This document shows, piece after piece, positions 1 to 52,548 of a DNA stretch of 52,548 nt. The DNA is taken from positions 1 through 52,548 of the forward strand of contig NZ_DAHVNP010000007.1 of NCBI RefSeq assembly GCF_027319265.1, read 5' to 3'. Source of the DNA: Ferrimicrobium sp. Its GTDB lineage: Bacteria; Actinomycetota; Acidimicrobiia; Acidimicrobiales; Acidimicrobiaceae. A program made the translations under genes and the position numbers. The stretch's first letter is position 1. Each line of letters opens with the position of its first letter. Below the pieces are notes generated by a model. The model was not told where the DNA came from, did not search any database, and worked only from the letters and a program-made list of their open reading frames with translations.

Positions 1-1165
1 TTGAGCCTACAACGTAGCCAGCACCGATTTCGAGGACACCTCCCTGCCCGACCAGATGTGAGAAGGGGACTGCAATCGCATAGCCCAGTGGGAGTAGCGC
101 GGAACTAGCCAGCCAGTCAAAGCTGGTGACTTTCGACATGACCTCGGGTGGAACGTGGTTCTGCATGAGCGTACCCCACAGTGAGGAGAAGTACTCAAGA
201 CCCATCCCGGACAGTGCCCCGGCGACGAGAACGTACCCGATCGATAGATGAAAGGCAAGAGCGAGGAGAATTGAGACCGTTGAGAACAGTGCCAGCAAAC
301 CAAGCCGCAGGGGTCGACGACTTCTACTCCGAAAGGCCCATAGCCCCCCAGCGACACCACCGACAGCGACGCTTCCCCAGATCAAGCCCCAGCCACCGGG
401 ACCGTGATAGTAGCGGATGGCCAGTACCGGTCCCAAGACCACCAACGGCGCATAAGCAACGACGTGCCATAGTGCGAACTGGAGATCGACCGTCCAAATC
501 CAAGTCCGGTGCCAGAACGCACCCCAGCCTTCGACGATATCTTGGCGAAACGTCGAAACGCTTCGTTCCTGATGCGTCAGATCGGGAGGAAGACCTGCAA
601 AGATGACGACCGTGCCGAGTGGCAAAAGACCTGAGAGCAAGAGTGCCCAACCAGGAAAGACCAGTGCTGCAAGAAAGCCGGCGATCGCGGGACCAAGAAT
701 GTTGCCGGTGTTCCAGTAGATGCTCCGGAGTGCATTGGCCTGTTGTCGATACTCCATTGGGATGACAGCCTGGAACCATCCCTCAAAGGCTGGAAAGAAC
801 AGTGAGTATGCAAACCCTACGATGAGCTGGGCTACCAGGTAAATCCAAAGTTCTTGCAATGCCAAGAGGGCAGCAAGCGCCATTACGATCCGCATCAGCC
901 CAATGATCATGTCCGAGCCCATTACTAAGGGCTTACGCGCAACGCGATCGCCGATCACTCCGGCAAAGAAGAGCACCGCGACTGTGGCTATCGCCTGAGC
1001 CCCTAGTACATATCCGTAATCACTGGCCGAGTGAAAACGGTCCAGAATAGTGAAGCTCAACGCCACTGGCAACATGCCGGAACCGAATGAGGCCAGCGAG
1101 CGGGCAATGACAAGCCTTCGCACCACGCGATTGCCCCAGACTTCGCGCGCCGACGCCACCTTCAC
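1..1165 (-). CDS. MFS transporter (3' end outside window)
   Basis: The minus strand is open from a GTG at 1165 to the window edge (about 388 residues, no stop reached), so the C-terminus is missing. The translation begins MKVASAREVWGNRVVRRL and then shows repeated hydrophobic segments. A GDRVARKPLVMGSD stretch near residues 70-85 matches the loop 2-3 signature of the major facilitator superfamily, and YRQQANALRSIYWNTGNILGPAIAG near residue 140-165 matches helix 4-5 of drug or metabolite exporters. It is probably a proton-driven efflux permease of the inner membrane with unknown substrate. A GTG start was chosen because no ATG lies in frame nearby; GAGGGGT directly upstream could serve as ribosome binding site. 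The family is certain enough; the substrate cannot be told. Confidence 0.85.
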   Translation of the reverse strand, partial: MKVASAREVWGNRVVRRLVIARSLASFGSGMLPVALSFTILDRFHSASDYGYVLGAQAIATVAVLFFAGVIGDRVARKPLVMGSDMIIGLMRIVMALAALLALQELWIYLVAQLIVGFAYSLFFPAFEGWFQAVIPMEYRQQANALRSIYWNTGNILGPAIAGFLAALVFPGWALLLSGLLPLGTVVIFAGLPPDLTHQERSVSTFRQDIVEGWGAFWHRTWIWTVDLQFALWHVVAYAPLVVLGPVLAIRYYHGPGGWGLIWGSVAVGGVAGGLWAFRSRSRRPLRLGLLALFSTVSILLALAFHLSIGYVLVAGALSGMGLEYFSSLWGTLMQNHVPPEVMSKVTSFDWLASSALLPLGYAIAVPFSHLVGQGGVLEIGAGYVVGS

Positions 1166-2054
1166 CCCTCATGAATTGTTCAGGAATCCTCAATCTCCAG
1201 GCTAGCCATCAAGCCTGACGGTCACGTGCAGCCGAAGCTGTGAAAGGGTGTAGACCAGGGGCGAAATGGCGAATGAGTGGTATCCATCGCGGTACCTCGC
1301 GCCCCTCACCAGAATTGTTTGACATAAGGGGAGTTGACTCCTTTCCGTCCAGTTGGCCTTGTCGGTATCTATTCTGGGAGGCTGGTGATGCATCCGCAAC
1401 TGGGTCAACGGGGGAGTCGCGTGGAGTTCATTAATACTACCGGACGCCCGATTCGTTAGCATGTCGCGCTCACCATGAGAGGTGCGAAGCGGTAGGCAGC
1501 CCTCTTCCATGTGACAACGCTCTCCTTGCCCAGCTGCGTTGCGCTTACCAATGCCATACCGGTTTGGTGTCCGCCACTATGCAATTGTTTGTCCGCCACT
1601 GCACGGTTGCGCGTGTTTGTCAAGAGCTGCAACCCTATCGTTGCCGAGGCTGCTGGTGTGGATCAACTCTGTCGTCTATCAACCATTCAAACTCTTAAGC
1701 GAGCATGTTGTGAAACTGCCTCTTATAATTCCGATAGATGGTCGGATTGCCTTGCTCTAAGGCGGTGCCCCTCATGTTCGGCTTGGTGCTGTGCCGCTGG
1801 ACGTAGGCAGTGACCCGGTTGGCAGCCAGCCTTCATTGAGTAACGCCAGAAGCTTCCTGTTTCACGGTCGCAGCCATTGGTGTAGCGCGTCGCTCGTGAA
1901 GAACACTTCGGGACTTATCGTTGTCGTCATACTCTCTGGGACGGTTCTTGTCGTTTGTGGTCACAGGACGTCGCAGGGGGCGAACTGGCGACAGGGTTCA
2001 GTAATGACACACGTTCCAAACCCGCCAGATTCTTGTTCCTTGTCCCTGCCAGAG
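1166..2054. other. 889-bp region without a convincing gene
   Basis: No frame gives a recognisable protein. Short open frames on both strands are rich in Cys, Arg and Ser and look like non-coding translations. Inside it lies a direct repeat of TGTCCGCCACT (1568-1578 and 1590-1600), described separately, which resembles ends of some insertion sequences. The region lies between the starts of the MFS gene and the stop of the ClC gene, so it should include the MFS promoter. Confidence 0.5.
1568..1600. repeat. Direct repeat TGTCCGCCACT x2, 22-bp period
   Basis: TGTCCGCCACT occurs at 1568-1578 and again at 1590-1600, exactly 22 bp apart (two helical turns). Repeated transposase-binding sites of this TGTCCGCC type near an end are known in IS21/IS481-like elements. 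No transposase remains nearby, so a decayed element end is a guess. Confidence 0.4.
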
Positions 2055-3524
2055 CTACTCGGGCGGTGGTTGAGGAGATGAAGATGGTGGTGGGTCAGGG
2101 GGTTGTGGAGACAGCCTCGCTGAGTAGATGGAGCGTAAGTCGAAGCGCCGCGAGATGAGGGTTGCTCCAACGGCGGCAATGAGGATCGGTGCAGTGATGG
2201 CGATCGTGCGCGTGAGTTCGATAGTCATCGCGATACCAGTGAGGGGTGCCTCTATGGCGCCAGCCAGTAGCGCTGCTGCTCCGATCACGGCGAAGGCTGC
2301 GACTGATGGTCCTGGCCACATGAGCAACCAAAGGTGGCCAATAAGTGCACCGAAAATTGCGCCGAAGCTCATGGTTGGGGTGAAGAGGCCACCGGACGCT
2401 CCGCTGCGCAGACAGGCAGCGGTGGCTACCGGTTTGAGTGCCGCAAGTGCGAGAAGAACCAACAGACCAGCGCTGGCCGAGCCGGTGAAAGCATATTGCG
2501 CGAGATCGACACCGTTACCCAGTAGAAGTGGGTACGAGATCGCGACGAAACCTAATGCGGTGAAGACGAGCACTGGTTGGATGAAGAGAAGTCGCCCCTT
2601 GGGCCGGTGATCACTCGCCCAGGTGATGATCTTGACATAACCAGCAGACGCAAGACCCATGACTGGTCCAATAACGATGGCGAAGACGATCAGTGAGGTG
2701 GTGGGGTTCGCCAGTTTGGGCACGAAGTACACGGTGTGAGCGGGGAGAGTAATCCACGATACAACTACCGCAATTCCTGATGTCAATAAGGCGGGAAGCA
2801 CAAGTGGCAGCGACATCGTGCCGAGGTAGATCTCGAGCGCAAAGAGTGCTCCGGCGAGGGGGACGTTGTAGACCGCGCCGAGTCCGGCACCTGCTCCACA
2901 GGCAATCAGGAGCGATCGTTGTTCTGGGGGGAGTGAGAACCTTCGTGCCAGAAAGCTACCGGTGGCAGCGCCCGTGCGTTGGGGTGCCGCTTCGCGCCCT
3001 ATGGACCCTCCCATCGCAACGGTGATCTCCGAGAGCACCCCCGTAGCGAGCGTTCGAATGAGCGACAGGTTTCCTGTTCGTGACCATACGACCTCGGTTG
3101 GCTCGCCTCCGGTGCTGCCGGTAAAGCGGCGCAGTGCCCACAGCCCGAGGCCGGTGACCATACCACCGATGGCGAGTACAACGACGAGTCGTAAGGCGCT
3201 GTGGGCTGCGACGGCGTTTGAGAACTCGCCCGAGTGGTAATCAAACGCGATGTGTTGCACGGTTCGGAGGACTCCCATCATCACCATCGCTCCGATACCT
3301 GCCCCGACGCCGGTGAGCAGTACCAACACCCAGAAGCGCGGTGGAAGGTCCGCAAGTCGGGGTGGGACATTCGCCTGTTCGGCTCCTCGTGAATCCGAGT
3401 TGTGACCTGTTTGGTTTAGTCGACCAAAGAAGCGGTGAATCAGTCGTTGGAGACGACGGAGTAGATCATTCAACGTGCGAACGACCTTTGATCCATAGCG
3501 CGCCATAGGCGGGTATATTGGCAT
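2055..3524 (-). CDS. ClC-family chloride channel or Cl-/H+ antiporter
   Basis: The 489-residue protein has a hydrophilic N-terminus of about 60 residues, then roughly 17-18 hydrophobic segments as expected for a ClC subunit. Three ion-path motifs are visible: GSTGGEP near 136-142 (equivalent to GSGIP), GREAAPQ at 176-182 with the gating glutamate E178, and GGLFTP in the second half (GxFxP). Retention of the gating Glu is compatible with either a channel or an antiporter. It moves chloride or another anion across the inner membrane and could contribute to acid or ionic homeostasis. The Pro/Ser-rich C-terminus lacks CBS domains. It stands alone, with long non-coding flanks on both sides. The ATG at 3524 is the longest option; M7 is an alternative. 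Confidence 0.93.
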   Translation of the reverse strand: MPIYPPMARYGSKVVRTLNDLLRRLQRLIHRFFGRLNQTGHNSDSRGAEQANVPPRLADLPPRFWVLVLLTGVGAGIGAMVMMGVLRTVQHIAFDYHSGEFSNAVAAHSALRLVVVLAIGGMVTGLGLWALRRFTGSTGGEPTEVVWSRTGNLSLIRTLATGVLSEITVAMGGSIGREAAPQRTGAATGSFLARRFSLPPEQRSLLIACGAGAGLGAVYNVPLAGALFALEIYLGTMSLPLVLPALLTSGIAVVVSWITLPAHTVYFVPKLANPTTSLIVFAIVIGPVMGLASAGYVKIITWASDHRPKGRLLFIQPVLVFTALGFVAISYPLLLGNGVDLAQYAFTGSASAGLLVLLALAALKPVATAACLRSGASGGLFTPTMSFGAIFGALIGHLWLLMWPGPSVAAFAVIGAAALLAGAIEAPLTGIAMTIELTRTIAITAPILIAAVGATLISRRFDLRSIYSARLSPQPPDPPPSSSPQPPPE

Positions 3525-4182
3525 CTCATCAGAGGCAGCGGCTTACCATACCTCTCTCCGAGGGCGGTCAACGCCCTCCTACTGGACCGACGCCACCCGG
3601 TGAACTTCTTTACGCGGACTTGATGAGTCATGGTTGAGATAGCTCCGTTCCACGTTGATGATTGGTGAGTCTATCTGGTGCACGTGGGAACGATAGGGGC
3701 CTTCCAGCGTTATCCAAGCGTTCGCATCACTCTAACCATGGGGGTATCCATGAAGATAGAGTTTCCTAACGTTGATGGGCAAGGTGCGCAAGGATAGTGC
3801 CGGGGCTCTTCCTACCTGGGAAATGCGCGATAGTTCGCTGATGGGTCTCCTTGATGGCGACCAGCTTTCGATGTCAAGGTGATCGTTCTTGGGAAACGCT
3901 GATGGAGCAGAACGCGTGATGAGTGATTACTGAAGATGTCGTTGCGCTCTCTTTGGTCACTCGGACATCAGGGTGTGATACGGGTGCCGAGCATCTCGAT
4001 GCGGAGGAGCTGCGCCGATTGGAGATGAAGGGTGGGCCGCAGGCTCACTGCCCCGTGGCCCTTGCTAGACAAGAGCGCTGTCGATAACGTCCGCCATGGT
4101 CTCACGACCGACATACCCAACGCCAACGAGCGGAGTTTATCGTGGTGGTGAGAATACTGGTGATCCAAAGACGCCTGTCGCA
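3525..4182. other. 658-bp region without a convincing gene
   Basis: No recognisable protein is encoded on either strand. The region holds the ClC promoter and leader, including the hairpin at 3560-3578, and the downstream flank of the ABC permease gene. A 71-codon open frame next to the permease stop has no credible composition and was not called. Confidence 0.5.
3560..3578 (-). promoter_or_regulatory. Perfect 7-bp hairpin in the leader of the ClC gene
   Basis: GAGGGCG (3560-3566) and CGCCCTC (3572-3578) form a perfect stem with a 5-nt loop, 36 nt upstream of the ClC start codon. It has no T-tract on either strand, so it could be a leader structure or an operator rather than a terminator. 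Confidence 0.35.
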
Positions 4183-5853
4183 CTAGATCGGCACAACGAG
4201 CGGATCAGCGGTGCGGAGCTGGTGGAGATAGGTTTCAGCACCTGCAAGGAAGATCCAGTTCATCGCTCCTGCAGCGAGTATAAAGGTCAAGATCAGGATA
4301 AAGATGAGACCAAATGATTGCATCTGGGTGGCTATGCCGCCGATGATGAAGGTGGCAAAGCTGGCGGCGAATGTTGCAATCGATCCTCCAGTTGAGAGGC
4401 GTTGCCCCCATGTCTGGGGTGCACTCCTTGGAAAGTACGCCAATGCCATGAGCACGACGGTGGCGTCTGCTAGCCCGAGGGTGGCGGCAATTGCCCCCGA
4501 CAGCAGTGCACGCGTGGGGTCCCCGTGGAGAGTGGCCAAAAAGACAGCCACGAAGAGTAGCACGCCGATCGCCACCCACCACAAGGTGAAAAGATAGGCG
4601 AAGGTCGTACGCGTTATCGGTGTCACCAGAAGCGGTCGGAAACGGTCAAATCCCCACAGTGCGGCAATGCGTGCGACACCCATTGCCATCTGTGCCCCAA
4701 AGAAGAGAAGTAGACCCAGGTTTAAGCCACCCCTGCCAAGGCCTAAGAGGATCAACAGCGGCACGACCGTGGAAAAGATGAGCGTACCGACCAGATTCTC
4801 CCGGATCAGGAGGCGCAGCAGGATGCGGCTAAGCGTGATCGCCTCTGACCAGGGACCAGGACTTGGCTGGCGGCGGATCATGGAAAGGCCTGCTGTCCCT
4901 TGCCAATCGGAATCCTCGTTCTCCGCTAGTTCCTTGGTTGCTGGTTCTGAGAGTGACGGTGCCGGTAGGTGAGGTGTCAAGGCAACAGCGTTCTGTCGCT
5001 TCACAGCACCCTCTTTGCGGGGTTGCGCGACGATCCGCCAACCCCCATAGCCGACCAGACCTGCAACGAGGAGTTCGACGAAGATACCAATCGCGAATGG
5101 AACTGGTGCTCGTTGTGTCATTGGGGTGAAGATGCCTCCAGGCAATGCCAGTGCTGCCAGGCGGATCGTCGCTCCAGACGTCATGTGGATGATCGTCCGG
5201 CTCAACTGTTGGTGGTCTAAGGTGATTGAGGCAATGACCAGGATAAGAAAAGGGTTCCCCAAGATTGCGATGATCCACTTGTGCACGGAGGTGGGAAGGA
5301 ATCGCACCATGCCCCCTCCCGCGATCAGCGTCAATCCAATCGCGATGGCCATTGATTCAATCGCTGCGATGATGCAGAGCAGATATTCGATGAAGTTGCC
5401 ATGAATCAACGAGACGATGAGCAGTTCCATCAGGAACGTTACGACCGCAGCGCTAGCGAACGTAGCGATGTTTGCGGCAACGAAGGAGGTGAGGATATCC
5501 GCGCTCTGTCGGACGGGTAGCAGTCTTGCCACTCGTTGGCTACTCTTGCTTGCGAGCACGATCGAGAGGGTCCCAATGCCACCCAAGACTAGAAAGATCG
5601 CCAGAAGATTAGCGGCCACAACTAGGAAGGGGATCGTCGCTGTGGCGTTGCCTGGGAAGAACCGATGTTCGGTGCCAACTATGGCCGCAAAGATCACGAG
5701 GGTAAAGATCAACATGATCCCGGTGCTCAACATCACCCTTGGCCACACACGCGCGTTTGGTAGGCCCTTATTGGTGACGCGATACCGAGCCTTGATGCTC
5801 GCAACAAGGAGGAGCCAGGTAACGGTCCTTGCTCTAGCTGGTTGAGGTCGCAT
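4183..5853 (-). CDS. ABC-2 type exporter permease, long form
   Basis: The 556-residue membrane protein has about 12 hydrophobic segments in two groups (residues about 35-290 and 360-545), separated by a charged loop around 290-350. That is about twice the usual six-helix ABC-2 permease and suggests both transmembrane halves are in one chain. Its start overlaps the end of the ATPase gene by 20 bp, so the two are translationally coupled and should form one exporter. No extracytoplasmic substrate-binding domain is present, which fits an exporter. The substrate is unknown; similar large two-gene systems have been linked to drug, lipid or antimicrobial peptide export, but nothing here decides. Confidence 0.82.
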   Translation of the reverse strand: MRPQPARARTVTWLLLVASIKARYRVTNKGLPNARVWPRVMLSTGIMLIFTLVIFAAIVGTEHRFFPGNATATIPFLVVAANLLAIFLVLGGIGTLSIVLASKSSQRVARLLPVRQSADILTSFVAANIATFASAAVVTFLMELLIVSLIHGNFIEYLLCIIAAIESMAIAIGLTLIAGGGMVRFLPTSVHKWIIAILGNPFLILVIASITLDHQQLSRTIIHMTSGATIRLAALALPGGIFTPMTQRAPVPFAIGIFVELLVAGLVGYGGWRIVAQPRKEGAVKRQNAVALTPHLPAPSLSEPATKELAENEDSDWQGTAGLSMIRRQPSPGPWSEAITLSRILLRLLIRENLVGTLIFSTVVPLLILLGLGRGGLNLGLLLFFGAQMAMGVARIAALWGFDRFRPLLVTPITRTTFAYLFTLWWVAIGVLLFVAVFLATLHGDPTRALLSGAIAATLGLADATVVLMALAYFPRSAPQTWGQRLSTGGSIATFAASFATFIIGGIATQMQSFGLIFILILTFILAAGAMNWIFLAGAETYLHQLRTADPLVVPI

Positions 5854-6616
5854 CGGGGTGGTCCTGGTGGTCAGTCAGGGCGAAAAAGACCTCCTCGAGG
5901 TCGGCTCCCTCCTGGAGCACTGCCTTTGATCGGAGTTCAGAAAGTGCTCCGGATGCTAGTACGCGTCCATTGGACAGAATGGTAGCTCGTTGCACCACCG
6001 ATTCCACCAGCTCAAGCAGGTGGCTCGAGAAGATGATGGTCTTGCCCTGGCTGGCCAGTTCGGTGATGAGCTCACGGACACGACGGATCCAGCGCGGATC
6101 GAGCCCGACGGTGGGTTCATCGAGGAGGAGTACCAAAGGGTCGGGCACCAGGGCGAGGGCGAGGGCGAAACGTTTTTTCATACCGCGTGAGAATCCGGCC
6201 ACTCGCTCATCAGCGTGTTCATTCAACCCCACGAGCTCAAGGAGTTCAACGGTTCGCCTGGGTAGTTCCTGCTGATAACCAAAGGCGTGGGCAAAAAGAT
6301 CAAGGTGTTCACGGGCGGTCAGCTGGGAGAGGAAGATTGGTTCGTCAGCAACGTAACCGATGAGGTTCCTTATGGCAGTGGGGTCCGGCCAGACCGATTT
6401 CCCATCGATCAGTACCTGCCCACTCACCGGGGGAACGAGTCCTGCAAGGATGTTGAGAGTAGTCGTCTTGCCTGCACCGTTGGATCCAAGTAGTCCATGC
6501 ACTTCGCCCATCGGAATTGAGAGAGAGAGGTCAAAAAGCACCTGTCGTTCCCGAAACGCCTGTACCAAGTCGGTCGCAACGAGAATCGGACTGGTCTCAG
6601 GCAGAGGATCACTCAT
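5834..6616 (-). CDS. ABC transporter ATP-binding protein
   Basis: This is a complete 260-residue nucleotide-binding domain of the ABC-2/DrrA-like exporter class. It has Walker A GSNGAGKTT at about 43-51, signature GFSRGMKKR near 140, Walker B LVLLLDEPTVGLDP near 160 and the H-switch in FSSHLLELV near 195. It hydrolyses ATP in the cytoplasm to drive the 12-helix permease encoded directly downstream, whose reading frame overlaps by 20 bp. The short C-terminal stretch after residue 230, acidic and ending in LTDHQDHPD, is typical of exporters rather than importers. Start ATG at 6616 fits the family length. Confidence 0.95.
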   Translation of the reverse strand: MSDPLPETSPILVATDLVQAFRERQVLFDLSLSIPMGEVHGLLGSNGAGKTTTLNILAGLVPPVSGQVLIDGKSVWPDPTAIRNLIGYVADEPIFLSQLTAREHLDLFAHAFGYQQELPRRTVELLELVGLNEHADERVAGFSRGMKKRFALALALVPDPLVLLLDEPTVGLDPRWIRRVRELITELASQGKTIIFSSHLLELVESVVQRATILSNGRVLASGALSELRSKAVLQEGADLEEVFFALTDHQDHPDATSTS

Positions 6617-6997
6617 AGGATGTCACTGTAGTAGTTATGGATCATTGTTCGGCACCATTTCCCGGATCAATGCCTGATGGATTTGAGCCACAACCGTGCT
6701 CACCTGGCGAGTTGGGAGGCGGTGCGTCGGGTCTGCCAAAGGGAGGGCTTCTGGCGGCAATCCTCAGTCAGTCACGGTTTGCCCTGTTGGTGAGTTCTGA
6801 CATTTGGGTTCAATGTCATGAGGTGGGCGATCTTGGCTACGCGGTGAACAGCGACGATTCGGCCAGGCGTGGCCAGCTTTGAGGCAATGTGTCTCATTGA
6901 GGGTCTGTTGCGCCGCACCAGCATCGTGGGCCGCGAAGGCAGGGAGGCTAGCCATGTCTGGGACCCGGTGGTTCGTTGCCGGTGAGTGTTCATTGGA
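6617..6997. other. 381-bp region without a convincing gene
   Basis: Short frames on both strands run through this stretch but none resembles a known family. One interrupted plus-strand frame at about 6794-6990 reads like a protein broken by a TGA, so decayed coding DNA is possible. It lies upstream of the ABC exporter and should carry its promoter. Confidence 0.4.
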
Positions 6998-7312
6998 CTA
7001 GCGCGAGGTAGGTGGATAGGCGGCGGCATCCACCGCTTGGGCACGCCTCTTGTTGGCGGGAAGAATCAGCCACTGCACGCTGGGGTGGACGACGTTGGGC
7101 CAGAGATTCACGCTCACGAAGAGGATAACGACAAAGGGAACGAACCCGCCGATTAGGAGGCCGAGAAGACCGTGATTGAAGTGCTGTACCCAGGCCAGTT
7201 TGGTGGCGTGGGCGACGAAACCAATGGATATTCGAATGAGTCCCAGAAGTATACCACTGATGAGGATCTGGAGCCAAGGATCGAAGTACCGACGCAGCAA
7301 CCTCATTGACAT
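6998..7312 (-). CDS. Small membrane protein of unknown function
   Basis: The chosen ATG at 7312 gives about 104 residues (MSMRLLRRYFDPWLQ...). Three hydrophobic segments are visible: LQILISGILLGLIRISIGFV, HGLLGLLIGGFVPFVVILFVSV and a weaker WLILP stretch before a basic, Ala-rich tail ending PPTSR. It is probably an inner-membrane protein. A longer frame continues 20 codons upstream, but those residues look non-coding and no ribosome binding site supports them; the ribosome site for 7312 is also weak. It is not recognised as a known family. It shares the strand and orientation of the ABC exporter but is separated from it by 381 bp. Confidence 0.55.
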   Translation of the reverse strand: MSMRLLRRYFDPWLQILISGILLGLIRISIGFVAHATKLAWVQHFNHGLLGLLIGGFVPFVVILFVSVNLWPNVVHPSVQWLILPANKRRAQAVDAAAYPPTSR

Positions 7313-7581
7313 AGGGTAGCAGACAGGCGATTGATTTGTCAAACGTTCGGAACAGATCGTCAGACCACGCATGAGCTGCTGAGCTCGACGTGCTGCATGG
7401 GTGCTTTGATGATTGGGGGGGTACTCATCGTCTGGTGTCGTTTCTCTTTACGCCCCTGTCGGTACCAGCTTGTGGCTAGAACCATGTCATGCGCTGGCAG
7501 TACATCACCACATCGCAAACAAGGAAGCCTTCGTGTGTGATGAGGGATCTGCGTCAAAGTTTTTTAGCAAAATGCTATACA

Positions 7582-7617
7582 AGCCATCTCTCGAGAGAGT
7601 ATTCTCGAGAGATGGCT
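7582..7617 (+). promoter_or_regulatory. Perfect 15-bp inverted repeat spanning the start codon
   Basis: AGCCATCTCTCGAGA (7582-7596) and its exact reverse complement (7603-7617) flank a 6-nt spacer. The right arm contains the ATG at 7612 of the ArsR-type regulator. As DNA it is an ideal binding site for a dimeric winged-helix repressor and overlaps the region just after a TATAC -10-like element at about 7576. As RNA the stem would bury the start codon. Autoregulation by the adjacent protein is the simplest reading. Confidence 0.7.
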
Positions 7618-8244
7618 CTTGAGAAAACCGCTGTAAATCCCGAAACAAAGAGATTGACCGACGCTCAGACGATGCGGGCACTGACGCATCCGGTCAGGAT
7701 TGCTCTCCTCGAGGTGCTCGCTGTCCACCAGAGTTTGACGGCAACGCAGGCGGGTGAGTTGCTCCAAGAGACCCCTACTACGTGCTCCTTTCACCTCAGG
7801 CAGCTGGCTAAATACGGGTTTGTAGAGGAGGCCACGCCAGGTAAAGGGAAGGGGCGCCAGCGACCATGGAAGCTGGTGCATATGGGCTTTACGATCCAAG
7901 GAGAGGATCTTGATGCCGAGGGTCATATCGCGGCGGATGTGCTGACCCAGATGTTCTTCCGCAGGGCGTTGGGGCGATTTGAACACTGGCAACGTATCCA
8001 TGGATCCTACCCAGGAGAATGGGACCGAGCGAGTGCGGCTGACCAAACCGGCTTGTTCGTGACGGCGACGGAGCTCGCCGAGGTCAATGCCAAAGTGAGG
8101 GAGGTGCTTGCAACCTACCGGGACCGTCTGGTCGATCCAAGCCTGCGACCGAACGACGCTCGGCTGATTGAGGTTCTGTACTTGGCCTACCCAGTGGAGC
8201 TTGACGGCACCGTTGCCCAGAACATCGCTTCTGAGGAGCAGTGA
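7612..8244 (+). CDS. ArsR-type winged-helix transcriptional regulator
   Basis: The protein is about 210 residues from the ATG at 7612. Residues about 15-95 form a winged helix: TMRALTHPVRIALLEVL is the typical opening, followed by the recognition helix ETPTTCSFHLRQLAKYGFVEEA and a Gly/Lys-rich wing (PGKGKGRQRPW). The C-terminal 110 residues are mostly helical with no metal-binding Cys motif seen, so it is not a classical metal-sensing ArsR. The upstream in-frame ATG at 7489 was rejected because its leader is non-coding in look and the inverted repeat sits at 7612. It overlaps the next gene by the TGATG junction, so regulator and MFS transporter are co-translated. It probably represses its own efflux operon. 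Confidence 0.88.
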   Translation: MALEKTAVNPETKRLTDAQTMRALTHPVRIALLEVLAVHQSLTATQAGELLQETPTTCSFHLRQLAKYGFVEEATPGKGKGRQRPWKLVHMGFTIQGEDLDAEGHIAADVLTQMFFRRALGRFEHWQRIHGSYPGEWDRASAADQTGLFVTATELAEVNAKVREVLATYRDRLVDPSLRPNDARLIEVLYLAYPVELDGTVAQNIASEEQ

Positions 8245-9452
8245 TGAGATCCCGCAACGCTCTTGCCTACCTGATCGGTACGCTCTTGTCAGGTTTTGGC
8301 GATAAAGTGCTCTTCATCGCAGCCGGGATCTGGGTCCGCGAGCTCACGGGATCCAATGCCGCTTCAGGCCTGACGTTCTTCTTCTACATCGCACCCACTA
8401 TGGTCATTGGACCTCTGGCCGGGTTGATCGTCGATCGTTTTCCTCGGCGCAGGGTCTTGATCGCCGCGAACACCTTGAGTGCACTGTCACTTCTCGGTCT
8501 CATCGGCGTGCATAGCGCATCGGGTCTTTGGCGCATCTATCTCGTGATGGTTATCTATGGTGCCTTGGCGACCGTTGGTAGTGCGGCTGACGTCGGGTTG
8601 CGTACATCGGTCTTTGATCCAGAGCAGTTTGGATCAGTCAATGGTCTCTTGTCAACGGTGTCAGAGGGCCTTCGTCTTGTGGTCCCGCTCATCGGGGCAG
8701 GGCTTTTTGTGCTTGCAGGAGCGATGGCGGTGGTCGGCGTCGACATCGCGACCTACGCACTCGCAATCAGCCTGCTCCTCCTCATCCGCGTGCAAGAACA
8801 TCATGAGGCGACGTCGCCTCAACACTGGCGAGCCCAGGCCTTGGCTGGCGTTCGACACATCTTTGCTTCGCCGCTTCAGCGTCGGTTGACCTGGGCGTTA
8901 ACGGTGTTGCTTGGTACGGTCGGCTTTTTTGAGACGGCCATGTTCGCGGTTGCAACGGATGGTCTTCGGCGATCTGCCGCCTTCGTGGGGGTGTTTGTTG
9001 CCTTTCAGGGAGTTGGGGCAATTCTCGGAGGCGTCGCGTCAGCATCGCTGATGCGTAGGTTCGGTGAGCTCAAGACCGCAGCGCTTGGCATGGTTGCCAT
9101 CGCGCTTGGGTCCGCTATTGTGCTGGTCGGTACGCAACCGCACTCGCTCGTCGCCGTGCTCATCGTCTGTGGTGGTATCGTCTTGCTCGGAGTTGGCATC
9201 ACGCTGCTCTTGGTTGCTGTGAACACGGCCATCCAACGCAGCACTCCCCGTCGGCTGATGGGACGGGTGGATGCTGCCTTTAATGTCATCTTCAACGGGG
9301 TTCAGAGCATCTCGATTGCGCTCGGCGCTGGCTTGGTGGCGCTGGTGGGGTTCGATATTCCCATCCTCCTCATCGCGTTGAGTGCACTGATCGGGACCGT
9401 CATCCTGGGGTACCGGACGCCCGCAATGGAGTTGGAGTCGGAGGTGGAGTGA
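8244..9452 (+). CDS. MFS efflux transporter controlled by adjacent ArsR-type regulator
   Basis: This 402-residue, 12-helix permease belongs to the MFS_3/enterobactin-exporter-like group. The N-terminus RNALAYLIGTLLSGFGDKVLFIAAGIWV and the loop 2-3 motif GLIVDRFPRRRVLIAANTLSALSLLG (near 55-80) are characteristic. The two six-helix halves are separated by a cytoplasmic loop around HHEATSPQHWRAQAL (near 185-200). Start ATG 8244 overlaps the regulator stop by one base, with GAGGAG ribosome site inside the regulator gene; GTG at 8241 is an alternative. It likely exports a toxic compound sensed by the regulator. The substrate is unknown. Confidence 0.92.
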   Translation: MRSRNALAYLIGTLLSGFGDKVLFIAAGIWVRELTGSNAASGLTFFFYIAPTMVIGPLAGLIVDRFPRRRVLIAANTLSALSLLGLIGVHSASGLWRIYLVMVIYGALATVGSAADVGLRTSVFDPEQFGSVNGLLSTVSEGLRLVVPLIGAGLFVLAGAMAVVGVDIATYALAISLLLLIRVQEHHEATSPQHWRAQALAGVRHIFASPLQRRLTWALTVLLGTVGFFETAMFAVATDGLRRSAAFVGVFVAFQGVGAILGGVASASLMRRFGELKTAALGMVAIALGSAIVLVGTQPHSLVAVLIVCGGIVLLGVGITLLLVAVNTAIQRSTPRRLMGRVDAAFNVIFNGVQSISIALGAGLVALVGFDIPILLIALSALIGTVILGYRTPAMELESEVE

Positions 9453-9778
9453 TGAGTGAAGTCGTATGCCGTCAGGGATAGCCTCGGCCAATGCGTGAGA
9501 TTGCCTGACGTGTGGTCGATACCCGTCCGTGGGAGTCGTGTCGAGAAGGTTGATGGACCTTGCCCCAACGACAGGGTCGTGCGCAACTGGGCGCTCACGC
9601 AAAAGGACTCCAGCCCTTGATCGAAGATGGTGATGAACGGGACCGTCTGTCATCGTGGCGATAACAACGACCCAATCAGCGATGTTCCCCCATGCACCAG
9701 AGGAGTTTCACGGTGCGACCCGTGGCCCAACCGACTTGCGGGTTCTCGACCCCGTCAGGTTGGGTGCTTGCGGCCGGG
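9453..9778. other. 326-bp intergenic region between convergent genes
   Basis: No gene is seen. A nested hairpin lies at 9726-9764: CCCAACC pairs with GGTTGGG, and inside it GGGT pairs with ACCC. It lies between the ends of the MFS gene and the convergent lipoprotein gene, so it may terminate both transcripts although it lacks a T-tract. Confidence 0.45.
9726..9764. terminator. Nested stem-loop between convergent genes
   Basis: Outer stem CCCAACC (9726-9732) pairs with GGTTGGG (9758-9764); an inner GGGT/ACCC stem closes a TCTCG loop. It is placed between two convergent genes. No run of T follows, so it is either a factor-assisted terminator or coincidental. Confidence 0.35.
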
Positions 9779-10696
9779 TTAGTGTGAATAAGAGGCCTCG
9801 AGGGCGGCGAAAAAGGCCTGTTGGCTAATGATCCCTGAGGTTGGGGCCTTTACGGCTGGGAAGGTCGCTCCGTAGCGCGTCAGATCTACTTGCATCGAGA
9901 TGGTGACAGGGATGGCGGCAGATCCCTTCTGGATGACGGAGATATCGAGATGGACGAGCTCCTGTCGTAGTAGTCCGTTGGTGCCGATCCAGAACTTGAT
10001 CATGAGTGGACTATCGAAATTCAGCGCAGACAGCGCCTTGGCGAGGGCCTGCGCGTGAACGGTCGACTCCAACGTGTGGAGGAAGTTGGCCCCGCTGATG
10101 TTAGCGGAGTACTCTGTGGTTGCGTGTCCGTTGACGGTGGCGGCTCCGACAGTAGTGATCTGAGTTTTTAGACGTCGCGCGATAGCCGCCAAAACTGAGG
10201 TTGGATTCGTTGATCCTGCCTGGCCAAGCGGATTAGTCAGCGCCGTCGATGGTCCTACGAGTGTCGACTGGATCCAGCGCGCACCGCTGAGCGTTGTGAG
10301 ACCGAGCTCATTACTCGGGATGCCTAGGTAGACGGTGTTGCCAATCACGCGCTCTGTCGAGGAGACGTTCTGGTGACTCGATGGGACAAAACCGTTGTTG
10401 GTGAGCTCGGCGTCGATACTGATGGGATTTGAGCCAGTCTGATAGACGTAGCCGCTGGTGCGACTCTGCTGAGAGCCACCTATGGTCGTGATGTTCTCGA
10501 CCGTTGAGATCGCGAACGACCGTTCCTTCTGGGTGGTTCGATACGCCGTCAACAGTGCACTGTGGCCTCCAAGGTGAACGCTTGGTGCTGATGAGGAACT
10601 CGAGGCGCCACAGGCTGCAAGCAGTATGGCAGAGAGCGAGAGTGGAGCAACGACACGGACTCCATGGCGTAATTTTTGCCTTGTGCCAGATAGCAT
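9779..10696 (-). CDS. Secreted lipoprotein, LppX/LprG-like
   Basis: The 305-residue protein starts at ATG 10696 behind a strong GGGAGG site. Residues 1-28 are a basic then hydrophobic signal ending in lipobox LLAAC with acylated C29, followed by a Ser-rich linker. The rest resembles the LppX/LprAFG fold of actinobacterial lipid-carrier lipoproteins: a region on a YQTGSNPISIDAEL strand, TVYLGIP near 110, and TVNGHATTEYSANI near 195, a segment recurrent in actinobacterial members. It should be anchored to the outer face of the cytoplasmic membrane. A role in lipid or lipoglycan trafficking is inferred from the family only; sequence identity is not high enough to name the gene. Confidence 0.75.
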   Translation of the reverse strand: MLSGTRQKLRHGVRVVAPLSLSAILLAACGASSSSSAPSVHLGGHSALLTAYRTTQKERSFAISTVENITTIGGSQQSRTSGYVYQTGSNPISIDAELTNNGFVPSSHQNVSSTERVIGNTVYLGIPSNELGLTTLSGARWIQSTLVGPSTALTNPLGQAGSTNPTSVLAAIARRLKTQITTVGAATVNGHATTEYSANISGANFLHTLESTVHAQALAKALSALNFDSPLMIKFWIGTNGLLRQELVHLDISVIQKGSAAIPVTISMQVDLTRYGATFPAVKAPTSGIISQQAFFAALEASYSH

Positions 10697-11199
10697 AGCG
10701 TACCTCCCGTCTAGACCACAATTCTTATACTAGCACTCGCGATGAGTACCTGCAAGACATGAGTCACTCGAACATGATTGCAAGAAACATTGCGATTGAG
10801 TGTCTGATGCAATAATGCAGTTCAGGAGTGGTCTGGTCCTCTACAGGCATTCGCAGTGCATCAGTCGTGCCTTGGGTTCTCTGGTCAGCGTGACGTGATT
10901 CCAAGCGATGGAGTAACCAACGGTGTGCTCTAGCGCACAAGGGACCTCAAGAGGGACAAACCCTGTTGCTGGGGGAGCGAGCTCACGTGGTCTCGTTGCG
11001 GGGACCTTGCACTGGGCATCGGCACAAAACGTGGCGATCCTGGTGACGGCGCTATGGTGATCCAGCTTCGTGGGCTACGAGGGGATACTGCACGACAACG
11101 TTGCTCTGGTCGACGAGAGCTAACCTAGAGGTTGTGCGAGCGTGGTTTCGAGGATTGAGGGACAACCCGTGGTGACCGTAGCTGTACCTTGGCGAGACG
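10697..11199. other. 503-bp region with no gene seen
   Basis: This divergent spacer must carry the promoters of the lipoprotein gene (minus strand; an AT-rich TTATAC stretch near 10725) and of the metalloprotease gene. No open frame of quality and no clear repeat was found. Confidence 0.45.
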
Positions 11200-11928
11200 A
11201 TGCCAACTAGGCGGTTAAGTATCACCGTCGAGGATGTTGAGGTAGAGGTGATCCTGAAGGCGATCAAGCACGCGCATATTCGTGTGAGCCCACCTCACGG
11301 GACGGTGCATGTCTCCGCACCACTCGGCACCACGGTAGGTGAGGTGCGCAGTATCCTCTTGTCACGATTGGGTTGGATCCGCACGCACCAGGCCCGATTC
11401 GCAGCATCGACAACCTTCGTGGCTCCAATGATGAAGACCGGTGAGCTGCATTATTGTTGGGGTCAACCGTATCCACTGCTCGTGCGGGAGGTCGCAAATC
11501 GTGCTAGGGCGGAGTTGCGTGATGGGCAGTTGGTGCTTGCAGTACCGGCTGGCTCGTCCAAGGATGAGCGGGAGCGGTTGCTTGACCGGTGGTATCGACG
11601 ACAGCTACAACTGGCGATTCCCTCAGTTCTGGCACACTGGGAGCCGGTGGTCGGGGTGCAGTCCTCGCAATGGGGAGTGCGCAAGATGCGAACGCTTTGG
11701 GGATCCTGTAACATCAAAGCCGCACGGGTATGGTTCAATCTCGACCTGGCCAAGAAACACCCGGAGAGTCTTGACTACGTGGTTGTCCATGAGTTGACCC
11801 ACCTCCTTGAGCCAAGTCATGGTTCTCGATTTGCGGAGTTGGTGGCGCGCGCCATGCCCGACTGGGAGGGGCGACACGAGCGTATGTCGCAATCGATCTT
11901 TGACCCCGGCATCTGGGCCCGCCGCTGA
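11200..11928 (+). CDS. YgjP-like (DUF45) zinc metallopeptidase
   Basis: The protein is 242 residues long. The N-terminal half has the basic beta-rich pattern of this family (IKHAHIRVSPPHGTVHVSAPLGT near 26-48). The C-terminal half carries a WGSCNIKAARVWFNLDLAKK segment (near 165-185) and the zinc site HELTH at 197-201 with a third likely ligand H207 in EPSHGSRF, then a conserved MPDWEGR end. The family (also called WLM-like or SprT-like) is widespread, and its substrates are mostly unknown. No secretion signal is present, so it is cytoplasmic. Members often sit beside restriction systems, but none is visible here. Start ATG at 11200 fits the family length. Confidence 0.88.
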   Translation: MPTRRLSITVEDVEVEVILKAIKHAHIRVSPPHGTVHVSAPLGTTVGEVRSILLSRLGWIRTHQARFAASTTFVAPMMKTGELHYCWGQPYPLLVREVANRARAELRDGQLVLAVPAGSSKDERERLLDRWYRRQLQLAIPSVLAHWEPVVGVQSSQWGVRKMRTLWGSCNIKAARVWFNLDLAKKHPESLDYVVVHELTHLLEPSHGSRFAELVARAMPDWEGRHERMSQSIFDPGIWARR

Positions 11929-12398
11929 GCAAGGATCCTCTCGCTAGAGATGCTTGCGTCTGCCCAATGGTATGCGTGGTGAACCCAATCCTCCTTGGTT
12001 TGCCAAGTGCTCGAGTGTATGATCGCAACATGGTCCATCGAATCCAGGTAATCGAATCCATGCAATCGAATCCAGGCAATCGAGTCCAGATGCTAGGCGT
12101 GCCAACTGCTTGCAGGATGAGACAGTAGCCACAAGGAATGAACCAGACTTGCGTTGAGCGCTTTGCATCGCCGCATGATCCGCATCCTGTTTGTCCATGC
12201 TCTTGGTGGGGACTAGGGCGGGGCGGAAGGGTTTGTTGGCTGAGCCTATTATCTGGTCGCCATATTTGTTCTATCCATCGCTGATCTCCATGGACTGTTA
12301 ACAGCGGTGATTACGTGTGGACGGTCGCAAGAGCAATACCTCCTGGCCCCATCCTCGACCCAGGCCGTGTAAAGCGAGTGGACGGGTGATGGTCTAGA
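11929..12398. other. 470-bp intergenic region with tandem repeat
   Basis: No gene is seen. The notable content is a four-copy 14-bp tandem repeat at 12037-12092, annotated separately. Minus-strand frames crossing the repeat only give a low-complexity LDSIAWIR-type peptide repeat and were not called. Confidence 0.5.
12037..12092. repeat. 14-bp tandem repeat, four copies
   Basis: Four head-to-tail units are present: ATCGAATCCAGGTA (12037-12050), ATCGAATCCATGCA (12051-12064), ATCGAATCCAGGCA (12065-12078) and ATCGAGTCCAGATG (12079-12092). Units 1 and 3 differ at one position. The period is not a multiple of three, and the array sits between genes. Confidence 0.9.
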
Positions 12399-13280
12399 GT
12401 GAACGGCATGCGGGTAGCGGTGGGCCAAGTCAGTCTGCAGGTGGGGGACCTTGAAGGCAATCGCGCCAGAAGCACCGATGCGATCTTGGCCGCAGCCGCC
12501 GATGGTGCCGATCTCGTTGTGCTTCCTGAGTTGAGCGATAGTGGCTACGTTTTTGCCTCGACTGAGGAGGCGAGCTCGCTTGGGGCGCCCATCTTGGGTA
12601 ACCCAACGCTACAGCGGTGGAGCGAGTTGGCGAATCAGCACCGCATCACGATCGCTGGTGGCTTCTCGGAACTTGGAGAAGATGGAGCACTCTATAACTC
12701 TGCTGCGCTGATCGCTCCAGATCAGAATCCTCTTACCTATCGGAAGGTCCATCTCTGGGATGGGGAGAAGGAATTCTTTACACCGGGCGATGCTTTGAGC
12801 ACCGTTACCGAGATCAACGGCGTGCGAGTCGGTCTCGCAATCTGTTATGACCTTGAGTTTCCAGAGCTCGTACGGGCGCTTGCGATCATGGGTGTGGAGC
12901 TCCTGGTGGTGCCCACGAACTGGCCGCTATCGCCATTCCCGCAAGCGGAGCGGCCGATGGAGTTTGTCAAGGCACAAGCGAGTGCAGCGACGAATGGCAT
13001 CTGGATTGCCATAGCGGATCGTTGCGGCAAGGAGCGAGGTGTTGACTGGGTCGGCTACTCCAGCCTCCTTGATCCAAGTGGTTATCCCACCTTTGCGCCA
13101 ATTCCCTTCGGAGTTGCCGGGGTGGCAGTAGGGGAGGTCGATCCTGCACGGGCCCGCAACAAGATGATCTCATCCAAGAATCACCTCTTGGATGATCGTC
13201 GAAGCGATCTCTATCGGGTGATCGCTCGATCGGTGTCGACGGCGCAGGTTTGGGACAACGGTGATCCGCCTCCCTGGTAG
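12399..13280 (+). CDS. Carbon-nitrogen hydrolase (nitrilase superfamily amidase)
   Basis: The 293-residue protein has the complete nitrilase-superfamily triad: E44 in VVLPELSDSGY, K116 in TYRKVHLW and C149 in LAICYDLEFPE. These hydrolyse amide or carbamoyl C-N bonds through a cysteine thioester. The sequence around the triad resembles the amidase and omega-amidase/carbamoylase branches rather than true nitrilases. It is cytoplasmic, without signal peptide. The start is GTG 12399 or ATG 12408, three codons later. It is monocistronic, with a long upstream spacer. The substrate cannot be assigned. Confidence 0.9.
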   Translation: MNGMRVAVGQVSLQVGDLEGNRARSTDAILAAAADGADLVVLPELSDSGYVFASTEEASSLGAPILGNPTLQRWSELANQHRITIAGGFSELGEDGALYNSAALIAPDQNPLTYRKVHLWDGEKEFFTPGDALSTVTEINGVRVGLAICYDLEFPELVRALAIMGVELLVVPTNWPLSPFPQAERPMEFVKAQASAATNGIWIAIADRCGKERGVDWVGYSSLLDPSGYPTFAPIPFGVAGVAVGEVDPARARNKMISSKNHLLDDRRSDLYRVIARSVSTAQVWDNGDPPPW

Positions 13281-13820
13281 GAGCCACTGGTAGGCCCGAA
13301 GTGTCCTTGGCGAATGATCTCAGATTCTGAGGGCAACTCACGTTTCGTTCTCGAATCTCTTCGTGTCGCGGAATGCGCCTGTTCGTGTCCTCAAGACGTT
13401 GATCGTGCTCACGAATGACGGAGGTGAGACGTTCGGGTTGGCACGTTCGAAGTTCGGGTACGTCATCTAGACGAAAAGTGCTCAGCCAACCACGCAACCA
13501 ATTCGCTCTTCACCAATCCCCGACGGAAGGGTGGGGTGTCTGCGGTCGTGTTCGCTCGCCGCACTCTAGCGAGGGCGAGTTGCCAGATCGCCTTGGAATA
13601 GACAGCGATGCCGACCATGTCAGGTTGGATGGTAGCTCACAGGATTGGATAGGACCGTGTTCGTTTGCTCCATCGGTGGTGATCGAACGTGGTCGCATTC
13701 CTTGCGGTGTAGTGGGAATCTGACGCCGCGAGCACCTTCTCGATGCCCGGCTCGTGTGGTTTGCACGAACTAGCATGAGGCAAAGATATCGGTCGTCGTA
13801 GGGCGCCGAGGGTATGGGAG
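13281..13820. other. 540-bp region with no gene seen
   Basis: Frames on both strands lack family features. The stretch has many TTCG/TCGT words around 13330-13470 but no exact repeat. It should contain the promoter of the phosphate transporter operon. Confidence 0.45.
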
Positions 13821-14798
13821 GTGGTTGGTTTGGCGGTTGTTGGTGCCACGCTCCTTTTCGTGCTCGCTCTCGCCGCGGCATTGGTCAGCGGCTCGAATGA
13901 CGGCGCGACCCTGGTGGCCCTGAACACCAGGACCACGACGATTGCACCACTTCGGGCAGTGGTAATTCTTTCGCTGTTTGTGGCGATTACTCCGATGATC
14001 GTCGGGACTGCGGTCGCCTCAACGGTCGCGGATGGTCTGGTCGCCTTTGAAAAGACCGGTGGTGAGTTGGCCTTTCTCGTGGCGATTGCCTGCGCGTTGG
14101 CGATCGTCTATCTGTTGAGTCATCACGGACTTCCCACGAGCGTCACCCTTGCGATCACGGGTTCTATCGTCGGCGCCGGCCTAGGGTTCGGATTGCCGGT
14201 GTACTGGGTAACGGTGGTGGCGGTCCTTCTCGCCGGTATTGTCGCCCCGTTGGCGGCGGCGGCCGTCGGTTACCTGGTGGCATCCGTCGAGCTGCGGCTG
14301 CGACCGCCTGAACTGTCACCACGCCTTCGCAAAGCTGGCGAGTGGGCGGGGTTTCTTGTGCAGTCGTTTGCCTATGGGTCGAATGATGCCGAGAAGCTTG
14401 TTGCGATTGTGGCCATTGCTTTGGGGCTGGCGGTACACGGCGTGCAGATCTCGATCCCTGGTCAACTTGCCGTTGGACTGCTATTCGCACCTGGGATTCT
14501 GCTCTCGGTGCGGCAGATGGCGGCCCGAGTGTCCGAACGGATTATGCATGTGCGTTCAGATACCGCTATCGAGGTGACTGTGTGTGCGGCAGGCGTTGTC
14601 TTACTCTCCTCGTTACTTGGTTACCCGATCTCATCCACCCAGGCGGCCACTGCCGCACTGGTGGGAGTGGGCGCTCGGACCGCTCCGCGGCAACTCCAGT
14701 GGGGACAGATCGGTAGAATCGGTGTCGCTTGGCTCGTTACACTGCCGTTAGCGGTAGGGGTCGCGACCGGTGTTGGCCTGATTGTGAGGTTGTTCTAG
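13821..14798 (+). CDS. PiT-family inorganic phosphate transporter
   Basis: The 325-residue integral membrane protein has about 10 hydrophobic segments and the two duplicated PiT signatures: SGSNDGATLVALNTRT near 23-38 and FAYGSNDAEKLVAIVAIALG near 185-205 (the GANDVANA-like repeats). It should import phosphate with protons or cations. The next gene, a DUF47/PhoU-like protein, begins one base before this gene ends, a typical PiT partnership. The start is uncertain: GTG 13821 directly follows a GGGAG; TTG 13830 would have better spacing to the same site. The protein is slightly shorter than typical PitA. Confidence 0.9.
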   Translation: MVGLAVVGATLLFVLALAAALVSGSNDGATLVALNTRTTTIAPLRAVVILSLFVAITPMIVGTAVASTVADGLVAFEKTGGELAFLVAIACALAIVYLLSHHGLPTSVTLAITGSIVGAGLGFGLPVYWVTVVAVLLAGIVAPLAAAAVGYLVASVELRLRPPELSPRLRKAGEWAGFLVQSFAYGSNDAEKLVAIVAIALGLAVHGVQISIPGQLAVGLLFAPGILLSVRQMAARVSERIMHVRSDTAIEVTVCAAGVVLLSSLLGYPISSTQAATAALVGVGARTAPRQLQWGQIGRIGVAWLVTLPLAVGVATGVGLIVRLF

Positions 14799-15463
14799 TG
14801 AGCCGCAATCATTCCGGATCCCCGTGGCAGCGGTTGATACATTTCTTCCAGAGCTTTGGGCCGAGGGCTTCGAAGGAGCTGGTAGAGAATCTGGTATCTC
14901 ACCTCGATGCCGATGCGCGAGGGGTGGGCTTGGTGATCGCGATGCTCCATGGTGAGCTCGCTCATGATCCCTCGATAGCGAAGATGTCCCAGATCGAACA
15001 CGACGGGGATCAACTACGTACCGAACTTGTCGATACGCTCGCCAAAACACTGGTCACACCGATCGATCGTGAGGATCTCTACCGGTTCTCCCGAGCGATC
15101 GATGATCTCTTGGATGAGTTGCGGGACTTCGTGAGGGAGTGGTGGCTACTCCAGGGGGTCGACCCTCAACCCTTGCTCCACGTGTTGGGCGAGCTTGCGC
15201 TTGCCATCGACAGCGCGAAGGTGGTGGTTGCCACGATTGGCGAGCCCAAAGCTGGGGGAGCGGCACAACTCGTTGAGGCACTCCGATTGGCGAATCGCGT
15301 GCGTTGTATTCATGAGGACGAGATTACTGCTCTGTTTCAGGGAGAGGTGACGATGGAACTTCTCCGTGAACGCGAACTTCTTCATCGACTCGATTCCATC
15401 GGCATGCACCTCGTTCAGGGTCTCAACACCATTGCTGATAGCTTTGTCAAGCGGGGGGAGTGA
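14798..15463 (+). CDS. DUF47 PhoU-like partner of phosphate transporter
   Basis: The 221-residue helical protein starts at GTG 14798, overlapping the PiT stop by one base (TAGTG), so translation is coupled. It shows the DUF47 pattern: an N-terminal FFQSFGPRASKELVENLVSHL, then a HDPSIAKMSQIEHDGDQLRTELVDTLAKTLVTPIDREDLYRFSRAIDDLLDELRDF block (residues about 50-110), which is the PhoU-like helical repeat with acidic E-H-x-x-D metal-binding residues. DUF47 proteins are thought to control or assist the cognate low-affinity phosphate transporter at the membrane. The frame continues upstream inside the PiT gene but that extension is not credible. Confidence 0.88.
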   Translation: MSRNHSGSPWQRLIHFFQSFGPRASKELVENLVSHLDADARGVGLVIAMLHGELAHDPSIAKMSQIEHDGDQLRTELVDTLAKTLVTPIDREDLYRFSRAIDDLLDELRDFVREWWLLQGVDPQPLLHVLGELALAIDSAKVVVATIGEPKAGGAAQLVEALRLANRVRCIHEDEITALFQGEVTMELLRERELLHRLDSIGMHLVQGLNTIADSFVKRGE

Positions 15464-15617
15464 CGCTGTACACTCGTGGGATAGGCGGGCTGTAACTTCT
15501 GTGGATCGCCATGGTGCCGTGCAGGGGTTGATGGCGTGGCATCGCTGTCTCTATCACGGATGAACTCATGGGAGCATGCGTTCGGACCACTAATGGATTG
15601 GCACTAAAGGATTGGCA

Positions 15618-15914
15618 CTAAAGGATTGGATTGTCCTTGAGTTCGACTTCGACAAAGACGGCGTCTTTGCCGCTTTGGTTGATGACGTTGTGGGCGGTGC
15701 CCTTGGTGCCAGCATAGGGAGTTCCGGCTTCTTGGTACATGTCGTGGCTCCCACCGGTTGCATCCAGGACGCGGAAGGTGCCGCCGGTCACCGGAATGAC
15801 GACATAGTCGAAGGCATGTACATGGTCCCCCGTCTCTGCACCATCAGCAAAACTCCAGGTTGTGGTACGGGTGTGGGTGTCATCAATGTGTTGGGTTGCC
15901 TTGGCGGTCGTCAT
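15618..15914 (-). CDS. Small cupin-domain protein
   Basis: From ATG 15914 (site GGAG 6 nt upstream), 98 residues encode a single cupin barrel. The DHVHAFDYVVIPVTGGTFRVLD segment (near 30-50) is the first cupin motif with His ligands, and GTAHNVINQSGKDAVFVEVEL near 75-95 is the second with another His. Small stand-alone cupins bind a divalent metal and act as dioxygenases, isomerases or sensors; here no neighbour suggests which. It is monocistronic and convergent with the DUF47 gene. A longer N-terminus is open to 15986 but would bypass the good ribosome site. Confidence 0.85.
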   Translation of the reverse strand: MTTAKATQHIDDTHTRTTTWSFADGAETGDHVHAFDYVVIPVTGGTFRVLDATGGSHDMYQEAGTPYAGTKGTAHNVINQSGKDAVFVEVELKDNPIL

Positions 15915-16198
15915 GGGGTCTCCTTGTTGTGTAGGTGAAGGTAGTGAGCTCACACGATTAGGACATGTTCGGATGCACCGTACCACGGTGCCAACTCAGT
16001 TTCTTGTCTTTTCCTATTGTAGCTGTGGGCTGCGATGGGACGGATGGTGGGCACGAGGAGGACGGTATGGTCGATCCAGGCCCGTTCTCCCAGGCATGTC
16101 CAAGAACTCATTAGAATGAACGAACGGTGGACGTTTGTCGCTGCTTCGCGTTCAAGATGCGCTAGACACGAAAGCAAGGGTGTTCGAATGGCGAAAGG

Positions 16199-17509
16199 GT
16201 GTCTGGTGAGGGCCGTGCGGCTGTGACCGAGGGGAGCGGCGAAATCGTTGAGGATCGTCGCGGTTGGCGATTGGTTCTCGTTGGAACTCTTGTCTCGTCC
16301 ATTGGAAGTGGTCTGACACTCCCGTTTTTGGTCGTCTATCTTCACAGCATTCGGCATATGAGTTTGCCGCTGGCAGGCCTGGTGGTGGCTGCCTCAGGGA
16401 TCGCCGGACTCGCGACCGGTGCCATCGGTGGGAGCCTCGCTGACCGGTTAGGCGTAGGGCGCTTGCTCTTTGGCGGGCTGCTCATCTCCGGGGTGGCGAC
16501 GGTTGCGCTTGCTGACGTCCGCACTCCCGTCTTTGCAGCGGTGGTTGTTGCCCTGATTGGAGTAGGGGAGTCGGTCATTTGGCCCACGCTCAATGCGTTG
16601 GTAGCGAGCCAACTGGCGAGTCCGAACCGACCGCGCGCCTATGCGCTACGGTTCGGGGTGCTGAACGGTGGTCTAGGGTTGGGAGCCCTGATCGCTGGTT
16701 CGGTCGTTTCACTCCATCGCCCGGTGAGCTTCGAGGTGATCTATGTAGTTGACGGACTGACCACGATCGCCTTTGCTGTCATCGTCGGGATTGGTTTGCG
16801 CCACCGTCCGGGTTTTCGGACTCACCCAGAGGTGAGCGATAAGCGAGCGATGACGGGAGAAGGCTATCGAGTCGTCCTACGTGATCGGCGCTTTCTCGCT
16901 TGGCTCGTCGCATCAGCGCTGTTCGTTTTCTTCGGTTACGCAATGCTCGATGGTGGATGGGCAGCCTATGCAACCGTCATCGTCCATGCGAGCCCAAGGA
17001 TTGTTGGTATAGGTTTTGCCGTCAATACGGGTGTTATTGTGGTGTCGCAGCTTGGAGTGGCTCATCTCACTCGTCGGTGGCGACGGAGCCGTATGCTCCT
17101 CGGGGTAGGTGTGCTCTGGTCGCTTGGCTGGCTCATGGCTGGTCTCGCCGATATCCATGGTCTCGTGCATCTCGAAGTCGATGTTTTGCTCGCACTCTCT
17201 CTTGGGATTTTCGGCTTGGGTGAGACGCTGTTGAGTCCAGTGGCCGGTGCCTTGCCCAATGATCTCGCTCCCGAACATCTGCGAGCGCGATATAACGCGC
17301 TTGGTTCGACGGTATGGTCTCTCGGTACGATTGCGGGACCCCCGATCGCTGGTTTGTTGCTCGCGAGTTCGTTTCCACTGTCGTGGATAGGGCTAGTCGT
17401 CATCGGTTCAGCCGCTGCCGGGTTCGTTGGACTCAACCTAGGGCGACTGCTGCCGCCTGCAATCGATCGTCCACTTGCACCTGATCGGGATGGTCAGGCT
17501 AACAACTGA
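16199..17509 (+). CDS. MFS transporter
   Basis: The protein of up to 436 residues has 12 hydrophobic segments starting with LVLVGTLVSSIGSGLTLPFLVVYLH (near 27-50). The loop 2-3 signature GSLADRLGVGRLLFGGLLISG (near 80-100) and the central loop HRPGFRTHPEVSDKRAMTGEGYR (near 200-225) are typical of drug/proton antiporters. The start is unsure: GTG 16199 or GTG 16223, the latter about 10 nt after a GAGGG. The following dehydratase-like gene begins 70 bp downstream on the same strand and may be co-transcribed. The substrate is unknown. Confidence 0.88.
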   Translation: MSGEGRAAVTEGSGEIVEDRRGWRLVLVGTLVSSIGSGLTLPFLVVYLHSIRHMSLPLAGLVVAASGIAGLATGAIGGSLADRLGVGRLLFGGLLISGVATVALADVRTPVFAAVVVALIGVGESVIWPTLNALVASQLASPNRPRAYALRFGVLNGGLGLGALIAGSVVSLHRPVSFEVIYVVDGLTTIAFAVIVGIGLRHRPGFRTHPEVSDKRAMTGEGYRVVLRDRRFLAWLVASALFVFFGYAMLDGGWAAYATVIVHASPRIVGIGFAVNTGVIVVSQLGVAHLTRRWRRSRMLLGVGVLWSLGWLMAGLADIHGLVHLEVDVLLALSLGIFGLGETLLSPVAGALPNDLAPEHLRARYNALGSTVWSLGTIAGPPIAGLLLASSFPLSWIGLVVIGSAAAGFVGLNLGRLLPPAIDRPLAPDRDGQANN

Positions 17510-17578
17510 GGGGTGTGAGTGGGTGATTGGTGCCCTTGGGGCTGGCGGGTGACCGATGGTGCCGGTAACCTGATAACC

Positions 17579-18523
17579 ATGATGACACCTGATGATGTAG
17601 TAGTGGCTCGGCGCCGTATCAGCCCCTGGGTGCGTGAGACCCCGATTATCAGGTGGGACGATCACCCAGCCCATCCACTGCTCAAGCTCGAGGCACTGCA
17701 GGTGACTGGTTCTTTTAAGGCACGGGGTGCCTTTAATCGCGTGCTCGCGGCCAGAGAGGCTGGAACGATCGGCGATGCGGGAGTGATTGGAGCATCGGGT
17801 GGTAACGCTGGCTTAGCACTGGCCTATGCTGCACATCGTCTCGGGATCCCTGCGGAGATCGTCGTGCCAAAGACGTCAAGTCCGGTCAAGTTGGAGCGTC
17901 TACGAACCTTGGGCGCGACGGTGGTCGCCTGTGGCCAACGCTATGGCGATGCCTATGATTGGGCGTTGGCTCGCCAGCGTGAGAGTGGCGCCCTCTTTGT
18001 CCATGCCTATGACCAGGTCGAGGTGGTGGCTGGGCAGGGGACCGTGGGTCTTGAATTTCTTGACCAGGCCGGTCCCCTAGATGTCGTTGTCGTCGCAGCT
18101 GGGGGCGGTGGTCTGGTGGCTGGAGTGCGACTGGCGATGCCACACGAGACGCGAGTTATTGCGGTTGAGCCGACACTAGCGCCAACGATCCGACAGGCGC
18201 TAGCTGCCGGTGGGCCGGTGGATGTCGAGGTCTCTGGGGTGGCGGCTGACTCGCTCGGCGCTCGACGCTGTGGGGACCTCGCCTATGAGGTGATCTCATC
18301 GATGGGGGTAGAGTCTGTGCTCGTCGAAGAGGAGGAGATGGTGGCAGCCAGGCAGCTCCTTTGGGACGAGTTTCGGTTGGTCGGGGAGTATGGTGGGGTC
18401 GCAGCGTTGGCTGCGTTGCTCGCAGACAAAGTCAAGACGAGTGGACACGATCGCATCGGTATCATTTTTTGCGGTGCGAATTCGGACCCCTCGGACCTCG
18501 TGAAACACGACGAGATCGGATAG
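17579..18523 (+). CDS. Threonine/serine dehydratase-like PLP enzyme
   Basis: The 314-residue fold-type II pyridoxal-phosphate enzyme carries PLP lysine K47 in GSFKARGAFNR, the substrate/phosphate loop ASGGNAGLALAYAA (near 82-95) and the Gly-rich PLP phosphate-binding AGGGGLVAG near 178. The C-terminus ends with IIFCGANSDPSDL, the SxxN-type ring contact. The length corresponds to the short, catabolic (no ACT domain) form that deaminates threonine or serine, or to a serine/threonine racemase. An upstream in-frame GTG at 17519 has a GAGGGG site but the extra 20 residues (GDWCPWGW...) do not look like this family, so the double ATG at 17579/17582 is preferred. Confidence 0.85.
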   Translation: MMTPDDVVVARRRISPWVRETPIIRWDDHPAHPLLKLEALQVTGSFKARGAFNRVLAAREAGTIGDAGVIGASGGNAGLALAYAAHRLGIPAEIVVPKTSSPVKLERLRTLGATVVACGQRYGDAYDWALARQRESGALFVHAYDQVEVVAGQGTVGLEFLDQAGPLDVVVVAAGGGGLVAGVRLAMPHETRVIAVEPTLAPTIRQALAAGGPVDVEVSGVAADSLGARRCGDLAYEVISSMGVESVLVEEEEMVAARQLLWDEFRLVGEYGGVAALAALLADKVKTSGHDRIGIIFCGANSDPSDLVKHDEIG

Positions 18524-18613
18524 AGGGACGGGCGCACTGCTCGAGGCTGTGTGGATCAATCCAGTGGGGGGTTAACCCATTGGGTCCAGCTCGGTGATGT
18601 CAGCTCGCTGATG

Positions 18614-19525
18614 TCAGCTCAGCGCCGGGAACATCCCGGCTCGCGTCAGGAGACCAGGAACCGGGTTCGGTAACTTCTGACTCAGCAGATCAACCACCTC
18701 AAAGAGGCGAGCAAAGTCGACACCGAGGTGATAGCCCGAACGTGACAACATATACGCGAGATCTTCGGTGGGAATGTTGCCGGTCGCATTGGGTGCAAAC
18801 GGACATCCTCCGATGCCTCCGAGGGATGCGTCGAGCACAGTGACGCCCTCTTCGACGGCGGCCATGGCGTTGGCGAGTCCAGTGTTGCGGGTGTTGTGAA
18901 AGTGGCAGCGGAGTTGGATCGGACGCGATCCGACGATCTCTCGAACGCCCTGCATCCGTTCGTGTACGTCCCTTGGGACCGCGACACCGATGGTGTCGGC
19001 GATGGCAATCTCAAACGGCTCCAGATCGGCGACCTGATCGACGATGGCGTAGAGCTGTTGGGGGGTTACTTCGCCCTCGTAGGGACAGCCGAAGGCAGCG
19101 GAGACGGTGATGGAGGTGCGAAGCCCCGCCTCTCTCGCTCGCCGGGTCACGTTGGCCGCCATGGCTAGGTTCTCCTCAACCGAGGCACCTTGATTCTTCT
19201 CCGAGAAGGTCTCGGTCACCACCACCACGTAGTTGATCTCCTGTAGTGGGGTTGCGAGCGCACGATCGAGGCCCCGTTCATTGAGGACGAGCCCAATGGC
19301 TCCGTCAAAGGCCGCAGGGCTGAGCCGTGCCAAGACCGCCTCCGCGTCGGCCATCTGGGGAACTCTTGCGGGATTGACAAAGCTGGCAACCTCGATCCTT
19401 CGCAGACCGGCACCAAGACACCCCTCGATCAACGCTACCTTCTCGTCGGTTGAGAAGGGTGTGGCTTCGTTTTGGAGTCCATCCCGCGGTGACACCTCAA
19501 CGATCTCGATACTTGGCTGATCCAT
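18614..19525 (-). CDS. Hydroxymethylglutaryl-CoA lyase family enzyme
   Basis: The 303-residue TIM-barrel lyase of the HMGL-like family begins EIVEVSPRDGLQNE with catalytic R14 and metal ligand D15. LRCHFHNTRNTGLANAMAA (near 203-221) supplies the metal-binding His pair, and GGIGGCPFAPNATGN (near 237-251) is the active-site Cys loop that distinguishes HMG-CoA lyases. The expected reaction is cleavage of 3-hydroxy-3-methylglutaryl-CoA, or a related 3-hydroxyacyl-CoA such as citramalyl-CoA, to acetyl-CoA and acetoacetate or another ketoacid. It is divergent from the GntR gene 135 bp away and linked to a CoA-transferase, suggesting it finishes a CoA-dependent catabolic route. Confidence 0.9.
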   Translation of the reverse strand: MDQPSIEIVEVSPRDGLQNEATPFSTDEKVALIEGCLGAGLRRIEVASFVNPARVPQMADAEAVLARLSPAAFDGAIGLVLNERGLDRALATPLQEINYVVVVTETFSEKNQGASVEENLAMAANVTRRAREAGLRTSITVSAAFGCPYEGEVTPQQLYAIVDQVADLEPFEIAIADTIGVAVPRDVHERMQGVREIVGSRPIQLRCHFHNTRNTGLANAMAAVEEGVTVLDASLGGIGGCPFAPNATGNIPTEDLAYMLSRSGYHLGVDFARLFEVVDLLSQKLPNPVPGLLTRAGMFPALS

Positions 19526-19615
19526 CGTCGTTCCTCTCTCGATCGCTATCCCCTCTCACTCTAGGCGCTTCAATCTTTTTTCACCAATTCCAAACAAGGC
19601 GGCGTCGGCTGTGAT

Positions 19616-19690
19616 ATTGTATCCAGAATTGCTGCAAAATGGCGTTGGATTGGGGATGCTTTGGGAGAAATCAGCACAGATGTATACAAT
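19616..19690. promoter_or_regulatory. Inverted ATTGTAT-type sites in the GntR/lyase divergent promoter
   Basis: ATTGTATCC lies at 19616-19624 on the plus strand and ATTGTATAC on the minus strand at 19690-19682, the latter just inside the GntR coding start. The two 9-mers share eight positions and face each other across the divergent control region. GTATAC at 19682-19687 is itself a 6-bp palindrome. They are candidate half-sites for the adjacent regulator. Confidence 0.4.
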
Positions 19691-20290
19691 CAACTGCGAC
19701 ACGCACTGGTGACCGGTGAGCTCGCCGCTGGGGAATCCCTTCGCGAGGAGTTCTTGGCGGAGCGCTTTGGAGTATCGAGAACACCGGTTCGAGAGGCACT
19801 GCGAAGGCTGCAAGTTGAGGGGTACATCGAGATCCTGCCACATCGAGGTGCGCGGGTGCTTGGGTGGAGAGTGGAGGACATCAATGAGGTCTTTGCGCTC
19901 CGCGGTGTACTCGAACCGCACGCGGCACGTCAAGCCGCGCTTCGGCTCTCAGAGAGTGATCTGGTCGTCGCCCAAAAGCTCGCCGATGCGATGGAACGAC
20001 TGGCAACGGAGCGTCCAATTGGTTTTGACGATCAGATCGCGAGCCTCAACAATCAGTTCCATGCCCTGATCGTTGGTGGATCCGGAAACTACCGACTCTC
20101 TGAACAAGTACAGTCCATCATGGAGCTGGCTCGGGTCCGAGCAACGTTTCAACGCTACAGTGCGCATGAACTCAACCGTTCGATGTCGCATCATCGAGAA
20201 CTCTTAGAAGCACTGGCTGTTCGTGACCCTGATTGGGCAGAGGCGGTGATGAAGTGCCATATTTTTGCCGCACGTTCGGTCTATTGCTAG
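19661..20290 (+). CDS. GntR-family regulator, FadR/FCD subfamily
   Basis: The protein is 209 residues. Residues about 5-70 form the GntR winged helix: DVYNQLRHALVTGELAAGESLREEFLAERFGVSRTPVREALRRLQVEGYIEILPHRGARV matches the family closely. Residues 75-205 form the all-helical FCD effector domain, with acidic/His residues expected for metal and carboxylate binding (DDQIASLNNQFHALIV, then HHRELLEAL). FCD regulators usually sense a carboxylic acid intermediate. The start is TTG 19661; no ATG is in frame. It lies between the lyase and the CoA-transferase (12 bp downstream) and probably governs both directions. Confidence 0.92.
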   Translation: MGEISTDVYNQLRHALVTGELAAGESLREEFLAERFGVSRTPVREALRRLQVEGYIEILPHRGARVLGWRVEDINEVFALRGVLEPHAARQAALRLSESDLVVAQKLADAMERLATERPIGFDDQIASLNNQFHALIVGGSGNYRLSEQVQSIMELARVRATFQRYSAHELNRSMSHHRELLEALAVRDPDWAEAVMKCHIFAARSVYC

Positions 20291-20302
20291 AAGGGAGCCT
20301 GA

Positions 20303-21526
20303 ATGGATACCCCCGGTAGCGACGATTCCGAGGAGCGACTGCCGCTCCAAGATCTTCGAGTCATCGAGATGGGGCAGCTCTTGGCCGGGCCATTTTGTGG
20401 TCAACTGCTCGCTGACTTTGGAGCCGATGTCATCAAGGTAGAGGATCCAAATCGTGGCGACCCGATGCGCCAATGGGGTCGTGAAAAGCCACATGGGTTG
20501 TCACTCTGGTGGCCGGTGGTTGCGCGTGGCAAGCGATCGGTGACGATCGATCTGAGAACTGAAGCTGGCCAAGAACTCGTGCGCTCGTTGGTGGCACAAT
20601 CCGATATCTTGCTGGAAAACTTTCGCCCTGGCACGCTCGAACGTTGGGGACTCGATTACTCCACGCTCGCTGAGATCAACCCAGGTCTGATCTTGGTCCG
20701 CGTGACGGGCTATGGCCAGACAGGACCCTACGCCGCTCGGGCGGGATTTGGCTCGATTGGCGAGGCGATGGGTGGCATCAGATATGTGACCGGTAACCCT
20801 GAGGCACCACCTTCGCGAGCTGGTATCTCGATTGGCGATTCGCTCGCTGCCATCTTTGCTGCTCTTGGTGCGCTGGTCGCCGTCCACAACCGTAACGTGA
20901 CCGGCAAAGGGCAAGTCGTGGATGCAGCGATCTATGAAGCGGTGCTCTCGATGATGGAGTCGCTCATTCCCGAATACACGCTCGGCAACTACATTCGTGA
21001 GCGCACCGGAGCGATTTTGCCCAACGTCGCACCCTCCAATATCTATCCGACCAAAGATGGAATGCTCCTGCTCATCGCCGCCAATCAAGACTCAGTCTTT
21101 GGGAGACTTGCCTTGGCCATGGGCCAACCCGAACTCGCGGATGATCCGCGCTTTGCGACCCACAGCGCACGAGGTGCAAACCAGGTCGCACTCGATGAAC
21201 GCATCGCAGCGTGGACGGCCGAGCACGATATCGCTGAACTCGAGGAGCTACTTGAGATCCATGGGGTGCCAGAGGGCAAGATCTATCGGGCGCCGGAGAT
21301 GCTCGCTGATCCTCACTTCCAGGCGCGCCAGGACATCATCAGCCTGGCACATCCGACGTTCGGGGAGTTTCAGATGCATAATGTCGCTCCTCGCCTCTCG
21401 GCAACTCCAGGGAGAGTGAGATGGGTCGGCCCTGAACTCGGTGAGCACACCACCGAGGTTCTCGCTGGCCTACTCGGTCTCTCCGATGAGGAGATTACCT
21501 CTCTTCGCCAGCGAGGGGTGATCTGA
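20303..21526 (+). CDS. Class III (CaiB/BaiF) CoA-transferase
   Basis: The 407-residue protein is a full family III CoA-transferase. LRVIEMGQLLAGPFCGQLLADFGADVIKVED at 18-48 is the N-terminal Rossmann signature. The catalytic Asp that forms the acyl anhydride is D179 in SRAGISIGDSLAA, and the C-terminal interlocking segment HNVAPRLSATPGRVRW is present. It would transfer CoA from a donor such as succinyl-CoA to a dicarboxylic acid. Start ATG 20303 follows AGAAGGGAG, 12 bp after the GntR stop, so they form one transcript. Linkage to an HMG-CoA lyase homologue suggests a dicarboxylate-activating step comparable to succinate-hydroxymethylglutarate CoA-transferase; this is inference. Confidence 0.92.
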   Translation: MDTPGSDDSEERLPLQDLRVIEMGQLLAGPFCGQLLADFGADVIKVEDPNRGDPMRQWGREKPHGLSLWWPVVARGKRSVTIDLRTEAGQELVRSLVAQSDILLENFRPGTLERWGLDYSTLAEINPGLILVRVTGYGQTGPYAARAGFGSIGEAMGGIRYVTGNPEAPPSRAGISIGDSLAAIFAALGALVAVHNRNVTGKGQVVDAAIYEAVLSMMESLIPEYTLGNYIRERTGAILPNVAPSNIYPTKDGMLLLIAANQDSVFGRLALAMGQPELADDPRFATHSARGANQVALDERIAAWTAEHDIAELEELLEIHGVPEGKIYRAPEMLADPHFQARQDIISLAHPTFGEFQMHNVAPRLSATPGRVRWVGPELGEHTTEVLAGLLGLSDEEITSLRQRGVI

Positions 21527-21691
21527 GCGAGTACGACGATGGTTGATGGGACAAGATGATCGCGATGGATAGGCGACACACGTGGCGTCGTTAGGAAAAA
21601 TGTTATCAAGTAAGAGAATCAATCAAAGAGTTGAGCGTCGCAGTGAGTCGGTGGGTTCGTTGCGACAGGCACAGATGAGGAGATTGTACTG

Positions 21692-23752
21692 ATGAGTTAT
21701 CGATTGGGAGTTGATGTAGGAGGAACCTTCACTGACCTCTTGCTGATTGATGAGGTATCAGGGGTGACACATCGTGCGAAGGTTCCCTCCACGCCGGAGG
21801 ATCCCTCGATTGCAGTACTCCGTGGGATCGAGTTGCTGACTAAGCGCGCTGGGGTCGATCCAAGTGCGGTGAGTCAGGTGATGCACGGAACGACGGTGGC
21901 GACGAACGCGGTTCTTGAGGGGAAGGGCGCCAGGGTCGGCCTGGTCGTCACCGAGGGGTATCGTCAGATCCTCCAGGTGGCTCGGTCCTTTGTACCGGGA
22001 GGACTCGCTGGTTGGATCGTATGGCCAAAGCCTGAACCATTGGCTCGGCTTGAGGACACTATCGAAGTCAAGGGGAGAATCGATGCACGTGGTCGTGTGA
22101 TCCGCCCCCTCGATCAGGTGGCACTGCGACAGGAACTAGAACGTCTCGGCTCCCGTGGGATTGAAGCACTGACGATCTCGTTGATGAACTCGTTCACCAA
22201 CGACGAACACGAGCTTGCGGTTGCACGCCTAGCCGAAGAGATTTTGGGTGATATCCCTATCTCCTTGTCATCGCGCATCTTGCCAGAGATCAAGGAGTAT
22301 GAACGGACGCTCACCACCGTGGCCAACTCCTACGTACGACCGCGGGCATCGCAGTATTTGCGTAACCTCTCATCTGAGCTAGCGCGACGAACTCCAGGTG
22401 CACGTCTACACATTCTTCGTTCTGATGGGGGTTTGATGGGGATGGAGGTCGCCTCCGCTGCCCCGGTGAACATGCTCATGAGTGGACCGGCCGGCGGTGT
22501 CTCTGGTGCGGTCTGGATCGCCAGCCAGGCGGGCTATGACGATCTGTTGACCTTTGACATGGGCGGCACGAGTACCGATGTCGCCCTTGTTCAACAGGCA
22601 GTCCCGAAGGTGGGGCGGGAGACATCCGTTGGCGATCTGACGATCCGTGCCTCCTCCATCGACGTGCGCACGGTCGGCGCTGGTGGAGGATCGATTGCGC
22701 ACGTGCCCGCCTTGACCAAGGCGTTGCGCGTTGGTCCCCAGTCTGCCGGGGCCGACCCAGGTCCGGCAGCCTACGGTCGAGGTGGGACCGAACCCACGGT
22801 TACCGATGCCAATATGGTGCTTGGTTATCTACCCTCAGGTCTCCTGGATGGAGAGATGCAACTCGATGGCGAGGCTGCGAGACGCTCCATCGAGCCGCTG
22901 GCCGAGGCACTGGGCATTGGGGTGGAGCGGGCGGCCGCCGGTGTGATCGACATCGTTAATGAGAACATGTTTGGAGCTCTCCGGCTGGTCTCGGTGCAAC
23001 AGGGGTATGATCCACGCGACTTTGCCCTCGTGGCCTTCGGTGGTGCTGGACCGCTTCACGCGAATGCCTTGGGACGGTTGATGGGATCGTGGCCGGTGAT
23101 CGTTCCGCCCTCGCCTGGGGTACTCTGCGCCTTTGGTGATGCCACAACCCGCCTTCGATCGGAGTCCTCGCACACCTATATCCGAAGGTTCTCTGAGGTC
23201 TCGAGTGCAGAGGTGGCTGCCGAGCTTGAGGCACTACGAGCAGAGGCAGCAGCTGAGCTCACGGGGCAAGGGGTCGCTCTGGCGGAGCAGGAGATCGGCT
23301 ATTCGGTCGATGTCCGTTACCACGGACAAGGCTTTGAGGTGACGGTTGATGTCGATGCGACCATGCTCACCGATGAACTGTTAGAGAGTATTCGTGCCCT
23401 CTTTGAGGCCGAGCATGAACGGCTCTTCACCTTTGCCCTCGATCAGGAGTGTGAACTGGTACATCTGCGTGCCATCGCCCAGGGTGCACGCCCGAAGGTC
23501 GCGGCCCTCCAGATCGAAACCGGGGATGAAGACGCCGCTGACGCAGTGATCGCCACCAAAGAGATTTACGTCGAGGGCGAGGAGGTTGTTGCCAATATCT
23601 ACGCTCGTGCCCAGCTCAGGGCCAATAACCGAATCGCAGGACCTGCCATCGTCTCCGAGATGGACTCTACTACCCTGGTGTTGCCAGGTCACGAGGCTCG
23701 AGTCGACGTCTATGGCAATCTCATCATTAACCCCCTCAGCGATGCCCAGTGA
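21692..23752 (+). CDS. hyuA: Hydantoinase/oxoprolinase-type subunit A (ATP-binding)
   Basis: The 686-residue protein is the HyuA-type ATPase subunit. GVDVGGTFTDLLLIDE at 6-21 is the first phosphate-binding motif of the acetate/sugar-kinase/actin fold. MHGTTVATNAVLEGKGARVGLVVTEGYR (near 64-92) and LTFDMGGTSTDVALV near 285-299 are the second and third. The family phosphorylates an amide or carbonyl oxygen and, with subunit B, hydrolyses N-methylhydantoin, hydantoin or 5-oxoproline, or carboxylates ketones. It is followed directly by subunit B, so the two form an ATP-dependent cyclic-amide hydrolase. The start ATG 21692 has a GAGGAG site upstream. Confidence 0.93.
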   Translation: MSYRLGVDVGGTFTDLLLIDEVSGVTHRAKVPSTPEDPSIAVLRGIELLTKRAGVDPSAVSQVMHGTTVATNAVLEGKGARVGLVVTEGYRQILQVARSFVPGGLAGWIVWPKPEPLARLEDTIEVKGRIDARGRVIRPLDQVALRQELERLGSRGIEALTISLMNSFTNDEHELAVARLAEEILGDIPISLSSRILPEIKEYERTLTTVANSYVRPRASQYLRNLSSELARRTPGARLHILRSDGGLMGMEVASAAPVNMLMSGPAGGVSGAVWIASQAGYDDLLTFDMGGTSTDVALVQQAVPKVGRETSVGDLTIRASSIDVRTVGAGGGSIAHVPALTKALRVGPQSAGADPGPAAYGRGGTEPTVTDANMVLGYLPSGLLDGEMQLDGEAARRSIEPLAEALGIGVERAAAGVIDIVNENMFGALRLVSVQQGYDPRDFALVAFGGAGPLHANALGRLMGSWPVIVPPSPGVLCAFGDATTRLRSESSHTYIRRFSEVSSAEVAAELEALRAEAAAELTGQGVALAEQEIGYSVDVRYHGQGFEVTVDVDATMLTDELLESIRALFEAEHERLFTFALDQECELVHLRAIAQGARPKVAALQIETGDEDAADAVIATKEIYVEGEEVVANIYARAQLRANNRIAGPAIVSEMDSTTLVLPGHEARVDVYGNLIINPLSDAQ

Positions 23753-23806
23753 CGGGGGTTCTTGCTCGCTAGCTATTCGTCTGTACATTGAAAAAAAGGA
23801 GTGGTA

Positions 23807-25666
23807 ATGGCTCAGATTATCGAGACATCGAATACCCAGTTTGCGAACGTCGATGTTGATCTCGTGACAGTGGATATTATTGAAAATGCGTTGCGAAATG
23901 CTCGCTACGAGATGGATGCGGTGCTCTTTCGTACGGCAATGAGTCCGGGAATACGAGAGCAACACGATGAGTTTCCCCTCATCGCTGATCATAAGGGTCG
24001 CATGGTGGTCGGTCAGTTTGGCTCCTTCATCGGCGGCTTCTTGGACAACTACCAGGGAACGGTCGAGGAGGGCGATATCTTCTTGACCTCGGACCCGTAT
24101 AGCTGTGATGGTGCGATCAGTCATGCCAATGACTGGCTGGTGCTGATGCCGATCTATCTGGAGGGCCGCATCGTCGGTTGGTCGGCGATGTTCGGACACA
24201 TGACCGATGTGGGTGGTAAGGTTCCTGGGTCACTACCGACCGATGCCGAGAGCATCTATGAGGAGGGGGTGGTCATCCCCCCCACCAAGATCTACCGACG
24301 CGGGGCACTGAACCAAGAGGCTCTCGATCTCATTCTCAACCAGGTGCGGATGAAACAGTGGAACCGAAGCGACTTGAACGCGATCGTCGCTGCCTGCCGC
24401 ACTGCCGGGCGTCGCGTGGTGGAGCTCTGCGGTCGATTTGGTACCGACGTCTACATCGCTACGCTCGAGTTATTGCTTGAGCGCAACTATCGTGCGATGG
24501 AACAGCTGATCCTTCAGACTGTTTCGGAGGAACGACTCTCCTTTACCGACTACATCGATGATGACGGCCTTGGTAACGGCCCGTATCGGATCCACTGCAC
24601 GATGTGGCGCGAGGGCAACAAAGTCCATCTCGATTTTGAGGGGACTGATCCACAATCGGTAGGGCCGATCAACTTCTTCTTGAACGTCAATATGTTCAAG
24701 ATGTTCTTTGGGATCTACATGATCATGGTCTTTGACCCCCAGATCCTCTGGAATGACGGTTTCTATCCGTTGGTAGAGGTCCATATTCCAGAGCGATCCC
24801 TGCTTCGACCCGCCTATCCGGCGGCGCTCTCCTGTCGCACGCATGCGCTTGGAAGGATTTTTGACATCCTGGGTGGTCTGCTTGGCCAACGCCAGCCGGA
24901 GTTTCTCTGTGCAGCAGGCTTCTCCTCTTCTCCACACCTCATGTACTCGGGCACGGACTCCTCGGGCGAATGGTTCCAGCTCTATCAGATTGGCTTTGGA
25001 GGAATTCCGGGTCGGCCATTTGGAGATGGACCCGATGGACATTCGCTGTGGCCATCTTTTACCAATGTTCCCAACGAGTTCCTCGAGGCCTACTTCCCTC
25101 TCGTGATTGAGAAGTACGAGACGGTAGCGGACTCGGGTGGACCGGGATTCTTTCGAGGGGGTAATGGGATCGATATCGCCTACCGATTTTTGGAGCCCGG
25201 TACGATCTCCATCCACGACGATCGCTGGTTGACCTACCCTTGGGGCGTCAACGGTGGCTTGCCCGGAGCGAGAAGTACCAAGTATGTGGTTCGCACGAAC
25301 GGAGCCACCGAGGTGCTCGCGTCCAAATGTGACCATGTCAAGGTCGCAGTAGGCGACATGTTGCACTACGTCACCTGGGGAGGTGGCGGGTGGGGCGACC
25401 CGTTGGATCGCTCGGCCGAGCTCGTTGCGCTCGAGGTTGAGCGTGGACTCGTGACGCGAGAGGGCGCGAAGCGCTACGGTGTCGTTCTCGATGATGACGG
25501 TACGGTACTGGCCTCGGCCACGGAAGCACTGCGTGCACAGATGCGCGATCATCGTGGCGCGCTCCCCGTCTTTGATTACGGAGCTCCGATCGCCGATCTG
25601 AAGGCGAGGTCACTCGCTGAGACGGGGATTCCGGCCCCTCGCGATCCCGTCTTCGAGACGAGGTAA
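23807..25666 (+). CDS. hyuB: Hydantoinase/oxoprolinase-type subunit B
   Basis: The 619-residue protein is the HyuB family partner. IIENALRNARYEMDAVLFRTAMSPGIREQHDEFPLIADHKGRMVVGQFGSF (near 22-72) and the DIFLTSDPYSCDGAISHANDW stretch (near 90-110) carry conserved Asp/His residues, and GGNGIDIAYRFL near 450 and the YVTWGGGGWGDPLDR end (near 520-535) are hallmarks. Start ATG 23807 sits 6 nt after AAAGGAG; the GTG at 23801 overlaps that site. It completes the ATP-dependent enzyme with subunit A, whose gene ends 54 bp upstream. The amidase gene follows after 3 bp, indicating one operon. The exact cyclic amide is unknown. Confidence 0.93.
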   Translation: MAQIIETSNTQFANVDVDLVTVDIIENALRNARYEMDAVLFRTAMSPGIREQHDEFPLIADHKGRMVVGQFGSFIGGFLDNYQGTVEEGDIFLTSDPYSCDGAISHANDWLVLMPIYLEGRIVGWSAMFGHMTDVGGKVPGSLPTDAESIYEEGVVIPPTKIYRRGALNQEALDLILNQVRMKQWNRSDLNAIVAACRTAGRRVVELCGRFGTDVYIATLELLLERNYRAMEQLILQTVSEERLSFTDYIDDDGLGNGPYRIHCTMWREGNKVHLDFEGTDPQSVGPINFFLNVNMFKMFFGIYMIMVFDPQILWNDGFYPLVEVHIPERSLLRPAYPAALSCRTHALGRIFDILGGLLGQRQPEFLCAAGFSSSPHLMYSGTDSSGEWFQLYQIGFGGIPGRPFGDGPDGHSLWPSFTNVPNEFLEAYFPLVIEKYETVADSGGPGFFRGGNGIDIAYRFLEPGTISIHDDRWLTYPWGVNGGLPGARSTKYVVRTNGATEVLASKCDHVKVAVGDMLHYVTWGGGGWGDPLDRSAELVALEVERGLVTREGAKRYGVVLDDDGTVLASATEALRAQMRDHRGALPVFDYGAPIADLKARSLAETGIPAPRDPVFETR

Positions 25667-25669
25667 GCC

Positions 25670-26323
25670 ATGGGGGATCCCTCCGTGGATGCGGATTACC
25701 GGAAGGCGGGATTCTCCGGATCGGTGGGCTTTGGAGAGCGGCCTGCGGTGTTGGTGGTGGACTTGGTGCGGGCGTACCTCGATCCTCGCTCGTCGCTCTA
25801 TTCCGTGCGCTACGAGGGGGTGCTCGAGGCGACGAGTACGTTGGTCGCCACCGCACGTGAGTGGAGGCACCCGGTGGTCTTCACCGGTGTGAGCTACCGC
25901 CAAGGAGGCGTTGATGGAGGGTACTTTTGGCAGAAGGTTCCCGCGCTGCGGGTCTTTGAGGAGGGATCGGAGCTCCGTGACTTCGACGAACGACTGATGC
26001 CAGCACCCACCGATCTCGTCATCATGAAACAGTACGCCTCTGCCTTTTTTGGCACCTCGCTCGCCTCGGCGCTGCACCATCAGGGGGTGGATACCCTCCT
26101 CATCGCCGGAGTCTCCACCTCGGGCTGCGTTCGTGCCAGCGCACTCGACACCCTGCAGTCTGGCTTTCGCCCGATTATCGTGCGCGAGGCGGTTGGTGAT
26201 CGGACGGAGGAGATCCACCGGGCCAACCTCTTCGATCTTGAGGCAAAGTACGCAGATCTGTCTTCGTTATCAGCGGCATGTACGTATCTAGCGCAGATGA
26301 CAACGGTACCCGAGGGGCACTAG
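25670..26323 (+). CDS. Isochorismatase-fold amidohydrolase, N-carbamoylsarcosine amidase-like
   Basis: The 217-residue cysteine hydrolase has the Asp-Lys-Cys triad: D31 in AVLVVDLVRAYLDP, K120 in DLVIMKQYASAFFGTSL and C153 in AGVSTSGCVRASALD. The N-terminal extension (residues 1-24) and the FFGTSLAS motif resemble N-carbamoylsarcosine amidohydrolase and maleamate amidohydrolases. In creatinine breakdown such an enzyme hydrolyses the product made by HyuA/HyuB-type N-methylhydantoinase, which exactly matches the gene order here. Alternative substrates are half-amides of cyclic imides. The start is ATG 25670, only 3 bp after subunit B. Confidence 0.9.
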   Translation: MGDPSVDADYRKAGFSGSVGFGERPAVLVVDLVRAYLDPRSSLYSVRYEGVLEATSTLVATAREWRHPVVFTGVSYRQGGVDGGYFWQKVPALRVFEEGSELRDFDERLMPAPTDLVIMKQYASAFFGTSLASALHHQGVDTLLIAGVSTSGCVRASALDTLQSGFRPIIVREAVGDRTEEIHRANLFDLEAKYADLSSLSAACTYLAQMTTVPEGH

Positions 26324-26386
26324 TGTCGCCGATGTAGTGCAAGGCAACTCGCTTGGAGGACGAATCGCGGTGGGGTGAAGGCGAAG

Positions 26387-27211
26387 TTAGCCGAGGCGAA
26401 CTCCGGTAGGGGTTCCAAAGCGGAGATGGAGTTCGTGTTTGATCGCTTTGGGGAAACCAGTGGCGGTCACGCGGTGAAGTTCAGCGATGGCGAGTTGTGC
26501 CTGGGCGTCTCCGGCGAGTGCAAGGCGGCAGAGGGCTGGATCGAGGTTAGCGACGGCAAGGATCGCTCCGTTGATGGCGAGGAGACCAGCGAGGGCGAGG
26601 AGTACTGGATTGCCGACATAGAGGGCACCCTCAAAGCGACGTACCTCCTCGAGGAGCCTGGAGGCATCACCGCTGGAGTCCTTTACGCCGATCACTGGGA
26701 GTGAACAGAGAGCGTCCACCGACAGCCCTGGCGAGGAGGCAGCGGGGAAGTGGTAGGCCAGTATCGGGGCTGTTGGGCATGCCTCGGCGATCGCCTCATA
26801 GTAGGGGCGTGGATCCAGGGATCTGGGTGGTGACAGGACAAGGAGTGCGTCGGCGCCGCTGTCGATCGCTCGTTTGGAGGTGTGCACCGCGGCTCGTGCA
26901 GAGGGTTGTCCGGTGCCGGCAAAGACGGGTATGGATGAGGGGAGGATGGCACGTAGTTCGCGGATGAGGCGTGCACGCTCATTATCATCGAGAGCACTGG
27001 CCTCACCAGTCGTCCCCGCGACCAAGATGCCAGTCACCCCGAGTTCGACGAGACGTGCCCCATGTTCGACGGTCGCCTTGAGGTCCAGCTCTCCCGCATC
27101 GTCAAAGAGTGTCACGAGCGCCACCCCGATTCCGCGAAAGAGCGGATCCTGGCTGGCGTCGTCAGAACCGGGGCGGGTCGCGCCCTGTTGTACAGGTTGT
27201 TCGGTAGTCAT
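26387..27211 (-). CDS. DapA-family (dihydrodipicolinate synthase/N-acetylneuraminate lyase) aldolase
   Basis: The 274-residue TIM barrel has AGTTGEASAL at 65-74 (the GTTGE carboxylate-binding loop), Y153 in ILAYHFPAA and Schiff-base lysine K177 in VIGVKDSSGD. It is a class I pyruvate-type aldolase or lyase in the DapA superfamily. A true DapA role is unproven: the sequence departs from canonical DapA and the gene lies beside catabolic genes, so it might cleave a keto acid. It is convergent with the amidase operon. The N-terminal 26 residues are Gln/Thr-rich and possibly not all translated. Confidence 0.88.
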   Translation of the reverse strand: MTTEQPVQQGATRPGSDDASQDPLFRGIGVALVTLFDDAGELDLKATVEHGARLVELGVTGILVAGTTGEASALDDNERARLIRELRAILPSSIPVFAGTGQPSARAAVHTSKRAIDSGADALLVLSPPRSLDPRPYYEAIAEACPTAPILAYHFPAASSPGLSVDALCSLPVIGVKDSSGDASRLLEEVRRFEGALYVGNPVLLALAGLLAINGAILAVANLDPALCRLALAGDAQAQLAIAELHRVTATGFPKAIKHELHLRFGTPTGVRLG

Positions 27212-27271
27212 TGGGGCCCAGTGTAGTGGCGAATGCCTCTGTGAACAGGTGAGGCATTGTGCCGTGCCTAG

Positions 27272-29461
27272 TCAGTCAACCGCGGATAGCGTTGCGTCTA
27301 TTGTTGGTTCGTCGTCTTCGACACCCTCTGCCTCGATGTGGGGCAGAATCTTGTCGAGCCACTTGGGTATCCACCAGCTCTTCGTACCAAGCAGGGTCAT
27401 AATCGAGGGGACCAAGAGAAGCCGCACGACGGTTGCATCGATGAGTACGCTGACCCCAAAACCGATGGAGAACATTTTGATGACCACATCAGGTGATCCA
27501 GCAAAGGCGAAGAATACGCTTGCCATGATCAACGCGGCGGCAGAGATCACACGACCGGTGGAGGAGAGACCCTCGGAGACTGCCTCGGTGTTGTCATGGG
27601 CCCGTATCCAGACCTCCCGTACCTTCGAAAGCAGAAAGACTTCGTAGTCCATCGAGAGGCCAAAGACGACGGCGAAGACGATGAGGGGAACGTAGGCCTC
27701 GATCGAGACCTTGTTCGGTACGTCGAGCAGACTCCGCCCCCAACCCCATTGGAAGGTGGTGACTAGCACCCCGTAGGCTGCCCCGATGCTCAGCAGGTTC
27801 ATGACAACTGCCTTGATGGCGAGTACCAGGCTGCGGAAGGCGGACATGATAATGAAAAAGGCAACCACGAGCACGGCCAGGATGGTGAGTATCAGATGTG
27901 AGCCAAGGGTTTGATCGAATTGAATCTGTAGAGCTGTACCTCCGGTGACGTAGCCCTGTGCACCGGTACCAGCGGTGACCTTTGGAATGGTGGTGTTTAC
28001 CAACGTCGAGTAGAGCGTCGTTGTCTTCTGATTATCCGGCCCCGTCTTTGGCACTACGGTTGAAATAAGGAGCGCCGAGTTCGGTGTCGGCGCAGGTGGA
28101 GTGACCGAGGCGATGTCAGGAACCTTGCTGACCTGCTGGTAGAGGTCATTGGCGAGGGTGGTGGGAGAACCGTCGTAGTGGTCGATGTCAAGAACCACAA
28201 CGAGCGGACCGTTGGCACCTCGGCCAAATGCCTGGGCTACCTCATCATAGGCTCGACGTGAGGTAAAAGAGGTTGGGTAGGAGGAGTCGCCGACGTTTCC
28301 GAGCCGCATCGAGAAGAATGGAATGGTGAGGACGCCGAGAAGGATGAGACCCGCAAAGAGGAAGAGGACCGGCCTGCGTTGCAGACTACGGGCATAGCGG
28401 TGCCACATGTCATTTCGATCACCCGCTTCGGCCTTGGCAGGTCCAAGATGGAGACGGTCGATGCTGCGTCCAGCGAGACTGAGGCCAGCCGGTACCAGGG
28501 TGATCGCGCCAGCAGCTGCGGTGAGGACGCCAAAGAAGGCGGCAAAGCCGAGCTGCCCAAAGAAGGTGATGCCAGAGGCATAGAGTCCAAACAGCGCCAC
28601 TGATACGCTGGTTGCCGCCACGAGGACAGCGTGCCCGCTGGTCGCAACTGTGCGACCGGCGGCATCAATAGGATCATGGCCGTCCATGATTCGCTGGCGA
28701 AAACGGGTACTCAAGAAGACGGCATAATCGATCCCGACTCCAAGGCCGATCATGAGCGCCAACGTCGGCGAAGCCGTAGCGAAGGTGATCACGCTGGCGA
28801 CCATGCCGAGGATGGAGACACCGATGCCGACACTGAAGACGGCGGTCAGAAGGGGTAGACCGGCAGCGACGAGACTCCCAAAACTCACGAGTAGGACGAC
28901 GATAGCCACGCCGAAGCCGATGGCCTCCGACGTGGCGTCGCGGGTCGGTGGGTTGACATTGGCATCGAATCCACCGCCATAGTTGACGATAAGGCCCGCG
29001 TGCGTCGCGGGCTCCATGGCACGATAGAGCGAGTTCGCGTAGCTGGTCCCGAGTGATGCGGGGAGCACCGAGAGATGCACGGTGATCAGCGCGGTGGTTT
29101 GTGACTTCGAGAGTCCTGTCGAGCTGGGGGCGAGTGGATTGCTCACTGAGATCACATCTTTGAGGCGGGCTAGGTTCTGTTCGGCTTGGGTGAGCGCGCC
29201 TCCTTGGGATATGAGGTCCTTGCTAGTGACGACGATGAGTCCGGTATAACCAGATGCCTTTGGATCATTCTTGGCCAGCAGTGCCAGCCCGGTAGAGGAC
29301 TGGGTCCCCGGCAGGTTCACGTTGTTCTGGTAGATACCGGAGATCTCGTGGTGCCCGATGAGCGTTGCGGCCAATACGACAACCCAGATAGCGATCGTTG
29401 TGAACGGATGACGAGCGCATGCGCGTCCGACGCTATCAAGTCGATGTGGTTGCTTGTTCAT
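27272..29461 (-). CDS. MMPL-family RND exporter
   Basis: From ATG 29461 (AGGGGG site) the protein has about 729 residues. A cytoplasmic start leads into helix 1 (HPFTTIAIWVVVLAATLIG). A large extracytoplasmic loop follows, then two MMPL blocks of five to six helices each: DATSEAIGFGVAIVVLLVSFGSLVAAGLPLLTA with GLGVGIDYAVFLSTRFRQ in the first half and VFGLSMDYEVFLLSKVREVWIR in the second. The GxxxDY motifs carry the Asp-Tyr pairs of the proton relay. Family members export lipids, siderophores or drugs. The frame opens a further 144 codons upstream, but these run antisense to the TetR gene and are rejected. The likely regulator is that divergent TetR. Confidence 0.93.
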   Translation of the reverse strand: MNKQPHRLDSVGRACARHPFTTIAIWVVVLAATLIGHHEISGIYQNNVNLPGTQSSTGLALLAKNDPKASGYTGLIVVTSKDLISQGGALTQAEQNLARLKDVISVSNPLAPSSTGLSKSQTTALITVHLSVLPASLGTSYANSLYRAMEPATHAGLIVNYGGGFDANVNPPTRDATSEAIGFGVAIVVLLVSFGSLVAAGLPLLTAVFSVGIGVSILGMVASVITFATASPTLALMIGLGVGIDYAVFLSTRFRQRIMDGHDPIDAAGRTVATSGHAVLVAATSVSVALFGLYASGITFFGQLGFAAFFGVLTAAAGAITLVPAGLSLAGRSIDRLHLGPAKAEAGDRNDMWHRYARSLQRRPVLFLFAGLILLGVLTIPFFSMRLGNVGDSSYPTSFTSRRAYDEVAQAFGRGANGPLVVVLDIDHYDGSPTTLANDLYQQVSKVPDIASVTPPAPTPNSALLISTVVPKTGPDNQKTTTLYSTLVNTTIPKVTAGTGAQGYVTGGTALQIQFDQTLGSHLILTILAVLVVAFFIIMSAFRSLVLAIKAVVMNLLSIGAAYGVLVTTFQWGWGRSLLDVPNKVSIEAYVPLIVFAVVFGLSMDYEVFLLSKVREVWIRAHDNTEAVSEGLSSTGRVISAAALIMASVFFAFAGSPDVVIKMFSIGFGVSVLIDATVVRLLLVPSIMTLLGTKSWWIPKWLDKILPHIEAEGVEDDEPTIDATLSAVD

Positions 29462-29603
29462 CAATTCCCCCTTCAAACATCTCTGCGCTTTGATCAGATG
29501 AGCGAGGTTCTTGGGGATTCCACAGCTGGCGGCGACCGCATGACTACCCTCAGTTCTCGCGTTCGGTGTTCTTGAACTTGGCCTGACATCGTATCCTAAC
29601 AGA

Positions 29604-29633
29604 TGACAGTACTGCCAAATGCAGGTGCTGCCA
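29604..29633. promoter_or_regulatory. Candidate TetR operator in the MMPL/TetR spacer
   Basis: TGACAGTACTGCCA at 29604-29617 is a near-perfect 14-bp palindrome (CAGTACTG core). A related TGCAGGTGCTGCCA lies at 29620-29633, offset by 16 bp. Both lie between the divergent MMPL and TetR starts, where an autoregulating TetR dimer would bind. Confidence 0.5.
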
Positions 29634-29687
29634 AAATGATTTGCCTGAATTGATATCTTCCAAGCCCGGCAGGTAGGCTTATTGAAT

Positions 29688-30350
29688 ATGGAGATCAACA
29701 AGCCAGTTGGACGCCGTGAGATCAAAAAAGCGGCGACAAGAGAGCGAATCATCGAGGTTGCTCGCCAACTCATCGCCCAGCAGGGCTTTCTTGAAACCAC
29801 TATCCTCCAGATCACCGATAAGGCGGATGTATCAGAGCGCACCTTCTTTCGGTATTTCGAATCTAAGGATGACCTCTTGCTGCTTGACCTCATCTCATAC
29901 TTCGATCTTGTCGAAGCAGAGGTGACACGGCGTCCTCGATCTGAGGAGCCACTGCGGGCGCTCCTTGAGGCGATCGTGAGTGGTATTCGTCAACGTATGG
30001 ATGCGGTGCTTGAAGTACCAATTTTCCGCCCTTATCGTTCTGAGGTAGACCTCACGGGTCAGCTTGTAAGGAACTATCTGAATTTTGAGCTCCGTGTTGC
30101 TCAAGCCTTGACGGATCGTCTTGTCGATGAAGGTGTTGACGCGGAGACCGCACGGTTTCGTGCCGATGTTGCCGCAAAACTGGGCGTTAGTACGCTGCGT
30201 GCTGCGGTTCGCGAGGTCTTCCAGGAGTTACCGGAGCGGCTTCACCCTGAGACTGACGAGCTCATCGCACGGATCGAGCGAGCGTTTGCGATCGCGGTCG
30301 AGGAGTTTCACCTCTTTATCCAAGCCGAAGTGGTGCAGGGCGGGGAGTGA
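29688..30350 (+). CDS. TetR-family transcriptional regulator
   Basis: The 220-residue protein starts at ATG 29688. Residues about 10-60 are the TetR helix-turn-helix: IKKAATRERIIEVARQLIAQQGFLETTILQITDKADVSERTFFRYFESKDDLLLLDL, with the SERTFFRYF recognition helix. The remainder is a helical ligand pocket of unknown specificity. It is divergent from the MMPL exporter gene with a palindrome in the spacer, which supports local repression of that exporter and of itself. The spacer from this gene to the next on the same strand is 235 bp. Confidence 0.92.
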   Translation: MEINKPVGRREIKKAATRERIIEVARQLIAQQGFLETTILQITDKADVSERTFFRYFESKDDLLLLDLISYFDLVEAEVTRRPRSEEPLRALLEAIVSGIRQRMDAVLEVPIFRPYRSEVDLTGQLVRNYLNFELRVAQALTDRLVDEGVDAETARFRADVAAKLGVSTLRAAVREVFQELPERLHPETDELIARIERAFAIAVEEFHLFIQAEVVQGGE

Positions 30351-30585
30351 GTTGGGGGATCGGGCTCTCCTAGCCCGGCGATCAGACAGGGAAAAGGCAT
30401 CGGCAAAGCATCTCGACCGTACCGTTTGGGGGGAATCTGGCCCCTGACGCGGTAAGGCGCCTACGAGCGATTCCCCCACCGATGGGCTCAAAGTGTGGCG
30501 CACAAGTTCTCGGTCGTCCTTCTTTGAGGTAGCTAGCATGTCCATCAACTTAGTTGAGCGTACTGCTTTGAAAAGGAGACCGATA

Positions 30586-30927
30586 ATGGACACCGTTGAT
30601 GAGATGGCTGGTAGTGGAACGCACCAATCGCGACTCGTTCGCATCCTTGCCTTCGTGCCGAGGATCCTGGCATCAAAACCGCACATCATCCTGCTGACAC
30701 TGCTCGGGGTCTACCTGGTCGTGCTACCGTTGGTATCGGTGCACGTCTCGGCTTTTGCCGAGCTCGTTGGCGGCAACTATACCAACGTTACCAGTGACCT
30801 GGGCGCTTGTATCGCGGCGGGCGGCACCATTCACCTCATCAAGTCACACCGGGAGCATCGTAGCCAGCTCACGAAACTCGAGAACTTGGTAACTGACCTT
30901 CACCGTCGGCTGGACGAGAGGGGTTAA
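30586..30927 (+). CDS. Small two-helix membrane protein of unknown function
   Basis: ATG 30586 follows AAAAGGAG and gives 113 residues. A hydrophilic N-terminus of about 27 residues leads to two hydrophobic segments (IILLTLLGVYLVVLPLVSV near 35-53 and VTSDLGACIAAGGTIHLI near 69-86) and a charged C-terminal helix with a leucine pattern (REHRSQLTKLENLVTDLHRRLDE) that could form a short coiled coil. It is not recognised. It precedes the flavohaem reductase gene by about 130 bp with a hairpin between them, so co-transcription is doubtful. Confidence 0.65.
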   Translation: MDTVDEMAGSGTHQSRLVRILAFVPRILASKPHIILLTLLGVYLVVLPLVSVHVSAFAELVGGNYTNVTSDLGACIAAGGTIHLIKSHREHRSQLTKLENLVTDLHRRLDERG

Positions 30928-30988
30928 GAAGTTTCTTGTCTCAGCTCGGCTTCAGTCGATGCCAAGCTTCGCACGGCATGCTGGAAGA

Positions 30989-31010
30989 CGGAGAGCCCCA
31001 GGGCTCTCCG
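30989..31010 (+). terminator. GC-rich hairpin after the small membrane protein gene
   Basis: CGGAGAGCC and GGCTCTCCG form a 9-bp stem closing a 4-nt loop (30989-31010). The next bases are ACTTTGG, so the T-tract is poor. Position after one gene and before another suggests a terminator that may be partly read through. Confidence 0.55.
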
Positions 31011-31058
31011 ACTTTGGTTACGTGATTGGGTGCCTGCCGGTTGGGCTAAAGGAGTTGT

Positions 31059-32423
31059 ATGAAGGTTTCGGCCCCCACGGGCGCGGCGGTTGCACGGACA
31101 GATTCGGCGCGATCCCGACGTTCAGGTGAGACTGGTCTGTTGGTTGCCTTGGCGGTTGCAGGCATTGGCCTTGGTGTGATACTCGGATTGCCCTTGGTTG
31201 ACGGGACGGTGCATGAGATCCACGCGCCAGGCGGTTGGGCGCTCTTCCTTGGATCGGTGACGGGACTGATCGGCACCTACTTCGCTCTGGTGATGGTGTT
31301 CATGGCCTCCCGTCTGCCCATGCTTGAACGAGCCTTGGGCAGGGGTGGAGTGATGGGTTGGCACAAAAACCTCTCCATACTCGCGATCTCCTTCATCCTC
31401 GCCCACGCCGTGCTCACCACGATGGCCTATGCCGAGATCGCGAAGACAGGATTTACCCATGAGCTCGGTGTGCTGATCAACAGCTACCCCGATATGATCA
31501 CTGCCTTCATCGCGCTGGGTTTGATGTTGTTGATCGGGTTGGTGTCCCTGCCATGGTTGCGCCAGCGCCTCTCGCGGGAGAACTGGTGGCTCCTACATCT
31601 CTTGATCTACGTCGCCCTCGTGCTCTCCTTTGCCCATGAGTTGGCTCTCGGTCCTAGCTTTGTGAACCACCCCATCGCACAATGGGTGTGGGGGCTAGCG
31701 TGGATCGGGGCTGGAGTTGCGATCCTCACCTATCGTATTTTCGTACCGCTGCTACGCTCCATGCGCCATGGATTGCGGGTGGCGGCTGTGGAACCTCAAG
31801 CCAATGGTGTAACTAAGATCCTTCTTGAGGGCCATTATCTAGAAGACCTCCCGCTTCAGGGAGGCCAGTTCTTCGAGTGGCGCTTTCTCACCCGGGGTCG
31901 ATGGTGGCAAGCCCACCCGTTCTCGGTGGTCGATCGCCAGGAGGATACCTTGCGCTTGATGGTAAAGCCGATCGGTGACTTTTCAACGAACCTTGCCAAG
32001 CTGAAGGTAGGTACCCACGTTTGGTTTGAGGGCCCCTATGGCAATTTTACCGTGGCACAACGGGCCAGAGATCGTGCGCTACTCATCGCTGGTGGAATCG
32101 GAGTGACCGCCGTACGGGGCCTGCTCGAGGATCTACCCCGTGAGAGTCGGCCCGCGGTGGTGTTGCGTGTCACCGCCAAGACCGATGTGGTGTTACTCGA
32201 CGAACTCGAGCGACTGGTCAGCGAGCGTAACGGCAGGGTCTACATCTTGAGTGGGGATCGCACGGAGGTGGATCTGCGTACCATCGCAGGCAACATCAAG
32301 GACTACCGAAGTCGGGATATCTTCATCAGTGGGTCTCCCGGTTTTGTTGAGGCGGTTCGAGATGTCTTTGTACAGCTCGGCGTTAAGCGGCGTCAGGTGC
32401 ATGCAGAGCCTTACACGATTTAA
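31059..32423 (+). CDS. Membrane flavohaem reductase (ferric-reductase/NOX-like)
   Basis: The 454-residue protein has a ferric-reductase-like transmembrane half with six helices. Two His pairs, H102/H116 (GWHKNLSILAISFILAHAV) and H180/H193 (LLHLLIYVALVLSFAHEL), have the 13-14-residue spacing that ligates two haems across the membrane. Residues 240-454 are a ferredoxin-NADP reductase module: HPFSVV (near 287-292) binds FAD, LIAGGIGVTAVRG (near 348) binds NAD(P)H and ISGSPGFVEAV (near 427) closes the site. It should move electrons from cytosolic NAD(P)H across the membrane. It heads the FMN-protein/ApbE operon, which suggests the electron acceptor is that bound flavin. Start ATG 31059 has a GGAG site. 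Confidence 0.93.
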   Translation: MKVSAPTGAAVARTDSARSRRSGETGLLVALAVAGIGLGVILGLPLVDGTVHEIHAPGGWALFLGSVTGLIGTYFALVMVFMASRLPMLERALGRGGVMGWHKNLSILAISFILAHAVLTTMAYAEIAKTGFTHELGVLINSYPDMITAFIALGLMLLIGLVSLPWLRQRLSRENWWLLHLLIYVALVLSFAHELALGPSFVNHPIAQWVWGLAWIGAGVAILTYRIFVPLLRSMRHGLRVAAVEPQANGVTKILLEGHYLEDLPLQGGQFFEWRFLTRGRWWQAHPFSVVDRQEDTLRLMVKPIGDFSTNLAKLKVGTHVWFEGPYGNFTVAQRARDRALLIAGGIGVTAVRGLLEDLPRESRPAVVLRVTAKTDVVLLDELERLVSERNGRVYILSGDRTEVDLRTIAGNIKDYRSRDIFISGSPGFVEAVRDVFVQLGVKRRQVHAEPYTI

Positions 32424-32477
32424 CCAATGGAGTGGATAGGTGGATGGCGATGACAAAAATCGTGGAAGGAAGAGCGT

Positions 32478-32933
32478 ATGCGTAGGGCATTGACGGTACT
32501 TGGGGCAACGGTCGTGGGGCTCATTGGGGTGCTCACGCTGCACTCTCGGGCCAAGACTCAGCTGAGCGTCAACTCAATCGACAAAGCCCATCGGAGCGCA
32601 AAGGCCAACAGGGGCAAAGGTGCGGTACCGACCAACGTGGCGCTCCCAGCTGGACCAACCTCGGTGACCGGACCGTTGACGAACTACGGTTTCGGTGACA
32701 TTGCGGTGACGGTGGATGTGAAGGCGCACAAGATCGTTGACATCTCCATCGCCAAGTTCCAGGCCCTTGAGGCATACTCGGTCGAGATCGAACAGGCTGC
32801 GGTTCCTTCGCTAAGAGCGGAGGCACTCAAAGCCCAAGGACTTCCCATCGCGATCGTTTCGGGTGCTACCTACACCAGTCAGGGATTCGCCTACTCGTTA
32901 CAGGGTGCTTTGAACAAGTTGCGAGGCAAGTAG
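32478..32933 (+). CDS. Extracytoplasmic FMN-binding domain protein
   Basis: The 151-residue protein has an N-terminal hydrophobic stretch (residues 3-21, signal or anchor) followed by a spacer and one FMN-binding domain (about 65-148). The flavinylation motif SGATYTSQG is at 128-136, with T131 the expected FMN-phosphoester acceptor, as in NqrC/RnfG. The upstream Asp of the consensus is replaced by Ala (PIAIVSGAT). It should sit outside the membrane, receive FMN from ApbE and accept electrons from the upstream reductase. Its stop TAG overlaps the GTG of the ApbE gene. Single-domain FMN-binding proteins are used for extracellular electron transfer. Confidence 0.9.
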   Translation: MRRALTVLGATVVGLIGVLTLHSRAKTQLSVNSIDKAHRSAKANRGKGAVPTNVALPAGPTSVTGPLTNYGFGDIAVTVDVKAHKIVDISIAKFQALEAYSVEIEQAAVPSLRAEALKAQGLPIAIVSGATYTSQGFAYSLQGALNKLRGK

Positions 32934-33682
32934 TGCTCACCGATATTGTGACCATGGGCACCGTCTTTACCCTTTCGGCAGCTGATCAGATTGACGAGGA
33001 AGATGGGAAGCAGATCGAGGTGGGCTGGGAGTCGCTCGTCGAACGTGCGAGGGCCGAGCTTGGACGCATCGACGCTGTATTTAGCACCTACCGGAGTGAT
33101 AGTGAGGTCAGTCGTCTCCGTCGGGGTGAGCGTGGCGTTCACAGTGATGAACTCGATGAGGTGATCGCCCTCTGCGAGGTTGCTCGGGAGCTCTCAGATG
33201 GCTACTTTGACCCGTGGGCGGTCCCTGGTGGGTTTGACCCATCGGGACTGGTGAAGGGTTGGGCGGCTGAGCGCATCCTTGGAATGATGATTAGCGCAGG
33301 TGCAACTGAGGCGGTGGTGAACGGTGGTGGCGATATCGCAATCTACAGTGACACCCCGATCAACGTTGGTATTCGCCATCCTCGCCACGCCGATCGGCTG
33401 TGTGGGGTGGTCCAGACCAATAGCGCGGTCGCGACCTCAGGACTCTACGAGCGGGGGTGTCATGTCGTCAACCCCTTGGGCGACGAGCTCGGTGCGTTCG
33501 CGGCCACAGTTGTTGGGGCACCACTCTATCTTGCCGATGCGCTGGCGACAGCGGTGATCGCCGGAGGGGTGCGAGTCCTCGAGCGGATCGGTCACGAGGG
33601 TTCCTTTCGCGGGCTGTTGATCACCGCTGATGGGATCATGCATACACTCCCAGGCACCTTGGCCTCATATACCGAGGCCTAA
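32933..33682 (+). CDS. apbE: ApbE-type FAD:protein FMN transferase
   Basis: The 249-residue protein begins at GTG 32933, overlapping the previous stop by one base. TMGTVFTLS at 6-14 is the N-terminal flavin-binding motif; FSTYRSDSEVSRLRRGERG (near 45-63), FDPSGLVKGWAAERI near 101 and AVVNGGGDIAIYS near 123 follow the ApbE pattern, and the Mg2+-site region YLADALATAVI near 203 is present. It transfers FMN from FAD to a Ser/Thr of a partner protein, which here is plainly the preceding FMN-binding protein. A signal peptide is not obvious; known homologues act outside the membrane, and the shorter N-terminus might mean cytosolic flavinylation before export. Confidence 0.92.
   Translation: MLTDIVTMGTVFTLSAADQIDEEDGKQIEVGWESLVERARAELGRIDAVFSTYRSDSEVSRLRRGERGVHSDELDEVIALCEVARELSDGYFDPWAVPGGFDPSGLVKGWAAERILGMMISAGATEAVVNGGGDIAIYSDTPINVGIRHPRHADRLCGVVQTNSAVATSGLYERGCHVVNPLGDELGAFAATVVGAPLYLADALATAVIAGGVRVLERIGHEGSFRGLLITADGIMHTLPGTLASYTEA
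33661..33679. terminator. Hairpin at the end of the ApbE gene
   Basis: GGCCTC (33661-33666) and GAGGCC (33674-33679) pair around a 7-nt loop, just before the stop codon and 20 bp before the convergent DyP gene end. It could halt transcription from both sides but lacks a T-tract. Confidence 0.3.
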
Positions 33683-33702
33683 CGCGCGACCATCATGGAT
33701 GA

Positions 33703-34626
33703 CTAGGGGTCTGCGAGCTGCTCCAAGAGCTCCAGCGATGGACAGAAGAAGAGGGTCCCAGTGATCGCGGTGGAGAAGTCGAGCAGTCGGTCGTAGTTGC
33801 CGGGAGGGTCGCCGAGGAACATGTTGGTGAGCATGCGTTCGGTGATGCGGACGTCACTAGCATAGCCGATGAAGTAGGTGCCATAGTGGTGGTCGTGAAG
33901 ACTTCCAAAAGGCATATTGAGCCGGTAGATTGCCAGCTCTGCGTCGTTGGCGTCGCGGATGTTGTTGAGCGCAACATGGGAGTTGATGGGCTTGGTCGCG
34001 TCGTCGAGTTCAACGTTCTCAAGTTTGCGACGACCGACGGCTCGCTCTTGATCTTCGGTGGTAAGTGCCTCCCAAGCGCTGAGATCGTGGAGATACTTCT
34101 GGACGATGACATAGCTGCCACCAACAAAGGCAGGTTCGGCCTCGCCGATGATCGCCACTTGGGCTGCCTCGCTCTGGTCAGGGTTCTCGGTCCCGTCCAC
34201 GAAACCAAGGAGATCGCGTTGATCGAGGTACTTGAAGCCTTGCACCTCGTCAACGATGACCGAGCCGGTGGGCAGCCGGTCTTTGAGGAGACGTGCGAGT
34301 TCGAAACACAGGCCGAGTTCCTGTGATCGGAGATGAAAGAAGAGGTCTCCTGGCGTGGATGGCGCGTCGCGTACGACGCCGTGGAGGGGGGTGAAGGGGT
34401 GAAGGTGCGCTGGTCGCTCGCTCGGTGAGAGCTGATCCCAGAGGAGCGATCCGATGCCAACCACGCAGCTGAGCCGTGCCTCTGGATAGCGGAACCCCAC
34501 CGCCTTGGTGAGGCTGTCAACCTCTCCGAGCAGGGAGCGAATCGCGTTCGTGTGATCAGCTGGAACGGTGACGACCAAGAAAATGGCAGCCCCGGTCAGT
34601 GGTGTTGCAATTTCTTGAGGTTTCAC
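33703..34626 (-). CDS. DyP-type haem peroxidase
   Basis: The 307-residue protein belongs to the dye-decolourising peroxidase family, type B/YfeX-like. The catalytic GxxDG motif is GFVDGTENP near 140-148, INSHVALNNIRDAND near 214 supplies the proximal haem His, and FIGYASDV near 253 is a further family motif. There is no Tat signal, so it is cytoplasmic or encapsulin-loaded. It destroys H2O2 or oxidises haem/Fe substrates. It is convergent with the flavin electron-transfer operon and adjacent to a DoxX gene, suggesting an oxidative-stress or redox neighbourhood. No encapsulin gene is seen next to it. Confidence 0.93.
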   Translation of the reverse strand: MKPQEIATPLTGAAIFLVVTVPADHTNAIRSLLGEVDSLTKAVGFRYPEARLSCVVGIGSLLWDQLSPSERPAHLHPFTPLHGVVRDAPSTPGDLFFHLRSQELGLCFELARLLKDRLPTGSVIVDEVQGFKYLDQRDLLGFVDGTENPDQSEAAQVAIIGEAEPAFVGGSYVIVQKYLHDLSAWEALTTEDQERAVGRRKLENVELDDATKPINSHVALNNIRDANDAELAIYRLNMPFGSLHDHHYGTYFIGYASDVRITERMLTNMFLGDPPGNYDRLLDFSTAITGTLFFCPSLELLEQLADP

Positions 34627-34710
34627 TTCACCTCCTGGCGGTTAGCGATGGATAGCGATCAGGCACAGGGTGATCGTTGCTTTTGGTTGCTACTTATCGT
34701 ATGGATCAGG

Positions 34711-35085
34711 CTAGCTGACGATCTCGAGGAGAAGCCCCCCAAGGATAGCTGCGTTCTTGTAGAACTGGATGCTTTGATTCTTCCGCGCAGCATCGTCCTC
34801 TTCACGCCAGAAGGGATGGCCCACAATGGTTGTAGCGGTAATGGAGGTAGCGAGTCCAAACGCAGCGAGCTTGGGTTTGATGCCGAGTGCTAAAGCGATT
34901 CCCCCTACCACCATGACCCCTCCGTTCAAGCGCACGAGCTCCTGGCTCGCGGGTAGGCCTGAGCGTTCTAGTGCCTTGTGGCGCATGCCTGGCTCACGTG
35001 CGGCACCTAGGCCTCCGTAGATAAGTGGAGAGGCGACCATCGCCCGCCCCAGTTGACGACACGGCTTTCTTGTTCCCTGACTCAT
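34711..35085 (-). CDS. DoxX-family membrane protein
   Basis: The 124-residue protein has four hydrophobic segments (AMVASPLIYGGL, LVRLNGGVMVVGGIALALG, LAAFGLATSITATTIVG and SIQFYKNAAILGGLLLEIVS). The LNGGVMVVGGIALALGIKPKLAA and KNAAILGGLL stretches are the family signature. DoxX-like proteins interact with superoxide dismutase and sulfur-metabolism systems or form quinol-linked complexes, but many are uncharacterised. It lies upstream of the DyP gene on the same strand with 84 bp between, so co-expression is possible. Confidence 0.88.
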   Translation of the reverse strand: MSQGTRKPCRQLGRAMVASPLIYGGLGAAREPGMRHKALERSGLPASQELVRLNGGVMVVGGIALALGIKPKLAAFGLATSITATTIVGHPFWREEDDAARKNQSIQFYKNAAILGGLLLEIVS

Positions 35086-35982
35086 AGTGGTAGCTACTTT
35101 CTGCGTGTTGGTAGTGGAGTTTTCCTATCCTCAGTCTAGCGGGAGTAACCTCCAGTGGGAGGACAAAGTGTGGTGCCGAGGGCATTGCCATACATGCTGG
35201 ACCCGCACGAGCTCATCGATTGTTGACCCAACAAGCTAGGCATTGCGTCGTTCTGGTCCTTCTCTACCTGGGAATTCCCGCTATCATCGGACGAAGGTTT
35301 ATTGGCATTGCAGGGTTGTGGCCGTTGGAACGATTCGAGAGTTGTGTGCATGGCGGATGTGTCATTTGTCTCTTTGTAGAAAATCATGGACCGTGTCCAG
35401 CGCATCGTGGAACATGCTACTGGCTTTTCCGTAGCTGGAGATAGGGGTCACTGGGCGCGCAATGCAGTTGTATCTTGTGAGAAGCGTGGTTGTGTCTTGC
35501 GATCGCGAGGCGCACTGTCGCTGACGATCGAGTATTCGCGAGCTGGTCAAGTGTGCAGTACCCACTTGGATGCTGGGATCTTTAGGGGCCTTTGCTGGGG
35601 ATGGCTGGGATTGTCCAACTCAGGGCGGCTATTGCTGTGCATCAGGACGGGGTACGCACACCGGCGATAGACGGAAAGCATGTGGCCAGACTGGTCAGCG
35701 ATGTATATCATGCCGTGATCGCATGATCGTGGGGATGGGTTGGAATATGAATTGTAACAAATGGTACAGCAAATCCAGTGCATGAAGGATTGATTTTATT
35801 GTGCAAATAAGTTGTGAATAATGCAGAAATTGTACCCACGTCCATCTTGGATAGAGTAGTCTCCTTGAAAGTAAGGCAGGTGATCACAGGGTTGTAGGGG
35901 GCCGGTTTCGCCGCATGACCTAGTGGCTACGTACTTTCGTTCACAATGGGGTAGGTGGCATGCGATGCTCAAGGAGGAGGCT
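35086..35982. other. 897-bp region without a convincing gene
   Basis: Short frames occur but none is recognisable. The stretch at about 35740-35840 is markedly AT-rich compared with its surroundings and lies just upstream of the LuxR-type regulator, so it likely holds a promoter region. Confidence 0.45.
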
Positions 35983-36840
35983 ATGGGGGTAGCGAAAGCA
36001 CTGCTGATCGAGGAGGATGATCTGATCGCTCGGGGGATGGCTGGGATGCTTGAGGATCTCGGCTGGGAGGTTCCGATACGGGTGCGAGCGCTATGCGAAG
36101 TGTCGCGTTCAAGCTTAGAGAGAACGCCGCTGGTGATTGTCGGTTTGACTCCACAAAACGCCGATATAGTCTCGTCCTTGGCTCACGGGAATCACCAGGT
36201 GGTTGTGTATTCGAGCTCGGTAGGCTCACGCCACATTGGCGATGCGATCGGTGCCGGTGCTCTGGGTTACGTCGAGCGTCATTCTCTTGATCAGGAGGAG
36301 CTCACTCGTCAACTCCACCTCGCCAGCCAAGGGGTCCGTTGTGTGTCGCGAGGGCTGGCTCGCCGGCTCTTAGTTGATATGGAGTCGCGGCCGTTATTGC
36401 CAAGTATAGAGATCGATAATACTGCCAGAGCCTATCTCCAGCGCTGGAGCGACCAAGGATGTATCGGTGTCGCAGGTCAACGACAGTGGGAAGAGGCGGG
36501 AGTGATTCAGGGTATCTGGAATACCTGGGCAAAGAGGACACAAACCTACCGTCTCAAACTCACGGATCGACAGGTGGAGATCTTGGCAGCCCTTGATCGG
36601 GGGTTGAGCGCTGGTGAAATCGCCGAGATGCTGTTTGTCTCGGTAGCGACGGTACGAGCTGACCAGGATCGGGTCAAAGAGCGGGTTGCTGACATCATTG
36701 GGACAGAACTCAAACGTGATACGGCGTGTCGTCGAGCGTGGCATCTTATGCATGGAATGTGGCACACAGAATATGAAGTTCGAGACCATAGTGGACAGGG
36801 TACGAGTGGCCTTCCAGGGGATACACGCGCCCTGTCATAA
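35983..36840 (+). CDS. Orphan LuxR-type regulator with degenerate receiver
   Basis: ATG 35983 follows AAGGAGGAGG and gives 285 residues. Residues about 5-125 look like a response-regulator receiver: acidic cluster E11-D12-D13 in LLIEEDDLIARGMAGML and a VVVYSSSVGSRHIGDAIGAGALGYVERHSLDQEEL alpha4-beta5-like end. The phospho-acceptor position is Gly54 (LVIVGLTPQ), so phosphorylation at the usual site is impossible. Residues about 205-250 are the LuxR-type DNA-binding domain (LTDRQVEILAALDRGLSAGEIAEMLFVSVATVRADQDRVKERV). No histidine kinase is adjacent. It may bind a ligand or act constitutively. It sits upstream of the SipW/TasA genes, which face it on the other strand. Confidence 0.85.
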   Translation: MGVAKALLIEEDDLIARGMAGMLEDLGWEVPIRVRALCEVSRSSLERTPLVIVGLTPQNADIVSSLAHGNHQVVVYSSSVGSRHIGDAIGAGALGYVERHSLDQEELTRQLHLASQGVRCVSRGLARRLLVDMESRPLLPSIEIDNTARAYLQRWSDQGCIGVAGQRQWEEAGVIQGIWNTWAKRTQTYRLKLTDRQVEILAALDRGLSAGEIAEMLFVSVATVRADQDRVKERVADIIGTELKRDTACRRAWHLMHGMWHTEYEVRDHSGQGTSGLPGDTRALS

Positions 36841-37175
36841 TTCCGGCAGGTCGCTTCTTTGGGCGCAATAAACACAGCCTTCCACCAGAGAGTCCGATCA
36901 GGTGACCACGCATTCGGATATCTATCTGGAGCACGGGGCGGACATCAGGAATGAAGCGAGGTGATCAGCGTATCGGGATGAGTCATCGATGCGATCTGAT
37001 CTCTGGCGCAGAAGGACTTACTCAAGTCGGAGCTGGCACGCTGCCTGACCCATCTGAATTGGGACTAACGGTTGTCGCATGCAAAGCGCATGTTGCTCAA
37101 TCTTTGTGTAACGGAGTTGGTTGATAAAAGCTGACTACGGTCGCGGTAAGTGACACGAGGGAGATTGCGAATCGA
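36841..37175. other. 335-bp spacer between convergent genes
   Basis: This lies between the LuxR-type regulator and the signal peptidase gene. I see no open frame of note and no convincing terminator; GCATG occurs twice around 37080. Confidence 0.45.
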
Positions 37176-37820
37176 TCACTCGACGGTTGTTGGTTGAGTG
37201 GGCGTACTTTCAGTGGCTGAAGACGATGAGGTTTGTTTTGGCTTTCGTGTGAAGGCGAACCAGACGAGTAGGCCGACAGCTAACCCAAGGATTACCTTGC
37301 CGATAACGCCGAGTTCAAAGACGAACCACTTCCAGGCATAGGCAGGATGATGGATGAAGAGTTGTGGGAAACCGAGAAATTTAGGAGCGTACACCACTTT
37401 TCCGATGATGTCATTCATCCGGAGTGGTGGATCAAAGACATCGGGACGACTAGCTGGGTTGTCACCTTTGGTGACGAGATCACCGTTGGGCTTGATCGCG
37501 ATCAGACGGTGGGCCCACACCAGGCCGTTGGCATGGAACTCGATGACCTCCCCGACGTGGTAGGAGGGCTCATGTTCGACGAAGATCATTGATCCCGGGG
37601 GAATGGTGGGGTACATCGAAGGGGTGTAGACGTAGCTGTGATTGGTCCTTGACAAGACAAACGCCCCTCCCGCAAGGATGAAGGTCGCCCAGAGAACCAG
37701 AATGAGTCCAACCGTCCGCCGTAGCTTCGATCGTGTTTGTCGGTCACGCTTCATTGTTTTCGAGTCGCCGGAGTCTTCATTGGAGCTGCATAATTCGGAA
37801 GCTTGCGCTGTGTTCACCAT
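37176..37820 (-). CDS. sipW: SipW-type signal peptidase I
   Basis: The 214-residue protein has a transmembrane helix near 37-57 and a second near 160-180, enclosing the catalytic domain. YTPSMYPTIPPGSM places the nucleophile Ser at S68. The general base is His104 in GLVWAHRLIAI, as in ER/archaeal/SipW peptidases rather than the Ser-Lys dyad of common bacterial ones. KGDNPASRPD (near 118-126) supplies the conserved Asp. It should cleave the secreted TasA-like protein encoded 150 bp upstream on the same strand, and perhaps the paralogue at 51188-52138. An acidic 25-residue N-terminus and a Ser/Thr-rich C-tail extend beyond the usual fold. Confidence 0.9.
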   Translation of the reverse strand: MVNTAQASELCSSNEDSGDSKTMKRDRQTRSKLRRTVGLILVLWATFILAGGAFVLSRTNHSYVYTPSMYPTIPPGSMIFVEHEPSYHVGEVIEFHANGLVWAHRLIAIKPNGDLVTKGDNPASRPDVFDPPLRMNDIIGKVVYAPKFLGFPQLFIHHPAYAWKWFVFELGVIGKVILGLAVGLLVWFAFTRKPKQTSSSSATESTPTQPTTVE

Positions 37821-37970
37821 TCGTAGTCCTTCTTATCTTGTTCTTGTTATCGCTAAGTGGGGCAGATCACTCCTTTGCCGTGCGCGATCGTAAACCTGCG
37901 CAGTGCCCCAATCAAGCGTATGACAAATCTTGATCGGGACACTTTTAGCGACGGTATTTATAAATGCAGG

Positions 37971-38684
37971 TTAGGGTGCACCCGTCGAGCTTCCGCCCGC
38001 CGTCAATTTGGGTGTCTCGCCTTGGGGCTGGGCGCTTTGCTTTGATGGCTCTGCCGTGATGGTGTAGGGAATATCGATGTGAGCCCCATTCCACGCATTG
38101 GCTCCTCCCTCTCCAGACCCAGCTGTATAGGGGGCCAACGCAAACGCGACCGTGGCAGTAGTTATGGTTTGTGACGGAACCGTTCCGAGGGCGAATGTTA
38201 CGGGCTTACCGAGCGTGTATCCGGTGGAAGATTCAGTTGCCTGGTTACTCGGTAGGTTGTTCCCCGAGAATATTTGGTAGTAGTACGTAGTGCCACCTAC
38301 CGTGTACTCTACCCACAATTGTTCGAGAGCTTGTTGGTTGCCAGCAAAGGCCCTATCGAACACGCTTGAAATGTTGAGGGTGAAGTCTTCGGATACGGAG
38401 CCAGTATTGTCGAGTGTTACCGTCTCTGGATTGGTCCAGGTGTAACCCCCCGCCGTAGTAGTACCCGCCGCAGTAGTACCCGCCGCAGATGGGACGAGTT
38501 CACTGGCGACAAGGTTTCCGTCTGTGAGTGTCTGAGAGACGGTAGCCCCAGATGCGTTCAGACTTCCGTTCGTTGTTGCGCTAAACTGCGTGTGTACCGG
38601 CGTTGCGGCAAAGAGCATTGCGGTTGTTCCTCCCGCCACTGCGAGTGCACTGAGTTTGGCGACTATATGATCCCGATATCCCAT
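37971..38684 (-). CDS. TasA/CalY-like secreted protein, SipW substrate
   Basis: The 237-residue protein starts at ATG 38684 after AAGGAGG. A basic-hydrophobic signal (residues about 1-31) ends near TPVHTQFSATTNGS, which resembles the SipW cleavage region of TasA/camelysin proteins. The mature part has a beta-sandwich pattern with VTLDNTGSVSEDFTLNIS (near 92-109), LEQLWVEYTVGGTTYYYQIF near 124 and GGANAWNGAHIDIPYTIT near 196, and a Pro/Gln-rich tail. The LDNTGS and NAWNG elements recur in the paralogue at 51188-52138. TasA proteins form extracellular matrix fibres. The SipW gene directly downstream supports this. It is not confirmed that it polymerises. Confidence 0.82.
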   Translation of the reverse strand: MGYRDHIVAKLSALAVAGGTTAMLFAATPVHTQFSATTNGSLNASGATVSQTLTDGNLVASELVPSAAGTTAAGTTTAGGYTWTNPETVTLDNTGSVSEDFTLNISSVFDRAFAGNQQALEQLWVEYTVGGTTYYYQIFSGNNLPSNQATESSTGYTLGKPVTFALGTVPSQTITTATVAFALAPYTAGSGEGGANAWNGAHIDIPYTITAEPSKQSAQPQGETPKLTAGGSSTGAP

Positions 38685-39173
38685 TTTTCCTCCTTGTTAG
38701 GTTTCGGGTACCGGTTTCGCCACTTGCTCCTCCCAGGGTGAAGCGACCAACAGACCCCCGAAATTCATTGCATTACCCGTCAATTACGCTATGGTGATGG
38801 CATGGCCACGACCATAGCAGATTTACTATTCCTCACGGCGCATGGTGGTCCGTCATGCGAGGTCAGTCGGCGGGCAGAAGGAGTTATCCAGGATCGTTTG
38901 GTTTATGGCTTGCTGACGAAGGAGAAACGGCCTTGTATGGAAACCATTCGTCCCTGCCAAAACCCGCTGGCCCGTGGGTTGATTGATTCGGAAGGCATCC
39001 TTGGGCCCGGTCGAAACCTATGCCGCCAGCCGGAGGCTGCCATCCTGACAAGCCATCATGGGAATGGACGCTGAGACGTGAAGTATGGTAAGAGCAGCGT
39101 CGTGATCGTCGTTGCCTATAACCACTTCATTGTCGGCGATCACCTCTTCTGTGTGATCGTATAATGTGAGATC
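38685..39173. other. 489-bp region without a confirmed gene
   Basis: This spacer should include the TasA-like gene promoter and leader and the downstream flank of the phosphoribulokinase gene. A 90-codon plus-strand frame at 38802-39074 starts with an ATG but has no family match, no ribosome site and an odd composition, so it is not called. Confidence 0.4.
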
Positions 39174-40100
39174 TCAGGTATGGATCATATGATGCAACAG
39201 GATCAACTGCGCCACCGCTAAGGGTGCTGATCGTTCGGTGGAGCTGATCCGCCCGAGGCTCTCGGGGATCTCTCCGTCGAGCCCGATCTTTTCCCAAAGC
39301 TTCTCCTCGACGAGTCGGCTGGCGGATACCGGAGCGTGCCCATGGACGTGGAGTGCATCCACCGGTTTCCCGTCTTGGTCGCGAATGAGTTTGATGTGGG
39401 CGGCCTCTCGAGTGGCTGGGGTCAGAATGTCATGAAGATCTGGGTGTGGCACCGTTGGCCGTAGGAGGATGGTTGCGCTGAGTTCCTTTCGGCCTTCGAC
39501 CGGTGCGAAGGAGATGACGATGTCTGCGTGCGCCCGTTGGGGCCGGATGAACTTCTCTGACTCGGGTTCACGTTTGTCAAGGTCAGCAAGGACCTGTTCC
39601 TCGGTGTAACCACGTTTGGAGACGTCGCGCTGAATCTTCCACTCGCGTCGTATCGGTTCGGGCGGGTCAAGATAGGCGGTGACGTCGAAGGTAGCTCTTG
39701 ACAGACGTGACCAGAGCGGAAATAGCCCCTCGACGATGACGATCTCGCGAGGGGTGAAGAGTTCGGGTCGACCGAGGGTACCGTCTGTATGATGATACTT
39801 AGGTTTGAGGATGGGCTGACCGAGGGTCAGGAGCTGGAGGTGCTGTTCCATGATCTCAAGAAAGTTGCACTCTGGGTTGAGCGGGGTGAAGGGAAGACTC
39901 TTGCGCTCCACGCGATCATACCGATGGTAGTCATCGGTGCAGAATGAAGAGATACGGTGCTCGCCGATAGCCTGGACGAGCCCCTTGGTCAGAGTCGTTT
40001 TGCCGGAGGCTGAATCCCCCGCGATTGCGAGCAGTGCTACACGTTCAGGGTGAGGCTGGGTCGCCAGGAGTTTCTGGATCGCTGCGATTCGATGGGGCAT
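39174..40100 (-). CDS. prk: Phosphoribulokinase
   Basis: The 308-residue P-loop kinase has Walker A GDSASGKTT at 28-36, the ribulose-5-phosphate/catalytic segment CTDDYHRYDR at 54-63 and REIVIVEGLFPLWSR near 116 (Walker-B-like). SKRGYTEEQVLADLDKREPESEKFIRPQRAHADIVI near 161-196 is the second conserved block of class II (plant/cyanobacterial) PRK. It makes ribulose-1,5-bisphosphate from Ru5P and ATP. The gene lies just downstream of the transketolase-GlpX fusion on the same strand, 60 bp apart, so both likely share a transcript. Its start has a GAAGGG site. Lengths of family members are about 290-340. The C-terminal ~80 residues are shorter than in cyanobacterial enzymes. Confidence 0.94.
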   Translation of the reverse strand: MPHRIAAIQKLLATQPHPERVALLAIAGDSASGKTTLTKGLVQAIGEHRISSFCTDDYHRYDRVERKSLPFTPLNPECNFLEIMEQHLQLLTLGQPILKPKYHHTDGTLGRPELFTPREIVIVEGLFPLWSRLSRATFDVTAYLDPPEPIRREWKIQRDVSKRGYTEEQVLADLDKREPESEKFIRPQRAHADIVISFAPVEGRKELSATILLRPTVPHPDLHDILTPATREAAHIKLIRDQDGKPVDALHVHGHAPVSASRLVEEKLWEKIGLDGEIPESLGRISSTERSAPLAVAQLILLHHMIHT

Positions 40101-40160
40101 ATGCCCTTCCTTTCTTCGTAAACCTCTCGATGATGATGATGTTGGTGGTTGTAGCTCTGT

Positions 40161-43043
40161 CTAGGGAACCAGGCGGCGGATGATACCGTAGCGCCCCTCT
40201 TGAATCCAGAGACTCTCGAGTTCAGTGAGGTCTCCAACGGCTTTGGGCGGGGCGAGAGGATGCGCTCCTGTTGCCGATGTGGCGACGACGATCGATCCCG
40301 CATGAGCGAGGTCGCTCGCCTCGAATTGCATGGTGTCATACTCCGGATAGACAGCCTTGACGATGGCCGCTTCTGCCTCGCTTTGGGGCGCAAATCGGCT
40401 CTGCATCTGCCCCGAGAGGGCGAGGGTCGCCGCAGCAGAGATGACTCCTTCGGGGGTGCCCCCGATACCCCATAACATCACCGACCCTGGATCACCGCGC
40501 AATACCCGCAGGCTTGCCATGACGTCACCATCGGGTATTTCGATGACAGGTACTCCGTGACTCCGGAGGTTAGCGATCATCGTCTCATGACGCGGTTTAG
40601 CCAGGATGACGACAGTGGTCTCGCCGATGCCGAGTCCAAGACGACTCGCCACATTCTTCACGTTTTCAAGCAGCGGACGCGAGATATCGATGACCCCAGC
40701 AGCTCGCTCGCCAACGATGAGTTTTTCCAGGTAGTAGCCGGGTAGTGGGGTGAATCCTCCCCCGGGGGCTGCGGCGATGACCGAGATCGCACCCTCTCGA
40801 CCGGTGGCCGCAAAGTTGGTTCCCTCCAACGGGTCGATCGCGAGATCGATGTCGATGGTGCCGGTACCGAGCTGCTCTCCGACGTAGAGCATGGGGGCAT
40901 CGTCCTTCTCACCCTCACCCACGATCACGGTAGCAGAGACGGGGAGTCTGCCGAGTTCCTCACGCATGGCCGAGACGGCGGCGGCATCGGCGCGATTCTT
41001 ATCCCCGAGGCCGATCTCGTTGAGCGTGGCACAGGCCGCAGCCTCGGTCGCGCGAAGGAGGTCGGAGACGAGATGTGAGGGATGTCCCAGGCGGTAGGAG
41101 TCGACGACGAGGTCCAGGGCGGCATCGGCAACCTCAGTTGGGGTAAAACCGAAGTGGGCAGCGACCTCGGCCATTGGGGCCGAGATGCCGAAGTCCCGTA
41201 CGTTGTAGAGGCGATCACCAGGACTCAAGAACTCATGCCAACCGGTACCAACACTTGCCTCAAGAACAAGTCGGGGGGTGCCGGTTGGCGCAAAGGCATC
41301 CCGCTCACGTGGATCGATCGCTAAGAACCGTTCCCGCCAGGGCACTGAGACAACTCGTGCATCGACGTCATCTTCGTCTTTGAGGATCTTGGCTGCTGCA
41401 ATAGCGAGCGCAACCTCTGAGCCAGAGGCGACGAGGACGACCTCAGGAGAGGTTCGAGGATCACCGTAGACGATGCGAGCTCCGGTGTTGGCGAGCCAGT
41501 CCGAGTCCTCAGCCGTCGGGATTTGGGGAAGCGGCTGACGGGTAAGGGCAAGGATCGTTGGTCGGTCTCGCTGTGCTAGCGCGAGGTCCCAACTGGCAAA
41601 GGTCTCAAAGGCATCGGCGGGGCGGAGCACCGTCGTATTGGGGATGATGCGGAGTGCTTCGAGTTGTTCGATCGGCTGATGGGTTGGCCCATCCTCTCCC
41701 ACGGCAAATGAGTCGTGTGAGAAGAGATAGATCACCCCAAGCCCCATGAGAGCACTGAGACGCAATGAGGGTCGCAGGTAGTCAGAGAAGACGAGAAAGG
41801 TCGAGACATAGGGGGTAAAGCCGTAGAGAGCCAGACCGTTGGCGATGGCAGCCATCGCATGCTCGCGGATTCCAAAGTGGATCGCTGAGCCCGAGAAGTC
41901 ATCGGGGGTAATCGCTTTGAGCCCAACATTGAGCCCGGTTGACTCCCCAAGGTCGGCTGATCCACCGATCAACCCAGGCGCCGCGTCTGGACCGTTTGCG
42001 ATTGACTTCAGAAACAGTGCCGAAGCCGCCCTGGTGGCCAGTGGTGCCGTTGGTAGGGGAGGGTTCTGGGACGATTGAGCCTGGGTGTTGGCAGTGTGCC
42101 TCCAGGCCTTGTGCTGTTGGCGCCATGCGCTACCTTGGGCTTGCTTGTCGACGACGATGCTTGCCACGTGTTGGCGCACATCCTTGGGAACCCAGAAGGT
42201 CGGCTCAGCGGGCCAGCCGTAGGCGGCCTTTGTCGCTGCAAGCTCCTCAGCGCCGAGCGGTGCGCCATGAGCCTTTGAGGTCCCCTGTTTGGTCGGCGCG
42301 CCTTTGCCGATGATGGTTGGGACGATGATCAGGCTTGGGCGAGCTTGGTCAGCCATCGCCTCGCGGTAGGTCTGCTCGATCTCATCGAGGTCCTCAGGGT
42401 CCATAATCGTGAGGACCTGCCAGCCGTAGCTTTCAAAGCGGGCGACTGGATCGTCAGTACAGGACTGATGTCGTGGGCCATCGATGGTGATGTCATTGGA
42501 GTCATAACCCACAATGAGATGACCCAAGCCGAGCATGCCAGCGAGCGATGCGGCCTCATGGCTGAGGCCCTCCATCAGGTCGCCATCAGAGGCGAGGACG
42601 AAGGTGTAGTGGTCGATGGGAGAGTCATCCGTCTCGTGCCGCAGTTTTGCCTCACCGATGGCCATGCCCACCGCCGTGGCCAGTCCCTGTCCCAGCGGTC
42701 CGGTGGTGGTCTCCACGCCCGGAGTATGTCCGTACTCAGGATGACCAGGGGTTTTTGACGCGATTTGGCGAAAGCGACACAACTCCTCGATGGACAGATT
42801 GTATCCGAAGAGATGGAGCAGCGAGTAGAGAAGCGCGGAGCCATGGCCGGCGGAGAGGATGAAACGATCTCGATTGGGCCAAGTGGGATCTGTCGGATCA
42901 AAGTTCATCAGTCGTGCAAAGAGCGTGTAGGCGACAGGTGCGAGCCCAAGGGGTAGCCCTGGGTGGCCGGAGTTTGCCGCCTCAACTTGGTCGATAGAGA
43001 GCATCCGTACGGTCGTGACGCAACGTTCGTCGATCGGATTCAT
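40161..43043 (-). CDS. Fused transketolase and GlpX-type fructose/sedoheptulose bisphosphatase
   Basis: One frame encodes about 960 residues with two enzymes in series and no stop between them. Residues 1-650 are transketolase: GHPGLPLGLAPVAYTLF near 27-43, TPP motif SDGDLMEGLSHEA near 152-164 with N183, and catalytic E394 in FGIREHAMAAI. Residues about 657-960 are class II FBPase GlpX: GEGEKDDAPML near 708-718, metal site DPLEGTN near 736-742 and GIGGTPEGVISAA near 858-870. The linker is under 10 residues. GlpX makes F6P (and S7P in bifunctional types), both donors for transketolase in the Calvin cycle. ATG 43043 follows AAAGGAG; TTG 43061 lies in that site. It is followed by prk. Confidence 0.95.
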   Translation of the reverse strand: MNPIDERCVTTVRMLSIDQVEAANSGHPGLPLGLAPVAYTLFARLMNFDPTDPTWPNRDRFILSAGHGSALLYSLLHLFGYNLSIEELCRFRQIASKTPGHPEYGHTPGVETTTGPLGQGLATAVGMAIGEAKLRHETDDSPIDHYTFVLASDGDLMEGLSHEAASLAGMLGLGHLIVGYDSNDITIDGPRHQSCTDDPVARFESYGWQVLTIMDPEDLDEIEQTYREAMADQARPSLIIVPTIIGKGAPTKQGTSKAHGAPLGAEELAATKAAYGWPAEPTFWVPKDVRQHVASIVVDKQAQGSAWRQQHKAWRHTANTQAQSSQNPPLPTAPLATRAASALFLKSIANGPDAAPGLIGGSADLGESTGLNVGLKAITPDDFSGSAIHFGIREHAMAAIANGLALYGFTPYVSTFLVFSDYLRPSLRLSALMGLGVIYLFSHDSFAVGEDGPTHQPIEQLEALRIIPNTTVLRPADAFETFASWDLALAQRDRPTILALTRQPLPQIPTAEDSDWLANTGARIVYGDPRTSPEVVLVASGSEVALAIAAAKILKDEDDVDARVVSVPWRERFLAIDPRERDAFAPTGTPRLVLEASVGTGWHEFLSPGDRLYNVRDFGISAPMAEVAAHFGFTPTEVADAALDLVVDSYRLGHPSHLVSDLLRATEAAACATLNEIGLGDKNRADAAAVSAMREELGRLPVSATVIVGEGEKDDAPMLYVGEQLGTGTIDIDLAIDPLEGTNFAATGREGAISVIAAAPGGGFTPLPGYYLEKLIVGERAAGVIDISRPLLENVKNVASRLGLGIGETTVVILAKPRHETMIANLRSHGVPVIEIPDGDVMASLRVLRGDPGSVMLWGIGGTPEGVISAAATLALSGQMQSRFAPQSEAEAAIVKAVYPEYDTMQFEASDLAHAGSIVVATSATGAHPLAPPKAVGDLTELESLWIQEGRYGIIRRLVP

Positions 43044-43768
43044 GAGCTGGCTCCTTTGCAAGGGTCTGGGAGGTGAAGGTGCATTGTATGAGTCATCGTC
43101 CTGTCGTGCTTCTCCTAATGAAAGTCCTTGTCACCACGCGGTGCTGATCCCAATGGAATGAAGACTGGAGTACGCGACCTACCCGTTGGGAACCCGGTTG
43201 TACCTGGCTGATCCTTGGGATGAGTGCACGAGCGCCCCTATCGTGTAACTGATGCGGAGTCTCACAGGGGGCAAGATCCGCGGAATAGGTTGCGAAAATT
43301 GAGGGACACGGTGTCATGGCCGACAAGGAGGTGTGCTCTTTTGTCATGGCATGGGCATGATGCCCGGCGCGAGGACCGCTTTTGTCCGATCTGACGCCCG
43401 CTAGGGAGATGTTCACGGCGCCCCGGTCCTTGCCATGTCGTAATGTTGGGAAATTCGAAGAAGATCTTGCGCATCGGCAGGTGGACAAGTGATGAGGTAT
43501 CATCTCGTTCTGCACCTCCCCTTGGTTGCTGAGCGTTCATGACAACCTAGTTGGTGCGTTGGTTGATCTTCTCCCCAACATGGGTGAGAATGGGGGTGAG
43601 GGCGCTCGCTAAGGCTGCCCTACTAGTGGCGTTCCTCGCTCCATCACCTTAGGCGAGTTCCTGCGATTGCTTCGCAGCAGCACGCGCTTGGAGAGGCGGC
43701 ACCATCTCGGACCTACGGGTGGTTCATTAGTCGTGCATGTCTATTTTGCTCAGTCGCCTCAATAGTGC
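43044..43768. other. 725-bp region without a confirmed gene
   Basis: This region lies between the transketolase-GlpX gene and the sensor kinase gene on the same strand. A plus-strand frame near 43360-43490 and minus-strand frames across 43093-43540 give protein-like but unrecognised text in several frames, as in decayed mobile DNA. It should contain the promoter of the transketolase-GlpX/prk unit. Confidence 0.4.
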
Positions 43769-44941
43769 TTACTGGACGGCATTGGTGGCGATAGGCACCA
43801 AGAGGCGCACCAGGGTTCCCTCACCAAGCGTAGAGAAGAGCTCGAGGCGCCCTCCGATGATCCGAGCCCGCTCTCGCATGCCACCGAGGCCAAAGCCGCC
43901 GACATGAGTCGTCGTGTCAAAGCCGTCCCCACGATCCCGCACGACGACCACCAGGTCGCCAGCGATTGAGGCGAGCCGGAGCTCGCAGGTGGTTACCCCT
44001 GAGTGTTTCCAGGCGTTGTTGATCGCCTCTTGCATAATGCGTAGCACGGCGAGCGCACGTTCGGGGCCAAGGGTAAGGGCGGTGTCGTCGGTTCGATCCT
44101 CGATCACGACGGCGAAGTCGGGATAGGAGTTGGCAAGCGTCTCGATCGCCTCGGCGAATCCAAATTCGTCGAGTGCCTGACGTGGCGTGTCCTGGATCAG
44201 CCGTCGCATTGCCTGGGTGCTCGCTTTGAGCAGATCAGAGGCGACACAGACATCGCGTGCCTCATGTTCATCAAGACCAGGTGAGGCCTTTACCGCCTCA
44301 AGGCGATAGTAGGCGGCGTGAACCTGTTGGAGGACCCCGTCGTGGAGCTCGAGCTGGAGGCGGCGACGTTCCGCCTCCTGGGCTTCGATGAGCTGTTGGG
44401 CAAAGCCCTCTAAGGCGCGCTCGTGGGCTCCGAGCTTTGCCACAAGGAGTGTGTGTTCGAATGCGCCGGCGAGAAAACTCGCGACGGTGGTGAGTACCTG
44501 TTGTTGATGGAGAAGATCGACGTCCTCGTGCTGCCAGTGGACGTTCAGAACCCCGACAACATTCCCACTTGCGTGGATCATTGGCACCGAGATCAGTATC
44601 CGGAAGAGCTCTCCTTGGAGCTCGGGGAGGTAGCGGTAGCGGTGATCGGTCCACTTATCGGGAACGACCGCGACTTGGCCGGTTTGGGCCACCCAGCCAG
44701 CGATGCCATCCCCGAGCCCGAGCCATACTTGGTGACGGTAAGAGTCAAAGGGTGGAGTAGCACCGACGAGTTCAAGACGCATGAGCTCGGGGTCCACGAG
44801 GTGCACAAAGCAGACGCTTGCACCGACCGCATCGACCACGAGTGCTGCTGTCTTCGCAGCCAGTTGATCGAGTTCGAGGGTCTCCGCAAGCACCTGGGCA
44901 AGTTCTCGATATAGCGTGAGTTCTTCGGGTTCAGTATTCAT
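43769..44941 (-). CDS. GAF-domain NarL-type sensor histidine kinase
   Basis: The protein is about 390 residues from ATG 44941 (GTG 44950 possible). Residues about 15-165 are a GAF domain (ASVCFVHLVDPELMRLELVGA, then GIAGWVAQTGQVAVVPD). Residues 185-265 are HisKA_3 with phospho-accepting H200 in EAERRRLQLELHDGVLQQVHAAYY. Residues 290-385 are the HATPase domain with N-box EAINNAWKHS and G-boxes DRGDGFD and GGFGLGGMRERARIIGG. There is no membrane segment, so it is a cytoplasmic sensor. Its response-regulator gene lies just upstream, and both sit inside the Calvin cluster, suggesting redox or carbon sensing. The ligand is unknown. Confidence 0.93.
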   Translation of the reverse strand: MNTEPEELTLYRELAQVLAETLELDQLAAKTAALVVDAVGASVCFVHLVDPELMRLELVGATPPFDSYRHQVWLGLGDGIAGWVAQTGQVAVVPDKWTDHRYRYLPELQGELFRILISVPMIHASGNVVGVLNVHWQHEDVDLLHQQQVLTTVASFLAGAFEHTLLVAKLGAHERALEGFAQQLIEAQEAERRRLQLELHDGVLQQVHAAYYRLEAVKASPGLDEHEARDVCVASDLLKASTQAMRRLIQDTPRQALDEFGFAEAIETLANSYPDFAVVIEDRTDDTALTLGPERALAVLRIMQEAINNAWKHSGVTTCELRLASIAGDLVVVVRDRGDGFDTTTHVGGFGLGGMRERARIIGGRLELFSTLGEGTLVRLLVPIATNAVQ

Positions 44942-44992
44942 CGGTGGCACGAGCTTCGTTGGTAGGACAAAGGATCTTGGCGGTATCGGTAT

Positions 44993-45649
44993 TCATCGGA
45001 ACGTCACGTCCCGCAGAGCCACGGCAACCGCCTCGGCTCTTGACTTGACCTTCAATTTACGATAGATCGAGGAGAGGTGACTCTTGACCGTCTCCTCCCC
45101 GAGGAAGAGACTCTGAGCGATCGATTTTGTTGACATCCCCTTGACGATGAGTTCGAGAATTTCACTCTCTCGATGGGTGAGCCCAAGATGCGCCCCTGGC
45201 CAGAACTCGCCGAGCTGAAGACGAGCGGCGAGGAGTGCCACCCTACCGGCGATGGAGGGATCGATCGTGACCTCGCCATCGACGACTCTTCGTAGGAGTC
45301 CCACAAGTTCAGCTCCGGTGGCCTGCTTGAGTAGGTATCCCCTCGCGCCAGCCCGAAGAGCTCGAAAGAGATAGGCCTCGTCGTCGTAGGCGGTGTAGAA
45401 GACGACTGGAACCTCGATTGCTCGCGCGGTGATCTGGTCGAGGAGTTCAAATCCAGAGCTCGTCTTCAGTCGTGCGTCGGTGAGGACTATGTCGGGTAGC
45501 GGTGGGGTGGCGAGTAGTTCGAGCGCGTCTTCAACGGTCTTTACGGCGGAGACGACCTCCACCTCGTCGACGTGCGTGCGCAACATCGCACGGACTCCGT
45601 CGATGATCACCTCATGGTCATCGACCAGCATCAATTGAATCGTCTTCAC
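44993..45649 (-). CDS. NarL/FixJ-type response regulator
   Basis: The 218-residue protein has a receiver (1-125) with acidic D10-D11, phospho-acceptor D58 in DIVLTDARL and the conserved Lys in ARGYLLKQATGAELV. Residues about 150-215 are a LuxR-type DNA-binding domain (LTHRESEILELIVKGMSTKSIAQSLFLGEETVKSHLSSIYRKLKVKSRAEAVAVAL). The start is GTG 45649, with AGAGGAG upstream. It precedes the GAF kinase gene by 51 bp on the same strand, forming a cognate pair. Their location between fba and the transketolase-GlpX gene suggests they may control CO2-fixation genes. Confidence 0.94.
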   Translation of the reverse strand: MKTIQLMLVDDHEVIIDGVRAMLRTHVDEVEVVSAVKTVEDALELLATPPLPDIVLTDARLKTSSGFELLDQITARAIEVPVVFYTAYDDEAYLFRALRAGARGYLLKQATGAELVGLLRRVVDGEVTIDPSIAGRVALLAARLQLGEFWPGAHLGLTHRESEILELIVKGMSTKSIAQSLFLGEETVKSHLSSIYRKLKVKSRAEAVAVALRDVTFR

Positions 45650-46058
45650 CAGGGATGCGCTCCTCTGGCAAGTGATGGGAGTCGATGTGACATGCGGCGC
45701 TGTCTCTCGTTTGTCGGCGTGAGCGCCCGATCATCCTTGTGCTCATCTGCGAGTGAGTGTAACTGAATAGTGAGGTGATGCTGCCCGCAAGCCTTTCTGG
45801 GGTGGAGGTGTCCCTCGTCTGTTGGTTGGATGGCTCCAGTCGTGTTCGTCATGGCGCTACTCCCCACTCTGTGTGACGCTGGCCAAAGCTTACTCGTCAG
45901 CTTCGATCGATCGACGCGGGTGTGCTCGGTCTCGGAGCACGAGTCCCCCTTCAATCGGAAGTTACTATGCAGCATCAGCGCGAGACGCTGATCAGGTTGG
46001 AACACCAGCACGAGATGCTGATAAGCATCCAACGCGAGTTATGTTACCGGGTTCAACG
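45650..46058. other. 409-bp spacer between fba and the response regulator
   Basis: No gene is seen. The region downstream of the aldolase gene contains two stem-loops with an identical CGAGA loop at 45974-46022, annotated separately, and one GATGCT/AGCATC hairpin at about 46013-46028. Confidence 0.5.
45974..46022. repeat. Two hairpins with identical CGAGA loops, 30 bp apart
   Basis: ATCAGCG-CGAGA-CGCTGAT (45974-45992) and CAGCA-CGAGA-TGCTG (46006-46020) are both perfect inverted repeats with the same loop; the compensating G/C to A/T change keeps pairing. Seen as direct repeats the 17-mers (45976-45992 and 46006-46022) differ at two positions that covary. They lie in the 3' flank of the aldolase gene or in the leader of the two-component operon. 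Confidence 0.6.
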
Positions 46059-47060
46059 TCAGACATTCACCAGGTGTCGGGGCCGCAGAACGGAGGCGGT
46101 GGTGGTAACACGGTCCATCAGACTTGCCTGGGTGCGTTGGCGATCCTGCCCAGAACTCGCCCAGACCTTCATTGGCGTATCTTGGAGAGCGCGTCCAAAG
46201 GAGAAGGTGATTGGCCATGGTAGTGCCTCGATCTCGTTCATGGCAGCCAGATTTGCTGTTGCCATGTCATCGGACTGCCCACCGGAGAGGAGCGCAATCC
46301 CCGCAACGGAGGCCGGCACGACGTCACGATAGCACTCGACTGAGGCCTCCCCGATCTCCCTGGCACTTACCGTTGGACCGGTGTTGCCTGGGGTGACCAT
46401 CGATGGTTTGAGCACCATGCCCGGGAGTAGCACCTCAAAGGAACGGAGCTGGTCAAAGACGGCCGAGAGTACCGTTCCGGCAACTCGTCGGGTGGTCGCG
46501 AGGTCATGATCACCCTCCATGAGGATCTCGGGTTCGACGATTGGGACGATGCCTGACTCTTGACAGAGTTTGGCGTAGCGAGCCAGGGCGTGTGCATTGG
46601 CCCGGATGCAGATCGCGCTTGGCTTCGCCTGGTCGATTTGGAGTACCGCACGCCATTTGGCAAAACGAGCCCCTCTCGCATAGTAGTCGGCGAGACGAGG
46701 GCCGAGGTTGTCTAGTCCCTCAGTCACCAGTTCTCCATCGCTTCCCGCCAGTGGCTTTGCGCCGGTATCAACCTTAATCCCTGGAAGCATGCCGTGCTCA
46801 ACCAAGAAGTCGGGAAAGGAGAGGCCGTTGGCCGTTGTCTGATGGAAGGTTTCATCGTAGAGAATGACACCGGAGACGTATTCTCCGAGCCCAGGCGAGC
46901 TAAAAAGGGTTTCACGCCAGTCTCGGCGAGTTGACTCGGTTGATTCAAGCCCGTGAGCGACAAAGCGTTTGGTGAGGGTGGGGCTACTCTCGTCGGCGGC
47001 GAGGATCCCCTTCGGGTACGCTACCATGGCCCCAGCGTGTTCGATCAGTTCCCTTGACAT
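46059..47060 (-). CDS. fba: Class I fructose-bisphosphate aldolase
   Basis: The 333-residue protein is a eukaryotic-type class I aldolase. KGILAADESSPTLTKRF at 17-33 is the N-terminal signature, K135 in FAKWRAVL and E177/E179 in VEPEILMEGDHDL are catalytic, and Schiff-base lysine K218 is in LLPGMVLKPSMV. SGGQSDDMATANL near 266 binds phosphate. It needs no metal. In the Calvin cycle it makes fructose-1,6-bisphosphate and, in many aldolases, sedoheptulose-1,7-bisphosphate, the substrates of the neighbouring GlpX domain. The gene follows cbbR on the same strand with a 24-bp gap. Most actinobacteria use class II aldolase, so this is a notable choice. Confidence 0.94.
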   Translation of the reverse strand: MSRELIEHAGAMVAYPKGILAADESSPTLTKRFVAHGLESTESTRRDWRETLFSSPGLGEYVSGVILYDETFHQTTANGLSFPDFLVEHGMLPGIKVDTGAKPLAGSDGELVTEGLDNLGPRLADYYARGARFAKWRAVLQIDQAKPSAICIRANAHALARYAKLCQESGIVPIVEPEILMEGDHDLATTRRVAGTVLSAVFDQLRSFEVLLPGMVLKPSMVTPGNTGPTVSAREIGEASVECYRDVVPASVAGIALLSGGQSDDMATANLAAMNEIEALPWPITFSFGRALQDTPMKVWASSGQDRQRTQASLMDRVTTTASVLRPRHLVNV

Positions 47061-47084
47061 CGGTCCTCCCCACGTGTGTTGGTC

Positions 47085-48041
47085 TCAACCTAGGCGCTGC
47101 GATCCGTGAACCTTCTCACCCAAAGCGTGGGGTGCCGGGGTGAACTCCACCTCACCCATGGACCCTAGATAGTTGGCAAAATGCTCGATACTGCCAACAA
47201 GCGCCTCGCCAGTACGGACGGCAAGACACCAGGTTCGACGTTGAGGAAAGGGCTCTACGGTCAAAGAGACGAGTTCGCCAGCGGCTAACTCCTTGGCCAC
47301 TGACTCAGTTGAGATCACGGCAATGCCAAGACCGAGCTCCACGAGCCGCTTCATGGCAAGGTTCGATCCAACCGAGAGAGTCGCTGGGCTGATCGCGAGT
47401 TCACCCAGGAGTTCTTCGGCTGAGGCGCGTGTCCCTGAACCTGGCTCACGAACGAGCCAGGTGTGCTCCCCGATCTGTTGGGCGGTGGGTGAGAGTGAAC
47501 CGCCGAACCATTCGGTGGCTCGTCGTTCATTGGCGATCAGGGCAAGTTCATGGGCTCGGGTGGCGATGACACGCACGAATTCACTCTGGGTTGGCCTCCC
47601 TGAGATGACCAGATCGACTCGATGGTCGTTGAGGAGTTCGAAGAGACTCGTCTTGTTGGCGACCTCGAGGTTGATGGTCGCGTGTGGCACCAACTCGAGG
47701 TAACCCTGGAGCCACCGTGGGAGGAGCTCCTCTCCAACGGTGGCAACGGCCCCGATCCTCAGCGTTGGTGCATCGGGACGGCTGGCTTCTCGGCTGCGCA
47801 CTATCGCCTCCTCCATGGCACCGAGGAGGGTTGCGGCATACCCGGCGAGGACGCTGCCTGCCGGGGTGAGGGTGAGTCCGCGTCCAACGCGCTGGGTCAG
47901 GTCTGTGCCCACCTCGCGCGATAGAGCCGCCAAGGTCGAGGAGACGGCGGCCGAACTGACGAAGAGCCGTCGGCTCGCTCCAATGACGGATCCGGTGTCG
48001 GCCACCGCCAGCAGGGTTTTGAGTTGTGTATTGGTCATCAT
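47085..48041 (-). CDS. cbbR: LysR-family regulator CbbR of the RubisCO operon
   Basis: The 318-residue LysR regulator has an N-terminal winged helix (TQLKTLLAVADTGSVIGASRRLFVSSAAVSSTLAALSREVG at 4-44) followed by the linker helix and a two-lobed effector-binding domain from about residue 92. The CbbR assignment rests on divergent orientation from cbbL with 122 bp between, where an LTTR palindrome is present, and on similarity to CbbR-like proteins in the effector domain (LRIGAVATVGEELLPRWLQGY). It probably activates cbbLSX in response to NADPH or Calvin-cycle metabolites. It is followed by fba. Two ATGs (48041 and 48038) are equivalent starts. Confidence 0.9.
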   Translation of the reverse strand: MMTNTQLKTLLAVADTGSVIGASRRLFVSSAAVSSTLAALSREVGTDLTQRVGRGLTLTPAGSVLAGYAATLLGAMEEAIVRSREASRPDAPTLRIGAVATVGEELLPRWLQGYLELVPHATINLEVANKTSLFELLNDHRVDLVISGRPTQSEFVRVIATRAHELALIANERRATEWFGGSLSPTAQQIGEHTWLVREPGSGTRASAEELLGELAISPATLSVGSNLAMKRLVELGLGIAVISTESVAKELAAGELVSLTVEPFPQRRTWCLAVRTGEALVGSIEHFANYLGSMGEVEFTPAPHALGEKVHGSQRLG

Positions 48042-48048
48042 GATGATA

Positions 48049-48072
48049 ATAGTTAATGTTTAGGTTAACTAT
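48049..48072 (+). promoter_or_regulatory. CbbR-type palindrome in the cbbR/cbbL spacer
   Basis: ATAGTTAA (48049-48056) and TTAACTAT (48065-48072) form a perfect 8-bp inverted repeat with an 8-nt spacer. It fits the LysR T-N11-A and TNA-N7/8-TNA layout, near the cbbR start and about 90 bp before cbbL. AACTATC recurs at 48100-48106, 33 bp from the copy at 48067, as expected for an activation half-site. Confidence 0.7.
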
Positions 48073-48151
48073 CTGCGGTTTATTCCAAGGTATTGAATGA
48101 ACTATCGTTTGGACGTTATCGCTACTGTGATCCCATGTCCACGGATCGTGA

Positions 48152-49612
<1,461 letters not shown>

Positions 49613-49633
49613 CACCAGAAAGAGGAGACTTTC

Positions 49634-50050
49634 ATGCATCTCACCCAGGGCCAATTTTCATTTCTGCCACCACTGACCGACGAGCAGATCTCCGCCCAGA
49701 TTCGTTGGGCTCTCGATCACGATTGGGCGCTCGGCATCGAGTTCACCGATGACCCACATCCGCGCAATACCTACTGGGATATGTGGGGCATGCCGATGTT
49801 TGACCTGCGCGATCCGGCGGCCATTCTCTATGAGATCAACGAGTGTCGTCGGGCGTATCCGAACCGCTATATTCGGGTGACTGCCTTTGATTCAACGAGA
49901 GGGTGGGAGGCGCCCCGGATGTCCTATCTGGTCAATCGACCGGAGGAAGAGCCTGGGTTCGGGCTTGTTCGCCAGGAGGGCGAGGGTCGCCACATCACCT
50001 ACACCACGCATAGCTATGCCACGGAGCAGCCGCCCGGGGAACGCTATTGA
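49634..50050 (+). CDS. cbbS: RubisCO small subunit, red-type
   Basis: The 138-residue protein starts at ATG 49634, 21 bp after cbbL, with an AGAGGAG site. The N-terminus [37 protein letters not shown] and [40 protein letters not shown] are the conserved core. The C-terminal tail of about 35 residues ([26 protein letters not shown]) is the beta-hairpin extension typical of red-type small subunits. It assembles with CbbL into the L8S8 holoenzyme in the cytoplasm. Confidence 0.97.
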
Positions 50051-50122
50051 ACAGCAATGGCTCCATGAGGTGCCTAACGCAGCTGGTCACGCATCATGGG
50101 TGACCAGGAGGGGGGCGGGGCC

Positions 50123-51022
50123 ATGTCCGATGGTGTAGATCTTGGAGCCCTGTTTCTCGAGACGAAGATCCAGGAGACGCTCGACGAACTCGATGCGGAG
50201 CTTGTCGGTCTTCGACCGGTCAAGACCCGTATTCGTGAGATCGCTGCGCTGCTCCTTGTCGATCGTGCGCGAGCGCAGCTTGATCTCGCGGGGGGTAATC
50301 CCAGTCTGCACATGAGTTTCACCGGTAACCCAGGCACTGGAAAAACAACGGTGGCGATGCGCATGGCTGAACTGTTGGCCAAACTTGGCTACGTTCGCCA
50401 AGGCCAGCTTGTGGCGGTCACCCGCGATGACCTGGTTGGCCAATATATCGGACACACTGCTCCAAAGACCAAGGAGGTCCTCAAACGAGCTATGGGGGGT
50501 GTGCTCTTCATCGATGAGGCGTACTACCTATTCAAGCCCGAGAACGAGCGAGATTATGGCGCCGAGTCGATTGAGATACTCCTGCAGGTGATGGAGAACC
50601 AGCGTAACGATCTCGTGGTGATCTTGGCGGGGTACAAGGACCGCATGGATACCTTCTTTAGCTCGAACCCTGGGATGTCGTCACGGATCGCCCATCATAT
50701 CGATTTTCCTGATTACTCCCTCGATGAGCTGGTCGCGATTGGCAAGCTTATGCTTGCAGCCCAGCAGTATCGGCTCTCCGACGAAGCCGAAGGAGTCTTT
50801 CGGCGATATCTTGAACTTCGGATGGCCCAGCCCAACTTTGCCAACGCAAGAAGTGTGCGCAATGCCCTCGATCGGACTCGTCTGCGCCAGGCCAACCGGC
50901 TCTTTGAACGACGCGGTGCGCTGGTTACTCGAGTGGATCTCATGACGATAGAGCCGCCTGACATCCTGGCAAGCCGTGTCTTTGACACAGACGCACAAGA
51001 GGATAGCCACCAAAAAGAGTGA
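50123..51022 (+). CDS. cbbX: CbbX, red-type RubisCO activase
   Basis: The AAA+ protein is 299 residues from ATG 50123, whose AGGAGG site lies within 50105-50120; an in-frame ATG at 50096 lacks a site. Walker A is GNPGTGKT at 68-75, Walker B LFIDEA at 128-133, and [16 protein letters not shown] (near 105-120) is the pore-loop region that engages the CbbL C-terminus. [17 protein letters not shown] near 190 is the sensor/arginine-finger area. It removes inhibitory sugar phosphates from RubisCO using ATP. It is third in the cbbLSX operon, 72 bp after cbbS. A strong hairpin follows. Confidence 0.97.
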
Positions 51023-51030
51023 CTGATCTT

Positions 51031-51052
51031 CCATGCTCACTATAGAGCATGG
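51031..51052 (+). terminator. Perfect 8-bp hairpin after cbbX
   Basis: CCATGCTC (51031-51038) and GAGCATGG (51045-51052) form a perfect stem with a 6-nt ACTATA loop, 9 nt after the cbbX stop. It probably ends the cbbLSX transcript. The following sequence is not T-rich. Confidence 0.6.
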
Positions 51053-51187
51053 CCGCTGGTGTGCTTGTGGCCACACTTCGCGGGATCGCCGAAGCATGAC
51101 GGGGTAGTGGCTCCCGGTGATTCGCCCTTCTCTCATGTCAATACCGGAGCCCATGACACTGCTAGGTTCCGTGGTGATGGGGCGGAG

Positions 51188-52138
51188 TTATGGGTTCGAC
51201 GCGAGGGCCCTACGGCGTCGATTGGTCTCGAGGACGCTGATACCTGCGATGCCTAGCCCTAGAAGGCCCCCACCGACCACCATCTCCCAATTGCTACTGC
51301 GTGGTGATTGGGGTGGACCGGTGACGAGTCGTACGGGCGCTGGTGCCGAGTTGTGAGATGTAGAGACCGGCGCGGTGACCCGGGGAGTGGTCGATGAGTC
51401 GCGAGAGACCGGGACGCGGCTAGTCGTCGGGGCATGGCCAACTACCGGGAGCGTTGTCGGGGGTATCACGCCGAGCGGCGTAGTGGAGGGTCGGCGAGTA
51501 GGTGCTGGTGCGCTCTGGCTGGCGACGATCCGATAACTGATCGTCGCCGATTGGCCATTCCAAGCGTTGCCAAAACCCTCTCCGTTGGCTAACTCGACCG
51601 CAACGGGTATGGATACCCGCTGGTTTGGAGCGACGCCAGTCGCAATGGGCAGGGTGATACTTTTCAGTGATGACAAGGTGAGCGACGAGGACGGATCAAG
51701 ACTGTTGGACGCGTTGGGATCGAGATGGTAGGTGATCGTCCCCTTAGAGGTGGTCACCAAAAATTCGAGCTGACCGAGGTCGCTAAAGCGAGCAAGCGTA
51801 TCGGTGACGCCGGTGAATTGGAGATCGAAGTCTTCCGACGCAGTGCCGGTATTGGTCAGTGTGAAGGGAATCGTGTTGGTCGGTATGCCGGGAAGCAGGT
51901 TTGTTGCCCGCAGCGTCCCGTTGGTGAGACTGACACCGACCGATGAACTGACAAACGCGCTTGCCGGAGTCGCAAAGGCACCTTGGCCAGAGAGAGCAAA
52001 GGTCGCGACAGAGGCTGAGGCGCCAACGGCGATCACCGTCCAGCCCATACTCGTGAACCGCGGCCATACCCTTCTCTGTCTATGCGTGTAATCCAACGGT
52101 ATGCCCTTCGATGACGGATGCCTTCGATCGACGAGCAT
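51188..52138 (-). CDS. TasA-like secreted protein with C-terminal membrane anchor
   Basis: The frame of up to 316 residues opens at ATG 52138; TTG 52096 behind a GAAGGG site is a credible alternative start. A signal anchor lies near residues 30-52 (MGWTVIAVGASASVATFALSG). The beta-rich domain shares elements with the 37971-38684 protein: FTLTNTGTASEDFDLQFT, DLGQLEFLVTTSKGTITYHLD and FGNAWNGQSATISYRIV. A long Pro/Thr/Ser spacer (residues about 215-275) is followed by one helix (MVVGGGLLGLGIAGISVLE) and a basic tail, so it is fixed in the membrane. It could anchor or nucleate fibres of the smaller paralogue. The stop is 166 bp from cbbX. Confidence 0.8.
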   Translation of the reverse strand: MLVDRRHPSSKGIPLDYTHRQRRVWPRFTSMGWTVIAVGASASVATFALSGQGAFATPASAFVSSSVGVSLTNGTLRATNLLPGIPTNTIPFTLTNTGTASEDFDLQFTGVTDTLARFSDLGQLEFLVTTSKGTITYHLDPNASNSLDPSSSLTLSSLKSITLPIATGVAPNQRVSIPVAVELANGEGFGNAWNGQSATISYRIVASQSAPAPTRRPSTTPLGVIPPTTLPVVGHAPTTSRVPVSRDSSTTPRVTAPVSTSHNSAPAPVRLVTGPPQSPRSSNWEMVVGGGLLGLGIAGISVLETNRRRRALASNP

Positions 52139-52416
52139 CCAACTTAAAGTCTACGAAGCCCAGTACGGCGTGTAAACCCATCTCATGGATTCGGTTTGCT
52201 GATCGGAAACATTTAGCAGAATAGCTATTGCTGACGGTCTTGACAGTCCAGTGCGAATGCTTGGCCCTGTCTCGTATTGGGAAGACAAGCAAAGTCAAGA
52301 GGAAGGGTTGCCACTGCCAGCCCGTCATCGATCCTGGTAAGGAAAGCGCCACCGGCCCGGTCGAGAGCTGACATCCATGATGGGTTGTGAGAACGATGGG
52401 CTAACCCCAATACCGT
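52139..52416. other. 278-bp upstream region of the TasA-like gene
   Basis: No gene is seen between the TasA-like start and the transposase remnant. TTGACA occurs at about 52239 (plus strand), but no matching -10 was found downstream. Confidence 0.4.
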
Positions 52417-52548
52417 TCAGCTAAGCACCAGTACACAGATCTGCGATGGATGCTCGGGTTGAGGCCAGTGATGGTGATGAAGACGTTTGGCCGCCCACTC
52501 TAAGAACTTTGCGCTTGACTACCCGAGGGTTAGAACGCAATCGACGTG
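52417..52548 (-). pseudogene. Frameshifted transposase C-terminus (IS4-like), partial
   Basis: On the minus strand, the first frame entering from the window edge reads RRLRSNPRVVKRK, the hallmark of an IS4-type transposase C-terminus (NPRVVKRK). It then continues in another frame as KFLEWAAKRLHHHHWPQPEH and ends at TGA 52417. The shift is consistent with loss of about 10 nt between AAA and GTTC. The rest lies beyond the window. It is a decayed mobile element with no evident function. Confidence 0.7.

Follow-up and report, generated by a model that had tools for sequence, protein, structure and literature searches.

The window, a 52,548-nucleotide stretch of DNA from Ferrimicrobium sp., carries a transketolase and a GlpX-type bisphosphatase fused in a single uninterrupted gene on the reverse strand (Table 1). 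The 960 codons between the start and stop codons contain no internal stop, and the probability that so long a stop-free frame occurs by chance, calculated from the base composition, is approximately 6 × 10^-13. A Shine-Dalgarno-like sequence precedes the start codon. No in-frame ATG, GTG or TTG is present between residues 624 and 693, and the production of a separate GlpX protein from an internal start is therefore unlikely.

Table 1 Features of the transketolase-GlpX locus and the surrounding gene cluster (positions in the window)
Feature	Position	Strand	Basis and remarks
TK-GlpX fusion gene	40161..43043	(-)	960 aa + stop, 102 kDa; ATG at 43043, TAG at 40161; open frame, NCBIfam, Pfam
Transketolase (TK) half, residues 1-647	41103..43043	(-)	TIGR00232, Pfam; closest listed solved folds are transketolases
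Junction, residues 648-656	41076..41102	(-)	low-confidence link from the TK terminal helix to the first GlpX helix; AlphaFold2 and 15 fusions compared
Class II FBPase (GlpX-type) half, residues 657-960	40164..41075	(-)	PF03320; GlpX and F/SBPase structures as sequence matches
AAAGGAG, Shine-Dalgarno-like site	43051..43057	(-)	ends 7 nt before the ATG
Phosphoribulokinase, next gene downstream	39174..40100	(-)	NF005655 above cut-off
Two-component pair	43769..45649	(-)	histidine kinase 43769-44950, NarL-type response regulator 44993-45649
Class I fructose-bisphosphate aldolase	46059..47060	(-)	NF033379 above cut-off
LysR-type regulator, CbbR-like by position	47085..48041	(-)	below the NCBIfam CbbR cut-off
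RuBisCO large subunit	48164..49612	(+)	NF003252 above cut-off; PF00016
Putative RuBisCO small subunit	49634..50050	(+)	position and look; zero NCBIfam matches
CbbX, RuBisCO activase	50096..51022	(+)	TIGR02880 above cut-off

The N-terminal half of the fusion is a complete bacterial transketolase, to which the fusion adds a C-terminal bisphosphatase. Residues 8–642 align to positions 3–649 of the 654-position model TIGR00232 with a score of 695.6 bits, above the cut-off of 682.25 bits. The Pfam domains Transketolase_N (residues 5–323), Transket_pyr (335–506) and Transketolase_C_1 (531–634) all exceed their gathering scores (PF00456, PF02779, PF22613). When the predicted structure of the fusion was compared with solved structures using Foldseek, 49 of the 50 matches listed (916 in all) were titled transketolase or a misspelling of it, and the remaining one is a Thermus protein with a title that names no function. 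The twelve ThDP and substrate positions that we examined, which include E394, are all invariant in 15 fusions.

The C-terminal half is related to class II fructose-1,6-bisphosphatases (FBPases) and fructose-1,6-/sedoheptulose-1,7-bisphosphatases (F/SBPases). Residues 658–957 match positions 3–302 of the 307-position family FBPase_glpX (PF03320) with approximately 298–302 bits (gathering cut-off 27); the stand-alone GlpX encoded elsewhere in the genome scores 449 bits. A sequence search of solved structures matched nine distinct class II FBPase or F/SBPase sequences, named glpX or FBPase class 2/SBPase. In contrast to these enzymes, the bisphosphatase is here fused behind a transketolase and its C-terminal region is divergent. 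The score against the GlpX equivalog TIGR00330, 251.9 bits, is below the cut-off of 259.3, and the match covers only positions 5–240 of the 334 in the model.

The catalytic positions of the GlpX half are kept, as 12 of the 14 positions examined are invariant in 15 fusions. The two exceptions are E712, replaced by valine or alanine in three of the 15, and K682, replaced by arginine in four. Residues D686, E710, D737, E740, T742 and E865, identified by alignment to the sequence of a glpX structure, are invariant; we take them to match the metal and substrate ligands D33, E57, D85, E88, T90 and E213 of the Escherichia coli enzyme. The motif DPLEGT is invariant, and I860 and T863 vary within the motif GIGGTPEG. 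The two halves together have 24 of 26 active-site positions invariant in the 15 fusions, and the 14 other fusions are 48–82% identical to that in the window.

An AlphaFold2 model of the fusion, calculated from a 15-sequence alignment (mean pLDDT 81.8, pTM 0.65), contains the terminal helix of transketolase at residues 635–652 and the first helix of GlpX at residues 657–676, with pLDDT values below 50 at residues 650–656. The two halves are predicted to be separated by about 5–10 residues. The junction stretch between two fixed alignment columns is 17 residues long in the window and 12 to 27 residues long in the 14 relatives.

These results bear out most of an earlier note on this DNA. The note described one open frame with a strong ribosome site and a complete transketolase with catalytic E394, both of which we observe, and fewer than 10 linking residues, which is a fair description because the low-confidence gap of the model lies between the two helices. 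The loss of active-site residues that it named as possible counter-evidence was not seen at 24 of the 26 positions. The claim of a complete GlpX holds for the Pfam family, which is matched almost end to end, but not for the divergent C-terminal part, nor for the equivalog model.

The fusion gene lies inside a Calvin-cycle cluster, as had been noted before. It is followed by the gene for phosphoribulokinase. Upstream are the genes of a histidine kinase and a response regulator, class I aldolase, and a LysR-type regulator, and beyond them the divergent genes of the RuBisCO large subunit, its putative small subunit, and CbbX. The histidine kinase and NarL-type regulator pair adjoins the cluster in several genera (loci L186, L187, L190, L191, L192, L193, L195 and L063) and is a candidate regulator of Calvin-cycle genes. 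Part of a regulator match is also present near the tkt-glpX-prk operon of a genome from another class (G854). Signal-peptidase-like and TasA/camelysin-like frames, recognized from the look of their translations, flank the cluster at positions 37,176–38,684 and 51,188–52,138.

The same genome, a draft of 82 contigs, also encodes a stand-alone transketolase followed by transaldolase (contig C31) and a stand-alone canonical GlpX (contig C76). No match to a class I FBPase was found in it. Because of the transketolase-transaldolase pair and the canonical GlpX, the route through an SBPase is not forced.

The fusion is widespread in the family Acidimicrobiaceae. In 28 of the 42 genomes, one of which is a single-contig genome, an unbroken reading frame runs through the junction and joins the two halves, and the frameshift or stop between the domains that the earlier note had considered is thus not found in them. 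Nine of the 28 genes are truncated at another point, at the end of a contig or close to it (G395, G396, G397, G398, G401, G405, G412, G415 and G416), and that of G396 has a single stop that lies near this end and far beyond the junction. In three genomes (G399, G402 and G403), a stop at the junction divides transketolase and GlpX into two neighbouring genes, and in one (G418) the gene is cut by the contig end before the junction. The fusion was not found in the other 10 genomes, G417 and nine members of genus g6; its absence is weaker in G421 and G422, because the transketolase gene there is cut or was not found.

Among the matches listed (two to five candidates per genome), full-length matches were present in 10 of 12 family genomes and none of 286 others in a scan of the order, in 3 of 3 family genomes and none of 393 others in a scan of the phylum with an overlapping sample, and in none of 259 and none of 150 genomes in scans of the phyla to which two genomes belong that were reached through records titled Bacillota and Chelatococcus. 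Among 731 plasmid records with a match, five reach a query coverage of 80% or more; in each of them the match falls into two pieces, and tkt and glpX are annotated separately. A single locus outside the family, from Methylomirabilota (L065), matches both halves among the 80 of 588 loci listed. It was rejected as a fusion, since the HMM match crosses four stops and the locus encodes a 597-residue transketolase frame and a separate 337-residue GlpX. The activity of this GlpX (L065, positions 2604–3617) is doubtful, because asparagine, aspartate and valine replace the equivalents of D714, E740 and T742. Other candidates were likewise set aside: transketolase and GlpX of G854 are in different frames, and the long frames or matches at L089, L125, L177 and L179 are transketolase frames that lack GlpX. 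Open-frame length in the class scan with PF03320 (395 genomes) was abandoned as a fusion detector, since many frames owe their length to something else and second matches with weaker scores are unlisted.

Fusion of transaldolase with glucose-6-phosphate isomerase occurs in actinobacteria. It resembles the fusion described here in joining sugar-phosphate enzymes in one chain, but concerns other enzymes and another step. Transaldolase matches in G334, G424, G402, G214 and others are situated in open frames of about 940–1060 residues, which is presumably the size of such transaldolase-isomerase proteins.

In a transketolase tree of 39 rows, the fused and split sequences form one clade (100/99), with the split trio placed beside G214 (99/96). 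A second transketolase tree of 24 rows, including four of an outgroup, rejects a clade of fused sequences only (p-AU 3.2 × 10^-5), and the fewest changes required are two. Both trees took in part of the fetched loci. Because the fused-only clade is rejected and two changes suffice, one fusion and one later fission are the simplest account, and the nesting of the split lineage among fused rows rules out that it was originally unfused. A GlpX tree of 34 rows carries a warning of long-branch attraction, and the history therefore rests on the transketolase trees. According to these phylogenies, the fusion most likely arose once, in the ancestor of most of the Acidimicrobiaceae.

A possible precursor is found in G854, which belongs to another class of the same phylum. 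Four consecutive frames there encode an epimerase-like protein (judged by its look), transketolase, GlpX and phosphoribulokinase. The order of the last three resembles that of the fusion locus, but glpX starts inside the tkt stop codon, so that the two frames share a four-base ATGA overlap. A small frame change would therefore fuse the two genes. The gene arrangement suggests that a tkt-glpX-prk operon with an ATGA overlap is likely the ancestral state.

The fission was accompanied by a change in the evolution of GlpX. In a set of 20 rows, the ratio of GlpX to transketolase divergence is 0.38–1.25 (median 1.15) in 136 fused pairs and 3.25–3.86 in three split pairs, which count as one event because they form one clade. 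Relative to transketolase, the divergence of GlpX at the split loci (L056, L057 and L186) is about three times that in any of the fused pairs, which may reflect relaxed constraint, positive change or altered function. All three split GlpX proteins keep D686, E710, D737, E740 and E865; glutamate replaces D838 in G402, and asparagine replaces H819 in G403.

The fusion co-occurs with RuBisCO. The large subunit was matched in 27 of the 42 family genomes, 26 of which have the fusion or the split pair, and the remaining one is G418. Conversely, 26 of the 31 genomes with the fusion or split pair have a RuBisCO match. The 15 genomes with no such match comprise five with the fusion (G397, G409, G410, G411 and G412) and the 10 in which it was not found. 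The association is significant (Fisher p 2.7 × 10^-6, 41 genomes), although the value is inflated because the genomes are related and not independent. Since the split lineage keeps RuBisCO, the fusion is not essential.

Phosphoribulokinase was looked for at 30 loci, 27 fused and three split. Six of the fusion loci end 40 or fewer bases past the GlpX match, and 21 are therefore assessable. The gene lies directly downstream of the fusion at 19 of these 21 loci and of the split pair at all three. The two exceptions (G406a and G409) are sister sequences in the transketolase tree (100/99). Genome G406 has two fusions (L193 and L194), one in its RuBisCO cluster and the other elsewhere, with no adjoining phosphoribulokinase; G406a and G409 are therefore regarded as a second type of copy, located away from the cluster. 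In G409 (L036), this copy type is the sole fusion found. As for the other fused genomes with no RuBisCO match, phosphoribulokinase follows in G397, G410 and G411, and the locus of G412 is truncated by the end of its contig. Three of them, G411 (L192), G410 (L053) and G412 (L054), belong to genus g3; aldolase is present in G411, and one of the three genomes is 96% complete. The lack of RuBisCO matches in this genus may result from gene loss or a binning gap.

According to PMC12999727, Acidimicrobium ferrooxidans grows autotrophically, and Acidithrix does not fix CO2. The literature describes two species of the group as heterotrophic, and CO2 fixation by Ferrimicrobium acidiphilum was not detected despite its type I RubisCO and 11 further enzymes of the cycle (PMC4417700).

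We hypothesize that the fusion is one bifunctional enzyme of Calvin-cycle regeneration, and assign this reading a probability of roughly three in four. Dephosphorylation of fructose-1,6-bisphosphate (FBP) and sedoheptulose-1,7-bisphosphate (SBP) yields fructose-6-phosphate (F6P) and sedoheptulose-7-phosphate (S7P), which are the ketose donors of transketolase in the Calvin cycle. The GlpX-type half would remove phosphate from FBP and probably also from SBP, and the transketolase half would use the resulting F6P and S7P as sources of two-carbon units for xylulose-5-phosphate. We infer these activities, and the role in CO2 fixation, from the observed sequence, its conservation, the gene context and the history of the fusion. 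The protein would have originated once, when tkt and glpX, overlapping in a tkt-glpX-prk operon, were joined. Because tkt and glpX are joined in one gene, the single chain would fix their ratio at 1:1, and it would place an irreversible bisphosphatase step beside a transketolase step that runs near equilibrium. Several observations tell against this reading: the divergent C-terminal region of the GlpX half and its variable residues K682 and E712, the transaldolase, second transketolase and second GlpX encoded in the genome, the fusions in genomes with no RuBisCO match, the published reports on F. acidiphilum and Acidithrix, and the survival of the split lineage. The copy type with no adjoining phosphoribulokinase weighs slightly against it, whereas the frequent downstream phosphoribulokinase and the ATGA overlap in G854 favour it.

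The action of GlpX-type enzymes on both FBP and SBP, proposed in the earlier note, has a precedent in GlpX-P of Bacillus methanolicus, for which FBPase and SBPase activities are given in the covered part of the report (PMC3905653). Our search of plasmid records found tkt and glpX on the same stretch of the B. methanolicus plasmid pBM19, and a transketolase and a GlpX with both bisphosphatase activities are thus encoded close together there too. However, B. methanolicus is a methylotroph using the RuMP cycle, the two enzymes are separate proteins with no fusion, and an aldolase gene lies in the same stretch. The second GlpX of B. methanolicus, which has SBPase activity, is dedicated to its pathway and encoded beside tkt; in the genome of the window, the second GlpX is joined to transketolase itself.

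The possible benefit of the link is a separate question. It is quite conceivable, though short of an even chance, that the fusion serves neutral co-expression: both halves would work, the link would bring no kinetic benefit, and the frame change would have been fixed by drift. This explanation can hold together with the presence of two activities. The fission lineage lives without the fused protein, the junction varies in length and sequence, and one small frame change would have been enough in an operon such as that of G854; on the other hand, the single frame is kept in two thirds of the family genomes with one fission seen, and GlpX drifts faster once freed. We also speculate, while considering it unlikely, that obligate transketolase dimers are bridged by GlpX dimers or tetramers into a higher-order assembly, in which F6P and S7P would be passed locally between active sites. 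If so, the irreversible step would pull the reversible one and shield the cycle from draining by the separate transketolase-transaldolase pair, and the split lineage with its faster-diverging GlpX would have lost the coupling and could serve as a natural control.

Other explanations concern the function of the protein or its existence. The GlpX half could have shifted to a regulatory or structural module, or to a phosphatase for another sugar phosphate, with the stand-alone canonical GlpX doing the FBPase work. Its score below the equivalog cut-off, its changed C-terminal region, and the rapid divergence of GlpX in the split lineage are consistent with such a shift; however, it is quite unlikely in view of the 12 invariant positions, which include the metal-ligand equivalents, and of the five that persist in all three split proteins. 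A role in the pentose phosphate pathway or gluconeogenesis instead of the Calvin cycle appears distinctly improbable. The five fused genomes with no RuBisCO match, of which three share a genus and one of these three is nearly complete, would fit this role, as would the copy type with no adjoining phosphoribulokinase and the heterotrophic species of the group. Nevertheless, phosphoribulokinase still follows the fusion in three of these five genomes, the stand-alone transketolase-transaldolase pair is able to serve the pentose phosphate pathway, and the fusion was not found in the nine genomes of a genus with no RuBisCO matches. Although the window comes from a draft genome, the chance of an assembly or sequencing artefact is negligible, because the same architecture recurs throughout the fused genomes of the family, including the one on a single contig. 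The bifunctional regeneration enzyme is therefore the reading that we prefer.

A search of titles and abstract beginnings in the open literature, a scope outside which most subscription papers fall, found none with a transketolase-GlpX fusion as its topic, in line with the earlier impression that it is not a well-described enzyme. The word transketolase is mentioned zero times in PMC12999727, PMC4417699, PMC8357290 and PMC4417700.

F/SBPase, and possibly transketolase, is thought to control the flux through the Calvin cycle and the outflow from it, according to the covered part of a further paper (PMC10507043). Here evolution has joined these two steps; the joint persists between fusions that share as little as about 50% sequence identity, and a sister lineage has undone it. 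The fusion and the split lineage together would make it possible to ask, in a system that already exists in nature, if flux changes when both steps are brought together, and the fusion may be a part for synthetic CO2-fixation designs. For the Acidimicrobiaceae themselves, the finding means that an acid-loving bacterial family makes both enzymes as one long-kept protein, mostly beside the genes for CO2 fixation.
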